Translations under genes and position numbers: made by a program
The notes under the pieces: generated by a model
What the model was told of the DNA's origin: nothing
The model's database searches: none
The model's input: only the letters and a program-made list of their open reading frames with translations
NCBI GenBank assembly: GCA_902528875.1
Contig: CABZTX010000001.1
Location: 1-51,864, forward strand
Length of the DNA: 51,864 nucleotides
Reading direction: 5' to 3'
DNA from: an uncultured SAR86 cluster bacterium
GTDB taxonomy: Bacteria > Pseudomonadota > Gammaproteobacteria > Magnimaribacterales > D2472
In this document: positions 1 to 51,864 of the stretch, one piece after another
Position numbering within the stretch: the stretch's first letter is position 1
How the letters are laid out: each line of letters starts with the position of its first letter

Positions 1-362
1 AAATTCACATTGCATTCCATTGGAAGTTGCTCATTATTACCTGCAGCCATAATTAATGAGAACATTTTATCTTTATATGCTCCCATCTCTTCTCTGCTGT
101 TAGCATGCTCTACAAAGAAAAAGTCATGATCAGGCTCATTAGCGAGCATTGGAAAAAGAACTCCAACGTTTACATCATTCTCAAATGAATTTGCCAATTC
201 GACATATTCGCCAATGTATGGTCGAGCGTCTGAAAAGGTCTTACCCTCTTTTAAATTACAGAATGAATACTGTGCATAAACACTTGTGTATCCCTCTATG
301 TCTGGTTCCTGGGCAAAAACCGAAATACTTAGAACAAGTATTGTAGAAAAAATATATTTCAT
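1..362 (-). CDS. Secreted protein of unknown function, 3' end outside window
   Basis: Reading the complement from the ATG at 362 gives an open frame of 120 codons with no stop before the window edge, so the gene is partial at its C-terminus. Residues 1-17 form a short signal peptide (Lys-2, a hydrophobic core, and a likely cleavage after VFA before Gln-18). A good Shine-Dalgarno sequence (AGGAG on the minus strand) sits just upstream at about 368-373. The mature part is acidic and contains two cysteines. I recognise no family. The signal peptide, SD and clean frame make it a real exported protein, but its function cannot be stated. Confidence 0.7.
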   Translation of the reverse strand, partial: MKYIFSTILVLSISVFAQEPDIEGYTSVYAQYSFCNLKEGKTFSDARPYIGEYVELANSFENDVNVGVLFPMLANEPDHDFFFVEHANSREEMGAYKDKMFSLIMAAGNNEQLPMECNVN

Positions 363-460
363 TATTGATCTCCTATTAAAATATAATTATTAATAATACA
401 TTAATATCATCTAGCTGATATATCTAATAAGAGACTATTATGTAAAAATTGTGTATATTT

Positions 461-1063
461 TTATGGGACAAGCCAAGACGTCTTATAATCATCTTGCCAG
501 TCATGAATTGATCTTCGATGTCCAGAACTTTTTAAATAAAGAAACTCTAATGAGTAAAAAGAAAATATCAACACTGCAAAGTTTTTATATCCCTCTTCCA
601 CATTGTAATCTTTGATGTCATGTGTTTCAGGACTGTCAATAGGATTTGTTGAGCCATCTTTTACAGAATAACATTTCTTGGATCTTGCAGTAGAGCCATC
701 CCATGCATTAAGAGTATGGCTATCATCAATATGAACTTTCATATTCCCTTGAAGTTTAATCTGAACTTTAAGACCAGGATCGTAACCGATCACTGTTGCA
801 GTACTATTTTTTTGAAAAGTTTTAATTTTTGCAGCTCTATTATCGGTATGAAATCTCATAATTTTTTTCTTCAAATCAAATTCTCTCAAAACCATTACCC
901 TTGAAATAATTTTATCTCCATCAATTGAAGAAACGACTGGGGTGTGAAATTGATTTTTTGAATTATTTACTGCGTCAATGAGTATAAGATTCGATATATC
1001 GATAGTTTGCTTGAGACTATCAAAGTTTTTAGGGATATCTAAATTTACTTTACTAGATTCCAT
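461..1063 (-). CDS. PNPOx-like flavin-dependent oxidase (FMN split-barrel)
   Basis: This 200-residue protein looks like the pyridoxamine 5'-phosphate oxidase superfamily. It has the RVMVLREFD strand, the FHTDNRAAKI phosphate/FMN-binding segment around residues 71-80, and a C-terminal part with GHRRSIHDW and a terminal SWLVP resembling the family's C-terminal arginine/His motif. The family binds FMN in a split-barrel dimer and oxidises pyridoxamine/pyridoxine phosphate, but several subfamilies have other flavin roles, so I do not assign pdxH. Its start overlaps the end of cysS by 19 nt, making it the last gene of a folE-maf-cysS operon. Length is slightly under classical PdxH (about 218 residues). 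Confidence 0.75.
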   Translation of the reverse strand: MESSKVNLDIPKNFDSLKQTIDISNLILIDAVNNSKNQFHTPVVSSIDGDKIISRVMVLREFDLKKKIMRFHTDNRAAKIKTFQKNSTATVIGYDPGLKVQIKLQGNMKVHIDDSHTLNAWDGSTARSKKCYSVKDGSTNPIDSPETHDIKDYNVEEGYKNFAVLIFSFYSLEFLYLKSSGHRRSIHDWQDDYKTSWLVP

Positions 1064-2433
1064 GATGTGCCCTCTTTCGTATCTTTTATCTCAACTCCTA
1101 ATTCTCTTAATTCGTCTCTGATCTTATCCGCATGAGAATAATCTTTTTTTTCTTTGGCAATAACTCTTGCAGATAACAACTTCTCAATTTTTACCTTTAA
1201 CTCTTCTGGTATAAAAATATGATTATAGTTTTCGTCTTGCAAAATGCCTAAAGCAGATCCAATGACATCTAATTTTGTTTTTATCAAAACATGGTTTGTA
1301 TCTTCGTCTTTTGAATAGTCTTTAACAAGTTTATTCAAATTTGATATCAAAGCTGGTGTATTTAAATCATCAAGCAAACTATCAATGATACTCAAGCTAT
1401 TATCATCTTCAGATGCACCAATTTCAGATAGATCAAAATATATTTTATAAAGCTTATCAAGTAATTTCTTTGATTGATGAATAATTGAATCATTCCAGTC
1501 AAGTCCTTGTCTATAATGAGTAGATAAAAGTGCAAGACGAATTACTTCACCATGATGTTCAGATGAAAGATCTTTAGTGAGAATAATATTTCCTAAAGAT
1601 TTTGACATTTTTTCACCATTAATTGTTACAAATCCATTATGCATCCAGTACTTAGCATAAGATTCAGGGACATTCACGTTCGCAGATGAGCAGCAGCTTT
1701 GAGCAATCTCATTCTCATGATGAGGAAAAATTAAATCTCTTCCTCCTCCATGAATATCAAATGGGAGTCCAAGAGTTTTTTTTGACATTGCAGAACACTC
1801 TGTATGCCATCCTGGCCTTCCTACTCCCCAAGGGGAATCCCAACCTGGTTGTTCATCGGTGCTTGGCTTCCATAGAACAAAATCTGCAGGATCTTTCTTG
1901 AAAGGCGCGACTTCTACTCGACTGCCTGCAATCTGTTCATCTCTGTTTCTGTTAGAAAGCTTTCCATAATTTTGATAAGTTGGTACATGAAAAAGAACAT
2001 GACCTTCTTTTTCATAAGCAAAATCTTTCTCGATTAATTCAGTTATGAGATCAATCATCTCGGAAATATATTCTGTAGCTTTTGGTTGAATATCAGGTGA
2101 TAAAACATTAAGTTTTGACATATCTTCATTGTAAATTTGTGTATATTTTTCAGTTATAGATGTTATCTCAACATTTTGTTCCATTGCAGCATCAATAATT
2201 TTGTCATCAATATCGGTAATATTTGATACATATGTGACCTTGGGATAAATCATTCTTAGAGTTCTTACTAAAGTATCAAAAACAACTGCCATTCTTGCAT
2301 TTCCAATATGTGCAAAGTTGTATACAGTTGGTCCACAAGCATAAATTTTTAAATGCTTAGGATCTATTGCCTCTAATTTTTCTTTATTGCCACTTAAAGT
2401 ATTAAATAAATGAAATGCTTTTTTAACGCTCAT
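1045..2433 (-). CDS. cysS: Cysteinyl-tRNA synthetase
   Basis: The 462-residue product charges tRNA-Cys with cysteine in the cytoplasm. Visible class I synthetase features are the CGPTVYNFAHIGNAR segment (zinc-ligand Cys33 and the HIGN signature at 42-45), a second zinc/active-site stretch with WHTECSAM and IFPHHENE, and the KMSKSLGN loop. Length matches the bacterial family (about 460). It starts 4 nt after the maf stop and overlaps the following PNPOx-like gene, so it is translationally coupled in this operon. Confidence 0.97.
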   Translation of the reverse strand: MSVKKAFHLFNTLSGNKEKLEAIDPKHLKIYACGPTVYNFAHIGNARMAVVFDTLVRTLRMIYPKVTYVSNITDIDDKIIDAAMEQNVEITSITEKYTQIYNEDMSKLNVLSPDIQPKATEYISEMIDLITELIEKDFAYEKEGHVLFHVPTYQNYGKLSNRNRDEQIAGSRVEVAPFKKDPADFVLWKPSTDEQPGWDSPWGVGRPGWHTECSAMSKKTLGLPFDIHGGGRDLIFPHHENEIAQSCCSSANVNVPESYAKYWMHNGFVTINGEKMSKSLGNIILTKDLSSEHHGEVIRLALLSTHYRQGLDWNDSIIHQSKKLLDKLYKIYFDLSEIGASEDDNSLSIIDSLLDDLNTPALISNLNKLVKDYSKDEDTNHVLIKTKLDVIGSALGILQDENYNHIFIPEELKVKIEKLLSARVIAKEKKDYSHADKIRDELRELGVEIKDTKEGTSWNLVK

Positions 2434-2437
2434 AAAT

Positions 2438-3061
2438 TTACTCTAAATCAATTATGTTTAATTCTCTCAATGCATTAAGCAAAGGCAATAATGGCATTCC
2501 TCTTACAGTGTGTGAAGATCCATTTACATAAGAAAAAAGATTGCATCCTAGTGATTCAAATTTATATGCTCCTGCAGCATTTATTGGATTTTCAATATCA
2601 ACATAATTAATAATTTCTTTTTCAGTTAAATTATGCATTTTTAATTCTACTGTCTCCGAATATTCCCATAAACACTCATTATTCTTAAAAATACAAACAC
2701 CACTATGTTGAAAATGTTTTTGGTTAGACAAAAGCTTTAAACTTTCAACAGCTTTTTCTTTTGTGCCCGGTTTATGAAGAAGCATATCATTTAAAACGCA
2801 CATCTGATCACCTCCAATAATTGCATATTCAGGATTTTGTGAACTTACTGGCTCTGCTTTAGCTTTAGCAAGACAAACTACTTGATCACTATGTGGAAGA
2901 GATGATATTTCACTTTTAATTAAATCCTCATCGGTTGGGGATACCATTACATCAAATGCGATTCCTGCCTCTTCTAGCATTAGTTTTCTGCTTTCTGAAC
3001 CAGAAGCAAGAATTAACGGAACTTTTGGCTTGATACTGGAATATTCCAGAGACCTTGTCAT
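2438..3061 (-). CDS. Maf family nucleotide pyrophosphatase
   Basis: The 207-residue protein begins its domain with LILASGSESRKLMLEEAG, the Maf N-terminal signature (normally ASxSPRR), and carries the GGDQ motif and the late VNGSSHTVRGMPLLPLL segment of the family. Maf proteins hydrolyse non-canonical or selected nucleoside triphosphates to monophosphates (UTP/dTTP or m7GTP types) as housecleaning enzymes. The signature is somewhat degenerate (ESRK for SPRR), so I do not assign a substrate subgroup. Its ATG directly abuts the folE stop codon and cysS follows after 4 nt. Confidence 0.88.
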   Translation of the reverse strand: MTRSLEYSSIKPKVPLILASGSESRKLMLEEAGIAFDVMVSPTDEDLIKSEISSLPHSDQVVCLAKAKAEPVSSQNPEYAIIGGDQMCVLNDMLLHKPGTKEKAVESLKLLSNQKHFQHSGVCIFKNNECLWEYSETVELKMHNLTEKEIINYVDIENPINAAGAYKFESLGCNLFSYVNGSSHTVRGMPLLPLLNALRELNIIDLE

Positions 3062-3706
3062 TTAATATTTTTTAGGCGAATGAATAAGGCTTATAAATTC
3101 TTCTCTCGCTTTGTGATCAGATCTAAAAGTACCTAACATTCTTGATGTAATTGTACTTGATTCAGTTTTATGGACACCCCTTGTGCTCATGCATTGATGG
3201 TTAGCGTCTATTACAACTGCAACACCTTTTGGTTGAAGCACTTTATCGATAGTGTCAGCTATTTGAGCAGTCATTGTTTCTTGGGTTTGAAGTCTTTTTC
3301 CAAATAAATCTACTAATCTTGCCAATTTACTAATGCCAACAACTCTTTTTTTTGGAATATAGCCAATGTGAGCGACACCAACAATTGGCACCATATGATG
3401 CTCACAATGAGACTCAACTCTTATATTTCTGACAATTACAGCATCATCGTAGCCTTCAACTTCTTCAAAAGTTCTGCTTAAAATTTCCTCTGGATTTTCT
3501 GTGTATCCTGAAAAAAATTCTTTATAGGCTTTTACTACTCTTTTGGGAGTATCAATCAATCCTTCTCTTTCAGGATCATCACCAGCCCACAAAATAAGGG
3601 TTCTCACTGCTTCTAAAGCTTCATTTTCTAGAGATTTACTAGAAATCTCTTCAGTCATAGTTTTTACAGCCTTTAAAGCCTCGTCTTTAGATGATTTTTT
3701 TGCCAT
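3062..3706 (-). CDS. folE: GTP cyclohydrolase I
   Basis: The 214-residue enzyme converts GTP to 7,8-dihydroneopterin triphosphate, the first step for folate and for queuosine precursors. Zinc ligands are visible as Cys101 and His104 in CEHHMVP and Cys172 in HQCMSTRG. The core GISKLARLVDLFGKRLQTQE is the family signature. Length is typical (E. coli FolE is 222). A clear SD (AGGAG on the minus strand) precedes the ATG, and it is the first gene of the folE-maf-cysS operon, with its promoter presumably in the 94-bp divergent gap to the next gene. A queH gene at the far end of the window fits a queuosine demand for this product. Confidence 0.97.
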   Translation of the reverse strand: MAKKSSKDEALKAVKTMTEEISSKSLENEALEAVRTLILWAGDDPEREGLIDTPKRVVKAYKEFFSGYTENPEEILSRTFEEVEGYDDAVIVRNIRVESHCEHHMVPIVGVAHIGYIPKKRVVGISKLARLVDLFGKRLQTQETMTAQIADTIDKVLQPKGVAVVIDANHQCMSTRGVHKTESSTITSRMLGTFRSDHKAREEFISLIHSPKKY

Positions 3707-3800
3707 TTGTTAAGCTCCTAATATTTATGATGACCATTTTATATAAAAAAATAAAAATGTATATCTAGATTATACAATCTTAATAATTAATAATTAGCAC

Positions 3801-4448
3801 ATGCTTAAAGTGTTAATCCAATCAGTGACTCCGTTTCAACAAAATTCTTCGATAGTTTATTGCTCGGATACTAAAAAATGTGCAATTATTGATCCAGGTG
3901 GTGATATAGATGTTCTACTTAAAATATCTCAAGATAATAATTTAATTCCAGAAAGGATTCTTTTAACTCACGGTCACATAGATCATGCTGGTGGTGCCTC
4001 AGAATTAGCAGAGATTCTAAAAGTTGAAATTCATGGTCCTCATATTAATGATAAATATTTACTAGATCAGCTAAAAGAGCAAGGCGAAATGTTTGGAATG
4101 CCATCAAGAAATTGTAGTCCCGATAAATGGCTTAACGAAGGTGATCAAATTTCTGTTGGTAATCAGAATCTCGAAGTATATTTCTGTCCTGGACATACTC
4201 CAGGACATATTATTTTTTATAATGATCGCCAAAAACTAGCAATAGTTGGAGATGTTTTATTTAATGGATCAATCGGGAGAACTGACCTTCCAGGTGGTAA
4301 TTTCAATGACTTAATAGATTCTGTAAAGAATAAACTTTGGCCATTGGGTCATGACGTTGAATTTTTTCCTGGACATGGACCCATTTCGACATTCAAAAAT
4401 GAAATGGAAACTAACCCTTTTGTTTCTAATGATGCTTTAGGACTGTAG
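3801..4448 (+). CDS. YcbL-type metallo-beta-lactamase fold hydrolase
   Basis: The 215-residue protein has the metal-binding THGHIDH motif (His57, His59, Asp61, His62), a later CPGHTPGH, the GDVLFNGSIGRTDLPGG segment and FFPGHGP. This order is the type II glyoxalase/YcbL branch of the metallo-beta-lactamase fold. YcbL-like enzymes have glyoxalase II-type thioesterase activity, hydrolysing S-lactoylglutathione-like thioesters. The true substrate here cannot be read from sequence. It is transcribed away from folE and converges on the SDR gene with only one base between the two stop codons. Confidence 0.88.
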   Translation: MLKVLIQSVTPFQQNSSIVYCSDTKKCAIIDPGGDIDVLLKISQDNNLIPERILLTHGHIDHAGGASELAEILKVEIHGPHINDKYLLDQLKEQGEMFGMPSRNCSPDKWLNEGDQISVGNQNLEVYFCPGHTPGHIIFYNDRQKLAIVGDVLFNGSIGRTDLPGGNFNDLIDSVKNKLWPLGHDVEFFPGHGPISTFKNEMETNPFVSNDALGL

Positions 4449-4449
4449 A

Positions 4450-5250
4450 CTATTGTTTATCGTATCTTCCTGGTGCTAATAATTTACCAAGAGCATTTAT
4501 AAACCATTGTGGAAGATATTTTAAAGTAAACACTAGGGCCTTATAAGTAAAAGTTGGTACACATAGACTTTTTCCTGATAGCGTTGCATCAACCGCTTCA
4601 TCTGCAATTCTTTTGGCTGAAAATACTAAAAATCTTGGAACGCGATCCATCTCTTCTTGAACACCGCTTGCTGTATGAAAACCGGTAATAGTGAAACCAG
4701 GGCACAAAGCAGTTGAAGTAATACCCTTATGTCTGTAGTTCACATTAATAGAATCACTAAATCTATTCATGAAGGTCTTAATTGGTCCATAAAGTGGTTG
4801 AATTGCTGACGGTGCAGCAAAGGCAGCTACAGAGGAAACAATCATTACTCTTCCTCCTCCATTTTGGATCATTTTTGGAATAAATAACTTTGTAAGCATT
4901 ATTACTGAGGTTCCAAGAACTCTTATGAACTTTTCTTCTTCCTCCACACTTGTTTTATCAAATGCAGTCTTGATACCGTACCCAGCATTATTTACAAGAA
5001 TATCTATTGAGTAATCTTTTGCTTCGCAAAATTCAAAGATTTCTTGTGTTGATTCTTTTAAACTTAAATCTTTAGAAATAATATCAACATTTATGTTATT
5101 TTTTGAACTTATGTCTTTTGCAATTTCTTCAAGCAAATCTCTCCTTCTAGCAGTCAGAATTAGGTTATATCCTTTTTCTGCAAAGTTTTTTGCAATCTCT
5201 AAGCCAATTCCAGATGATGCACCTGTGATTAACGCATATGAATTATTCAT
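4450..5250 (-). CDS. Short-chain dehydrogenase/reductase (SDR)
   Basis: The 266-residue protein is a classical SDR: the cofactor motif TGASSGIG near residues 9-16, NNAGYG around residue 90, a catalytic Ser in VSSVAAF and a YGPIK catalytic Tyr/Lys pair. It most resembles the DltE/YqjQ-like SDRs acting on ketones or hydroxysteroid-like lipids with NADP(H), but the substrate is not predictable. There is a hydrophobic C-terminal stretch (YKALVFTLKYLPQWFINALGK) that could associate with membrane. It is monocistronic, 42 bp from the divergent metalloprotease gene. Confidence 0.87.
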   Translation of the reverse strand: MNNSYALITGASSGIGLEIAKNFAEKGYNLILTARRRDLLEEIAKDISSKNNINVDIISKDLSLKESTQEIFEFCEAKDYSIDILVNNAGYGIKTAFDKTSVEEEEKFIRVLGTSVIMLTKLFIPKMIQNGGGRVMIVSSVAAFAAPSAIQPLYGPIKTFMNRFSDSINVNYRHKGITSTALCPGFTITGFHTASGVQEEMDRVPRFLVFSAKRIADEAVDATLSGKSLCVPTFTYKALVFTLKYLPQWFINALGKLLAPGRYDKQ

Positions 5251-5292
5251 AAGAATATACTATCAGTATGTTTAGTTCTAAGATAGAATTAC

Positions 5293-7848
5293 ATGCTTAT
5301 TTTTTCGAATTTCAATATGAATTTATTAAACTATAAAAATTATTTTTCACTACTGCTATTTAGTCTTATTTTGGCCATATTTAGCATCGGTGCATTGTCG
5401 CAAACGGATGAAGGAATTTCAGATTCTGATAATGATGAAGAAAGTGAGTCAATAACAGACAAGGATGTGATGGGTCCATCTTCAAAACTAAGAAAGTGCT
5501 TAATGAAAGCAAAAAGCATGAAAGACAAAAAAAACTGTGAAAAAGAGAATATGCCAACTGTCGAGGAGTTTATTGAAGATGAAGAATTAGAATCAATAGA
5601 CGGTTTTCTAAAAATATTTTCTGATCAAGACCAGTCAATGTATTTTTTAAAATTAAACAATTCTGATTTAAATGAAAGATTTTTATATTTTGCTTACATT
5701 ATGAATGCTCCCCAGGAGAGTTCACTTACTGGCGGCCTACCTTCAGATGGAAAAGTTTTAGAATTTCGCAATTTTAAAAAAGAAAATATTGGTCTCTACC
5801 AAATTAATACTGCCTATGTTAATGGTGACGATAATAATATCGGGAGATCCACTATAACAAATATAACGGAGTCATTTATAGAAGTTTTTAAACCTGTCGC
5901 AAGATCAGAAGATTCTGTTCTTATAAGTGTAAACAATTTGCTAATGTCTGAAAAAATGGAATCTATTAGTTATGTACCAAAAGAATACAGAGAGTATATT
6001 TCTGTTAACTATGGAAGACCAGACAAAAGCAAAACATATATAAATGATGTATTTAATTATTCTACAAACACAGCAGTAGAGGTAACTTTTTCATATATGA
6101 ATATGATGCCTGATTCTGACGCATTTTCAGTTTCTGCAGTAACAGATCCAAGATATTTATCTGTAACTGCTAGGCATATTTTTATAAAGATGCCCGATGA
6201 CAAATATGAAACAAGGGTAAACGATCATAGAGTGGGATATTTTGTAAATAATTCTACTGATCTTACCTCTTATGAAAATTTTCCGAATTTTGCCCTAATA
6301 AATAAATGGAGACTTATTAAAAAATATCCAGATGCTGAAATATCTGAGCCAGTTGAACCTATTGTTTTTTGGGTTGAAAACACAACTCCTGAAGAGATTG
6401 TTCCAGCTGTTATTGCAGGTATTGAAAATTGGAATATTGCTTTCAAGGAAGCTGGTTTTAAAAATGCAATTGTTGCAAAAATTCAACCCGAAGATGCTGA
6501 TTGGGATGCTGCTGACTATGAATATAATGTAATAAGATGGTCATCAGAACCAGATGGTGGCTTACTTGGTATTGGACCAAGAGTTACAAACCCATTAACA
6601 GGCGAAATTATATCAGCTGATGTTGTTAACAAACTTCTTGCGGTTAAAGTTGGAAGAAATTATCGCAAACTCTATGGTTATACAGAAGATAATGATCCTT
6701 TAATGCAGTACATAACAAATTTAACACTCCATGAAGTTGGCCACGCTATAGGCCTTCGTCATAATTTCAGAGGAAGCTATCTATATAATCCAATTGAAAT
6801 TCATAACAAAGAATTAACAGGTAATACAATCATGAATTCTGTGATGGATTATGATCCTATAAATGTTGCTCCAGAAGGTGTTGAACAAGGAATTTATTTT
6901 TCCACTGAACCTGGTATTTATGATAAGTGGGCGATTAAGTTTGGTTATACTCCAAATTTATCAGAAGAAGATAGAAAGAGTTTACTTTTAGAGTCAGTAA
7001 AGAAAGAACTGACTTTTGGAACTGATGAAGAGGCAATGTCATCGCCAGGTTATAATATAGATCCACGTACCAAAAGATATGACATGAGTAATGATCCAAT
7101 TACTTATGCAGAAAATATAGTAAAGATTGTTGATCAAAAAATTAATGAGCTACCTGAAATTTTTGCAGACGAAGAAGGTTTTAATAACTATACCAGCTCT
7201 TTTTATAGACTTTTTAGAACAAAAGGCAGATTTTTAGAGACTGTTGCTCAACAAATTGGTGGTGTTTATATCAACAAAATATCTTCTACTCAAGATGAAT
7301 ATACAGTTCTCGAACCAGTACCATACGATAAACAAAAACAAGCTTTTAACCTTTTGAAAGAGCAAGTTTTTTCTAATGGTGCTATGAATTATGATCCAAA
7401 AATATTATCAAATTTAATATATGAAAGAGGAACTTTTCAAAGATCAAGAAGAAGTGGTAACGGCAACAATGATCCAGATTTTCATGCAATAGTTTTATCA
7501 AGCCAAAAAAATATATTAAGAAATATATTACACCCAACTGTAATGAAGAGATTAGTTAATAGCTCTTTATATGGTAATGAGTATATGCCTCAAGAAGTTT
7601 TAAATGATCTTAATTCTGCAATATTTATTGATAATGAGGATCCTGATTCGTTTAAGAGAAATTTGCAATCCTCTTATGTTGATCTGCTTATTAGTGGCTT
7701 TAAAGAGGCGCCCTATGATGACATTTCAAAATCAGCAATCTTCTATGCTTTAAAAGAAATTTCTACGTTTACTCGCAAAAACAGATTCAAGTCTGAGCAT
7801 TATGATTATCTTTATTTCTTAGTTTCTAAAGTTTTTGAGGAATATTGA
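5293..7848 (+). CDS. Exported zinc-dependent metalloprotease (DUF5117/DUF4953 type)
   Basis: The 851-residue protein has an N-terminal signal segment (NYFSLLLFSLILAIFSIGAL, cleavage probably before SQTDEG), an acidic low-complexity stretch, and a zinc-protease motif HEVGHAIGLRHNF starting near residue 480. HExGHxxGLRHNF is the hallmark of the large bacterial zinc metalloproteases annotated with DUF5117/DUF4953 domains, and a downstream SVMDYDP resembles their Met-turn. It is probably periplasmic or secreted. The ATG at 5293 or the in-frame ATG at 5317 could be the start; the second gives a more conventional signal peptide and neither has a strong SD. Its TGA overlaps the ATG of the aminotransferase (TGATG), so it leads an operon with two amino-acid catabolic enzymes. 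Confidence 0.88.
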   Translation: MLIFSNFNMNLLNYKNYFSLLLFSLILAIFSIGALSQTDEGISDSDNDEESESITDKDVMGPSSKLRKCLMKAKSMKDKKNCEKENMPTVEEFIEDEELESIDGFLKIFSDQDQSMYFLKLNNSDLNERFLYFAYIMNAPQESSLTGGLPSDGKVLEFRNFKKENIGLYQINTAYVNGDDNNIGRSTITNITESFIEVFKPVARSEDSVLISVNNLLMSEKMESISYVPKEYREYISVNYGRPDKSKTYINDVFNYSTNTAVEVTFSYMNMMPDSDAFSVSAVTDPRYLSVTARHIFIKMPDDKYETRVNDHRVGYFVNNSTDLTSYENFPNFALINKWRLIKKYPDAEISEPVEPIVFWVENTTPEEIVPAVIAGIENWNIAFKEAGFKNAIVAKIQPEDADWDAADYEYNVIRWSSEPDGGLLGIGPRVTNPLTGEIISADVVNKLLAVKVGRNYRKLYGYTEDNDPLMQYITNLTLHEVGHAIGLRHNFRGSYLYNPIEIHNKELTGNTIMNSVMDYDPINVAPEGVEQGIYFSTEPGIYDKWAIKFGYTPNLSEEDRKSLLLESVKKELTFGTDEEAMSSPGYNIDPRTKRYDMSNDPITYAENIVKIVDQKINELPEIFADEEGFNNYTSSFYRLFRTKGRFLETVAQQIGGVYINKISSTQDEYTVLEPVPYDKQKQAFNLLKEQVFSNGAMNYDPKILSNLIYERGTFQRSRRSGNGNNDPDFHAIVLSSQKNILRNILHPTVMKRLVNSSLYGNEYMPQEVLNDLNSAIFIDNEDPDSFKRNLQSSYVDLLISGFKEAPYDDISKSAIFYALKEISTFTRKNRFKSEHYDYLYFLVSKVFEEY

Positions 7849-9047
7849 TGGCAAACATCAATGATTATAAGAAAAATATAATTCCTTTCTATAAACCAGC
7901 AAATTTTATTGTTAATAAGGCAAAAGGTTCATTGGTTTGGGATAAAAATAATAAAAAATATATTGATTTTACTGCTGGTATAGCTGTTACAAACTTAGGT
8001 CATAACAACAAAGAACTTGTTAAAATAATGAATGAACAAAGTAAAAAGCTTTGGCATTTGTCACCGTTGTATGTAAATCAACCTGCTATAGATTTATCTA
8101 AAAAGCTTTGCAAAAATACATTTGCAAATAAAGTATATTTTTGCAATTCAGGAGCTGAGTCTGTTGAAAGTGCAATTAAGGTTGCTAGAAAATATACATC
8201 CTCTTTTAATAAAAAAAAATCTGAAATAATTTCTTTTACGTCATCATTTCATGGCAGAACAATGACGAGTATATCTTTAGCAAATTCTAAGGATCTTACT
8301 GAAGGGTTTGCACCTCTTTTAAAAGGTATAAAACAACATAAATATAACCAAGTACATGACCTTGAAAAACTTTTTTCTGAAAATACTTCAGCGGTAATTC
8401 TTGAGCTTGTTCAATGGCATGATGGCATAATCAAGGCTGATCAAAAATTTTTAAAGGAAATTAGAAGATTATCAAAAAAGTATAAATCCTTAATTATTGT
8501 TGATGAGGTTCAATCAGGAATTGGAAGAACTGGTTCGTTTTTTGCATATGAACAATTTAACATCAAACCAGATATCTTGTGTTTTGCGAAAGGAATAGCT
8601 AATGGATTTCCAATTGGAGGTATCCTAACAACTGAAAAAATTTCAAAAAAAATGTCTTATGGAGCCCATGGAACTACATTTGGAGGGGGCCCTATAGCCT
8701 GTGCAATTGGCTCTAAAGTTGTTGATTTAATATCAAAGAAAAAGTTACTGAATGGTGTCATTAAAAAAGAAGCTATATTTATAGAAAAACTTGAGGCATT
8801 TAATAAAGAGCATAATTGCTTTGAAGAAATTAAGTCTGCTGGTCTATGGATAAGCATTCATTTTGATAAAAAAAGAACTTCTATTGATGTCGATGAACTA
8901 ATAAAAAAATGCCATGAATCAGGCTTAATGATTCTGAAAGCAAATAAAACTAGCGTTAGGTTTTCACCAAGTTTAGTAATAGAAAATAGTCTAATAGATG
9001 ACGGTCTTAAAATTTTTAATAAAATAGTTCTTTCACTATTCAAATAA
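7848..9047 (+). CDS. Class III PLP aminotransferase, ornithine/acetylornithine type
   Basis: The 399-residue protein (start at the ATG at 7848; the TTG just before it overlaps and is not needed) is a fold-type I, class III aminotransferase. Visible are CNSGAESVESAIK, FHGRTM, VDEVQSGIGRTG and the PLP lysine in FAKGIANGFP (Lys248), plus a late SVRFSPSL arginine. It is closest to the ArgD/AstC/RocD group. Next to a CtlX-type hydrolase, ornithine delta-transamination to glutamate semialdehyde is a plausible job (inference); acetylornithine aminotransferase is the alternative. The usual EPxQGEGG loop reads ELVQWHDG at residues 186-193, which is unusual. It is coupled to the protease by a 1-nt overlap and followed by ctlX after 2 nt. 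Confidence 0.85.
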   Translation: MANINDYKKNIIPFYKPANFIVNKAKGSLVWDKNNKKYIDFTAGIAVTNLGHNNKELVKIMNEQSKKLWHLSPLYVNQPAIDLSKKLCKNTFANKVYFCNSGAESVESAIKVARKYTSSFNKKKSEIISFTSSFHGRTMTSISLANSKDLTEGFAPLLKGIKQHKYNQVHDLEKLFSENTSAVILELVQWHDGIIKADQKFLKEIRRLSKKYKSLIIVDEVQSGIGRTGSFFAYEQFNIKPDILCFAKGIANGFPIGGILTTEKISKKMSYGAHGTTFGGGPIACAIGSKVVDLISKKKLLNGVIKKEAIFIEKLEAFNKEHNCFEEIKSAGLWISIHFDKKRTSIDVDELIKKCHESGLMILKANKTSVRFSPSLVIENSLIDDGLKIFNKIVLSLFK

Positions 9048-9049
9048 AA

Positions 9050-9949
9050 ATGAAAAAACTTCAATCTCCCAATCATCTTTTCATGATAGAACCAAAAGAG
9101 TTTTGTAATAATCTTCAAACTCTTGATTCAAATGATTATCAGATTGTTGAACAAGATACGAGTAAAGATCAAATCTTGAAGAAAGCTAAAGATGAATTTT
9201 TTAATTTTAAAAATATAATTGAAGCACATGATATAAAAGTGACATTCATGCTTGGAAGTAATGGCTGTCCCGATCATATTTTCCCAAATTGGTTTGCTAC
9301 ATTTCAAGATAAATCTATGCAAATTTTTAGTATGAAAGCACTTAATAGACGTGCTGAAAAAATTCCATCAATGATAAAAAAATTAGAAACCGAATATAAG
9401 CTTACAGATGATTTAACCCCCTATGAAGAAAAAGGGATTTTTTTAGAATCAACTAGTAGTATGGTTTTTGATAGAGTAAATATGATTGCTTATATTGGAA
9501 AATCAGTAAGAACTAATGAAGATCTAGCCAGGGCATGGTGCTCAAAAAATGGTTTTAAAGTAGTCATTTTTGAAACAACTAATCATAAGAATAATCCTAT
9601 TTATCATACAGATGTTCTCATGTTTGTAGGAACAAATATGATTGGTCTATGTAATGAGGTTATAAATGACGAGTACAAAGAAGAAGTCCTATCTAAAGCT
9701 AAAAAATATCATGATGTTATGTTACTCACAAAGGATCAAATTCTAGATTTTTGTGGAAATGCACTTGAAGCAAGAAATAATATAGATGAAAAATATCTCA
9801 TTATGTCTTCCAGAGCCCAAAAATCTCTAACATCACCTCAAATATTAAAAATAAAAAAATATTATAAAGACATAATTCACGCAGATATACCGACCATTGA
9901 AAAATATGGAGGTGGATCTGCGAGATGTATGTTAACTGAATTATTTTAA
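9050..9949 (+). CDS. ctlX: CtlX-type citrulline hydrolase (amidinotransferase fold)
   Basis: The 299-residue protein matches the guanidine-modifying enzyme superfamily: an N-terminal Asn/Asp-containing segment (PNWFATF), an acidic FLESTSSMVFDR, a YHTDVLM catalytic-His segment and a C-terminal GGGSARCMLTE with the nucleophilic cysteine (Cys293). This combination fits the CtlX/citrulline ureidase branch, which hydrolyses citrulline to ornithine, ammonia and CO2. Other members deiminate arginine or methylarginines, so substrate is inferred. It follows an ornithine-type aminotransferase by 2 nt, giving a coherent citrulline to ornithine to glutamate-semialdehyde route. A strong bidirectional terminator lies immediately after its stop. 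Confidence 0.78.
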   Translation: MKKLQSPNHLFMIEPKEFCNNLQTLDSNDYQIVEQDTSKDQILKKAKDEFFNFKNIIEAHDIKVTFMLGSNGCPDHIFPNWFATFQDKSMQIFSMKALNRRAEKIPSMIKKLETEYKLTDDLTPYEEKGIFLESTSSMVFDRVNMIAYIGKSVRTNEDLARAWCSKNGFKVVIFETTNHKNNPIYHTDVLMFVGTNMIGLCNEVINDEYKEEVLSKAKKYHDVMLLTKDQILDFCGNALEARNNIDEKYLIMSSRAQKSLTSPQILKIKKYYKDIIHADIPTIEKYGGGSARCMLTELF

Positions 9950-9976
9950 AAACGCCTATGATTCCATAGGCGTTTT
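9949..9976. terminator. Bidirectional Rho-independent terminator
   Basis: A perfect 12-bp inverted repeat, AAAACGCCTATG (9949-9960), four-base loop, CATAGGCGTTTT (9965-9976), lies between the converging ends of ctlX and the small membrane protein gene. The GC core flanked by A and T runs works on both strands. It is the clearest intrinsic terminator I can find in the window. Confidence 0.9.
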
Positions 9977-9992
9977 AATGAAAAGAAATTAT

Positions 9993-10424
9993 TTAATTAT
10001 CCTGGCTGATCCAAAGTGGCAATACTGCAATAAGAAGTCCAGAAATATAAAATAAATATGCTCCTATTGAAGCAATTGTATTTCCACCTGATGACATAGC
10101 ATCAATAAAAGCTTGAGAGCCTGCTCCAATATCGATATCACCATTTGCAACATCCAGCGATGCTAAAGCTGCTGCATGACCTTCGTATGTTCCAGATATT
10201 AAACCGCCAAGGTTAAATCCAAATATAAAAACACCAACCGCAAATGCAGTACAGAGAATTTTACCTAATAGGTTTACATTTTTTTCTAAAAGAACACTTG
10301 AAAATCTTGCTGCAATCCATACAGCAATCACAGTCGCTAAAAATACAGTTGCGTTAGCACCTCTAGCCTGTGAAAAGACTTCCCATAAAGCAATTTCTGC
10401 CATTCCACTTTGTATTAATTCCAT
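9993..10424 (-). CDS. Small membrane protein of unknown function, three predicted helices
   Basis: The 143-residue protein has three hydrophobic segments at roughly residues 25-46, 52-77 and 115-139, with a Gly/Ala/Asp-rich loop (GDIDIGAGSQAF) between the second and third. I recognise no domain. The gene has an exceptionally good SD (AGGGAG on the minus strand, about 5 nt before ATG), stands alone, and is bounded downstream by a perfect terminator, all consistent with an independently and perhaps strongly expressed inner-membrane protein. No cofactor motif, catalytic residues or lipobox are visible. The function is unknown. Confidence 0.85.
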   Translation of the reverse strand: MELIQSGMAEIALWEVFSQARGANATVFLATVIAVWIAARFSSVLLEKNVNLLGKILCTAFAVGVFIFGFNLGGLISGTYEGHAAALASLDVANGDIDIGAGSQAFIDAMSSGGNTIASIGAYLFYISGLLIAVLPLWISQDN

Positions 10425-10519
10425 AATTTTTCTCCCTTATTATTTATTAATAAATACCAATAGTACTAAACGGATGCAAAATTTGTATGAGAATTATGTA
10501 AATTTTTTATACATTTGTG

Positions 10520-11371
10520 TTACATCTCTTTTACAAAATCAGAGACCATCTTGACTCCTCCAAGAGGAAAGAAATGTACTTTTTCGATATTAAATTCTGG
10601 ATTACTTATTTTATATTCTGCTAATTCTTTAAGAATTTCGGTTGGCTTATATGGGAGTAAAAGTTTTGTTAAGTCTTTAGCTCGTTTTTGAATGATTCCG
10701 ATAGAAGCTCCAACACCACATTCTATAGAATATCTTAATAAGGTTTGTAGTTTCGCTGGACCTGCTATTCCAATATGAATAGGTAAATCAATTCCTGAGC
10801 TTTTAATTGAATTAGCCCAATCAATCACTGAACTAGAATCGAAACAAAATTGTGTTGTTATTGCGATAGATGCATCTGTTCGGTTACTAAATTGATTTTT
10901 CCATGATAAAGCTTCATCAACATTCTTTGAGGAGCCATCTGGATCAATATCTTTACTCCCTTCAGGGTGTCCAGCAATATGAAGTCTTTTAAAGTTAGCC
11001 TTATCAAACAGTTCTGATTCAATTAAATTAATTGATGAATCATATTCACCATATGGCTTATTTGATCCCCCTGCAATGAGAAGCGCATTTTCAACGCCTG
11101 CTTCGCTTTGATATCGTGTAATCCATTCGCCCAATACGTTTTTATTTTTTATAATACGGGCCGGAAAATGAGGCATTGCTGAGAAACCTTGATCTGTAAT
11201 TTTCTTAGCAGTCTGCACCATATCATCAATTGGAGTTCCCTCAATATGAGCTATATAAATTAGCGTTTTAGCTGGTAAATAATCTGAAAAGTTTTCAATT
11301 TTTGATGCAGCTTTTGGAGTAACTTCAATTGAAAAATCTTTAAGAAAATTATTTAAAATATTATTTTTCAT
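10520..11371 (-). CDS. Divergent methylenetetrahydrofolate reductase-family protein
   Basis: The 283-residue protein looks like a TIM-barrel of the MetF family. The opening FSIEVTPK corresponds to the FEFFPP strand carrying the catalytic Glu, followed by PHFPARI, LLIAGG, HIAGHPEG and TQFCFD segments in family order. MetF reduces 5,10-methylene-THF to 5-methyl-THF with a flavin and NAD(P)H. Compared with E. coli MetF (296 residues) the hallmark motifs are altered (AGG for RGD), so it may be a paralogue that serves one-carbon catabolism rather than methionine synthesis. It starts only 20 nt downstream of tRNA-Ser and might be co-transcribed with it. Confidence 0.78.
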   Translation of the reverse strand: MKNNILNNFLKDFSIEVTPKAASKIENFSDYLPAKTLIYIAHIEGTPIDDMVQTAKKITDQGFSAMPHFPARIIKNKNVLGEWITRYQSEAGVENALLIAGGSNKPYGEYDSSINLIESELFDKANFKRLHIAGHPEGSKDIDPDGSSKNVDEALSWKNQFSNRTDASIAITTQFCFDSSSVIDWANSIKSSGIDLPIHIGIAGPAKLQTLLRYSIECGVGASIGIIQKRAKDLTKLLLPYKPTEILKELAEYKISNPEFNIEKVHFFPLGGVKMVSDFVKEM

Positions 11372-11391
11372 ACTTTATTAAAACATAAATT

Positions 11392-11481
11392 TGGCGGAGA
11401 GTGAGGGATTCGAACCCTCGAACCAGTTACCCAGTTACCTCCTTAGCAGGGAGGCGCTTTCGACCACTCAGCCAACTCTCC
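11392..11481 (-). tRNA. tRNA-Ser(GCT)
   Basis: The minus strand from 11481 to 11392 folds as a class II tRNA: acceptor GGAGAG pairs with CTCTCC, the anticodon arm CCTCC-CTGCTAA-GGAGG shows anticodon GCT, there is a long variable arm, the T arm contains GGTTCGAATCC-like sequence, and the 3' end GCCA includes an encoded CCA. The 90-nt length is normal for tRNA-Ser. Confidence 0.95.
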
Positions 11482-11501
11482 TATTTACAATTAAGAGGTG
11501 G

Positions 11502-11529
11502 ATTATAACTCTTTAAAATATAAAGATAA
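11502..11529 (-). promoter_or_regulatory. Probable sigma70-type promoter for tRNA-Ser
   Basis: On the minus strand a TTATCT box (11524-11529) is separated by 16 bp from a consensus TATAAT (11502-11507), placing the start about 13-15 nt before the tRNA. This is a sequence match only, in AT-rich DNA. Confidence 0.5.
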
Positions 11530-11534
11530 CTAGT

Positions 11535-12869
11535 TTATCTATCGAATTCAATTTGCATACCAAATGGTAAATCTTTACTAATTTCTCCATCTTGAAATGC
11601 AATATTTCCATTCACAATAGTTAAATATATTGATGAAGGGAAGGTTTTACCAAGAAATGGTGACCAACCACACTTGTATAATATGTTTTCTTTAGTTACT
11701 TCATATGATTTATCAATATCAAGAACTGCTAAATCTGCATAATACCCTTCTCTTATATATCCTCTATCTTTTACTTGAAACCTTTTAGCAACGTTATGAC
11801 TTGTTTTTTCAACAATTGTTTCAAGCGAGAGTATGTCTTTATGATAAAAATCCATGAGAATTTGTAATCCATGTTGAACAAGAGGAAGGCCAGCTGGCGC
11901 ATCTTTATAATTTTGCATTTTTTCATCCCAGGTATGAGGAGCATGATCTGTAGCAATAATATCTATCTTATCTTCCTTTAAGGATTTAATGAGAGCTTGT
12001 CTGTCAGTTTCAGTTTTTATAGATGGATTACATTTAATTTGATTTCCAAGCTCACGATAATATGAATCATTTAAAAGCATATGATGCACACAAACTTCTG
12101 CAGTAATTTTTTTTCCATCGATCATTCCTGATGTAAATAATTCCATTTCCTTTTCAGTAGTTAAATGGAAAACATGTAGATCAGCATCATATTTTTTTGC
12201 AAGGTCAACAGCCAATGAGCTTGATAGATAACAACTATCAACATCTCTTATTAAATGGTGATGTTCAGCAGATAAGTTATCACCATATTTATTATCAAAT
12301 ATTTGCTCACGATCTTTCACTCTTTGAGGATCTTCACAATGAGTGACAACAATAAGTGGAGAAAAATTAAATATATCATTAAGTGCATCAATACTGTCGA
12401 CTAACATTTCACCAGTAGAAGCGCCCATAAAAACTTTTAGTGCTGCTGCTTGTGTAATATCAACTCTTTTTATCTCTTCAATATTAGTATTGCTTCCTCC
12501 AAGATGAAAAGAGTAATTAGATAGAGACTTTTTGCTAGCTATTTCAAATTTTTTAGTTAAGTTTTCATTGGTTGTTGTGGTGGGATTTACATTAGGCATT
12601 TCAAAGTAGCTGGTTACACCCCCTGCCAACCCAGCTTTTGATTCAGTTGAAATGTCACCTTTATGAGTTAATCCAGGCTCTCTAAAATGCACTTGATCAT
12701 CAATAAGTCCTGGTAGAACAAATCTACCATCAATGTCCATAGTTTTTTTGGATTCTGATGAAATTGAAGAAGCTACTAATTCAATTCTTCCTGACCTAAT
12801 TGCAATGTCTGATTCAGTGATTTTATTTTCATTTACTACATTGCAATTTTTTAATATTAAATCATACAT
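11535..12869 (-). CDS. pyrC: Dihydroorotase, class I
   Basis: The 444-residue amidohydrolase fits dihydroorotase, which cyclises carbamoyl-aspartate in pyrimidine synthesis. Visible motifs are IDDQVHFREPGLTHKGD, the carboxylated-lysine stretch KVFMGASTGEML, THCED, HVFHLTT and the ATDHAPH motif with the catalytic Asp. The first metal motif reads QVH where most dihydroorotases have HxH; the same DDQVHFREPG form is, as I recall it, common in Bacteroidetes-type enzymes, so I take it as active. It is the last gene of the NudL-gammaCA-alaS-lysC operon and its ATG overlaps the lysC stop by one base. Confidence 0.88.
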   Translation of the reverse strand: MYDLILKNCNVVNENKITESDIAIRSGRIELVASSISSESKKTMDIDGRFVLPGLIDDQVHFREPGLTHKGDISTESKAGLAGGVTSYFEMPNVNPTTTTNENLTKKFEIASKKSLSNYSFHLGGSNTNIEEIKRVDITQAAALKVFMGASTGEMLVDSIDALNDIFNFSPLIVVTHCEDPQRVKDREQIFDNKYGDNLSAEHHHLIRDVDSCYLSSSLAVDLAKKYDADLHVFHLTTEKEMELFTSGMIDGKKITAEVCVHHMLLNDSYYRELGNQIKCNPSIKTETDRQALIKSLKEDKIDIIATDHAPHTWDEKMQNYKDAPAGLPLVQHGLQILMDFYHKDILSLETIVEKTSHNVAKRFQVKDRGYIREGYYADLAVLDIDKSYEVTKENILYKCGWSPFLGKTFPSSIYLTIVNGNIAFQDGEISKDLPFGMQIEFDR

Positions 12870-14083
12870 TATTCTTCCAAATTAAATTCTTTATGAAGTA
12901 CTTGAACAGCCTTATCAACCAAGCTTTTATCAATTACCATCGTTAATTTTATTTCAGAGGTACAAATAATTTGAATATTCACATCGTTCTCTGATAGTGC
13001 CTTGAAAGCTTTACTAGCAATCCCAGATTGAGATCTCATACCAACTCCAACAAGAGAGACTTTACCAATATTTGAGTCAACCATAACATCTTTAAAGCTG
13101 ACATCTTTTTTAATATCTTCGATAATAGTGTCTACAGTTGGTTTTTCATCTATCGGGACTGTGAAAGTAAAATCAGTTTTACCATCAACACTTACATTTT
13201 GCACAATTACATCAACATCAATGTCAGCATCACTAATTGGGCCTAAAATTTTGAAGGCAGTTCCTGGTATATCCCCTATACCGTGAAGAGTATATTTAAT
13301 TTGATCTTTTTGATACGCAATACCTGAAACTAAAGCATTTTCCATACTCTTTTCCTCCAATGAGATTAATGTACCACTACTCTCATTAAAACTCGATAAT
13401 ACTTTTACTGGAACTTTATACTTATTTGCAAATTCAACAGCCCTTGTTTGCATTACTTTAGCTCCTTGACTTGCCAGTTCTAGCATTTCTTCCATTGTTA
13501 TAGAGTCTAACTTTTTTGCATTAGGAACTACCTTTGGATCTGCAGTAAAAATTCCATCAACATCTGTATAGATATCACATCTTTTTGCATTAATTTTTGA
13601 GGCAATTGCGACAGCTGTTGTGTCTGACCCTCCTCTGCCCAAGGTAGTGATATCACCACTTTCAGTTATTCCTTGAAATCCAGTAATTATTGGAATTATC
13701 CCTTCATCCAATACGTCTTTAATTTTATTTTCATCGACATCTAAGATTTTAGCTTTTGAGAATGAACTGGTTGTCTTCATCGATATTTGAGATGCTGAGT
13801 ACGATCTTGCTTGAATTCCTTTAGATTGAAGAGCTATTGTAAGCAAAGCAGAGCTCACAGTTTCTCCAGTTGAAATAAGAGCGTCAAATTCTCTTTTATC
13901 AGGACTTTTACTAAAATGTTTTGCCAAATCTACTAGTCTATTTGTTTCTCCACTCATTGCAGAGACAATAACAACAACAGTATTTTCTATAGATGTTTTT
14001 TTTATAATCTCTGCTACAGCGTCAATCCTTTGGACTGTGCCAACAGAGGTTCCTCCAAACTTTTGAACAATTATGTCTGACAT
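12869..14083 (-). CDS. lysC: Aspartate kinase, monofunctional with ACT domains
   Basis: The 404-residue enzyme phosphorylates L-aspartate, the entry to lysine, threonine and methionine. It has the N-terminal KFGGTSVG motif (residues 8-15), STGE and GRGGSDTTAVA kinase motifs, and two C-terminal ACT regions (roughly residues 265-404, including GVGMRSQSGIASKAF), the usual site of lysine/threonine feedback control. Length matches the monofunctional type found in Pseudomonas rather than ThrA/MetL fusions. It follows alaS by 6 nt, a conserved gammaproteobacterial order, and its product feeds asd at 42744-43760. Confidence 0.96.
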   Translation of the reverse strand: MSDIIVQKFGGTSVGTVQRIDAVAEIIKKTSIENTVVVIVSAMSGETNRLVDLAKHFSKSPDKREFDALISTGETVSSALLTIALQSKGIQARSYSASQISMKTTSSFSKAKILDVDENKIKDVLDEGIIPIITGFQGITESGDITTLGRGGSDTTAVAIASKINAKRCDIYTDVDGIFTADPKVVPNAKKLDSITMEEMLELASQGAKVMQTRAVEFANKYKVPVKVLSSFNESSGTLISLEEKSMENALVSGIAYQKDQIKYTLHGIGDIPGTAFKILGPISDADIDVDVIVQNVSVDGKTDFTFTVPIDEKPTVDTIIEDIKKDVSFKDVMVDSNIGKVSLVGVGMRSQSGIASKAFKALSENDVNIQIICTSEIKLTMVIDKSLVDKAVQVLHKEFNLEE

Positions 14084-14089
14084 ATTTAT

Positions 14090-16663
14090 CTATTTTGCGA
14101 GGGATTTTACTGTATTTGAAATAGATGTCACGAAGTCTTGAACATTTTCTGTATCTCCAGCACCCTGAGCAAAATCAGGCCTCCCCCCACCTGTGCCATT
14201 AATTTGTTTAGAAAGTTCAGCAATCACATCTTTAGCTGATAGAGATTCACATAGATTTTTAGTAACGCCACAAACTAAAGCAATTTTATTTTTAGAAACA
14301 CTCATCAGAACGACACATACTTTTTCATTTGTATTTTTTTTTGCATCAACAAGATTCCTTAGCTCTTTTGGGTTATCTATTTCTACTTGCTCAACTATTA
14401 ATTTGAAATCATCAATTTCAAATGTATCAGAAAAAACTGTAGATTTCTTAACAGCTTTGTTTTTGTTTTTTTTAAGCTCTTTATTTTCTTCAATGAGATT
14501 TTGTACTTTCTCAAGCATGTCTTCAGCGGAGACATTAAGGTTGGTTTGAAGTGATAGATTAATTTGTCTTATTTTTTCAATATAGTCAATTGCTTTCATG
14601 CCTGCAACTGCTTCAATCCTTCTAATACCTGAAGCAACACTTGATTGATTGATAATTATAAAAAATCCAATATCACCAGTTCTTTTAACATGAGTTCCTC
14701 CACACAATTCAACTGAATATGAGTTATCTCCCATTGTAAGAACTCTTACATCATCATCATATTTTTCACCAAATAATGCCATTGCACCAGATTTAAGAGC
14801 ATCATCAAGTCTCATTAATTCAGTTTTTACTTCTGAATTATTTAATGCTTCTTTGTTTACAATTGCCTCTATGGCAGATATTTGATCTTTAGTTAAAGGC
14901 TTATCATGAGAAAAATCAAAACGTAATTTATTCTCATCTACTAATGAACCTTTTTGTTGAACATGATCGCCCAGAACCTCTCTAAGTGCTGCATGGGCTA
15001 AATGAGTAGAAGAATGATGAATGGCTATTGCAGCCCTTTTTTCTTTTTCAACAGTCATTTTTATAATATCACCTGTTTTAATTTTACCTTCTTTTATATA
15101 GGCCTTGTGTATAAATACCTTTCCCTGCTTTTTACAATCTAAAATATTACCAGTAGCAGTCTTAGATGCAAATTTTCCTCGATCACCAACTTGACCTCCA
15201 GATTCTGCATAAAAAGGTGTTTGATTAAATGCAATAAATATTTCTTCATTATTTTTTGCAGTATTTATTCTTTTATTATCTTTCCACAAAACCATAACTT
15301 CTGAACTAGATTCTAATTCCTCATATCCTAAAAAATGAGTCTCATCTATACCTGAAGCAGCTGGAAGTGACGAAACAAAGCTGCTTGAGGCTTTTGATGT
15401 CTCTTTTTGTTTATCCATGCAAACATTAAAACGTTTTTCATCTAAAAGTAGATTTTTTTCTCTAGCAATATCTGCTGTCAAATCAAATGGGAATCCAAAA
15501 GTATCATGAAGTTTGAATACAATATCGCCTGAAATAGTATCACCAGTCATTTTAGAAATTGATTCTTCAAGGATATCAATTCCATTTTCTAATGTTTCAA
15601 AAAATTTACTTTCTTCATTTTTAATCACTTTAGTAATCTCGATTTGCTTATTATTTAATTCTGGGTATGCAGAACTCATTAACTTTAGAAGTTCATCTAC
15701 AAGCAAATACATAAAAGGTTCTTTAGCTCCAATTTTATAACCATGTCTTATCCCTCTTCTCATTATTCGTCTTAACACATAACCTCGTCCTTCTTTTTCA
15801 GGAATGATTCCATCGGAAATTAAAAATACAGTTGATCTAATATGATCTGCAATTACCTTATGAGAAGGGCTACCTTTTTTACCAAGAATTTTTTCAGAAG
15901 CAATAATTAAGTCTGCAAATGTATCAGTTTCATAATTAGAATTTACTCCTTGCATGACAGCAGAAATCCTTTCAAGGCCCATTCCTGTATCAACTGACGG
16001 TTTTGGTAAGGGCTCCATTGCTCCAGTTTCATCTCTATTAAATTGCATAAAAACCAGATTCCATATTTCAACAAATCTGTCTCCTTCGTCTCCCTCTTCA
16101 CCTGGCGGCGAGCCTTCAATGTGATCTCCATGATCATAAAATATTTCAGAACAAGGCCCACATGGTCCTGTGTCACCCATGGACCAAAAATTATCATCAT
16201 CACCTAATCTTGCAATTCTATCGGGATCAATACCAATTACATTTTTCCAAATCTCCTCTGCTTCATCGTCATCTTTATAAATTGTTATCCATAATTTATC
16301 TTTATCAAGCTTTAAAACTCTGGTCAAAAATTCCCATCCATATTTAATTGCATCCTCTTTAAAATAATCTCCAAAGCTAAAGTTACCTAACATTTCAAAA
16401 AATGTGTGGTGTCTTAACGTATAGCCAACATTTTCTAAGTCATTATGTTTACCTCCAGCTCTAATGCATCTTTGCGAGGTAGTTGCCCTTTTAAAATTCT
16501 TTTTTTCTGTTCCAAGAAAAACATCCTTAAACTGAACCATTCCTGCATTTGTAAACAATAATGTTTCATCATTATTTGGAATAAGAGAGCTTGATGAAAC
16601 AACTTCATGACCTTTAGACTTAAAAAAATCTAAAAATGACTGTCTTATATCACTTGTTTTCAT
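14090..16663 (-). CDS. alaS: Alanyl-tRNA synthetase
   Basis: The 857-residue class II synthetase charges tRNA-Ala and edits mischarged Ser/Gly. It starts with the catalytic domain (FLDFFKSKGHEVVSSSSL; TFFEMLGNFSFGDYFK), followed by the editing domain with HHSSTHLAHAALREVLG and CGGTHV zinc ligands, and ends with the C-Ala glycine-rich GGGRPDFAQGAG segment. Length is close to E. coli AlaS (876), so all domains are present. Its start overlaps the gamma carbonic anhydrase gene by 14 nt. Confidence 0.97.
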   Translation of the reverse strand: MKTSDIRQSFLDFFKSKGHEVVSSSSLIPNNDETLLFTNAGMVQFKDVFLGTEKKNFKRATTSQRCIRAGGKHNDLENVGYTLRHHTFFEMLGNFSFGDYFKEDAIKYGWEFLTRVLKLDKDKLWITIYKDDDEAEEIWKNVIGIDPDRIARLGDDDNFWSMGDTGPCGPCSEIFYDHGDHIEGSPPGEEGDEGDRFVEIWNLVFMQFNRDETGAMEPLPKPSVDTGMGLERISAVMQGVNSNYETDTFADLIIASEKILGKKGSPSHKVIADHIRSTVFLISDGIIPEKEGRGYVLRRIMRRGIRHGYKIGAKEPFMYLLVDELLKLMSSAYPELNNKQIEITKVIKNEESKFFETLENGIDILEESISKMTGDTISGDIVFKLHDTFGFPFDLTADIAREKNLLLDEKRFNVCMDKQKETSKASSSFVSSLPAASGIDETHFLGYEELESSSEVMVLWKDNKRINTAKNNEEIFIAFNQTPFYAESGGQVGDRGKFASKTATGNILDCKKQGKVFIHKAYIKEGKIKTGDIIKMTVEKEKRAAIAIHHSSTHLAHAALREVLGDHVQQKGSLVDENKLRFDFSHDKPLTKDQISAIEAIVNKEALNNSEVKTELMRLDDALKSGAMALFGEKYDDDVRVLTMGDNSYSVELCGGTHVKRTGDIGFFIIINQSSVASGIRRIEAVAGMKAIDYIEKIRQINLSLQTNLNVSAEDMLEKVQNLIEENKELKKNKNKAVKKSTVFSDTFEIDDFKLIVEQVEIDNPKELRNLVDAKKNTNEKVCVVLMSVSKNKIALVCGVTKNLCESLSAKDVIAELSKQINGTGGGRPDFAQGAGDTENVQDFVTSISNTVKSLAK

Positions 16664-17180
16664 TTTTTTTTAAAAGCTTCTTATACTTTTTGTAATTTTC
16701 AACATAATGATTTGATGCAATTGAAACCATGCTTTGTTCTTCTTGGTTTAATGTTTTTTTGATTTTACCTGGTACACCTAGAACCATTGAACCATCAGGA
16801 ACAACCATTCCCTCAGTAACTAATGCCTTCGAACCAATGATGCAATTTTTTCCAATTTTTGCTCCATTAAGAACAACAGAACCAATGCCAATTAAAGTTC
16901 CATCACCAATAGTACAGCCATGGAGCATAGCCATATGCCCTACTGTTACATTTTTGCCTATTGAACACGGATATCCTGGGTCAGTATGAATAACTGACCC
17001 ATCCTGAATATTAGAACCCTCTCCAAGAGAAATTGGTTCATTATCTCCTCTAAGAACAGCGTTAAACCAAATACTTGAATCTTTTGCTAATCTAACATCA
17101 CCAATGATGGTCGCATTAGGAGCTATCCAAAAATTATCTCCATCAGTCTGTAATTTTTTATCACCAATATCAATATTCAT
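16650..17180 (-). CDS. Gamma-class carbonic anhydrase-like hexapeptide protein (YrdA family)
   Basis: The 176-residue protein is a left-handed beta-helix of hexapeptide repeats with the three zinc-type histidines in VIHTD and VGHMAMLHG and the RGDN motif near residue 45. Relatives bind zinc or iron as trimers; some are carbonic anhydrases while the YrdA/PaaY types have uncertain or thioesterase activity, so I name the fold rather than the reaction. It sits inside an operon, overlapping NudL upstream by 11 nt and alaS downstream by 14 nt. Confidence 0.88.
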   Translation of the reverse strand: MNIDIGDKKLQTDGDNFWIAPNATIIGDVRLAKDSSIWFNAVLRGDNEPISLGEGSNIQDGSVIHTDPGYPCSIGKNVTVGHMAMLHGCTIGDGTLIGIGSVVLNGAKIGKNCIIGSKALVTEGMVVPDGSMVLGVPGKIKKTLNQEEQSMVSIASNHYVENYKKYKKLLKKNENK

Positions 17181-17769
17181 CGTAATTTCTAATTAAATCT
17201 AAATCTGTTTTAATTTGAGCATTAAAACAAATTCTTAAAAAGTCTGCTGTAATCATTGCTGTTAAACCCCAAATCTTATTATTATTATAAACCCAACTTG
17301 GGATATATACTTTCAAATCATTCCTTTTAAACTCTTTGTACTGAATATTACTCTCATCTACTAGAAAACTAATTGGTACTGTAAAAATCTCATCTATTTC
17401 ATAGTTACCCTCAAAAATTTGAAGTTCTTTTAAGTAACCAACATACGGATTTACTTCTATTTTATGTCTTGATAATAAAAAATTTAATGCTCCTAGTTTG
17501 CCAACATTTTTAACATCTAAATTAATTTCTTCCATGGATTCTCTCAAAGCAGTATGATAAAGATCAATATCATTTTCTTCCCATTTACCTCCAGGAAAGC
17601 TTACCTCTCCAGCATGTGACTTTAACTTTGTGGATCTTTTAGTAAAAAGAATTTTATACTCATTCTCTTCACTTTCTTTAATTAATAAAATCAAAACTCC
17701 TGCTTTTCTATACCTTGTGGAAGCATTTAGATTTATTTGTTTTAGTTTTTGCTTTATGCTGTCAAACAT
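17170..17769 (-). CDS. CoA pyrophosphatase, Nudix family (NudL type)
   Basis: The 199-residue protein carries GEVSFPGGKWEENDIDLYHT followed by ALRESMEEINL, which is the NudL/CoA-pyrophosphatase form of the Nudix box preceded by the SFPGG motif of UPF0035. Such enzymes cleave CoA to 3',5'-ADP and phosphopantetheine with Mg2+ or Mn2+. It is the first gene of the minus-strand operon ending in pyrC and starts 52 bp from the divergent second Nudix gene; the promoters of both must lie in that gap. Confidence 0.85.
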   Translation of the reverse strand: MFDSIKQKLKQINLNASTRYRKAGVLILLIKESEENEYKILFTKRSTKLKSHAGEVSFPGGKWEENDIDLYHTALRESMEEINLDVKNVGKLGALNFLLSRHKIEVNPYVGYLKELQIFEGNYEIDEIFTVPISFLVDESNIQYKEFKRNDLKVYIPSWVYNNNKIWGLTAMITADFLRICFNAQIKTDLDLIRNYDEY

Positions 17770-17821
17770 GTTGTTTAGTTTAACTTCATAAGTATCTATA
17801 TTTGTAAATTAAGGAAAAAAT

Positions 17822-18358
17822 TTGAAATATTGTTCTAACTGTGGAAGCTCAAATTTGGAATTTATAGTTCCAAAGCATGACAACATTAAAAGATATTGCT
17901 GTCAGGATTGCGGCACAATCTTTTATACAAATCCAAATAACGTTGTTGGAGCGCTTTGCATAAGAGATAAAAAGATTTTAATGGCTAAAAGAGATATCGA
18001 TCCGAGAAAAGGTCTATGGACGCTGCCGGCAGGCTTTATGGAAAATGCAGAGACCCTTCAGGAGGGTGCATTAAGAGAAACATTTGAAGAGACTGGTTCT
18101 AAAGCCAAAATTAAAAAAGCCTATACCATGTTTAGTCTTCCGCATATTAATCAAGTGCATATGTTTTTTTTAGCTGATCTTCTCGATGATAATTATGGAC
18201 CAACTTTTGAGAGTTCTGAGGTAAGACTATTTGATATTGAAGAAATTTTATGGGATGAAATTGCATTTCCAACTGTTAAGAAGACACTTGAATACTATAT
18301 TGAAGACTCAAAAAAAGGTGAATTTATTTTTCGGGAAGAAGGTATTAAGTTCTGGTAA
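17822..18358 (+). CDS. Nudix hydrolase with N-terminal zinc ribbon
   Basis: The 178-residue protein begins with a CxxC...CxxC zinc ribbon (Cys4/Cys7 and Cys27/Cys30) and continues with a Nudix box, GFMENAETLQEGALRETFEE. The arrangement resembles NADH pyrophosphatase/ADP-ribose pyrophosphatase-like Nudix enzymes; the nucleotide substrate is not determined by the sequence. The start is TTG at 17822, supported by an AAGGA Shine-Dalgarno at 17811-17815; no in-frame ATG lies between it and the zinc ribbon. Its stop codon directly abuts the purL stop on the other strand. Confidence 0.87.
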   Translation: MKYCSNCGSSNLEFIVPKHDNIKRYCCQDCGTIFYTNPNNVVGALCIRDKKILMAKRDIDPRKGLWTLPAGFMENAETLQEGALRETFEETGSKAKIKKAYTMFSLPHINQVHMFFLADLLDDNYGPTFESSEVRLFDIEEILWDEIAFPTVKKTLEYYIEDSKKGEFIFREEGIKFW

Positions 18359-21300
18359 TTAATTGTTTTCAGTAAATTTTCTAGCGTTTACAAATACCTG
18401 CATCCATGGAGAGAACTCTGACCAATCTTTTGGATGCCAGCTCATTTGAATTTTTCTAAAAACTCTCTCAGGATGAGGCATCATTATTGTGATTCTGCCA
18501 TCTGCAGCAGTCACACCAGTGATCCCCTCTTCAGATCCATTTGGGTTTATAGGATATTTTTCAGTTCTATTTCCATTAGAATTAACAAAATTTATTGCTA
18601 TTTGATTTTGATTCTTTAGTTCTTGAAGATCATTGTTTGCAAAATTTGCTCTTCCCTCGCCATGTGCTGAAGCTACAGGCAACGACCAACCAGTCATATT
18701 TTGTAATAGTATTGAGTTAGTTTGTTTAATTTTTACCTGGACCAGTCTTGCCTCAAATTGATCAGAAAAATTTCTTTCAAAGCTAGGCCAGTATGAAGCG
18801 CCAGGTATTATAGTCTTTAAGTTCGATAACATTTGGCATCCATTGCACACACCCAAGGTAAATGTTTTTTGATTATCAAAGAATTTTTCGAATTGATCTT
18901 TTACGTTATTGTTATACAGAATAGTTTTAGACCATCCACCTCCAGCACCTAAAACATCTCCATAAGAAAAACCACCACAAACAGCCATTCCTTGAAAATT
19001 ATCTAAAAGGACATTTCCCTCAAGAAGGTCTTGCATGTGAACATCAACTGGATCAAATCCAGCTAGGTTGAAAGCAGCAGCCATTTCATTTTGACCATTC
19101 ACTCCTTGTTCTCTGAGAACAGCAACTTTTGGTTTTTTACTTTTTAGGCTAGGTACGAATATTTGTGACTCATCAAAAGAAATATTATGCATAAGGCCAG
19201 AAAAGTTTTTATCATCGAGTAAACTTAGTTCAGAATCAGCAATCTCTTTGTTATCTCTTAAACACTGCATAGCATGAGATGTCTCACGCCAAACCTTTTC
19301 GAGCTCTATTATTGATTTTTTAAATAATTCTGTATCCCCTTTAATGATTGAAAAATTATTATCTTGAAGACTTCCTAATTCTCTAGCAATTAAGCCTTTC
19401 ACTGTAAAAGTATTTATTATCGAACTTACGCAATCTTTTTTGATTTGAATAACAAAACCAGACTCTTCTGAAAATAATTGTTCATTTGTATTAGAAGATA
19501 AGGGTATATTAATCTTCATTCCAATTTTTTTAGTGAAGCACATTTCAAGCAAGGTAGTTATAAGTCCTCCATCAGAGATATCATGGATAGCTAATATTTG
19601 ATGATTCGAAATCATTTCTTGTATAAATGTAAACATTGTCCTGAAGTCGTCAACATCATCTATATCTGGTGTTTCTGTGTAACTTGTTTCAGTTACTTCA
19701 GAAAAAATGGAGCCTGATAATCTTGTTTTATCATTTAGTTTTATAAGCAGAAATGATGTATCCATATCAGATTCTATTTCTGGTGTTGCGCTAATTGTGA
19801 CGTCATCAACTGGAGCCATTGCTGAAACAACTCCAGATAAGGGACTTGCAACTTGCATTTCATTTTTACCATCTTTCCACTTAGTCTTCATTGATAGAGA
19901 GTCTTTTCCTACAGGAACTGAAATTTTTAAATCAATACACATTTTTGATAAAGCTTCCACACCTTTTCTTAAGGCTGAATCCTCTTGTATTTCTCCAGTT
20001 GGAGCCATCCAGTTTGCTGAAACTTGAACGTAATTTAATCCTTTTATAACAACTCCAGCCATATTTGTTAGAGCTTCTGCAACAGCCATGCGCATTGAAG
20101 CTGATGGATCTGAAATTGCCAATGTTGGTTTCTCACCAATAGATATAGCTTCACCGAAATTTGATGTAAAAGATCTTAAGCTAAGAGAATAGTCAGAAAC
20201 AGGAACTTGATAAGGACCAATAAATTGATCTCTTGCCACCATTCCACCCACAGATCTATCGCCAATTGTTATTAGAAATGATTTTGATGCAACGGTTGGA
20301 TGCTGCAAGACCTTTATAATTGATGACTCGAGATCTAATTCCTCTGCATTATCATCATGAGTTTTGTATATATAATTGCTAGTAGCTCTTATTTCCTTAA
20401 TAGGCAGATCACCAAAAAGCATAGACAGTGGAACATTGACTGGAAAATTATTATTATTCTCATCATAAAGCTTTACAGTTTTTTCTTTAGTAGTTGCTCC
20501 AACAATTGCGAACTCGCATCTTTCTCTGTAACAAATTTCTTCAAAAGCCTTTTGATTATCTTTATGAATTGCTAAAACATATCTTTCTTGTGATTCATTT
20601 GACCAAATCTCCATAGGTGACATCGATTTATCAGAGGTTGGAATTTTTGATAACTCAATATAAACCCCTAATTCAGAATCTTTAGCAAGCTCAGGAATTG
20701 CATTTGATAAACCTCCAGCACCAACATCATGAATAAACTCTATATAACTGTTCTCTTGATTGGAGCATTTATTAATTACCTCCTGACATCGTCTTTCCAT
20801 TTCTGCATTGTCACGCTGTACAGATGCGAAATCTAAATCCTCCTCACTATCACCTGAAGAAACTGAAGATGCTGCTCCTCCTCCAAGACCAATCAACATT
20901 GCAGGTCCACCTAAAACAATTACTAAATACTCTTCATCAATCTGTAACTTGAAATTATTTTTTTCCCTAATTTCTCCAATACCGCCAGCTAACATAATAG
21001 GTTTGTGATAACCATATGCATTATTTTCAACAAATTTACTTTCAAAAGAACGAAAGTATCCCAATGTTGCAGGTCTACCAAATTCGTTATTAAAAGCTGC
21101 AGCACCAATAGGAGCCTCTGTCATTATTTGCAAAGGAGATGCAATTCTCGATGGTTTTTGTTCTTCCCCTTCCCAACTCCTCAGCAAGTCTGGAATTCTA
21201 AGGTTTGAAACATTGTAACCAATCAAGCCTACCTTAGGCTTGGCACCTCTTCCAGTAGCACCTTCGTCTCTTATCTCTCCACCAGATCCAGTTGATGCTC

Positions 21301-22198
21301 CTGGATAAGGTGAAATCGCTGTAGGATGATTATGTGTTTCTACTTTAATTGTTGAATTTAAATTATCTTCAATAAATTCATATTGATTTGCTTCATTTAA
21401 ATGAAGTCTTTCAACTTTTTCACCTTTAACAATAGCTGCATTATCTTTATACGCTGATATGATTCCATCAGGAGATGATTTGCTTGTCTCTTTGATTAAA
21501 TCAAATAAGGTATTATTTTTTTGAGTGCCGTCAACATTCCACTTTGCATTAAAGATTTTATGTCTACAATGCTCTGAATTTGCTTGAGCAAACATCATTA
21601 ACTCTGCATCTGTTGGATTTCTTTTTTCTGAAGAGAAAAAATCAAAGAGGTAATCGATTTCGTCATCGCTTATTGCAAAGCCGAAAGATTGATTTGCTCT
21701 TTTAAGCGCATCTTTGCCTTTGTCCAATATATTAATTTGATTTAAAGATCTTGGCTTGTCTGGTATGAAAAGATTTTCAAAGTCTTCCTTATTCCAATAT
21801 ATTGACTGAGTCATTCGATCAATAAACATGGATGTATTTAAATTTTGATTGCTGATTTTTGAATCAATTAAATAACCAAAAAGTTTTTCTACTCTAAGGA
21901 TATTTTTAAATCCTACATTTCTTATAATATCCTCTGTTTTTGACGACCATGGTGAAATCGTCCCCAGCCTAGGTCCAACGTAAAATGAAAAGTCTTGATT
22001 ATTTTCGCTTGCTGACAATACATCTTTAATTGCATCCATATCAATTTTTGATGAATCAGTAAGGACGAAATAAATTTCATTGGAAGATATCTCAGAATTT
22101 AGGTTATTAAATTTGTTGAATTCGTGATTTATTTTATCAAGTTTCGATCTTGAAAAACTTTGTTTACCCTTAAATATAAAGCTCTTTATCTTTGACAC
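18359..22198 (-). CDS. purL: Phosphoribosylformylglycinamidine synthase, long fused type
   Basis: The 1279-residue enzyme converts FGAR, glutamine and ATP to FGAM in purine synthesis. It is the large single-chain form of gammaproteobacteria (E. coli 1295). Visible are KVETHNHPTAISP(Y)PGASTGSGGEIRDEGATGRG, the duplicated synthetase halves, and a C-terminal glutamine amidotransferase domain with nucleophile Cys in GVCNGCQML, AHGEGR and MPHPERV. It is monocistronic and divergent from the MltF-like gene, the same neighbour as in E. coli. I see no clear PurR operator in the 63-bp gap. Its 3' end abuts the Nudix gene with no spacer. Confidence 0.97.
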   Translation of the reverse strand: MSKIKSFIFKGKQSFSRSKLDKINHEFNKFNNLNSEISSNEIYFVLTDSSKIDMDAIKDVLSASENNQDFSFYVGPRLGTISPWSSKTEDIIRNVGFKNILRVEKLFGYLIDSKISNQNLNTSMFIDRMTQSIYWNKEDFENLFIPDKPRSLNQINILDKGKDALKRANQSFGFAISDDEIDYLFDFFSSEKRNPTDAELMMFAQANSEHCRHKIFNAKWNVDGTQKNNTLFDLIKETSKSSPDGIISAYKDNAAIVKGEKVERLHLNEANQYEFIEDNLNSTIKVETHNHPTAISPYPGASTGSGGEIRDEGATGRGAKPKVGLIGYNVSNLRIPDLLRSWEGEEQKPSRIASPLQIMTEAPIGAAAFNNEFGRPATLGYFRSFESKFVENNAYGYHKPIMLAGGIGEIREKNNFKLQIDEEYLVIVLGGPAMLIGLGGGAASSVSSGDSEEDLDFASVQRDNAEMERRCQEVINKCSNQENSYIEFIHDVGAGGLSNAIPELAKDSELGVYIELSKIPTSDKSMSPMEIWSNESQERYVLAIHKDNQKAFEEICYRERCEFAIVGATTKEKTVKLYDENNNNFPVNVPLSMLFGDLPIKEIRATSNYIYKTHDDNAEELDLESSIIKVLQHPTVASKSFLITIGDRSVGGMVARDQFIGPYQVPVSDYSLSLRSFTSNFGEAISIGEKPTLAISDPSASMRMAVAEALTNMAGVVIKGLNYVQVSANWMAPTGEIQEDSALRKGVEALSKMCIDLKISVPVGKDSLSMKTKWKDGKNEMQVASPLSGVVSAMAPVDDVTISATPEIESDMDTSFLLIKLNDKTRLSGSIFSEVTETSYTETPDIDDVDDFRTMFTFIQEMISNHQILAIHDISDGGLITTLLEMCFTKKIGMKINIPLSSNTNEQLFSEESGFVIQIKKDCVSSIINTFTVKGLIARELGSLQDNNFSIIKGDTELFKKSIIELEKVWRETSHAMQCLRDNKEIADSELSLLDDKNFSGLMHNISFDESQIFVPSLKSKKPKVAVLREQGVNGQNEMAAAFNLAGFDPVDVHMQDLLEGNVLLDNFQGMAVCGGFSYGDVLGAGGGWSKTILYNNNVKDQFEKFFDNQKTFTLGVCNGCQMLSNLKTIIPGASYWPSFERNFSDQFEARLVQVKIKQTNSILLQNMTGWSLPVASAHGEGRANFANNDLQELKNQNQIAINFVNSNGNRTEKYPINPNGSEEGITGVTAADGRITIMMPHPERVFRKIQMSWHPKDWSEFSPWMQVFVNARKFTENN

Positions 22199-22261
22199 TT
22201 CATTAAGTCTGAAATATTGTATATAACAATTATAGAGTCTTTATGTATTAAATAATTAAAA

Positions 22262-22975
22262 ATGGGGAATATCTTTAAACTTTTTTTATGCATGCTAGTA
22301 GTTCTTGTGCTATTAGGATTTTGGCAATATTTTATTAAGGTTGATTGCAACAAAATTCTAGAATCAGCGTACTCTAATTCTTCTCTTAATACTTTTGAAA
22401 AAAATAAATTTAAAGATTTGTTGTCCACTAGATATCCTAACTTTGATGAAATGTTTAGTCAGGCTGGCATAGAAAATGAGATAGAAAAGAATTTACTTGC
22501 AGCTATCTCATTTCAAGAATCACAATGGGATCCAAAAGCAAAATCAAATATGGGTGTAAGAGGAATGATGATGGTTACCTTAGAAACTGCAGCACTTGTT
22601 GGAGTTGAAAAAAGACTAAATCCTGAACAAAATATAAATGGTGGAGCAAAGTATTTCTCAATGCTGCAACAAAAAAATAAAATTGGTCTTACTGAGGCAG
22701 ATAAATTATCTATAACACTTGCTAGTTACAATTTAGGTCCTACTAATATTAAAAATATTGCAAATTCACTTAATGACGATGTTAAAAAAGTTACTTGGAG
22801 TGAAATAAAAAATAAATTAAAAACAGTAAAAGGCTCAGATTTAAACTTGGTAGATAAAGAATCCTATTCTAGAGGCCAACAAGCTATTGATTATGTAAAT
22901 AGAGTAAGAGAGTTTTACTTGCTGATGAACGCACATGATTGTGTAGCTCCTAAAGATCAATTAATTTTCTTTTAA
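22262..22975 (+). CDS. MltF-like lytic transglycosylase lacking the solute-binding domain
   Basis: The 237-residue protein has an N-terminal membrane anchor or uncleaved signal (residues 5-23) and an SLT domain with catalytic Glu86 in AISFQESQWDP, then GVRGMMMVTLETA and ASYNLGPTNI. These are MltF-type features. E. coli MltF (about 518 residues) has a periplasmic amino-acid-binding-like domain before the SLT domain; here only about 50 residues precede it. The location divergent from purL is the MltF position in E. coli, so this is probably a reduced orthologue that cuts peptidoglycan from the inner-membrane side or the periplasm. Cys30 could be a lipobox candidate but the context is poor. Confidence 0.85.
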   Translation: MGNIFKLFLCMLVVLVLLGFWQYFIKVDCNKILESAYSNSSLNTFEKNKFKDLLSTRYPNFDEMFSQAGIENEIEKNLLAAISFQESQWDPKAKSNMGVRGMMMVTLETAALVGVEKRLNPEQNINGGAKYFSMLQQKNKIGLTEADKLSITLASYNLGPTNIKNIANSLNDDVKKVTWSEIKNKLKTVKGSDLNLVDKESYSRGQQAIDYVNRVREFYLLMNAHDCVAPKDQLIFF

Positions 22976-23028
22976 GAGAATTAATTTTATCTCTGCATAA
23001 AGCAGCTTTTTCAAATTCCATTTTTTTT
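22950..23028 (-). other. Out-of-frame UVR motif of UvrB, beyond a frameshift in an A8 tract
   Basis: Immediately after the A8 run (T8 on the plus strand, 23021-23028), removing one A makes the minus-strand frame continue as [20 protein letters not shown] and end at TAG at 22950. That is the conserved UVR coiled-coil motif that closes every normal UvrB. In the sequence as given, the annotated frame instead stops after NGI. The extended frame would overlap the end of the transglycosylase gene by 26 nt. Confidence 0.85.
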
Positions 23029-24960
23029 AGCTAAAGCAAACATTTCGTCTTCTAGTTTGCTAAGAGTTATATTTAAATTATCAATTGTGTCATCCTTAAT
23101 TTTGAATGGAATAATTTTTTCTATATCCTCTTTTTTCTTCTTTGTATTACCCTTAATTACTCTTGCTCCCTCCATAATATCTTTTACTTTAGTTGAGATA
23201 GATTTAGGACTTATATTATATTTTTTATTAAATTTTTCCTGTATTGATCTTCTTCTGTCGGTCTCATCAATAGCTCTTTGCATGGATCCTGTAATTTTAT
23301 CAGCATAAAGTATCGCTCTTCCTCTTAAGTTTCTTGCAGCCCTTCCAATAGTTTGTATTAAAGTAGTGTCTGATCTTAAGAATCCTTCTTTATCAGCATC
23401 TAAAACTGCTACTAAGCTTACCTCTGGTATATCTAATCCCTCTCTCAAAAGATTTATACCTACTAAAACATCAAATTTCCCAAGTCTTAAATCTCTAATA
23501 ATTTCTACTCTTTCAACAGTATCGATATCTGAGTGCATATATCTAGCTGAGATATTATTTTCATTAAGGTAGTCTGTTAAATCCTCTGCCATTCTTTTAG
23601 TTAATGTTGTAATTAGTACCCTTTCCTTCATGGCTACTCTTTCATTGCATTCACCAATTACATCATCAATTTGATTTGAGGCTGGTCTTATTTCAACGTC
23701 TGGATCAGTTAAGCCAGTAGGCCTAATAATTAACTCAACAAGATTATCTTGATGTTCTTTTTCATATCGACTCGGGGTAGCAGAAACATAAATTCTTTGT
23801 GGAGCTAACATCTCCCATTCCTCAAATTTTAATGGTCTATTATCTAGTGCTGAAGGTAATCTAAAACCATATTCAACGAGAGTTTCTTTTCTAGATCTAT
23901 CTCCTTTATACATAGCACCAATTTGTGGTACTGATACATGAGACTCATCTATAAAAACAACAGCATCTTTGGGTATATAGTCGAAAAGACATGGTGGTGA
24001 TTCTCCTGGATTTCTTCCACTTAAATATCTTGAATAGTTCTCTATGCCTTGACAATAACCAAGCTCTCGCATCATTTCTATGTCATAAGTTGTTCTTTCT
24101 TGAAGACGTTGAGCCTCAACAAGTTTATTATTATCTTTTAAAAACTTTAGGCGCGATTTAAGCTCATTCTTAATATCTGGAATGCAATTGGTAACAGTTT
24201 CTTTTGGAGTAACATAATGCGTCTTTGGAAATATGGTTGCCCTTGGTATTTCATTTATAAGAACACCAGTAAGAGGATCAAACCATGATAATTTTTCTAT
24301 TTCATCCCCAAAAAATTCTATCCTCAAAGCTTCTTTATCAGAATCTGCTGGATATACATCAACTGTATCACCTCTGACTCTAAATGTTGCTCTTCTGAAA
24401 TCTAAATCATTTCGAGTGTATTGAAGTGAAGAAAGCCTTAGAACTAAATCTCTTTGAGAAATTGTATCGCCTCTGTCTAAATGAACAACCATCTTCAGAT
24501 ATGATTCAGGAGCACCTAGGCCGTATATAGAGGAGACAGTTGCAACTACAATGGTATCTTTACGTTCTATCAAAGCTTTGGTTGCAGATAATCGCATCTG
24601 CTCAATATGCTCATTTATTGATGCATCTTTAGCAATATAAGTATCTGAAGTTGGAACGTATGCTTCAGGTTGATAATAATCATAATAAGAAACAAAATAT
24701 TCAACTGAGTTGTTGGGGAAGAAGTCTCTAAACTCTCCATATAATTGTGCTGCAAGAGTTTTGTTGTGCGCCATTACAATTGCTGGTCTTTGTATTTGCT
24801 CAATAACCTTTGCCATTGTGTATGTTTTTCCAGAACCGGTAACACCTAAAAGAGTTTGATGCAGTAGACCATCTTGCAAACCTGTAACTAAATTATTAAT
24901 AGCTTCTGGTTGCGATCCGGCTGGTTCAAAGTCCGAAACTACCTTTAATGTTTTTGTCAT
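23011..24960 (-). CDS. uvrB: Excinuclease ABC subunit B, C-terminally truncated by frameshift
   Basis: UvrB is the damage-verifying helicase-like subunit of nucleotide excision repair. Seen are Walker [11 protein letters not shown], the beta-hairpin [25 protein letters not shown], and the helicase motifs [10 protein letters not shown] and QTIGRAARN. The 649 residues cover all helicase domains, but the C-terminal UVR domain that binds UvrC is cut after its first residues by a frameshift in an A8 run at 23021-23028. The motif resumes in the next frame, so either the deposited sequence has an indel error or slippage restores a full protein of about 670 residues. No LexA-type operator is visible in the short gap upstream. 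Confidence 0.95.
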
Positions 24961-24989
24961 TTACTTATATATAAAAAATTACTTATAAT
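24961..24989 (+). promoter_or_regulatory. Probable sigma70-type promoter for tRNA-Asn
   Basis: A TTACTT box at 24961-24966 and a consensus TATAAT at 24984-24989 are 17 bp apart, about 17 nt before the tRNA. Sequence match only. The -35 box lies directly against the uvrB start codon on the opposite strand. Confidence 0.5.
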
Positions 24990-25005
24990 GCTCTGCTATT
25001 AGCGT

Positions 25006-25080
25006 TCCTCAGTAGCTCAGCGGTAGAGCAGTTGACTGTTAATCAATTGGTCGTTGGTTCGATCCCAACCTGAGGAGCCA
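25006..25080 (+). tRNA. tRNA-Asn(GTT)
   Basis: Acceptor TCCTCAG pairs with CTGAGGA; the D arm AGCTCAGCGGTAGAGC, anticodon loop CTGTTAA with anticodon GTT, T arm GGTTCGATCC and an encoded CCA end are all visible. The sequence is close to E. coli tRNA-Asn. It lies between the divergent uvrB and the convergent arsC-like gene. Confidence 0.97.
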
Positions 25081-25109
25081 ATTTTTACATTTTTTAAAAA
25101 AAAAATCAT

Positions 25110-25526
25110 TCAAGCATTTAATAAAAAGAACTTTTTTATTAAATTGTATAGATTATCCCTTACTTTAGTAAAGACAATTTTTGATTGTTCATCTGAAAGA
25201 TTTTTGTTTGCAGGATCTTCATTCATCCAATGTATTTTTTTCACATTATTATTAAAAACTGGGCATATTTCCTCAGAACATAATGTGATAACAAGATCAA
25301 GATTATCTAAAAATTCCTTATCAATATCGACAATGGATTTTGTAAAATGTTCTCTGATGTCTATGCCAACTTGATCCATAGCCCATATAGCATTTGGATG
25401 AACCAAGTTTGATGGTTGCGAACCTGCACTTTCAACAACAAATTTTGATCCTAAGATTTCTCTAGCTAATCCTTCAGCCATCTGACTCCTTGCAGAATTT
25501 CCAACACATAAAAATAATATATTCAT
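25110..25526 (-). CDS. arsC: Arsenate reductase, thioredoxin-coupled low-molecular-weight phosphatase type
   Basis: The 138-residue protein has the N-terminal CX5R phosphatase loop (Cys7-Arg13, CVGNSAR), a second redox pair at Cys83 and Cys88 (LCSEEICP) and the DP motif at Asp104. The extra cysteine pair separates ArsC of the Staphylococcus/Bacillus type from plain tyrosine phosphatases, so arsenate reduction through a Cys relay and thioredoxin is the best reading. No arsR, arsB or acr3 gene lies next to it, so it stands as an isolated detoxification gene. Confidence 0.85.
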   Translation of the reverse strand: MNILFLCVGNSARSQMAEGLAREILGSKFVVESAGSQPSNLVHPNAIWAMDQVGIDIREHFTKSIVDIDKEFLDNLDLVITLCSEEICPVFNNNVKKIHWMNEDPANKNLSDEQSKIVFTKVRDNLYNLIKKFFLLNA

Positions 25527-25589
25527 AAAACTTAATTGTAGATTTTAAAATATAAGGTTATCTTATATTTAATAACAAATATTGATAAG

Positions 25590-26708
25590 GTGTTAAATAA
25601 AGTAAGTTTTAAACAAATGCTTGGCGGTCTTGATGGAAATCTTGGTATAGATGATTATTCGGAACCGTTAAATATATTAGTAGACTCAATTAATAACAAT
25701 AACAGACTAAATCCTCTAAGCTATATTGCTTTTAAGAATCAGCTTAAAGATAGATTTTTAGTTAGGCAAAAATTGCATAAGTTTATAAGTCAAAAAAATC
25801 TACCTAATCCCGCTGCTCCCATTTTTGTAATTGGATTGCCAAGATCTGGTACAACTTTTCTTTTCAATCTACTTTCACTCGATAACAATCATAGATCTCC
25901 TTTATATTGGGAAATAATGAACCCCCTTCCGCTTGTAAAAAATAATAAGCAAGAGGTTTGGCGAAAAAGAAAGATCAATCTAGAGCTTAAGTTTGCAAGA
26001 GTAATTATTCCAAAACTAAAAAACATGCATCACATTAGAGCTGAAACACCAGAAGAGTGTGAACTTATTGCAACTATGAATGTAAGAAGTTTTGTTTATA
26101 TATGTATGGCTAATATTCCTGAATATGTTGAGTATCTTAAAAACTGCAGTTTCACTTCTGTATTCGAATGGCATAAAAAGTTCTTTCAAATGCTTGAATG
26201 TTCTGGAAGACCCAACAGATGGCTTTTGAAAGATCCAAGCCATATTGGACATATTCCAGAAATAATAACTACATACCCAAATGCTAAGTTCATCAATATT
26301 CATAGAAGTCCAATTGAATCTATAGCATCTTTCTGTAGCCTGACAAAAAATATAAGATCAACTTTTAGCAAGTATGTAGAATCTGAAAGCATTGGTGAGA
26401 CTGTATTAGATTTTTGGCAGCATAGTTTAAATAAAGGTATTCAAGATCGCAAAGTACTTTCAGATAATCAGATAGCAGATGTAGCTTATTCAGAGTTTAT
26501 AAATAATCCTATTAATTCAGTTAAAAGTGTTTATGAGAAATTAGGTCTTGATCTTGATATTGAAACAGAAAATAAAATGAGTGATTATCTTATTGCTCAA
26601 AAAAGTATAAAAAAAGGAAGGCATACATATTCACTTGAAGAGTTTAATTTATCTGAAGAAAAAGTAAGCAAACATTTTCAGAACTACGTGTTGAACTATA
26701 AGTTTTAA
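25590..26708 (+). CDS. Sulfotransferase family protein
   Basis: The 372-residue protein carries the PAPS-binding loop FVIGLPRSGTTFLFNLL near residues 78-94 and a later INIHRSPIESIASFCS that fits the 3'-phosphate-binding segment. It transfers, or is derived from enzymes that transfer, sulfate from PAPS to a hydroxyl or amine; the acceptor is unknown. The start is taken as GTG at 25590, but the ATG at codon 10 (25617) is equally possible. No signal peptide or cluster partner is visible, and it is not next to sulfate-activation genes. Confidence 0.8.
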   Translation: MLNKVSFKQMLGGLDGNLGIDDYSEPLNILVDSINNNNRLNPLSYIAFKNQLKDRFLVRQKLHKFISQKNLPNPAAPIFVIGLPRSGTTFLFNLLSLDNNHRSPLYWEIMNPLPLVKNNKQEVWRKRKINLELKFARVIIPKLKNMHHIRAETPEECELIATMNVRSFVYICMANIPEYVEYLKNCSFTSVFEWHKKFFQMLECSGRPNRWLLKDPSHIGHIPEIITTYPNAKFINIHRSPIESIASFCSLTKNIRSTFSKYVESESIGETVLDFWQHSLNKGIQDRKVLSDNQIADVAYSEFINNPINSVKSVYEKLGLDLDIETENKMSDYLIAQKSIKKGRHTYSLEEFNLSEEKVSKHFQNYVLNYKF

Positions 26709-26741
26709 TGATAAAATTTCTATACATTAAGAGAAATATTT

Positions 26742-27362
26742 TTGAGAAACTTTAAATCCACAACTTTTGTTACTTTTTCACTCGCTCTGATCTTTATGAT
26801 AACTTCATGTGCAGATAAAACAGATAATATAAAGATTGAAAAAAAAATGGAGAAAACTATGACTAACGCTACTATTAAAACAAACTTAGGTGATATCCAA
26901 CTAGAACTCAATGAGGAAAAAGCACCTATAACTGTTGAAAATTTTAAGAAAATTGCAGAATCTGGATATTATGAAGGAACAATTTTTCATAGAGTTATAA
27001 ATGGATTTATGGTTCAGGGAGGAGGATTGACTGCTGATATGAGTAATAAACCTAGCGGTACAAGTCCTATTCAAAATGAGGCAAATAATGGCCTAACAAA
27101 CGATCGGGGAACGATTGCAATGGCCCGAACAATGGATCCTCACTCTGCAACTAGTCAATTTTTTATAAACCATAAGGATAATGCATTCCTCAATCATACT
27201 GGAGAAAATTCTCAAGGATGGGGTTATGCCGTTTTTGGAATTGTAACTGAAGGTATGGATATTGTTGATCAAATTGCAGATGTTGCAACTGGTTCATCTG
27301 GAGCTTATCAAGATGTCCCAGAAGAAGTTATAACAATTGAGTCTGTTACAGTTAGTGAATGA
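26742..27362 (+). CDS. Cyclophilin-type peptidyl-prolyl cis-trans isomerase
   Basis: The cyclophilin domain runs from about residue 40 to the end, with FHRVINGFMVQGG, NDRGTIAMAR and SATSQFFIN in the order seen in bacterial PpiA/PpiB. The enzyme catalyses proline isomerisation during folding. The long form from the TTG at 26742 adds a lipoprotein-like signal (FSLALIFMITSC, Cys23). A second in-frame ATG at 26859 is preceded by GGAG at a 6-base spacing and would give a cytoplasmic enzyme of 167 residues. Which start is used, or both, is open. Its stop overlaps the lpxH start by 4 nt. Confidence 0.9.
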   Translation: MRNFKSTTFVTFSLALIFMITSCADKTDNIKIEKKMEKTMTNATIKTNLGDIQLELNEEKAPITVENFKKIAESGYYEGTIFHRVINGFMVQGGGLTADMSNKPSGTSPIQNEANNGLTNDRGTIAMARTMDPHSATSQFFINHKDNAFLNHTGENSQGWGYAVFGIVTEGMDIVDQIADVATGSSGAYQDVPEEVITIESVTVSE

Positions 27363-28075
27363 AGCCACGCTTTATATCTGATATACATCTTAGCGAAGAT
27401 AATCCTCACCTCACCAGTGCATTCAAAACATTCTTAAATGAATCTAAAGAGACTTGTACTCATTTATTCATATTAGGAGACCTTTTTGAAATTTGGATTG
27501 GCGATGATGATGATAGTTCTTTCCACCAAGAAATAAAAAAAGCTCTTATTGAATTTACAACAAGTGGTCCTGAAGTATTTATTATGCACGGGAATAGAGA
27601 TTTTTTAATAGGTGAAGCTTTTGCAAATGAAGTTGGTATTTCTATACTTCCCGATCCTTATACTATAGATATTAATGGCTTAAAGATAATCCTCAGTCAT
27701 GGAGATTTCCTATGCACTGACGATAATGACTATATAAATTTTAAGAACAAAGTTAGATCTGAAGAATGGCAAAAAAATTTCTTATCTAAAAGCATTAGTG
27801 AAAGGAATGAAATTGCAAATTCATTAAGATCGGAAAGTAAAAATGCTACTTCTAAAAAATCTCTTGATATCACAGATGTTAATATTGAATCTGTAAATAA
27901 CTTTCTAGAAGAAAATAAACCAGATTTGTTTATTCATGGTCATACTCACAGACCGCAGGTGCACAACAGCGATTTATCTAAAAGAATCGTGCTTGGAGAC
28001 TGGAATTCTCATGGATGGTATTTATCAATCGATGGTATTAATCATTCCCTAAAAAAGTTTGTTATATCCAAATAA
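27359..28075 (+). CDS. lpxH: UDP-2,3-diacylglucosamine pyrophosphatase
   Basis: The 238-residue calcineurin-type phosphoesterase makes lipid X in lipid A synthesis at the inner membrane. It shows the dimetal motifs SDIHLSEDNP, GDLFEIWIGDD, HGNRDFLIG, SHGDFLCTDD and HGHTHRP in the LpxH order, and the length matches E. coli LpxH (240). It overlaps the upstream cyclophilin by 4 nt (ATGA), an order also common in other gammaproteobacteria. Its presence shows a Gram-negative outer membrane with lipid A. Confidence 0.95.
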   Translation: MKPRFISDIHLSEDNPHLTSAFKTFLNESKETCTHLFILGDLFEIWIGDDDDSSFHQEIKKALIEFTTSGPEVFIMHGNRDFLIGEAFANEVGISILPDPYTIDINGLKIILSHGDFLCTDDNDYINFKNKVRSEEWQKNFLSKSISERNEIANSLRSESKNATSKKSLDITDVNIESVNNFLEENKPDLFIHGHTHRPQVHNSDLSKRIVLGDWNSHGWYLSIDGINHSLKKFVISK

Positions 28076-28093
28076 TCAAGCTTATTAAACCTA

Positions 28094-28122
28094 TTGTCTA
28101 AAACAAATTTATACTGTATATT
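28094..28122 (+). promoter_or_regulatory. Promoter of umuDC
   Basis: TTGTCT (28094-28099) and TATATT (28117-28122) are separated by exactly 17 bp, and the -10 box lies inside the LexA palindrome, so repressor binding would block polymerase. The arrangement is that of an SOS-controlled promoter. Confidence 0.72.
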
Positions 28123-28129
28123 TATACAG
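28114..28129. promoter_or_regulatory. LexA operator (SOS box)
   Basis: CTGTATATTTATACAG matches the gammaproteobacterial LexA consensus CTGT-N8-ACAG, and its outer bases extend the palindrome to TACTGTATA/TATACAGTA (28112-28131). It lies 17 bases upstream of the umuD start and overlaps the predicted -10 box. Confidence 0.93.
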
Positions 28130-28146
28130 TATTTAAAAAAATCCTT

Positions 28147-28575
28147 ATGAAAGTAAATTACATCGGAAAAATTTCTGAAGAAAATCTGCCGGCAATATTT
28201 GTGCCGTATTTTCTTGAATCAGTTCATGCTGGATTTCCCAGTCCAGCAAGTGACTATATTGAGAGTCCCATAGATTTAAATAAGCACCTAATAAAAAATG
28301 GTGCTGCAACTTTTCTGGTTAGGGCTCAAGGACAGTCTATGGTCGGATCTGGTATAACTGATCAGGCAGTCCTTATCGTAGATAGGAGTATAAAACCTTC
28401 TCACAATAGTATTATCGTTGCTGCCATTGATGGAGAGTTTGTTTGTAAAAGATTAAAGTTAAAGCCAAGAATGTGTTTAATGCCAGATAATCCAGAATAC
28501 CCTCCCATTTTTATTAATCATGGTCAGGAATTAGAAATAGTTGGTACTGTTACTGCGGCAATCAACAAATTTTAA
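28147..28575 (+). CDS. umuD: UmuD-type S24 peptidase, DNA polymerase V subunit
   Basis: The 142-residue protein aligns with UmuD: the self-cleavage site is Ala28-Gly29 in SVHAGFPSPASDY, the catalytic Ser64 lies in GQSMVG and the Lys101 in EFVCKRLK. RecA-stimulated cleavage produces the active form that, with UmuC, makes DNA polymerase V. It abuts umuC with no intervening base and is preceded by a LexA box, so it is DNA-damage inducible. The SD is weak. Confidence 0.94.
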   Translation: MKVNYIGKISEENLPAIFVPYFLESVHAGFPSPASDYIESPIDLNKHLIKNGAATFLVRAQGQSMVGSGITDQAVLIVDRSIKPSHNSIIVAAIDGEFVCKRLKLKPRMCLMPDNPEYPPIFINHGQELEIVGTVTAAINKF

Positions 28576-29838
28576 ATGGCTATAGCTCTTGTAGACTGCG
28601 AAAGTTTTTATGCCTCCTGTGAAAGGGTATTTCGTCCGGACTTAAAAAATATACCTATCGTTGTGCTTTCTAATAATGATGGTTGTGTCATTGCAAGAAG
28701 TACCGAAGCAAAAAAAATGGGCATTGCGATGGGAGTTCCCTGGTTTCAAGTAAAGGACTCTTTTTTAAAGCAAAAAGGTAAAGTATTTTCATCTAACTTT
28801 ACATTTTACGGGGATATGTCTGCCAGGGTTATGAACATCTTAGAGGGATTTGTACCCAAGGTGGAAATTTATAGTATTGATGAAGCATTTCTAGATTTAG
28901 ATACTCTGAGACAAAACTATAATCTTTATGATTTTAGTTGTCATATAAGAATCCTTGTAAAGCAATGGACAGGGATTCCAGTAAGAATAGGTATAGCGCC
29001 CACCAAAACACTGAGCAAAATTGCAATTAATGAAATTAAAAGAATAAATGTACCAACACATGTTTTACAGTTATCCAATAAAGATCAAATCAGATGTGCT
29101 CTTGCAAATACACCTGTACATAAAGTATGGGGGGTTGGTAGAAGATTAAATGAGCACCTGAATAAAGCAAAAATTAATACAGCTCTAGACCTTGCAGAAG
29201 TGAGTCCTCAAAATATTAGAAGAAAATTTAGCGTAGTACTAGAAAGGACCGTAAGAGAGCTCCGGGGAGAAAGATGCCTTAGTATAGAAGATGATGTCTC
29301 ATCAAAAAAACAAATTGTGGTAAGCAGAAGTTTTGGTGAAAGAGTTTCTAATCTTGAGACCTTAAAACCAATCGTAAGTAACTTTGCAGTAAGAGCTTCG
29401 GAAAAATTAAGAAGAGAAAAACAAAAATGTTCCAAAGTATCAGTATTTGTAAGAACCAGTCCTTTTAATAAAAATAAACCACAACATTCAGATTTAAAAA
29501 CAATCAGTTTATTAACTCCCACAAACGATACTAGAGATATTCTAATCGCAGCAAAAAAAGCATTGGTACCAATCTTTAGGTCTGGATATGATTATGCAAA
29601 GGCTGGAATACTATTAAGTAAGTTTTCGAATGAGGACTCTAAGCAATTTTCATTATTCAAAGATCCAAATGAACCAAAAGAAAATACAGAGTTTATGAAA
29701 TACATTGACTATATGAACGCCTTTGAGACTCAAATATATTTTGCTTCACAAAATACAAAAAAGTGGTCTCCTATGAAACAAAATATGACATCTCCCAAAT
29801 ACACAACAAACTGGTATGAGTTACCTAAAGTAAATTAA
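28576..29838 (+). CDS. umuC: UmuC, Y-family translesion DNA polymerase V catalytic subunit
   Basis: The 420-residue protein begins VDCESFYASCERVFRPDL and contains NNDGCVIARS and the active-site YSIDEAFLD, all Y-family polymerase motifs. A C-terminal QFSLFKD matches the sliding-clamp-binding peptide. It performs error-prone synthesis across lesions. Length matches E. coli UmuC (422). The ATG directly follows the umuD stop codon. Its 3' end overlaps the convergent DUF2237 gene by 4 nt. Confidence 0.95.
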   Translation: MAIALVDCESFYASCERVFRPDLKNIPIVVLSNNDGCVIARSTEAKKMGIAMGVPWFQVKDSFLKQKGKVFSSNFTFYGDMSARVMNILEGFVPKVEIYSIDEAFLDLDTLRQNYNLYDFSCHIRILVKQWTGIPVRIGIAPTKTLSKIAINEIKRINVPTHVLQLSNKDQIRCALANTPVHKVWGVGRRLNEHLNKAKINTALDLAEVSPQNIRRKFSVVLERTVRELRGERCLSIEDDVSSKKQIVVSRSFGERVSNLETLKPIVSNFAVRASEKLRREKQKCSKVSVFVRTSPFNKNKPQHSDLKTISLLTPTNDTRDILIAAKKALVPIFRSGYDYAKAGILLSKFSNEDSKQFSLFKDPNEPKENTEFMKYIDYMNAFETQIYFASQNTKKWSPMKQNMTSPKYTTNWYELPKVN

Positions 29839-30209
29839 GTTAAATCTAGTGCGAAATTCTTTAAAGTATCTATATCAATAACATTCAAGGCTTTTTTATT
29901 AGTTTTTCTTAGATATATTTTAGGCGCAAACCCGCATTCGTATGCCTCTTTCCATCTTTCAGCACACAAACACCAAGAATCACCCTCTTTGAGGCCTGGA
30001 AAGTTAAATTCTGGTCGGGGTGTACTTAAATCATTACCTTTACCCTTCGAAAAACTTAGAAAGTCTTCAGTCATTTTTGCACAAACAACATGAAGACCTC
30101 TATCAAGTTCATCAGTTCGACAAAAGCCATCTCTATAAAACCCAGTAATAGGATTTGAACAACATTCCTCTATGGAATCTCCATAAACATTAATCTGTTG
30201 AATCTTCAT
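29835..30209 (-). CDS. DUF2237 family protein
   Basis: The 124-residue protein has the DUF2237 pattern: an early NPITGFYRDGFC, DRGLHVVCAKMTEDFL, and a GDSWCLCAERW segment with conserved cysteines and tryptophans. Family members are small, widespread and of unknown function. It overlaps the upstream small ORF by 20 nt and is the last of a three-gene minus-strand set. The upstream AAAGAG could be its SD. No function is assigned. Confidence 0.85.
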   Translation of the reverse strand: MKIQQINVYGDSIEECCSNPITGFYRDGFCRTDELDRGLHVVCAKMTEDFLSFSKGKGNDLSTPRPEFNFPGLKEGDSWCLCAERWKEAYECGFAPKIYLRKTNKKALNVIDIDTLKNFALDLT

Positions 30210-30387
30210 TTAACTCTTTTTTATATTTTTCATAATCTTCCCAGTCATGAGGAGTTCCAACATTTTGAATTCCGTTTTTAGCTCTATACAAACTTTTTGT
30301 TCTAAGCTTTGTCATATCTTCTTCTTTACCAAAAATTTTATTCCAGCCATCTTTGAATAATTTTGAAATATTTTTTTTATCAGACAT
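30190..30387 (-). CDS. Small charged protein of unknown function
   Basis: A 65-residue, highly charged soluble protein without signal or membrane segment. It is supported by its position: 8 nt downstream of one small gene and overlapping the DUF2237 gene. No SD is obvious. I recognise no family. Confidence 0.55.
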   Translation of the reverse strand: MSDKKNISKLFKDGWNKIFGKEEDMTKLRTKSLYRAKNGIQNVGTPHDWEDYEKYKKELNEDSTD

Positions 30388-30395
30388 TATATTTA

Positions 30396-30629
30396 TTACT
30401 TAAACTCACAGGTCATTTTTGCAACAACTTCTCCTTCAACTGCTAAATTTAATTTAGCTCTTCCTTCCATTGTTCCAGTGACAGTACATTGTTCAATACT
30501 TTCTTCAACAATCATTCTAACAATCTGTTTTAATTCAGATACTGATAATTCACTAACTGTTCTCTCAGGCTCATCATTTGCAAAAAATAGTCCAGAGAAA
30601 AACATACAAATCAATAATACAAATTTCAT
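30396..30629 (-). CDS. Small exported protein of unknown function
   Basis: The 77-residue protein starts with a signal peptide (MKFVLLICMFFSGLFFA, cleavage before NDEP) and leaves a mature domain of about 60 residues with two cysteines (Cys48, Cys75) that could form a disulfide. It heads the small minus-strand set ending in DUF2237. A divergent, AT-rich 67-bp gap separates it from the DCC-family gene. I recognise no family. Confidence 0.6.
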   Translation of the reverse strand: MKFVLLICMFFSGLFFANDEPERTVSELSVSELKQIVRMIVEESIEQCTVTGTMEGRAKLNLAVEGEVVAKMTCEFK

Positions 30630-30696
30630 TTTTTAACCTCGCAGAATATATATATTTTATTATATTAATTTTAATAATTATTGGTATTATATTTTT

Positions 30697-31017
30697 ATGA
30701 AAGAATGCAAAGTCTTGTTTAATGAAAAATGTTCAATATGTAATTTTGAGGTTAAGCATTATAAAAAAAGATCAAATTTAAATTTTGTTGACTGCAGTTC
30801 AATGGAAGACAAATACCTAAAAAAACTACATATCGTATTTGACGATGGTTCAGAGTTATCTGGAGTTGATGCGTTTATTCTAGTTTGGAAAAACACAAAG
30901 GGCTATGGTTGGCTAGCTAATATTGTACAGGCTAAAGGAATATATCATTTAGCTAAAATTGCTTATTTCTTTTTAGCATATCTTTTATTTTGGAGATATA
31001 AATATTTTGTTAAATGA
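30697..31017 (+). CDS. DCC-family (DUF393) thiol-disulfide oxidoreductase-like protein
   Basis: The 106-residue protein begins with FNEKCSICNFEVKHY, the DCC motif with a CxxC pair (Cys15, Cys18), and continues with the DGSELSGVDAF segment typical of DUF393. A C-terminal hydrophobic stretch (IAYFFLAYLLF) probably associates with membrane. Family members are thioredoxin-like in fold prediction; the reaction is unproven. The usual YDG before the first Cys is replaced by FNE. It ends just before the Fur-like element. Confidence 0.75.
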   Translation: MKECKVLFNEKCSICNFEVKHYKKRSNLNFVDCSSMEDKYLKKLHIVFDDGSELSGVDAFILVWKNTKGYGWLANIVQAKGIYHLAKIAYFFLAYLLFWRYKYFVK

Positions 31018-31018
31018 G

Positions 31019-31043
31019 AATGATAATCAAAACAATTATCATT
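31019..31043. promoter_or_regulatory. Fur-box-like palindrome
   Basis: A perfect inverted repeat, AATGATAAT (31019-31027), seven-base spacer, ATTATCATT (31035-31043). Together with the preceding GAG it matches the 19-bp Fur consensus at 14 of 19 positions by hand alignment. It lies about 93 bp upstream of an iron-storage-type gene, upstream of the predicted -35 box. Fur identity is inferred; the palindrome itself is directly visible. Confidence 0.6.
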
Positions 31044-31066
31044 AAATAAATACCTTAAATCAGTAG

Positions 31067-31094
31067 TTTACAATAATATTGAATATACTATAAT
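31067..31094 (+). promoter_or_regulatory. Probable promoter of the ferritin-like gene
   Basis: TTTACA (31067-31072), 16 bp, TATAAT (31089-31094), followed by AAGGAG SD at about 31122-31127 before the ATG at 31137. The Fur-like palindrome sits upstream of this promoter rather than over it. Confidence 0.55.
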
Positions 31095-31136
31095 TTCTTC
31101 ATATTTACCATTACTTAATAAAAAGGAGAATAAATT

Positions 31137-31577
31137 ATGGAAGAACAAACCATTGATAATAACGAAGTATGTGGAATCCTGAACGAAGTTATGGAATATG
31201 AATTAGCCGGTGTTGTTAGATACACACATTCTTCAATGATGGTTACAGGTCCCTATAGAATTCCAATTGTTGCCTTTCTAAAAGAACAAGCGGCTGAGTC
31301 CCTTCTTCATGCACAGCAAGCTGGTGAAATGATTGCTGGATTAGATGGTCATCCAAGTCAACGGATAGCTAAGATTGAAGAAACAAATCGTCATTCTATA
31401 AAAGATATTTTGGAAGAAAGTCTTAGTCATGAACTTCATGCACTAAGCTTATATAAAAAATTATTAACTTGTGTTGAGAATAAATCTGTTTATTTGGAAG
31501 AGTATGCAAGAGCTCAAATTGGTGAAGAGGAACAACATTCTCTTGAGCTTAAAATAATGTTAAAAGATTTTAGTTAG
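31137..31577 (+). CDS. Bacterioferritin-like di-iron protein
   Basis: The 146-residue all-helical protein shows ferritin-like ligands: Glu in NEVMEYELAG, Glu and His in ESLLHAQQ, Glu in LSHELHAL and a final GEEEQH. Bacterioferritin-type proteins store iron or act as small di-iron oxidases. It has a strong AAGGAG Shine-Dalgarno and a good promoter, and a Fur-like palindrome upstream fits iron control. The heme-binding methionine of true bacterioferritin is not clearly identifiable, so I keep the broader name. Its 3' end overlaps the convergent DUF1289 gene by 8 nt. Confidence 0.85.
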   Translation: MEEQTIDNNEVCGILNEVMEYELAGVVRYTHSSMMVTGPYRIPIVAFLKEQAAESLLHAQQAGEMIAGLDGHPSQRIAKIEETNRHSIKDILEESLSHELHALSLYKKLLTCVENKSVYLEEYARAQIGEEEQHSLELKIMLKDFS

Positions 31578-32019
31578 CTTTCTTAAAATACCTTTCATGA
31601 TGAGCTTCTGATAACTGAAGAAGCTCGTTGTTAATTTCGTCTTTAATGGTTTTGGCATCATAATAATTGATACTTTTTATTCCAAATTTTTCTAAGTCAA
31701 ATTCTTGCGAACCAGCTGCTCTAAACAAATCAAAAATCCAAGTTAGTGGATTCATTGAGTGATTAAAATTAATTGCATTTTCATCCAGTCTTGTCTCCAA
31801 CAAATTTTGATCAATTATCTCAAATCTATCTTTTAAAATAGTTACTTTAAATTCTTCAAGACGATTATTTACAATGCTCCTTTCTTCTTTTGTAAATTTT
31901 GTCCAATTTACTATTTCATATGAAAATCTTTTGCAGCCCTTGCAAACCTCGTCACCAAATGTTGTGGTGCATATGCCCAAACATGGTGTTGAGGATCTAT
32001 TTTTTCTCATTTTTTTCAT
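31570..32019 (-). CDS. DUF1289 domain protein with cysteine cluster
   Basis: The 149-residue protein starts with a basic peptide followed by PCLGICTTTFGDEVCKGCKRF, the four-cysteine motif of DUF1289 (CxxxC plus CxxC), which may bind a metal or Fe-S cluster. The WTKFTKEERSIVNNRL segment completes the domain; the last 90 residues are family-poor. The function is unknown. The start could be Met1 or Met4. Confidence 0.78.
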   Translation of the reverse strand: MKKMRKNRSSTPCLGICTTTFGDEVCKGCKRFSYEIVNWTKFTKEERSIVNNRLEEFKVTILKDRFEIIDQNLLETRLDENAINFNHSMNPLTWIFDLFRAAGSQEFDLEKFGIKSINYYDAKTIKDEINNELLQLSEAHHERYFKKAN

Positions 32020-32116
32020 AATTTATAAAAATAATAACGCATTTTTAATTATTTTTAAGCATTTAGTGGCTACCTTTTTATTAGAGGAGTAGAATATTGC
32101 CATCGGAGACCAAACG

Positions 32117-34699
32117 ATGTTAAAAGATTACAAAAAACACGTTGAGGAGAGAGAAAAATTAGGCATTCCACCTCTTCCTCTCGATGTCGATCAAACTACT
32201 GAGCTTGTTGAGTTGTTAAAAGAGAAAAATGATGAATCAGAGCTTCTATTGTTCTTACTCAAAGAAAGAATCCCTGCTGGAGTTGATCAATCAGCATATG
32301 TTAAAGCAGCTTTTTTATCAGATATTACAAAAGGGTCTTCATCAAGCCCTTATATAAGTAAAAGGGAGGCAGTAGAAATATTAGGTACCATGTTAGGAGG
32401 ATATAATATTCAACCTCTTATAGAGTGTTTGAAAATTGAGGAACTTGGCGAAGTTGCAGCAAAATCGCTCAGTAATACTTTGTTAATTTTTGATGCATTT
32501 AATGAAATTTTTGAATTATCAAAAGAAAATAAATATGCTGAACAAGTAATCAATGCCTGGGCTGATGGAACGTGGTTTACTGACAAAACTCCATTACCAG
32601 AACAAATTAAACTTACAGTTTTTAAAGTAACAGGAGAAATAAATACTGACGATTTGTCACCTGCTCCAGATGCTTGGTCAAGACCAGATATTCCTCTGCA
32701 CTCTCTAGCAATGTTTAAAATGCCAAGAACAGGCTTACAAGAACCATTGAAAGAAATAGATAAACAAAAATCAAAAGGGAATCCCCTTGTATTCGTTGGT
32801 GATGTTGTTGGTACAGGGTCTTCGAGAAAATCAGCAACTAATTCCGTTTTATGGCATATGGGTGATGAAATACCTTTTATTCCTAATAAAAAAGAAGGTG
32901 GTTTTTGCTTTGGAGGAAAAATAGCACCAATATTTTTTAATACTCTGGAGGACTCTGGTGCCTTTCCTGTAGAGATGGACGTTTCACAGATGATTATGGG
33001 ACAAGAAATTATCCTTGAGCCATACAAAGGTAGAGTTATAGATGCAAATACAAAGGAAATTTTATCAGAGTTTAAATTAAAAACAGATGTCATTTTGGAT
33101 GAGGTAAGAGCAAATGGCAGAATTCCACTTATTATAGGTAGACAATTGACTGATAAAAGTAGAGAAGCACTTGGTTTAGATCCAACTGAAATTTTTAAAA
33201 GGCCTGACTCAAATGATAATTTTAGCAAAGGTTATACACTTGCTCAAAAAATGGTGGGAAAAGCTTGTGGAATTGATGGAGTCAGACCTGGAACATATTG
33301 TGAACCAAGAATGAGTACTGTTGGATCTCAAGATACAACTGGACCAATGACAAGAGATGAATTAAAAGAATTAGCTTGTCTTGGATTTTCTGCAGATCTT
33401 GTGATGCAATCGTTTTGTCATACGGCAGCCTATCCAAAACCAGTTGATATAGAAACTCAGCATAGTCTTCCAGACTTTATAATGAATAGGGGTGGAGTTT
33501 CACTCAGACCAGGAGATGGAATAATCCATTCCTGGATGAATAGAATGTTATTGCCAGACATGGTTGGAACAGGTGGTGATAGTCATACTAGATTTCCAAT
33601 TGGTATAAGTTTTCCAGCTGGTTCCGGTTTAGTAGCTTTTGCTGCAACACTTGGAGTTATGCCACTTGATATGCCTGAATCAGTTTTGGTTAGATTCAAA
33701 GGTGAGATGCAACCTGGAATTACCCTCAGAGATCTTGTAAATGCAATTCCATATGCTGCTCTTCAAACAGGACTTTTAACAATTGATAAAGATGGTAAAA
33801 AGAATGTTTTCTCAGGAAGGTGTCTTGAAATAGAGGGTCTACCAAATTTAAAGGTTGAGCAAGCTTTTGAGCTTTCTGATGCCTCAGCTGAACGTTCTGC
33901 TTCTGGATGTACGGTAAGGCTAAATAAGGAACCAATCGAAGAATATCTTAAATCTAACATAGTTATGTTGAGATGGATGATTTCTAGTGGTTATGGGGAC
34001 TCTAAGACCCTTGAGAGAAGAGCACAAGCAATGGAAGAATGGATAAAAAATCCTCAGCTTCTTGAGCCTGATGATGATGCAGAATATGCTGAGGTAATTG
34101 ATATAGATCTTAATGAAATAAAAGAACCTTTGCTAGCATGCCCCAATGATCCAGATGATATTAAACCACTTTCTGATGTTGCAAATACTAAGATTCAAGA
34201 AGTGTTTATTGGGTCATGTATGACAAACATTGGACATTTTAGAGCGGCTGGAACATTGCTAGAAAAATATAAATCTCTTAATTCAAGATTATGGATAGTA
34301 CCGCCAACTAAAATGGATGAAGAGCAGCTTATTGAAGAAGGAATTTATAATATTTTTGATAGATCAGGGGCTAGAACAGAATTACCAGGCTGTTCTCTTT
34401 GTATGGGGAACCAAGCAAGAGTTCTTGCTAACTCAACTGTTGTATCAACTTCCACTAGGAACTTTCCTAATCGATTAGGGGATGGAGCGAATGTATTTTT
34501 GGCTTCAGCAGAATTATCTGCTATCTCGGCTGTTTTAGGAAGATTGCCATCAATTGATGAGTATCACGAATACATGAATGACATTAATCCATTAGCTGAC
34601 AACATATACAGATATTTGAACTTTAATGAAATTGAGTCATATGTAAAAAGTGCTGATAGTGCAGATATACCAGCGATTAATATTGTAAACCCCTCTTAA
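32117..34699 (+). CDS. acnB: Aconitate hydratase B
   Basis: The 860-residue enzyme is the AcnB architecture: HEAT-like N-terminal region, then the swivel domain ([16 protein letters not shown]) before the catalytic domains, with cluster cysteines in [10 protein letters not shown] and GCSLCMGNQ. It isomerises citrate to isocitrate in the TCA cycle, and in some bacteria hydrates methylaconitate for the methylcitrate cycle, which is encoded at 48014-51478. SD GGAG precedes the ATG. Length matches E. coli AcnB (865). Only one base separates its stop from the purF stop. Confidence 0.97.
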
Positions 34700-34700
34700 A

Positions 34701-36194
34701 TTAACCTCTGTTTGATTTTGACTTTTCTCTTTGCATCTTTAGCTCGTCTTTTCTTGAAATTTCAAGCTCCTCTAAATAGTTTTCTACTAGCGGAGTTATA
34801 TACTCACCAGTAAAAATTGAAGTTTCGAACTCGTTTATTTCTGGATTTCCAAATCTCACCGTTTCAATCAAATCCTCTAAAGTTTGATAAATTAGCCAAT
34901 CCGCATCTATTTCTTTTGCCACTTCATCATTTGACCTATTTGATGCTATTAGCTCTGATGTTGCAGGCATGTCAATACCATATAAATTTTGATATTTAAT
35001 AGCAGGTGCTGCAGAAGCAAAATAAACTTTTTTCGCACCAGCCTCCCTTGCCATTTCAATAATTTTTTTACTTGTAGTTCCTCTAACAATTGAATCATCA
35101 ACAAGCAAAACATTTTTATCTTGAAATTCTAAATCTAAAATATTTAGCTTTCTTCTAACTGATTTTTTTCTTTCTTCCTGGTACGGCATTATAAAAGTTC
35201 TTCCAATATATCTATTTTTAACAAATCCTTCTCTATAGGGAATATTTAAATCTACTGCTAATTGGTTTGCTGCGGTAGTGGAACTATCAGGAATTGGAAT
35301 TACAACATCAATATCATGATTAGGGTTTATTTCTTTTATTTGTTTTGCAAGTGATGATCCCATTCTCATTCTAGCTTTATATACTGAAATCTCATCAATT
35401 TTTGAATCTGGTCTTGAGAAATAAACATATTCAAAAATGCAGGGTCTTTTTTGAGGATTCTCTGAACATTGTTGTGAAAAAAGTTTACCTTGTTTATTAA
35501 TAAATATTGCTTCACCTGGTTCAATGTCTCTTAGTTTTGTGAATCCCATTGAAAGAAAAAGAGAATCTTCAGATGCAATAATATATTCTTTTCTTGTTTT
35601 TCCTTCTCTGACTCCAATCGATAATGGTCTAATTCCATTGTTATCTCTGAAAGCTAAAATTCCATGGCCTGTTATCAACGCAAGAACAGCATATGCCCCA
35701 TCACACCTTATATGAGTTTTATTTACAGCTTTGAAAATATGCTCTGCAGTTGGATAAATTTCTCTTTGTTTTCCAAATTCATGTGCAAAAATATTTAAAA
35801 GTACTTCAGAATCTGAATCAGTTTTTAAATGCCTCATCTCAGCATGAAATAATTCATTTCCAAGTTTTTTAGAGTTAGTTAGATTTCCATTATGTACAAG
35901 ACTAATTCCATAAGGTGAATTCACATACATTGGCTGAGCAAATTCTTTACCAGCTCCACCAGCAGTAGGATATCTCACATGGCCAATGCCGTAATTTCCT
36001 GTAAGCTTTTCCATATGCCTTTGTTGAAAGACATCTCTGACATAACCCATGGATTTTCTACTTTGAACTTTATCGTCTTGATCACATACAGCCATACCGG
36101 CTGCATCCTGACCTCTGTGTTGAAGCATCAGTAAAGAATCGTAAATTTCAGCAGCTACATTAGTTTCAGCTGAAATTCCAACTATTCCACACAT
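34701..36194 (-). CDS. purF: Amidophosphoribosyltransferase
   Basis: The 497-residue enzyme commits PRPP to purine synthesis. It begins MCGIVGI, so Cys2 is the N-terminal nucleophile after Met removal with no propeptide, and the PRPP loop is visible as VLLVDDSIVRGTTSKK. Length matches E. coli PurF (505). It is the last gene of the long minus-strand block, overlapping cvpA by one base, as in other gammaproteobacteria. Confidence 0.96.
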   Translation of the reverse strand: MCGIVGISAETNVAAEIYDSLLMLQHRGQDAAGMAVCDQDDKVQSRKSMGYVRDVFQQRHMEKLTGNYGIGHVRYPTAGGAGKEFAQPMYVNSPYGISLVHNGNLTNSKKLGNELFHAEMRHLKTDSDSEVLLNIFAHEFGKQREIYPTAEHIFKAVNKTHIRCDGAYAVLALITGHGILAFRDNNGIRPLSIGVREGKTRKEYIIASEDSLFLSMGFTKLRDIEPGEAIFINKQGKLFSQQCSENPQKRPCIFEYVYFSRPDSKIDEISVYKARMRMGSSLAKQIKEINPNHDIDVVIPIPDSSTTAANQLAVDLNIPYREGFVKNRYIGRTFIMPYQEERKKSVRRKLNILDLEFQDKNVLLVDDSIVRGTTSKKIIEMAREAGAKKVYFASAAPAIKYQNLYGIDMPATSELIASNRSNDEVAKEIDADWLIYQTLEDLIETVRFGNPEINEFETSIFTGEYITPLVENYLEELEISRKDELKMQREKSKSNRG

Positions 36195-36778
36195 TAAGAA
36201 TCCCCATCTTTAGTGTTGTTTTCATTTGGCACTGGAGGTACCCTATTTTGAAGAGGTTCTATCATCTCCAATGCTTCGTCTACCAGATTTCTATTATCTA
36301 CTAAATTTCTAAAATATGCTTCTATTTCTGGAGCATAAGTTTGAATTATTGGAGTTATTTTTGAGTTTATAATTAAGTCAGTGGATTTCAAGCTTGATGG
36401 TAATAAGAGAAAAATAACAAATATTACTACCAAGCCTCTGCTAAGACCAAAAAGAACTCCTAAAAATTTATCAAAACCAGAAGCTCCTGACCATTTTATG
36501 AGCTTGCTAATAAATTTTATAAGAATCCCACCAAGAAATATAAAAATTATAAAAACAACAATGTATGAAATTATTTTTGATACTTCTTCATTGCCTATAT
36601 ATTCATTAATTTTTGGTGTAGCTAAGAATTCAAGGCTTATCGCCGCAACAAACGCAGCAAGCCATAGAAATAATGACAAAAATTCTTTGGTAAAGCCTCT
36701 CGATAAAGATATCACTCCAGATGCAATCAAAATAACTAAAATTGACCAATCAGTTAAATTTAATCCTAAAGCTTCCAA
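36194..36778 (-). CDS. cvpA: CvpA family membrane protein
   Basis: The 194-residue protein has four hydrophobic segments in the first 130 residues (SILVILIASGVISL; FLSLFLWLAAFVAAI; IISYIVVFIIFIFLGGIL; LSRGLVVIFVIFLLL) and the SRGFTKEF and GASGFDKFLG signatures of CvpA. CvpA is required for colicin V production and tolerance of some stresses in E. coli; the molecular role is uncertain. It lies directly upstream of purF, the conserved position. Confidence 0.9.
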   Translation of the reverse strand: MEALGLNLTDWSILVILIASGVISLSRGFTKEFLSLFLWLAAFVAAISLEFLATPKINEYIGNEEVSKIISYIVVFIIFIFLGGILIKFISKLIKWSGASGFDKFLGVLFGLSRGLVVIFVIFLLLPSSLKSTDLIINSKITPIIQTYAPEIEAYFRNLVDNRNLVDEALEMIEPLQNRVPPVPNENNTKDGDS

Positions 36779-37215
36779 CGAGTTATTTCTCCATTAGTTG
36801 ACTTAGATAATTCCTTAATTTTGTTCATATTAACAACAATATCATCTTCTGAAATAAAAGGCCCTACATAAACTGCAAATAAATCTTTTTCATTATCAAA
36901 TTTTTCTACAAATGCCGGAAGCCCTGCAATCCTAATATCCTCAACAAGTTTATCTGCATTATTCCTTATTGATAATATATGAGCGCGATAGACAAAAAAG
37001 TCAAAATCTTTTTCCTCGTATGTTTCAAAATCTCCTGTATTTATTTTTTTTGAATCAGATGTCTTTTTGTTAATTGGTTTAGCCTCTGATATATCTTCTT
37101 GAATGATCTTTGATTCAATAATTAAGGTAGGTGATCCATTTGGGTAAAAGAAATAAAGAATAAATATTATTAAAGATGAAATACCAAATAACCCAGCAAG
37201 CCTCTCAATATGCAT
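36766..37215 (-). CDS. SPOR domain protein (DedD-like)
   Basis: The 149-residue protein has one N-terminal membrane helix (residues 9-24), a charged linker and a C-terminal SPOR-like domain (DFFVYRAHI to AVYVGPF). SPOR domains bind denuded peptidoglycan at the division septum. Position between accD and cvpA is that of the DedD/PA3110-type gene. It overlaps cvpA by 13 nt and accD by one base. In Pseudomonas folC lies between accD and this gene; here it is absent. Confidence 0.8.
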   Translation of the reverse strand: MHIERLAGLFGISSLIIFILYFFYPNGSPTLIIESKIIQEDISEAKPINKKTSDSKKINTGDFETYEEKDFDFFVYRAHILSIRNNADKLVEDIRIAGLPAFVEKFDNEKDLFAVYVGPFISEDDIVVNMNKIKELSKSTNGEITRWKL

Positions 37216-38060
37216 TAATTTTTATAAATTTTTCTTAATATTCCAGTAATCTTTGATCTGAGATTTGTTCTATGCACAATCATATCTATCGCCCCATTTT
37301 TCAATAAATATTCTGATTTTTGGAAATTATCTGGAAGCTCAATTCTCAAATTTTGTTCTATAACTCTTCTGCCTGTGAAGCCACTTAAAGCATTAGGCTC
37401 TGCTATATTAATATCACCCAACATAGCAATGCTTGCAGAAACACCTCCATAAATAGGGTCAACTAGAACAGATATAAAAGGTAGTTTTTCTTTCTTAAAC
37501 TTTTGTATAGCTGCAGATGTTTTTGCCATTTGCATAAGTGAGATCATTGATTCTTGCATTCTTGCTCCACCACTCGTTGCAAAACATATAAATGGACACT
37601 TATCTTTTATTGCTAAATTAATACCTTGCACAAACTTTTCTCCAACAACACTACCCATAGAGCCACCAAGAAATCTAAACTCAAAAGATGCAACCACGAC
37701 ATCTGTTGAATCTAATTCACCTTTTACAACTATTATCGCTTCTTTCTCACCTGTGGCTGCAACTGCATCTTTTACTCTAGTTGAATATTTTTTTGAGTCT
37801 TTAAATTTTAGTGGATCTTTTGTAGTTAGGTTTGGTGCTATTTCAGTATAAGAGCTACTATCTAAGAAAATATCAAGTCTTTTTCTTGCACCTATCCTAA
37901 AATGATAGTCACACTTTGGACAAACGTATAAGGATTTTTCAAGCTCAGGCGTATATAAGACTGCTCCACAATTTTTGCAAGAGGTCCACATTCCATCAGG
38001 TACTTTGCTTTTAGTCTTTAAAGTGCCTATTGAAGGTATTAATCTTGTTAACCAGTTCAT
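37215..38060 (-). CDS. accD: Acetyl-CoA carboxylase carboxyltransferase subunit beta
   Basis: The 281-residue protein carries the N-terminal zinc finger CKNCGAVLYTPELEKSLYVC with a following CxxC and the carboxyltransferase core (SGGARMQESMISLMQMAKT; GYGG-type YGGVSASIAMLGD). With AccA it transfers carboxyl from biotin to acetyl-CoA to make malonyl-CoA. The start overlaps trpA by 4 nt. It keeps its normal neighbourhood in the trp to purF block. Confidence 0.95.
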   Translation of the reverse strand: MNWLTRLIPSIGTLKTKSKVPDGMWTSCKNCGAVLYTPELEKSLYVCPKCDYHFRIGARKRLDIFLDSSSYTEIAPNLTTKDPLKFKDSKKYSTRVKDAVAATGEKEAIIVVKGELDSTDVVVASFEFRFLGGSMGSVVGEKFVQGINLAIKDKCPFICFATSGGARMQESMISLMQMAKTSAAIQKFKKEKLPFISVLVDPIYGGVSASIAMLGDINIAEPNALSGFTGRRVIEQNLRIELPDNFQKSEYLLKNGAIDMIVHRTNLRSKITGILRKIYKN

Positions 38061-38842
38061 GATATTGCTTGTTTTATTTCAGTAATATACTTTCTTATTC
38101 TATCAAATTCTTTTGTTACTGAGTTTTGTTCAATCATTTGCACAATAGATGATCCTATAATAATACCGTCAGAATGCTTAGATAATAGTGATGCGTCGCT
38201 TGCAGATTTAATACCAAAACCAGCAAGCGTAGGAACTGATGCATGTTTTTTTATTTCATTTACATTGTTAGATATTTCATTCGAATCTAAGTTAGACGCT
38301 CCTGTTACACCTCTCAAGGTTACATAATAAACAAAACCAGAACTATTTTTTGCAATAGATTCAATCCTATCTTGTTTTGTTGTAGGTGATATAAGTGAAA
38401 TAGTATTGATTGAAGAACTTTTGATACCATAATCATTTAAATTGAGCTCTCCTGGAATATCGACAACCAATATTGAATCAATAGCACTGTTTTTATTTTC
38501 TTCAATAATCTTTTTATGAAACATGAATGTATTCAGATAACCCATTAAAATAAGAGGTGTAGTTGAATCTTTATTTCTAAAAATTTCAACCATTGAATAA
38601 ATATCTTTTAAAGAAATATTGTTCTTTAAGGCTCTATCATGCGCTCTTTGAATTATTGGACCTTCTGCAATTGGGTCCGTAAAGGGAACGCCTATTTCAA
38701 TTGCATCCACGCCAGCTTCAACAAATAAATGCATTAAATCAACAGTTGTCTGTATATCAGGATCACCGGCAACTAAGTAGGCTACAAGAGCTTTTTTATT
38801 TTGTTGTTTAAGGTTTGCTAATGTTTCTGTTAATCTATTCAA
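38057..38842 (-). CDS. trpA: Tryptophan synthase alpha chain
   Basis: The 261-residue TIM-barrel cleaves indole-3-glycerol phosphate. Catalytic Glu and Asp appear in [16 protein letters not shown] (positions near 48 and 59), and the phosphate site [10 protein letters not shown] with GIIIGSSIV is present. ATGA overlaps link it with trpB before and accD after. I see no attenuator upstream of the trp genes. Confidence 0.95.
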
Positions 38843-40044
38843 AGTTTAATTCCATCTATCTCAGCGACAGTATTAATGTCCTTGTCACCTCTTCCAGACA
38901 GATTAACAATTATGTTTGCAGATGAATCATATTCTTTCATCAAAATATCAAGATAAGCAAAAGCATGAGCTGTTTCAAGAGCAGGAATTATTCCCTCTAA
39001 TTCTGATACTTCGTGAAATGCTCTTAAAGCTTCATCATCGCTAACTGCAACATATTCAGCTCTTCCCGAATCTTTAAGCCAGGAATGCTCAGGTCCAACA
39101 CCAGGATAATCTAGGCCAGCAGATACAGATTTTGTTTCTTTTACTTGACCTTTTTCGTCCTGCATTAAGTAGCTTAGTGCACCATGCAGTACTCCTGGAA
39201 TACCATCATTTAATGGTGCTGCATGCTCACCAGTTTCAACACCCTCACCACCAGCTTCAACACCAATAAGTCTTGTTTCATTCATAGAAATAAATGGATA
39301 AAAAGCTCCCATTGCATTGGAGCCACCTCCAACACAAGCAACAATCGCATCTGGCATTGCATTAAATAATTTTTTCGATTGTGATATTAATTCCTCTCCA
39401 ACAACTGAATTAAAGTCTCTTACAATCATTGGATAAGGATGAGGTCCAGTTACGCTTCCAATGATGTAATAAGTATCGTCTACATTTGTTACCCAATCTC
39501 TCAAGGCTTCATTTAATGCGTCTTTAAGTGTTGCAGAACCAGAATTAACAGCATGAACGTGAGCACCCAGAAGTTTTATTCTGTAAACATTTAAGGACTG
39601 TCTCTCAACATCTTCCGAACCCATATAAATATGGCATTCTAAGCCCAATCTTGCAGCAACAGCAGCAGTTGCAACTCCGTGTTGTCCAGCACCAGTTTCT
39701 GCAATAATTCTTTTTTTTCCCATGTATTTAGCTAATAGAATTTGTCCAATGGTGTTATTAATTTTATGAGCACCCGTATGATTTAGATCTTCCCTTTTAA
39801 GCCAAATTGAACCAGTTCCATAATGCTTAGTAAGTCTTTCTGCAAAATATAGTGGTGATGGCCTGCCAACAAACTCTGATAAATCACTATAAAATTTTTC
39901 CTTAAATTCATTATTATCTTTTAGTTTTTTATATGTCGTCTCCAGTTGCTCAAGAGCATACATAAGGGTCTCAGGAACAAATTTTCCTCCAAACTCTCCA
40001 TAAAAACCATTTTTATCTGGCAAATTTTGTTTATTTGTTTTCAT
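38839..40044 (-). CDS. trpB: Tryptophan synthase beta chain
   Basis: The 401-residue PLP enzyme condenses indole with serine. Lysine of the Schiff base lies in [11 protein letters not shown] and the phosphate loop is [23 protein letters not shown] and [14 protein letters not shown] are further signature stretches. It follows trpF by 2 nt and overlaps trpA by 4 nt, so the two synthase subunits are made together. Confidence 0.97.
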
Positions 40045-40046
40045 TG

Positions 40047-40664
40047 TTAAAAATTTTTAAAAATCTCTTTAATCAGTTTTATTTCTTTTACGCCTTTTAT
40101 GGACTCAACACCCGAATTAATATCAATGCACCATGGGTCTATACCTATAGCATTATCAACATTTTTTGAATTAATGCCACCTGATAAAATAATTTTATGC
40201 TCTTTTAATACTTTTTTTGGAATAAGCTGCCAATTAAATGATTTTCCAGTGCCTCCATGCACACCCTTTTGATAATTTTCTAACAAAATCCCAGAAGCAT
40301 CTGGATACGTATGAATTTTATCAAGACAATTGATATCCTTGAATCTTATAACTTTCCAAAATTCTTTTTTGAATAATTTACAGAATGTATTTGTCTCATT
40401 TCCATGGAATTGGAGAAGAGGATTTTTAAAATATGATGAAGTTTCTCTGACAAACTCCTCAGAGGCATTCACATAAACACATACTGGTTTTTTATCTTTA
40501 AAATCTGTTTGATTAATCGTTCTTAAGAAATCATTATTTACATTCCTTGGACTATTTTCATAAAAAATAAATCCTAGGAAACTTGCATTACTTTCAGATG
40601 AGATTAAATAATCAAGTATTTTTTGATTATTGATTCCACATATTTTGTAAAGTGGTTTGTTCAT
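40047..40664 (-). CDS. trpF: Phosphoribosylanthranilate isomerase
   Basis: The 205-residue barrel isomerises phosphoribosylanthranilate to CdRP. The catalytic Cys9 is in YKICG and the catalytic Asp in [17 protein letters not shown] and LSGGIN are also typical. It overlaps truA by 4 nt. Other trp genes (trpE, D, C) are not in the window. Confidence 0.92.
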
Positions 40665-41446
40665 ATTTTGAATCTATCAAGTAAATTTTTTACAGGACTT
40701 TGTATTTTTAATTTAGAGTCATAGCTCGGGCCTAGAAAGAATAAGCCAGACGCAGGAAGAGTTTTTCCAGCAAAAGATCTATCTTTCTTTCCAATTATTT
40801 CACTCACTGAAAGAATGTTTTCATTTTTTGATATGTCTAATATTGTTCCAACCATAATTCTTACCATATTCTGCAAAAAAGCATTTGCAGATATTGAAAT
40901 AATTATAAATTTATTAAAAGTTTTCACTTCAGCCTTAAGAACTTTTTTAATAGGATTCATTGAGTTACAACTTGAACTCCTGAAAGAACTAAAATCATGC
41001 TCTCCAATAAACATTTTTATTTGTCGGGACATTTCTTCAACATCAAGTGTATTTGACACCCTGTGTGAATATTTATCAAAAAATAATTGCTTACTTGATG
41101 AATTATAAATGACATATGAATAATTCCTATAAATTGCAGAAAATCTTGAATTAAATGAATCAGGAACTTTATGAATCTCTTTAACAGATATCGTATTTGG
41201 GAGATTTGAATTAATTCCTTTTATCCAATTATTATCTTCTCTTTTGAGGTTTGTTTCAAAATCAAAAACCTGAGATAGAGCATGAACTCCTGCATCAGTT
41301 CTGCCAGAATAGTTAATCGAAATGGGATTTCCTGTAATTTCCATAATAGCATTTTCAAGATGTTCTTGAATGGTTATTGCATTCTTTTGACGCTGAAAGC
41401 CAGAAAAATCTGTACCATCATACTCAACTGTAAAAGCTAATTTCAC
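40661..41446 (-). CDS. truA: tRNA pseudouridine(38-40) synthase
   Basis: The 261-residue enzyme modifies the anticodon stem-loop of many tRNAs. It shows VEYDGTDFSGFQRQ and the catalytic Asp motif YSGRTDAGVHALSQV, followed by FLQNMVRIMVGTI. Length matches TruA (about 270). Its ends overlap trpF and the fimV-like gene by 4 nt each. Confidence 0.96.
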   Translation of the reverse strand: MKLAFTVEYDGTDFSGFQRQKNAITIQEHLENAIMEITGNPISINYSGRTDAGVHALSQVFDFETNLKREDNNWIKGINSNLPNTISVKEIHKVPDSFNSRFSAIYRNYSYVIYNSSSKQLFFDKYSHRVSNTLDVEEMSRQIKMFIGEHDFSSFRSSSCNSMNPIKKVLKAEVKTFNKFIIISISANAFLQNMVRIMVGTILDISKNENILSVSEIIGKKDRSFAGKTLPASGLFFLGPSYDSKLKIQSPVKNLLDRFKI

Positions 41447-42750
41447 TCTTGATTGATTTTTGATAGGAGATTTGAGGAAAGTGATTTAATTTCTTCATCT
41501 TTTGACTCTTTAATTAGATAGTTTAGTATGTTTTTTGAGGCATGATAATCTTTCATTTCAAAATAGGTTATAGCTAAATCAAATTGTTGTTGATCTCTAT
41601 TATTATTAACGCTTAAGCCATCTGGTATTCCAAATTCAGTCTTGTCATCATCCACCGCCTCCTCAAAATCATATAGAATTTTTTTACCATTTTTATAATT
41701 ATTGTATTGAATATAAATCAAGGCTAACAAAATACCTGATAGTACCGAAACTAATGAAATAAATAAGACATCCATGAGTTCAAAGCTTCTATCATTTTGA
41801 ACCTCAGCCGATTCTTTTGTTTTATTGATTAACTCTTGTGCAATATCGTTTTCAATTCCAAGTGAAATTTCTTTAGTATTAATTTCTATTAACGTTTCAG
41901 GGTCACTTGTCTCATCAAATGTAAATTGATTAACATCGTCAGTTTTTTCCTGAATTTCTTCAGTATTGATTTGATTTTCAACTACTTTTGGAGCAGTTAA
42001 CACAAGCAAAGATCTTGAGGCAGCTTTAAAACTAGATGAAAAGGAAGTATTCATATCTAAAATCGAGTTTCTTGCTATTTCAAAAGATATATTTTCCATT
42101 TCTGAAATATTAGGTATTTGAATATCTATATCACTTCTAATTAAATTAATATTGCTGTCAATAAAAGCAGACTTATTTCCTAAATAAATTGACCACATAA
42201 TTTGATATATTGAAATATCGTTCAAACCTTGTTTGATTTCTGTTGCCAAACTCCACATGGTTGAAATATCTTCTGCTTTATAAATTTTTTGAAAAATATC
42301 AGTACTTGTAGAGACCTCATTCATATTAGACGTATCATTTTGAGATGCATTATTTGAGGATTGTTTTGATATAGCTATTTCTTGCAAAGCTTGTGATCTT
42401 CTTGATTTTGATGGTAAGAAAATAAAAATATCCTTTTTAAATTCTTCTTTTATATTAATTTGAAAGCTGAAATAATCCTCAAAATAATTACTAGACAGAA
42501 CTATTTTGAAAGTTTGATAATCACCAAAATTTTCAAGCAATGTGTATTGAATTAAGTTGTCATTAATAATATCTTCTGACTTGTATTCATTTATAAATAT
42601 TTCTGAATCTTTAGCATTAGCATTTTTTATTTTTAACTCTATTACCCTTTCGTCATTAGAATTTGTATTAACTACTGGGGAATACAAAATGATATCTGAA
42701 AGAACATTCAAAGAAATGCTCATTAAAACAGAGTAAAAATATTTCAACAC
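41443..42750 (-). CDS. Reduced FimV-like protein (LysM-type, membrane, FimV C-terminal motif)
   Basis: The 435-residue protein has a signal-like N-terminus followed by LSDIILYSPVVNTNSNDERV, which resembles the FimV start. A LysM-like FimV region (roughly 157-213, with TMWSLA and AFIDSNIN), one membrane helix (about 327-348) and the C-terminal FimV peptide (389-432, DLAITYFEMKDYHASKNIL) follow in order. FimV organises polar machinery and type IV pili in Pseudomonas. Here the long acidic cytoplasmic TPR region is mostly gone (P. aeruginosa FimV is over 900 residues). Position between truA and asd is the expected one, so it is a true but minimal relative. Confidence 0.8.
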   Translation of the reverse strand: MLKYFYSVLMSISLNVLSDIILYSPVVNTNSNDERVIELKIKNANAKDSEIFINEYKSEDIINDNLIQYTLLENFGDYQTFKIVLSSNYFEDYFSFQINIKEEFKKDIFIFLPSKSRRSQALQEIAISKQSSNNASQNDTSNMNEVSTSTDIFQKIYKAEDISTMWSLATEIKQGLNDISIYQIMWSIYLGNKSAFIDSNINLIRSDIDIQIPNISEMENISFEIARNSILDMNTSFSSSFKAASRSLLVLTAPKVVENQINTEEIQEKTDDVNQFTFDETSDPETLIEINTKEISLGIENDIAQELINKTKESAEVQNDRSFELMDVLFISLVSVLSGILLALIYIQYNNYKNGKKILYDFEEAVDDDKTEFGIPDGLSVNNNRDQQQFDLAITYFEMKDYHASKNILNYLIKESKDEEIKSLSSNLLSKINQE

Positions 42751-43760
42751 AGTTTATTATTTTCAATTAGTTGTTCAAGAATTTGTACCGCATTGAGAGC
42801 AGCCCCTTTTCCGTAAACATTATCTGCAACTATCCACATAGAGACCCAACTCTCATTATTGATAATTTGTGTTCTTATTCTTCCAACAAAAACATCTTCA
42901 GTATCATCTGCGTTTTCAAGAGGAGTTGGATATTCTAACTTTGATGGGTTATCTATAATGGTTATTCCTGAAGAAACTGACAATAGATCACATATTTCTT
43001 TTTTTGTAATGGGATTCTTTGTTCTAAAAAATATTGCTTCTGAATGACCGTTTATAACAGGAACCCTTACACACGTTGCCTGAACTTCAATATTTGGATC
43101 TAAAATTTTCTTCGTTTCCCAAACAACTTTCATCTCTTCTTTTGTAAAATCATTATCAAGAAAAATATCACATTGAGGTATTGCGTTAAAAGCAATTTTC
43201 TTTGGATATACTTTTGGCTCAGCATTTTTGTCATGTAATTGAAGATTGAGTTCTGCTACTGCATCTTTCCCAGTTCCAGATACAGCTTGATAAGTGGCAA
43301 CATTTAATATTTCTACATTATATTTTCTATGGATTGGTTCAAGGGCCATTAATAGTTGTGATACAGAACAATTTGGATTTGCAATAAGTAATGGGCCTTC
43401 AACGTCATTAAGAATATGTCCATTAATTTCGGGAATAATTAATGGTACGTCCTCTTCATATCTATACTCTGAAGATAAATCGATTACGAAAGAACCCATT
43501 CTCACAAAATCTTTTGCATACTTTCTGGGAACATCCGAGCCAGCTGCAAAAATAATCAAACTTGCCTTTGTTGAATCAAAACTTGATATATCTTCAATCA
43601 TATATTTTTTATTATTAAAAGAGATTTCTTTTCCTACAGAAGCATGGCCAAGAGGAAAAAAATTCTTAATATTTACTTCCTTTTTTTCCAATAAAGATAT
43701 TATCTTATTTCCTACGACACCAGATGCTCCAACTAAGGCTAAATTAATTGAATTATTCAT
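42744..43760 (-). CDS. asd: Aspartate-semialdehyde dehydrogenase
   Basis: The 338-residue enzyme reduces aspartyl phosphate, made by LysC at 12869-14083, to aspartate semialdehyde. It has the cofactor motif VGASGVVG, the catalytic Cys in [17 protein letters not shown] and the NGHSEAIFF His segment. It overlaps fimV by 7 nt and leuB by 8 nt. The size belongs to the shorter branch of the family. Confidence 0.95.
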
Positions 43761-44829
43761 CTTTAATCATCTCAATTATTTTTTTTGCAACTTCTGATGT
43801 CTTCAGATAATTTTCGTCTGTTTTTATGTCAATAGTTCTATTGCCGGACTCGATAAACTTTCTAATAGCACGATCAATTCTATTTGCAGCTTCTTCCTCA
43901 TTTAACGAATATTTTAGTGCCATTGATAGTGAAGAAATCATTGCCAAAGGATTTGCTAGGTTTTTTCCTGCTATATCTGGTGCACTTCCATGACATGGTT
44001 CAAACATACCCTTGAATGAGCTATCCAATGATGCAGACGGAAGCATGCCAATTGATCCAGTAAGCGTAGCAGCAATATCTGAAAGAATATCTCCAAAAAG
44101 ATTACTCGAAACTATCACATCAAACTGATTAGGGTTAAGAACTAATTGCATTGCAGCATTGTCAGCAAGTTGATGCGAGAGCTCAACATCTGGATAATCT
44201 TCAGACATTTCAGTCACAATAGATCTCCAAAATTTTGATACTTCTAATACATTAGCTTTTTCAACAGAACATAATTTTTTATTTCTTTTTTGTGCAGATT
44301 CAAATGCTACTCTAGCAATTCTCCTAATTTCTTCTTCGTTATAAATCATTGTATTAAAAGCGTAGTTAGGTTCTGTATCTAAAAAAATACCTCTAGGTTC
44401 ACCAAAATATATTCCTCCTGTAAGTTCTCTTACGATGAGGATATCAAGGTCATTTATTATTTCTTTTTTTAATGGAGATGCGGCTGATAATTCATTAAAT
44501 AAAAAGGCTGGTCTAAGATTTGCAAAAAGATTTAATTCTTTTCTTAATCTTAATAAAGCATTTTCAGGTCGAGCATCCCAGTCCAGATCATCCCATTCAG
44601 GGCCTCCAACAGCGCCAAATAAAATAGCATCTGCATCCTTAGCTGCATCAAGAACACTCTCTGGTATTGATGAACCAGACTCATCATAAGCTGTACCACC
44701 AACATTCATTGATGTTACTTTAAAATCAAGGTGATATTCATCAATTATAAAATCTAAGACGTCAACGGCAGATGCGGTTACCTCTTGACCAATGCCATCA
44801 CCTGGCAAAACTAATAATTTTTTACTCAT
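43753..44829 (-). CDS. leuB: 3-isopropylmalate dehydrogenase
   Basis: I place the start at the ATG at 44829 (protein [17 protein letters not shown], 358 residues); the longer open frame to 44871 runs into leuD and lacks support. The enzyme oxidatively decarboxylates 3-isopropylmalate with NAD. Seen are the Arg-rich [28 protein letters not shown] and [10 protein letters not shown] motifs and a [11 protein letters not shown] cofactor segment. It overlaps leuD by 8 nt and asd by 8 nt, the Pseudomonas order. Confidence 0.96.
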
Positions 44830-45472
44830 TAGCATATATCCACGGTTTTGATGACATCCTATTTTTTTCAAAGTTTAAGATTTTCTCTTTCTCTTTAAGG
44901 CTTACATCAACATCATCTAATCCATATATGATTCGATCAATTAGATGATCATCTACTTTAAAATTTAATTTATGTTTGTCATCTATGTAGATCGTTCTTT
45001 GTTGGAGATCTAAAGAAAGTTCAACAATATCTTTTTTAACTAAACCAAAAAGTTCTTCAATTTCATTTTTTTTTAACTTGACTGGTAGTACCGAATTTTT
45101 AAAACAATTATTATAAAAAATATCTCCAAATGATGATGCTATAACTGCTTTAATGCCAAAATCTCTTAAGGCCCATACGGCGTGTTCTCTCGATGAACCA
45201 CAGCCAAAATTATCTCTTACAAGAAGAATTTTAGATTCACTATATGGTTTGTTATTTAAAATAAAATCTTGGTTGATATGTCTATCTTCTTTTTTAACAC
45301 CAAGCTTTCCATCATCCTTATATCTCCATCCATCAAACAAATAATCTTCATAGCCAAATTTTTTAATTGATTTCAAATATTCTGTTGGAATGATTTGATC
45401 TGTGTCAATATTATCTCTATCAATATAACTTACTACTCCATCTATGATTAATCCCTCACTATTAGATGTCAT
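44822..45472 (-). CDS. leuD: 3-isopropylmalate dehydratase small subunit
   Basis: The 216-residue subunit supplies the swivel domain of isopropylmalate isomerase; [12 protein letters not shown] and the [13 protein letters not shown] motif are present. It works as a heterodimer with LeuC, encoded just upstream with a 4-nt overlap. Confidence 0.96.
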
Positions 45473-46866
45473 GATGGCTCACCGACAGTTCCATTTATAG
45501 CTATATATGCTGCCATTAGTGGACTCATTAAATGGGTTCGTCCTAAATAACCTTGTCTGCCCTCAAAATTTCTATTTGATGTAGATGCACATCTTTCATA
45601 TGGCTTTAACTGATCAGGATTCATACCTAAACACATTGAACATCCGGGATCTCTCCAGATAAAACCAGCTTCTTTGAAAACTTCGTCAAGACCTTCTATT
45701 TCGGCTTGCTCTTTGACCATTCCAGAACCTGGAACTACTATTGCCTCAATAATATTATCAGCAATCGTTTTACCTTTAACTACTTTTGCAGCCTGCCTAA
45801 GATCCTCAATTCTAGAATTTGTACATGATCCAATAAAAACTTTATCAAAGGTTAAATCAGATAACTTAGATTCATTTTGTATGCCCATATAATTTCTGGC
45901 TAATTCAATACTCCTTTTATTATCATCATTTGCACTAAAAACTGTTGGTATTTCATCATCATAATTCACAACCATTTCTGGTGAAGTACCCCATGTGACT
46001 TGTGGCTTAATTTTAGATACATCGATAACAACTTCATTATCAAATTTTGCTCCATCATCAGTTTTTAAATTTAACCAATAGTTTTCGGCTTTCTCAAAAG
46101 TTTTTTTATCTAGAAAAGATTTTTCTTTTACATAATTTATTGTTGTTTTGTCTGGAGCAATTAGTCCAACCTTTGCACCTGCTTCAATTGCCATATTACA
46201 AATAGTCATTCTGCTTTCTACAGAAATATCTTTTATGTAGCTCCCCGAAAATTCTATCGCATAACCAGTCCCACCTGCTGTTCCAATTAAACCAATAAAA
46301 TATAAAACAATATCTTTTGAAGAAACATTTTCGACCGGGGTTCCTTCGAACCTAACAAGCATATTTTTTAGTTTAGACACTTTTAGACACTGTGTGGCAA
46401 GAACATGCTCAACTTCTGAAGTTCCAATGCCCATAGCTAAACATCCTAACGCACCATGAGTTGAGGTATGAGAATCTCCACAAACTATTGTCATGCCTGG
46501 TAAGGTATATCCAAGCTCTGGGCCTATAACGTGAACAATGCCTTGCTTTGAAGATTTAATATCAAACTGTTTGATTCCGAAAGTATTACAATTCTTATCA
46601 AGCTCAACTACTTGTATCTTTGAGATCTCATCTTTTATTTGATTAGAATTAAAATCATTTCCTCTAGTTGTTGGGACATTATGATCTGGAGTAGCAATAT
46701 TTGCTCCAAGCCTCCAAGGTTTTAAATGTTTTTTTGCTAGTCCCTCAAAAGCCTGAGGTGATGTCACTTCGTGAAGATAATGCCTGTCGATGTATAAAAG
46801 AGATTCACCCGAATCAAGTTGGGTAACGTGGTGCTCTTCCCAGAGTTTGTCGTACAAAGTCTTCAT
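45469..46866 (-). CDS. leuC: 3-isopropylmalate dehydratase large subunit
   Basis: The 465-residue subunit carries the 4Fe-4S cluster: Cys in [11 protein letters not shown] and the CxxC of [13 protein letters not shown], plus the [14 protein letters not shown] substrate loop. With LeuD it isomerises 2-isopropylmalate to 3-isopropylmalate. It follows aroC by only 5 nt (aroC is upstream in the transcript). Confidence 0.97.
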
Positions 46867-46871
46867 TATAT

Positions 46872-47954
46872 CTATTCTGTAAATGGTAGTTTTTGGTCAA
46901 CATCAGCGCACTGTGCTCTATTAATTAATAAGTGATCTACCAAAACAATACTTACCATTGCTTCAGCAATTGGAACAGCTCTAATGCCAACACAAGGGTC
47001 ATGTCTTCCTTTAACTTCTATGTCAACTTCTTCGCCATCCTTATTTACAGTTTTACCTTTTGTTTTTATGCTTGAGGTTGGCTTAATAATAAAGCTAAGA
47101 TTTATATCGTCTCCATTAGATATTCCTCCAAGTATTCCTCCTGAATTATTTGAGGAATAGCCAGACGCTGTGATTTCATCTCTTGCTTCAGAACCTTTTA
47201 AGGTTAAAAGATCATCTACATTCCCAATAGATACTGATTTGACTGCATTGATTGTCATTATTGCTTTCGCAAGATTAGCATCAAGCTTCTCAAAAACTGG
47301 ATCACCAAGACCTACTGGACAATTTTCAACAATAACTCCTAACTTTGCACCCACAGAATTACCCTCTTCAATTAATTTGTTAAACATTGAATCTAATTCA
47401 GAAAGTTTTGACTCGTCACAAAAAAAATATTTGTTTGCAGTTTTTTTATGATTTATAGTTTCAGCTTTTATTTTACCAATTTCAGAAACAAATCCATTTA
47501 CGGTTATCCCTTCTTTTTGAAGTATTTTTTTAGCAACTGCTCCAGCAGCAACCCAATTTACAGTTTCCCTAGCGCTGGCTCTTCCTCCACCTCTATAATC
47601 TCGGTGGCCATATTTTGCTTGATAAGTAATGTCTGCATGATTTGGTCTAAATACATCTTTAATATCTGAGTAATCTTTTGATTTTTGATCTTTGTTGTAA
47701 ATTATCATTCCTATTGGAGTCCCAAGCGTTTTTCCTTCAAAAACACCTGACATTATCTCAACTGCATCATCTTCTTTTCTTTGAGTAGTTACATCTGACT
47801 GTCCTGGTTTTCTCCTGTCTAATTCAAGTTGAATATCTTCTTTGGTAAGTTCTATTTGAGGCGGACATCCATCAAGAATTGAGCCCATAGCTCTGCCATG
47901 ACTCTCTCCAAAAGTCGTAATTTTAAATATTTTTCCAAACGTATTGCCTGACAT
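46872..47954 (-). CDS. aroC: Chorismate synthase
   Basis: The 360-residue enzyme makes chorismate from EPSP using reduced FMN. It contains [37 protein letters not shown] and [12 protein letters not shown] signatures; the late [17 protein letters not shown] is also typical. A TATAAT-like box lies about 10 nt before the ATG on the minus strand, so a near-leaderless transcript from the 59-bp gap is possible, though read-through from prpD is equally likely. Confidence 0.97.
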
Positions 47955-48013
47955 GGCGATAATTATAGTCCAAAATGCTAAAAAAGCTTTATTTTTAGGG
48001 TTTTTTACAACTT

Positions 48014-49465
48014 TTAGGTTTTTTTAGATAACAAGCTTTGAAAATCTACTACAGAGGTTTCTTCTAGTTCTTGTTGACTCATACAAAGTTCAAATATTCT
48101 TTTAGAAATATCTTCATCATAAGTAATTGCTAAATTAGATTTAAATTTATTTTCTAACACTGGTATGCCTTCATCTCTTCTTCTCATATGGCCAATGGGG
48201 TACTCAACCTCGATTTCATCTGTTGAAGTACCATCATTAAAATAAATTTTTATTCTATTTGCGATGGATCTTTTATCACCATCAAGATAATCTTTCGAAT
48301 ATTTTTTATCCTCAATAACAGTCATTTTTTCTCTTAATATGTCTATTCTCGGATCTTCTGCAACATCATCCTCGTAATCTTCCGCTATTAAATTTCCCTT
48401 AAGCAATCCAATTGCAACCATATACTGCAAACAATGATCTCTATCAGCAGGATTATTTAATTCTCCAACTTTTGAAATAATTCTTATTGCAGATTCGTGC
48501 GTTGTAATTTCAATTAATTTAATTTCATTAATTCTATCTTTAACAACATTGTGAAGCTTTACAGAAGCTTCTATTGCTGTTTGGGCATGAAACTCAGCAG
48601 GAAAACTAATTTTAAAAAGAATATTTTCCATAACGTAGGTTCCAAATGGTTGAGGTAATACAATTTGTTTTCCATCAAATAAAACGTCTTCAAATCCCCA
48701 TACTGGAGTAGAGAGAACACTTGGATATCCCATTTCTCCAGACATAGTTATCATTGATAGTCTAACAGCTCTACTTGTAGCATCGCCAGCTGCCCAACTT
48801 TTTCTTGTTCCTGCATTTGGAGCATGTCTATATGTTCTTAAACTGTGGCCATCGACCCAAGCCTGGCTTACAGCATCTTTAATTTGATCAATAGAACCAC
48901 CCATTAATTTAGTTGCAATTGCAGTTGAAGCAACTTTCACTAAAACGACATGGTCTAACCCTACTTTATTAAAACTATTTTCAAGGGCTAAGACTCCTTG
49001 AATCTCATGAGCCATAATCATTGACTCTAATACGGTTCGCATTTTAAGTGACGCTTTTCCACTTGCAATGTTTTGCTGAGATATAAAATCACAAACTGAT
49101 AAAATTGCACCTAAATTATCAGATGGATGACCCCATTCAGCAGCAAGCCATGTATCGTTATAATCAAGCCATCTAACAATGCAACCGATATCAAATGCGC
49201 CTTTAACCGGATCAAGCTCATAATCTGTTCCAGGTACTCTTACCCCAAAAGGCACTTTGCTATCCTTAACGATTGGACCTAGCATTTTTGTACAAGCTGG
49301 AAATTGAAGTGCTAATAAACCACATCCGATAGTATCCAATAGGCAATTTCTTGCAGTATCTAATGCCAAATCAGATTCGATTTCGAAAGAAGAAACGTAA
49401 TTAGCTATTTCAGAAATTAAGTTATCAAAATCTGGTCTGATATTCAGATCAACATTTGATGACAT
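48014..49465 (-). CDS. prpD: 2-methylcitrate dehydratase
   Basis: The 483-residue MmgE/PrpD-family protein starts a domain with [18 protein letters not shown] and contains [19 protein letters not shown] and the [13 protein letters not shown] segment. PrpD dehydrates 2-methylcitrate; the product is hydrated to methylisocitrate by an aconitase, perhaps AcnB encoded in this window. Assignment to PrpD rather than another MmgE member rests on the adjoining prpC and prpB genes. It follows prpC by 4 nt. Confidence 0.95.
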
Positions 49466-49469
49466 TTAT

Positions 49470-50591
49470 TTAGGACCTATCGGCGATATCAATCCAATCA
49501 GAGGATTCGACACCAGTATATTCTGCACTGGGTCTTATTATTCGGTTATTAGCCCTTTGTTCCATACAATGAGCAGTCCAGCCAGAAACTCTAGACATTA
49601 CAAATATTGGAGTAAAAAGTTTTGTGGGTATTCCCATATAAAAATATGCAGGAGCATGAAAAAAATCAGCATTCGCAAACATATTTTTTTCATCTGCCAT
49701 AACTTTTTCAACCTCATCTGCAACTAGATATAAAGTATTATCATCAGCAAGCTCAGATAATTGTTTTGCATATTCTTTGATTACAGCATTTCTAGGATCT
49801 CTTATTGAGTAAACTGCGTGACCAAAGCCCATAATTTTTTCTTTTTTGTTAAGCATTTCTAAGACGTTTGATTTAGCTTCGTTTTTTGATTTCCAGTTCT
49901 CTATTAATTCCATAGCTTTTTCGTTTGCACCCCCGTGAAGAGGCCCTCTTAAGGAGCCAATAGCAGCAACAACACATGAATGAATATCAGACATCGTTGA
50001 AGCACAAACTCTTGCTGTAAATGTTGATGCATTAAACTCATGTTCCGCATATAGAATAAGAGAAACATCCATAACTTTTCTGTGTAAATCTGAAGGAGTT
50101 TTACCATGCAAAATGTGGAGAAAATGACCAGCTATTGATTCTTCATCATTAACTAAATTAATATCTAAACCTTCATGAGAGTATTTATACCAATATGTAA
50201 CTATTGACGGCATTGTTGCAATCATTCTATTTATTGAATTAAGTTGATTAGAAAATTCACCTTCAGGTTCCAAATTTCCAAGCATTGATGTGCCTGTTCT
50301 CATAACATCCATTGGATGAGCTGTAGAAGGGATTTTTTGAAGTACTTCTTTAAGTGCAACTGGAAGATCTCTATGACTTTTTAATAATTTTTTATAATCA
50401 TCTAATTCTTGTTGATTAGGTAACTTGTCATATATTAAGAGATATGCAACCTCTTCAAATGTAGATTTTTCTGCAAGTAGTTCAATTTTATGTCCTCTAT
50501 ATGCCAATCCTTCGATTTGACCAACTGTAGAGAGAGATGTTTCTCCTGCGACTTGACCTCTTAAACCTGCACCCTCTAATTTTTTTGTCAT
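49470..50591 (-). CDS. prpC: 2-methylcitrate synthase
   Basis: The 373-residue citrate-synthase-fold protein joins propionyl-CoA and oxaloacetate. The GLRGPLHGG-like RGPLHGGANE, MGFGHAVYSIRDPRN and late RIIRPSAEYTG motifs are present. The short length and lack of the N-terminal TCA citrate-synthase region favour the methylcitrate type, as does its position between prpB and prpD (14 and 4 nt gaps). Confidence 0.93.
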   Translation of the reverse strand: MTKKLEGAGLRGQVAGETSLSTVGQIEGLAYRGHKIELLAEKSTFEEVAYLLIYDKLPNQQELDDYKKLLKSHRDLPVALKEVLQKIPSTAHPMDVMRTGTSMLGNLEPEGEFSNQLNSINRMIATMPSIVTYWYKYSHEGLDINLVNDEESIAGHFLHILHGKTPSDLHRKVMDVSLILYAEHEFNASTFTARVCASTMSDIHSCVVAAIGSLRGPLHGGANEKAMELIENWKSKNEAKSNVLEMLNKKEKIMGFGHAVYSIRDPRNAVIKEYAKQLSELADDNTLYLVADEVEKVMADEKNMFANADFFHAPAYFYMGIPTKLFTPIFVMSRVSGWTAHCMEQRANNRIIRPSAEYTGVESSDWIDIADRS

Positions 50592-50605
50592 TATTTCTAG
50601 TAACT

Positions 50606-51478
50606 TTAATCCTTATTTGAAAATTTTATATCCAGTTTTTTTTCATGATTGTAATAATCTAAAACTTCATACAACTCTTCCCGGGTTTGCATTATATCTA
50701 ACAGACGCTCTTGTGTCCCGTCTTTGATTATTGAATTATAAATTTTTTCTGCAGATGCACTCATAGCTCTGAAGGCAGTTAAAGGATATAGGATCATATC
50801 AACACCAACCTCCTTAAGTTGATTTTGATTAAATAAAGGTGTTTTTCCAAACTCTGTGATATTTGCAAGAACTGGAATTGAAAGATTTCTTTTAAAGACT
50901 TCATACTCATCAATTGAAGTTACAGCTTCTAAAAAAATACCATCAATACCTTCTTCAATATATGCTTCACATCTTTTAATAGCTCCAGCAATTCCTTCTG
51001 AAGCAAGCGCGTCTGTTCTGGCCATAATAAAAAATGAATCATCAATTTTTGAAGACACTGCTGTTTTCAGCCTCTCCTTCATTTCATCTATTGAAACTAT
51101 TTTTTTATTTGGTCTGTGACCACATCTTTTATCAAAAACTTGATCCTCAATATGCACCGCAGCACAACCTGCTTTATTCATCTCAAATATAGTTCTAGAA
51201 ATGTTATCAGCATCCCCCCAACCAGTATCAATATCAACTAAAAGAGGAAGAGAAGTTGCATTTGTAATTCTTTTAACATCAATAAGAACATCATTCATTG
51301 ATGTAATTCCAAGATCTGGTAATCCATATGAAGCTGCAGCTACACCACTTCCAGATAAATATATAGCTTTATGATTAGCTCTTTCAGCAAGTTTTGCTGA
51401 ATAAGCATTAATTGTTCCAGGTATTATAAGTGGTGAATTAAGCTCTAATGCTTTTCTAAATTTTTCTCCAGGTTGCAT
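50606..51478 (-). CDS. prpB: 2-methylisocitrate lyase
   Basis: The 290-residue PEP mutase/isocitrate lyase superfamily enzyme splits 2-methylisocitrate into pyruvate and succinate. The DKRCGHRP active-site motif (with the PrpB-type context after HIEDQ) and DIDTGWGDADNI metal site are visible. It is the first of prpBCD and follows queH by one base, so the methylcitrate genes have no promoter gap of their own here and share the queH transcript unless a promoter is inside queH. Confidence 0.94.
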   Translation of the reverse strand: MQPGEKFRKALELNSPLIIPGTINAYSAKLAERANHKAIYLSGSGVAAASYGLPDLGITSMNDVLIDVKRITNATSLPLLVDIDTGWGDADNISRTIFEMNKAGCAAVHIEDQVFDKRCGHRPNKKIVSIDEMKERLKTAVSSKIDDSFFIMARTDALASEGIAGAIKRCEAYIEEGIDGIFLEAVTSIDEYEVFKRNLSIPVLANITEFGKTPLFNQNQLKEVGVDMILYPLTAFRAMSASAEKIYNSIIKDGTQERLLDIMQTREELYEVLDYYNHEKKLDIKFSNKD

Positions 51479-51479
51479 C

Positions 51480-51864
51480 TTAATAAAACTTTATTCCTCT
51501 TATAATTCTATCTTTATTATTTTTGCGTCTCCATCTATTTGTATCCCTTAAGCTATATACACATCCACAATATTCTTGCTGATAAAATTTTTCCCTTTTT
51601 GAAATCTCTATCATTCTTGATGAACCACCTTGTTTTCTCCAATTAATATCCCAGAAACTTATATTTGAAAATCTAGATGCAGCTCTCTTACCAGATTCAT
51701 TAATCTGGTTCATATCCTTCCATCTCGATATGCCTAGAGTTGTAGCAAAAATCTTAAACTTATTTTCGTAGGCAAACAATGCTGATCTTTCAAATCTCAT
51801 ATCAAAACATTTTGTGCATCTTTCTCCTCTTTCTGGTTCATTCTCAAGACCTTTTATTCTCTCA
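51480..51864 (-). CDS. queH: Epoxyqueuosine reductase QueH, N-terminal part outside window
   Basis: The open frame extends to the window edge (first complete codon at 51863); the methionine at 51800 is internal. Visible are [16 protein letters not shown] and [11 protein letters not shown], the cysteine-rich motifs of the QueH (DUF208) family, which reduces epoxyqueuosine to queuosine in tRNA with an Fe-S cofactor. About 128 C-terminal residues are present. It lies one base before prpB. GTP cyclohydrolase I, encoded at 3062-3706, would feed the same pathway. Confidence 0.88.

Follow-up and report, generated by a model that had tools for sequence, protein, structure and literature searches.

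A one-base poly(A) difference places the UVR motif of uvrB out of frame in a single SAR86 draft genome

Introduction

In the insect endosymbionts Blochmannia and Buchnera, genes that carry a frameshift in a poly(A) tract can still give full-length products by slippage (PMC3017870). Some of these frameshifts are common to populations or species, and tracts are counted there as long from 9 bases upward. Four others are confined to B. vafer, without sign of faster evolution, and in earlier work cited in that paper about 30% of the transcripts were corrected by slippage. For Buchnera, transcript errors have been counted: 151 of 157 insertions lay in homopolymers and 16 of 57 deletions, the latter given elsewhere in the same paper as 15 (21%) of 70 in total (PMC5574713). 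A further system is M.HaeIII in E. coli. During laboratory drift frameshifting indels in homonucleotide repeats of this gene were bypassed, including frameshifts in an 8A repeat (PMC3812077).

Here we analyze a uvrB gene on a stretch of 51,864 nucleotides (the window) from an uncultured bacterium of the SAR86 cluster. As in Blochmannia and Buchnera the genome is AT-rich, a single poly(A) indel is involved and the gene is otherwise intact; and just as the four B. vafer cases are confined to one species, that of uvrB is confined to one assembly (PMC3017870). The locus differs from the endosymbiont cases in having an A8 tract, in being found in one assembly and in being known from sequence alone. 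The latter also sets it apart from M.HaeIII, which drifted in the laboratory under selection, whereas both genes share an 8A repeat that in E. coli is slippable and yields some full-length protein (PMC3812077). Compared with UvrB as such (excinuclease ABC subunit B, TIGR00631/NF003673), the protein of the window has the helicase, interaction and UvrB domains, but its C-terminal UVR motif is one base out of frame, and this in only one assembly among the covered genomes of the genus.

Results

The uvrB frame ends ahead of the UVR motif

The uvrB frame of the window is defined here by its open reading frame and not by a gene annotation. It starts at position 24960 on the minus strand and runs for 649 codons to a TGA (Table 1). 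The encoded protein scores 1014.1 bits against TIGR00631 (equivalog cut-off 750.1) and thus belongs to UvrB, and the Pfam domains UvrB_inter, UvrB, Helicase_C and ResIII are all above their cut-offs. The UVR motif PF02151 is not matched in this open reading frame (Pfam search, E <= 0.001). It is found in another frame of the window at 22968-23027 with 24.2 bits (cut-off 21.5); in the UvrB of genome G010 the same motif reaches 35.6 bits. On the minus strand the tract reads GCT, A8 and TGG AAT TTG A. In the uvrB frame the codons past the A8 (23028-23021) are AAT GGA ATT, and then follows the TGA at 23013-23011. The first-pass annotation had described a UvrB frame that ends three codons after an A8 with the UVR motif out of frame, and the sequence, the open reading frame and the PF02151 match bear this out. 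The frame that it proposed to restore does end at 22950, where a TAG is read at 22952-22950.

Table 1. Position of the uvrB features within the window
Feature	Position	Strand	Basis
uvrB open reading frame, 649 aa, stops ahead of the UVR motif	23011..24960	-	ORF, TIGR00631 and Pfam domains
A8 homopolymer (T8 on the plus strand); G010 and G007 have one A fewer	23021..23028	-	sequence and relatives
Premature TGA, 3 codons past the A8	23011..23013	-	sequence, ORF
UVR-motif tail in the other frame, TAG at 22952-22950	22950..23027	-	PF02151 match at 22968-23027
Lytic transglycosylase-like gene (SLT domain), convergent with uvrB	22262..22975	+	ORF and domain match

The DNA of the UVR tail is the same as that of the in-frame UvrB tail of genomes G010 and G007. 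Therefore the out-of-frame match is no chance event. For the RNA from the GCT codon to the stop (82 nt) a single fold gave -12.8 kcal/mol, from which we draw no conclusion on a stimulatory structure.

The UVR tail, which extends to 22950, overlaps the transglycosylase open reading frame 22262-22975 on the opposite strand by 26 nt. This overlap had been pointed out before and is both correct and conserved: between uvrB and the convergent transglycosylase-like gene it measures 26 nt in 25 of 27 relatives of the genus and 35 nt in the other two. At its other end uvrB is neighboured, directly upstream and on the opposite strand, by a tRNA-Asn gene (anticodon gtt, window 25006-25080). In several relatives the apparent start of a tRNA-Asn gene is seen at the same site beside uvrB.

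Comparison with close relatives and with the genus

By its UvrB, G010 is the nearest genome. Its UvrB has 669 residues, to which that of the window is 98.9% identical over 646 residues (1-646), and it aligns with the entire window in one piece with 94.1% DNA identity. G007 aligns over 21.8 kb with 93.9% identity and three one-base gaps, which lie at the start of the open reading frame 9050-9949, just past its end and at an A of the uvrB tract. Between CTAGAAGAC before the tract and the TAG, every letter of the window is shared by G010 and G007, except that these two have an A7. With run length as the sole difference among the three sequences, the out-of-frame tail shows no decay.

The genus set consists of 34 genomes including that of the window, and the tract is covered in 27 of the 33 others. 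In G024 and G033 the contig ends before the tract, and G002, G006, G009 and G018, which are incomplete assemblies, have no uvrB match. All 27 covered relatives have a single frame across the tract and a stop directly after the terminal IDL. The tract itself is variable. In 12 relatives GCT or GCG is followed by A7, in 7 the codon is GCA and hence an A8 is present in frame, and in 8 the run is broken by a G. An out-of-frame A8, whose conservation would have spoken for programmed slippage or frameshifting, occurs in 0 of the 27. Moreover, an A8 by itself is no recoding signal because seven members of the genus have it in frame. In G020 the piece of uvrB that spans the tract is in frame. The retention of the UVR tail throughout the 27 covered relatives suggests purifying selection.

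Comparison within the family

A uvrB match (E <= 1e-60) is present in 89 of 107 genomes of the family and absent from 18. In 82 of the 89 uvrB is open in one frame over 669 residues or more, a count that outside the genus refers to the length of the frame only, as the tail was read fully in L119 and partly in L120 and L121. The other seven are the genome of the window, three genomes with uvrB at contig ends (G020, G024, G033) and three with uvrB in pieces (G073, G077, G103). Of the 107 genomes only that of the window has the exact out-of-frame pattern; the search finds this form of the tract, and out-of-frame tracts with other codons, as in distant genera, would escape it. In a named genome collection, from which near records were possibly left out, 80 UvrB proteins have 58-72% identity in the best segment. 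The best of these named matches make the organism a probable gammaproteobacterium.

In G103 (L138), G073 (L139) and G077 (L140) the pieces of uvrB lie in different frames, and the breaks are elsewhere than at this tract. G103 and G077 each have an unbroken UVR tail. The tail of G073 aligns weakly (43% identity), and no UVR motif was confirmed in it. The broken uvrB of these three genomes may be due to indel errors in their assemblies.

These counts bear on whether the A8 could be a site of programmed or relied-upon recoding, at which transcriptional slippage with loss of one A or +1 ribosomal frameshifting would give rise to a short and a full-length UvrB. There is precedent for such a mechanism, as E. 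coli made functional protein despite frameshifts in an 8A repeat (PMC3812077) and slippage gives full-length products of frameshifted poly(A) genes in Blochmannia and Buchnera (PMC3017870). Furthermore, deletions of a single base are the most frequent kind in Buchnera transcripts; more than half of these single-base deletions lie in homopolymers, at a rate which goes up with the length of the run (PMC5574713). However, the out-of-frame tract is unconserved in the genus and its exact pattern is absent from the other 106 family genomes, and in the seven genus members with an in-frame A8 efficient slippage would harm the protein. Recoding here would need the loss of a base, yet homopolymers hold nearly all the insertions but a minority of the deletions in the Buchnera counts, and none of the transcript errors described there restored a frame (PMC5574713). 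An A8 is also below the at least 9 bases that are counted as long (PMC3017870). In our view recoding at this tract is hardly credible, and the suggestion that the A8 is relied on for two forms of UvrB finds no support in these genomes.

Quality of the assembly

The source genome is an AT-rich draft of 47 contigs and 1.03 Mb which is 74.1% complete. The contig that bears the window has 125,903 bases and 63 A/T runs of at least 8, coding or not. With so many runs on this contig and the sampled open reading frames looking clean, frequent consensus errors at long A/T runs are unlikely. Of 108 pairs of open reading frames with the contig of G010, 103 share the C-terminus. Five do not, namely uvrB and four open reading frames that differ by 1-4 residues. 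This comparison also flagged two open reading frames with differing N-ends. The indel list has no gap against G010 within the flagged open reading frames 46872-47954 and 48014-49465; two more flagged open reading frames, at 74054-74662 and 107681-108058 of contig C1, are beyond the window.

A wider sample compared 360,603 bases of the source genome, including the contig of the window, with 415,305 bases of G010. We considered open reading frames of at least 100 residues whose homologue was at least 85% identical and tolerated up to 12 missing residues per end, so that small frameshifts at the ends would escape. From 154 open reading frames of G010, 147 correspond, five are at edges and two were flagged, namely uvrB and one near position 30658. 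In the reverse direction 149 of 151 correspond and two are at edges; this direction is blind to uvrB because just three end residues are foreign. With 12 end residues tolerated, uvrB is the sole frameshift in a conserved protein that was found among the 154. Finding this frameshift alone argues against an assembly very rich in errors, but a single consensus error and a single mutation would look alike here.

The candidate near 30658, where the window has 10 bases fewer than G010, was rejected as a frameshift, its N-terminal stretch being poorly conserved in the genus. The open reading frame (window 30578-31017) has a match in 24 of 34 genus genomes, and upstream of about residue 24-44 it is often unmatched or interrupted by stops; the longer open match in G010, G007 and G024 is the exception. 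From these alignments the gene common to the genus is best taken as the open reading frame 30697-31017 with 106 residues.

Other gaps against G010 lie inside the poorly aligned open reading frame 5293-7848, which has many, and in or at the edges of the open reading frames 461-1063, 4450-5250 and 9050-9949, which have some. We take them as in-frame, compensating or end changes because the proteins correspond to those of G010. The open reading frame 5293-7848 (851 aa) is less conserved than its neighbourhood, with 85% protein identity to G010 and many gaps in the first 200 bases.

Excision repair elsewhere in the genome

A search of the genome, at its 74.1% completeness, did not find a second uvrB; besides the gene of the window it returned one helicase stretch of 28% identity. 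UvrC is present as an open frame of 598 residues above its cut-off. UvrA is present as a C-terminal piece only, which lies at the first base of contig C10 and scores 588.2 bits against a cut-off of 729.8. A general decay of excision repair was considered and rejected, as UvrC is open and above its cut-off and the partial UvrA fits a contig break. Domain 4 of UvrB is presumably this UVR domain. If the A8 is real, a short UvrB without it would probably recruit UvrC poorly.

Discussion

The sequences compared show a one-base indel which only one of the covered draft genomes carries, most likely an ordinary event that calls for no new mechanism. Where the close relatives have an A7, this assembly has one base inserted in an otherwise ordinary uvrB. 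The first-pass annotation had offered either a homopolymer error or reliance on slippage. An error fits the evidence, as does a real private mutation, and reliance on slippage does not, given that no covered genus relative has the tract out of frame. We think that the A8, which we know from the assembled sequence, is probably a consensus error in a homopolymer that arose during sequencing, amplification or assembly. The organism itself would then have a normal UvrB of about 669 residues including the UVR motif.

A possible but less probable explanation is that the frameshift is real, private and very recent, having arisen by slippage of the DNA polymerase in the A7 of the sampled cell or sub-population. 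Such a cell would make a UvrB without the UVR motif, UvrC would probably not be engaged normally, and there would perhaps be slight leaky read-through at the A8. In the laboratory drift of M.HaeIII indels were found mainly in homonucleotide repeats and rose with the length of the repeat (PMC3812077), which agrees with a mutation of this kind. That no further frameshift in a conserved protein turned up among the 154 open reading frames also agrees, since a real mutation accounts for a single isolated event about as readily as an error does. On the other hand, the tail that would be lost is kept in all 27 covered relatives, which suggests purifying selection. Moreover, uvrB shows no signs of decay, as is seen from its 98.9% identity to G010, and the mutation would therefore need to be young.

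It is very unlikely, in our estimate, that the change from A7 to A8 is real in one lineage and tolerated there, with slippage supplying enough full-length UvrB alongside a pool of UvrB that lacks the UVR motif. The frameshift would then be young and maintained through leaky expression in an AT-rich and probably free-living bacterium. Restriction of a frameshift to a single species does not disprove such a rescue, since four are confined to B. vafer (PMC3017870).

In summary, we suggest that the separated UVR motif is best read as the private one-base indel described above, and the comparison with near relatives clears most of the puzzle. The case is a caution that one homopolymer indel in a draft genome can mimic the loss of a repair domain or recoding. 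If the A8 is true and expressed, uvrB would be a further case of leaky poly(A) slippage, and one outside the insect endosymbionts (PMC3017870, PMC5574713).
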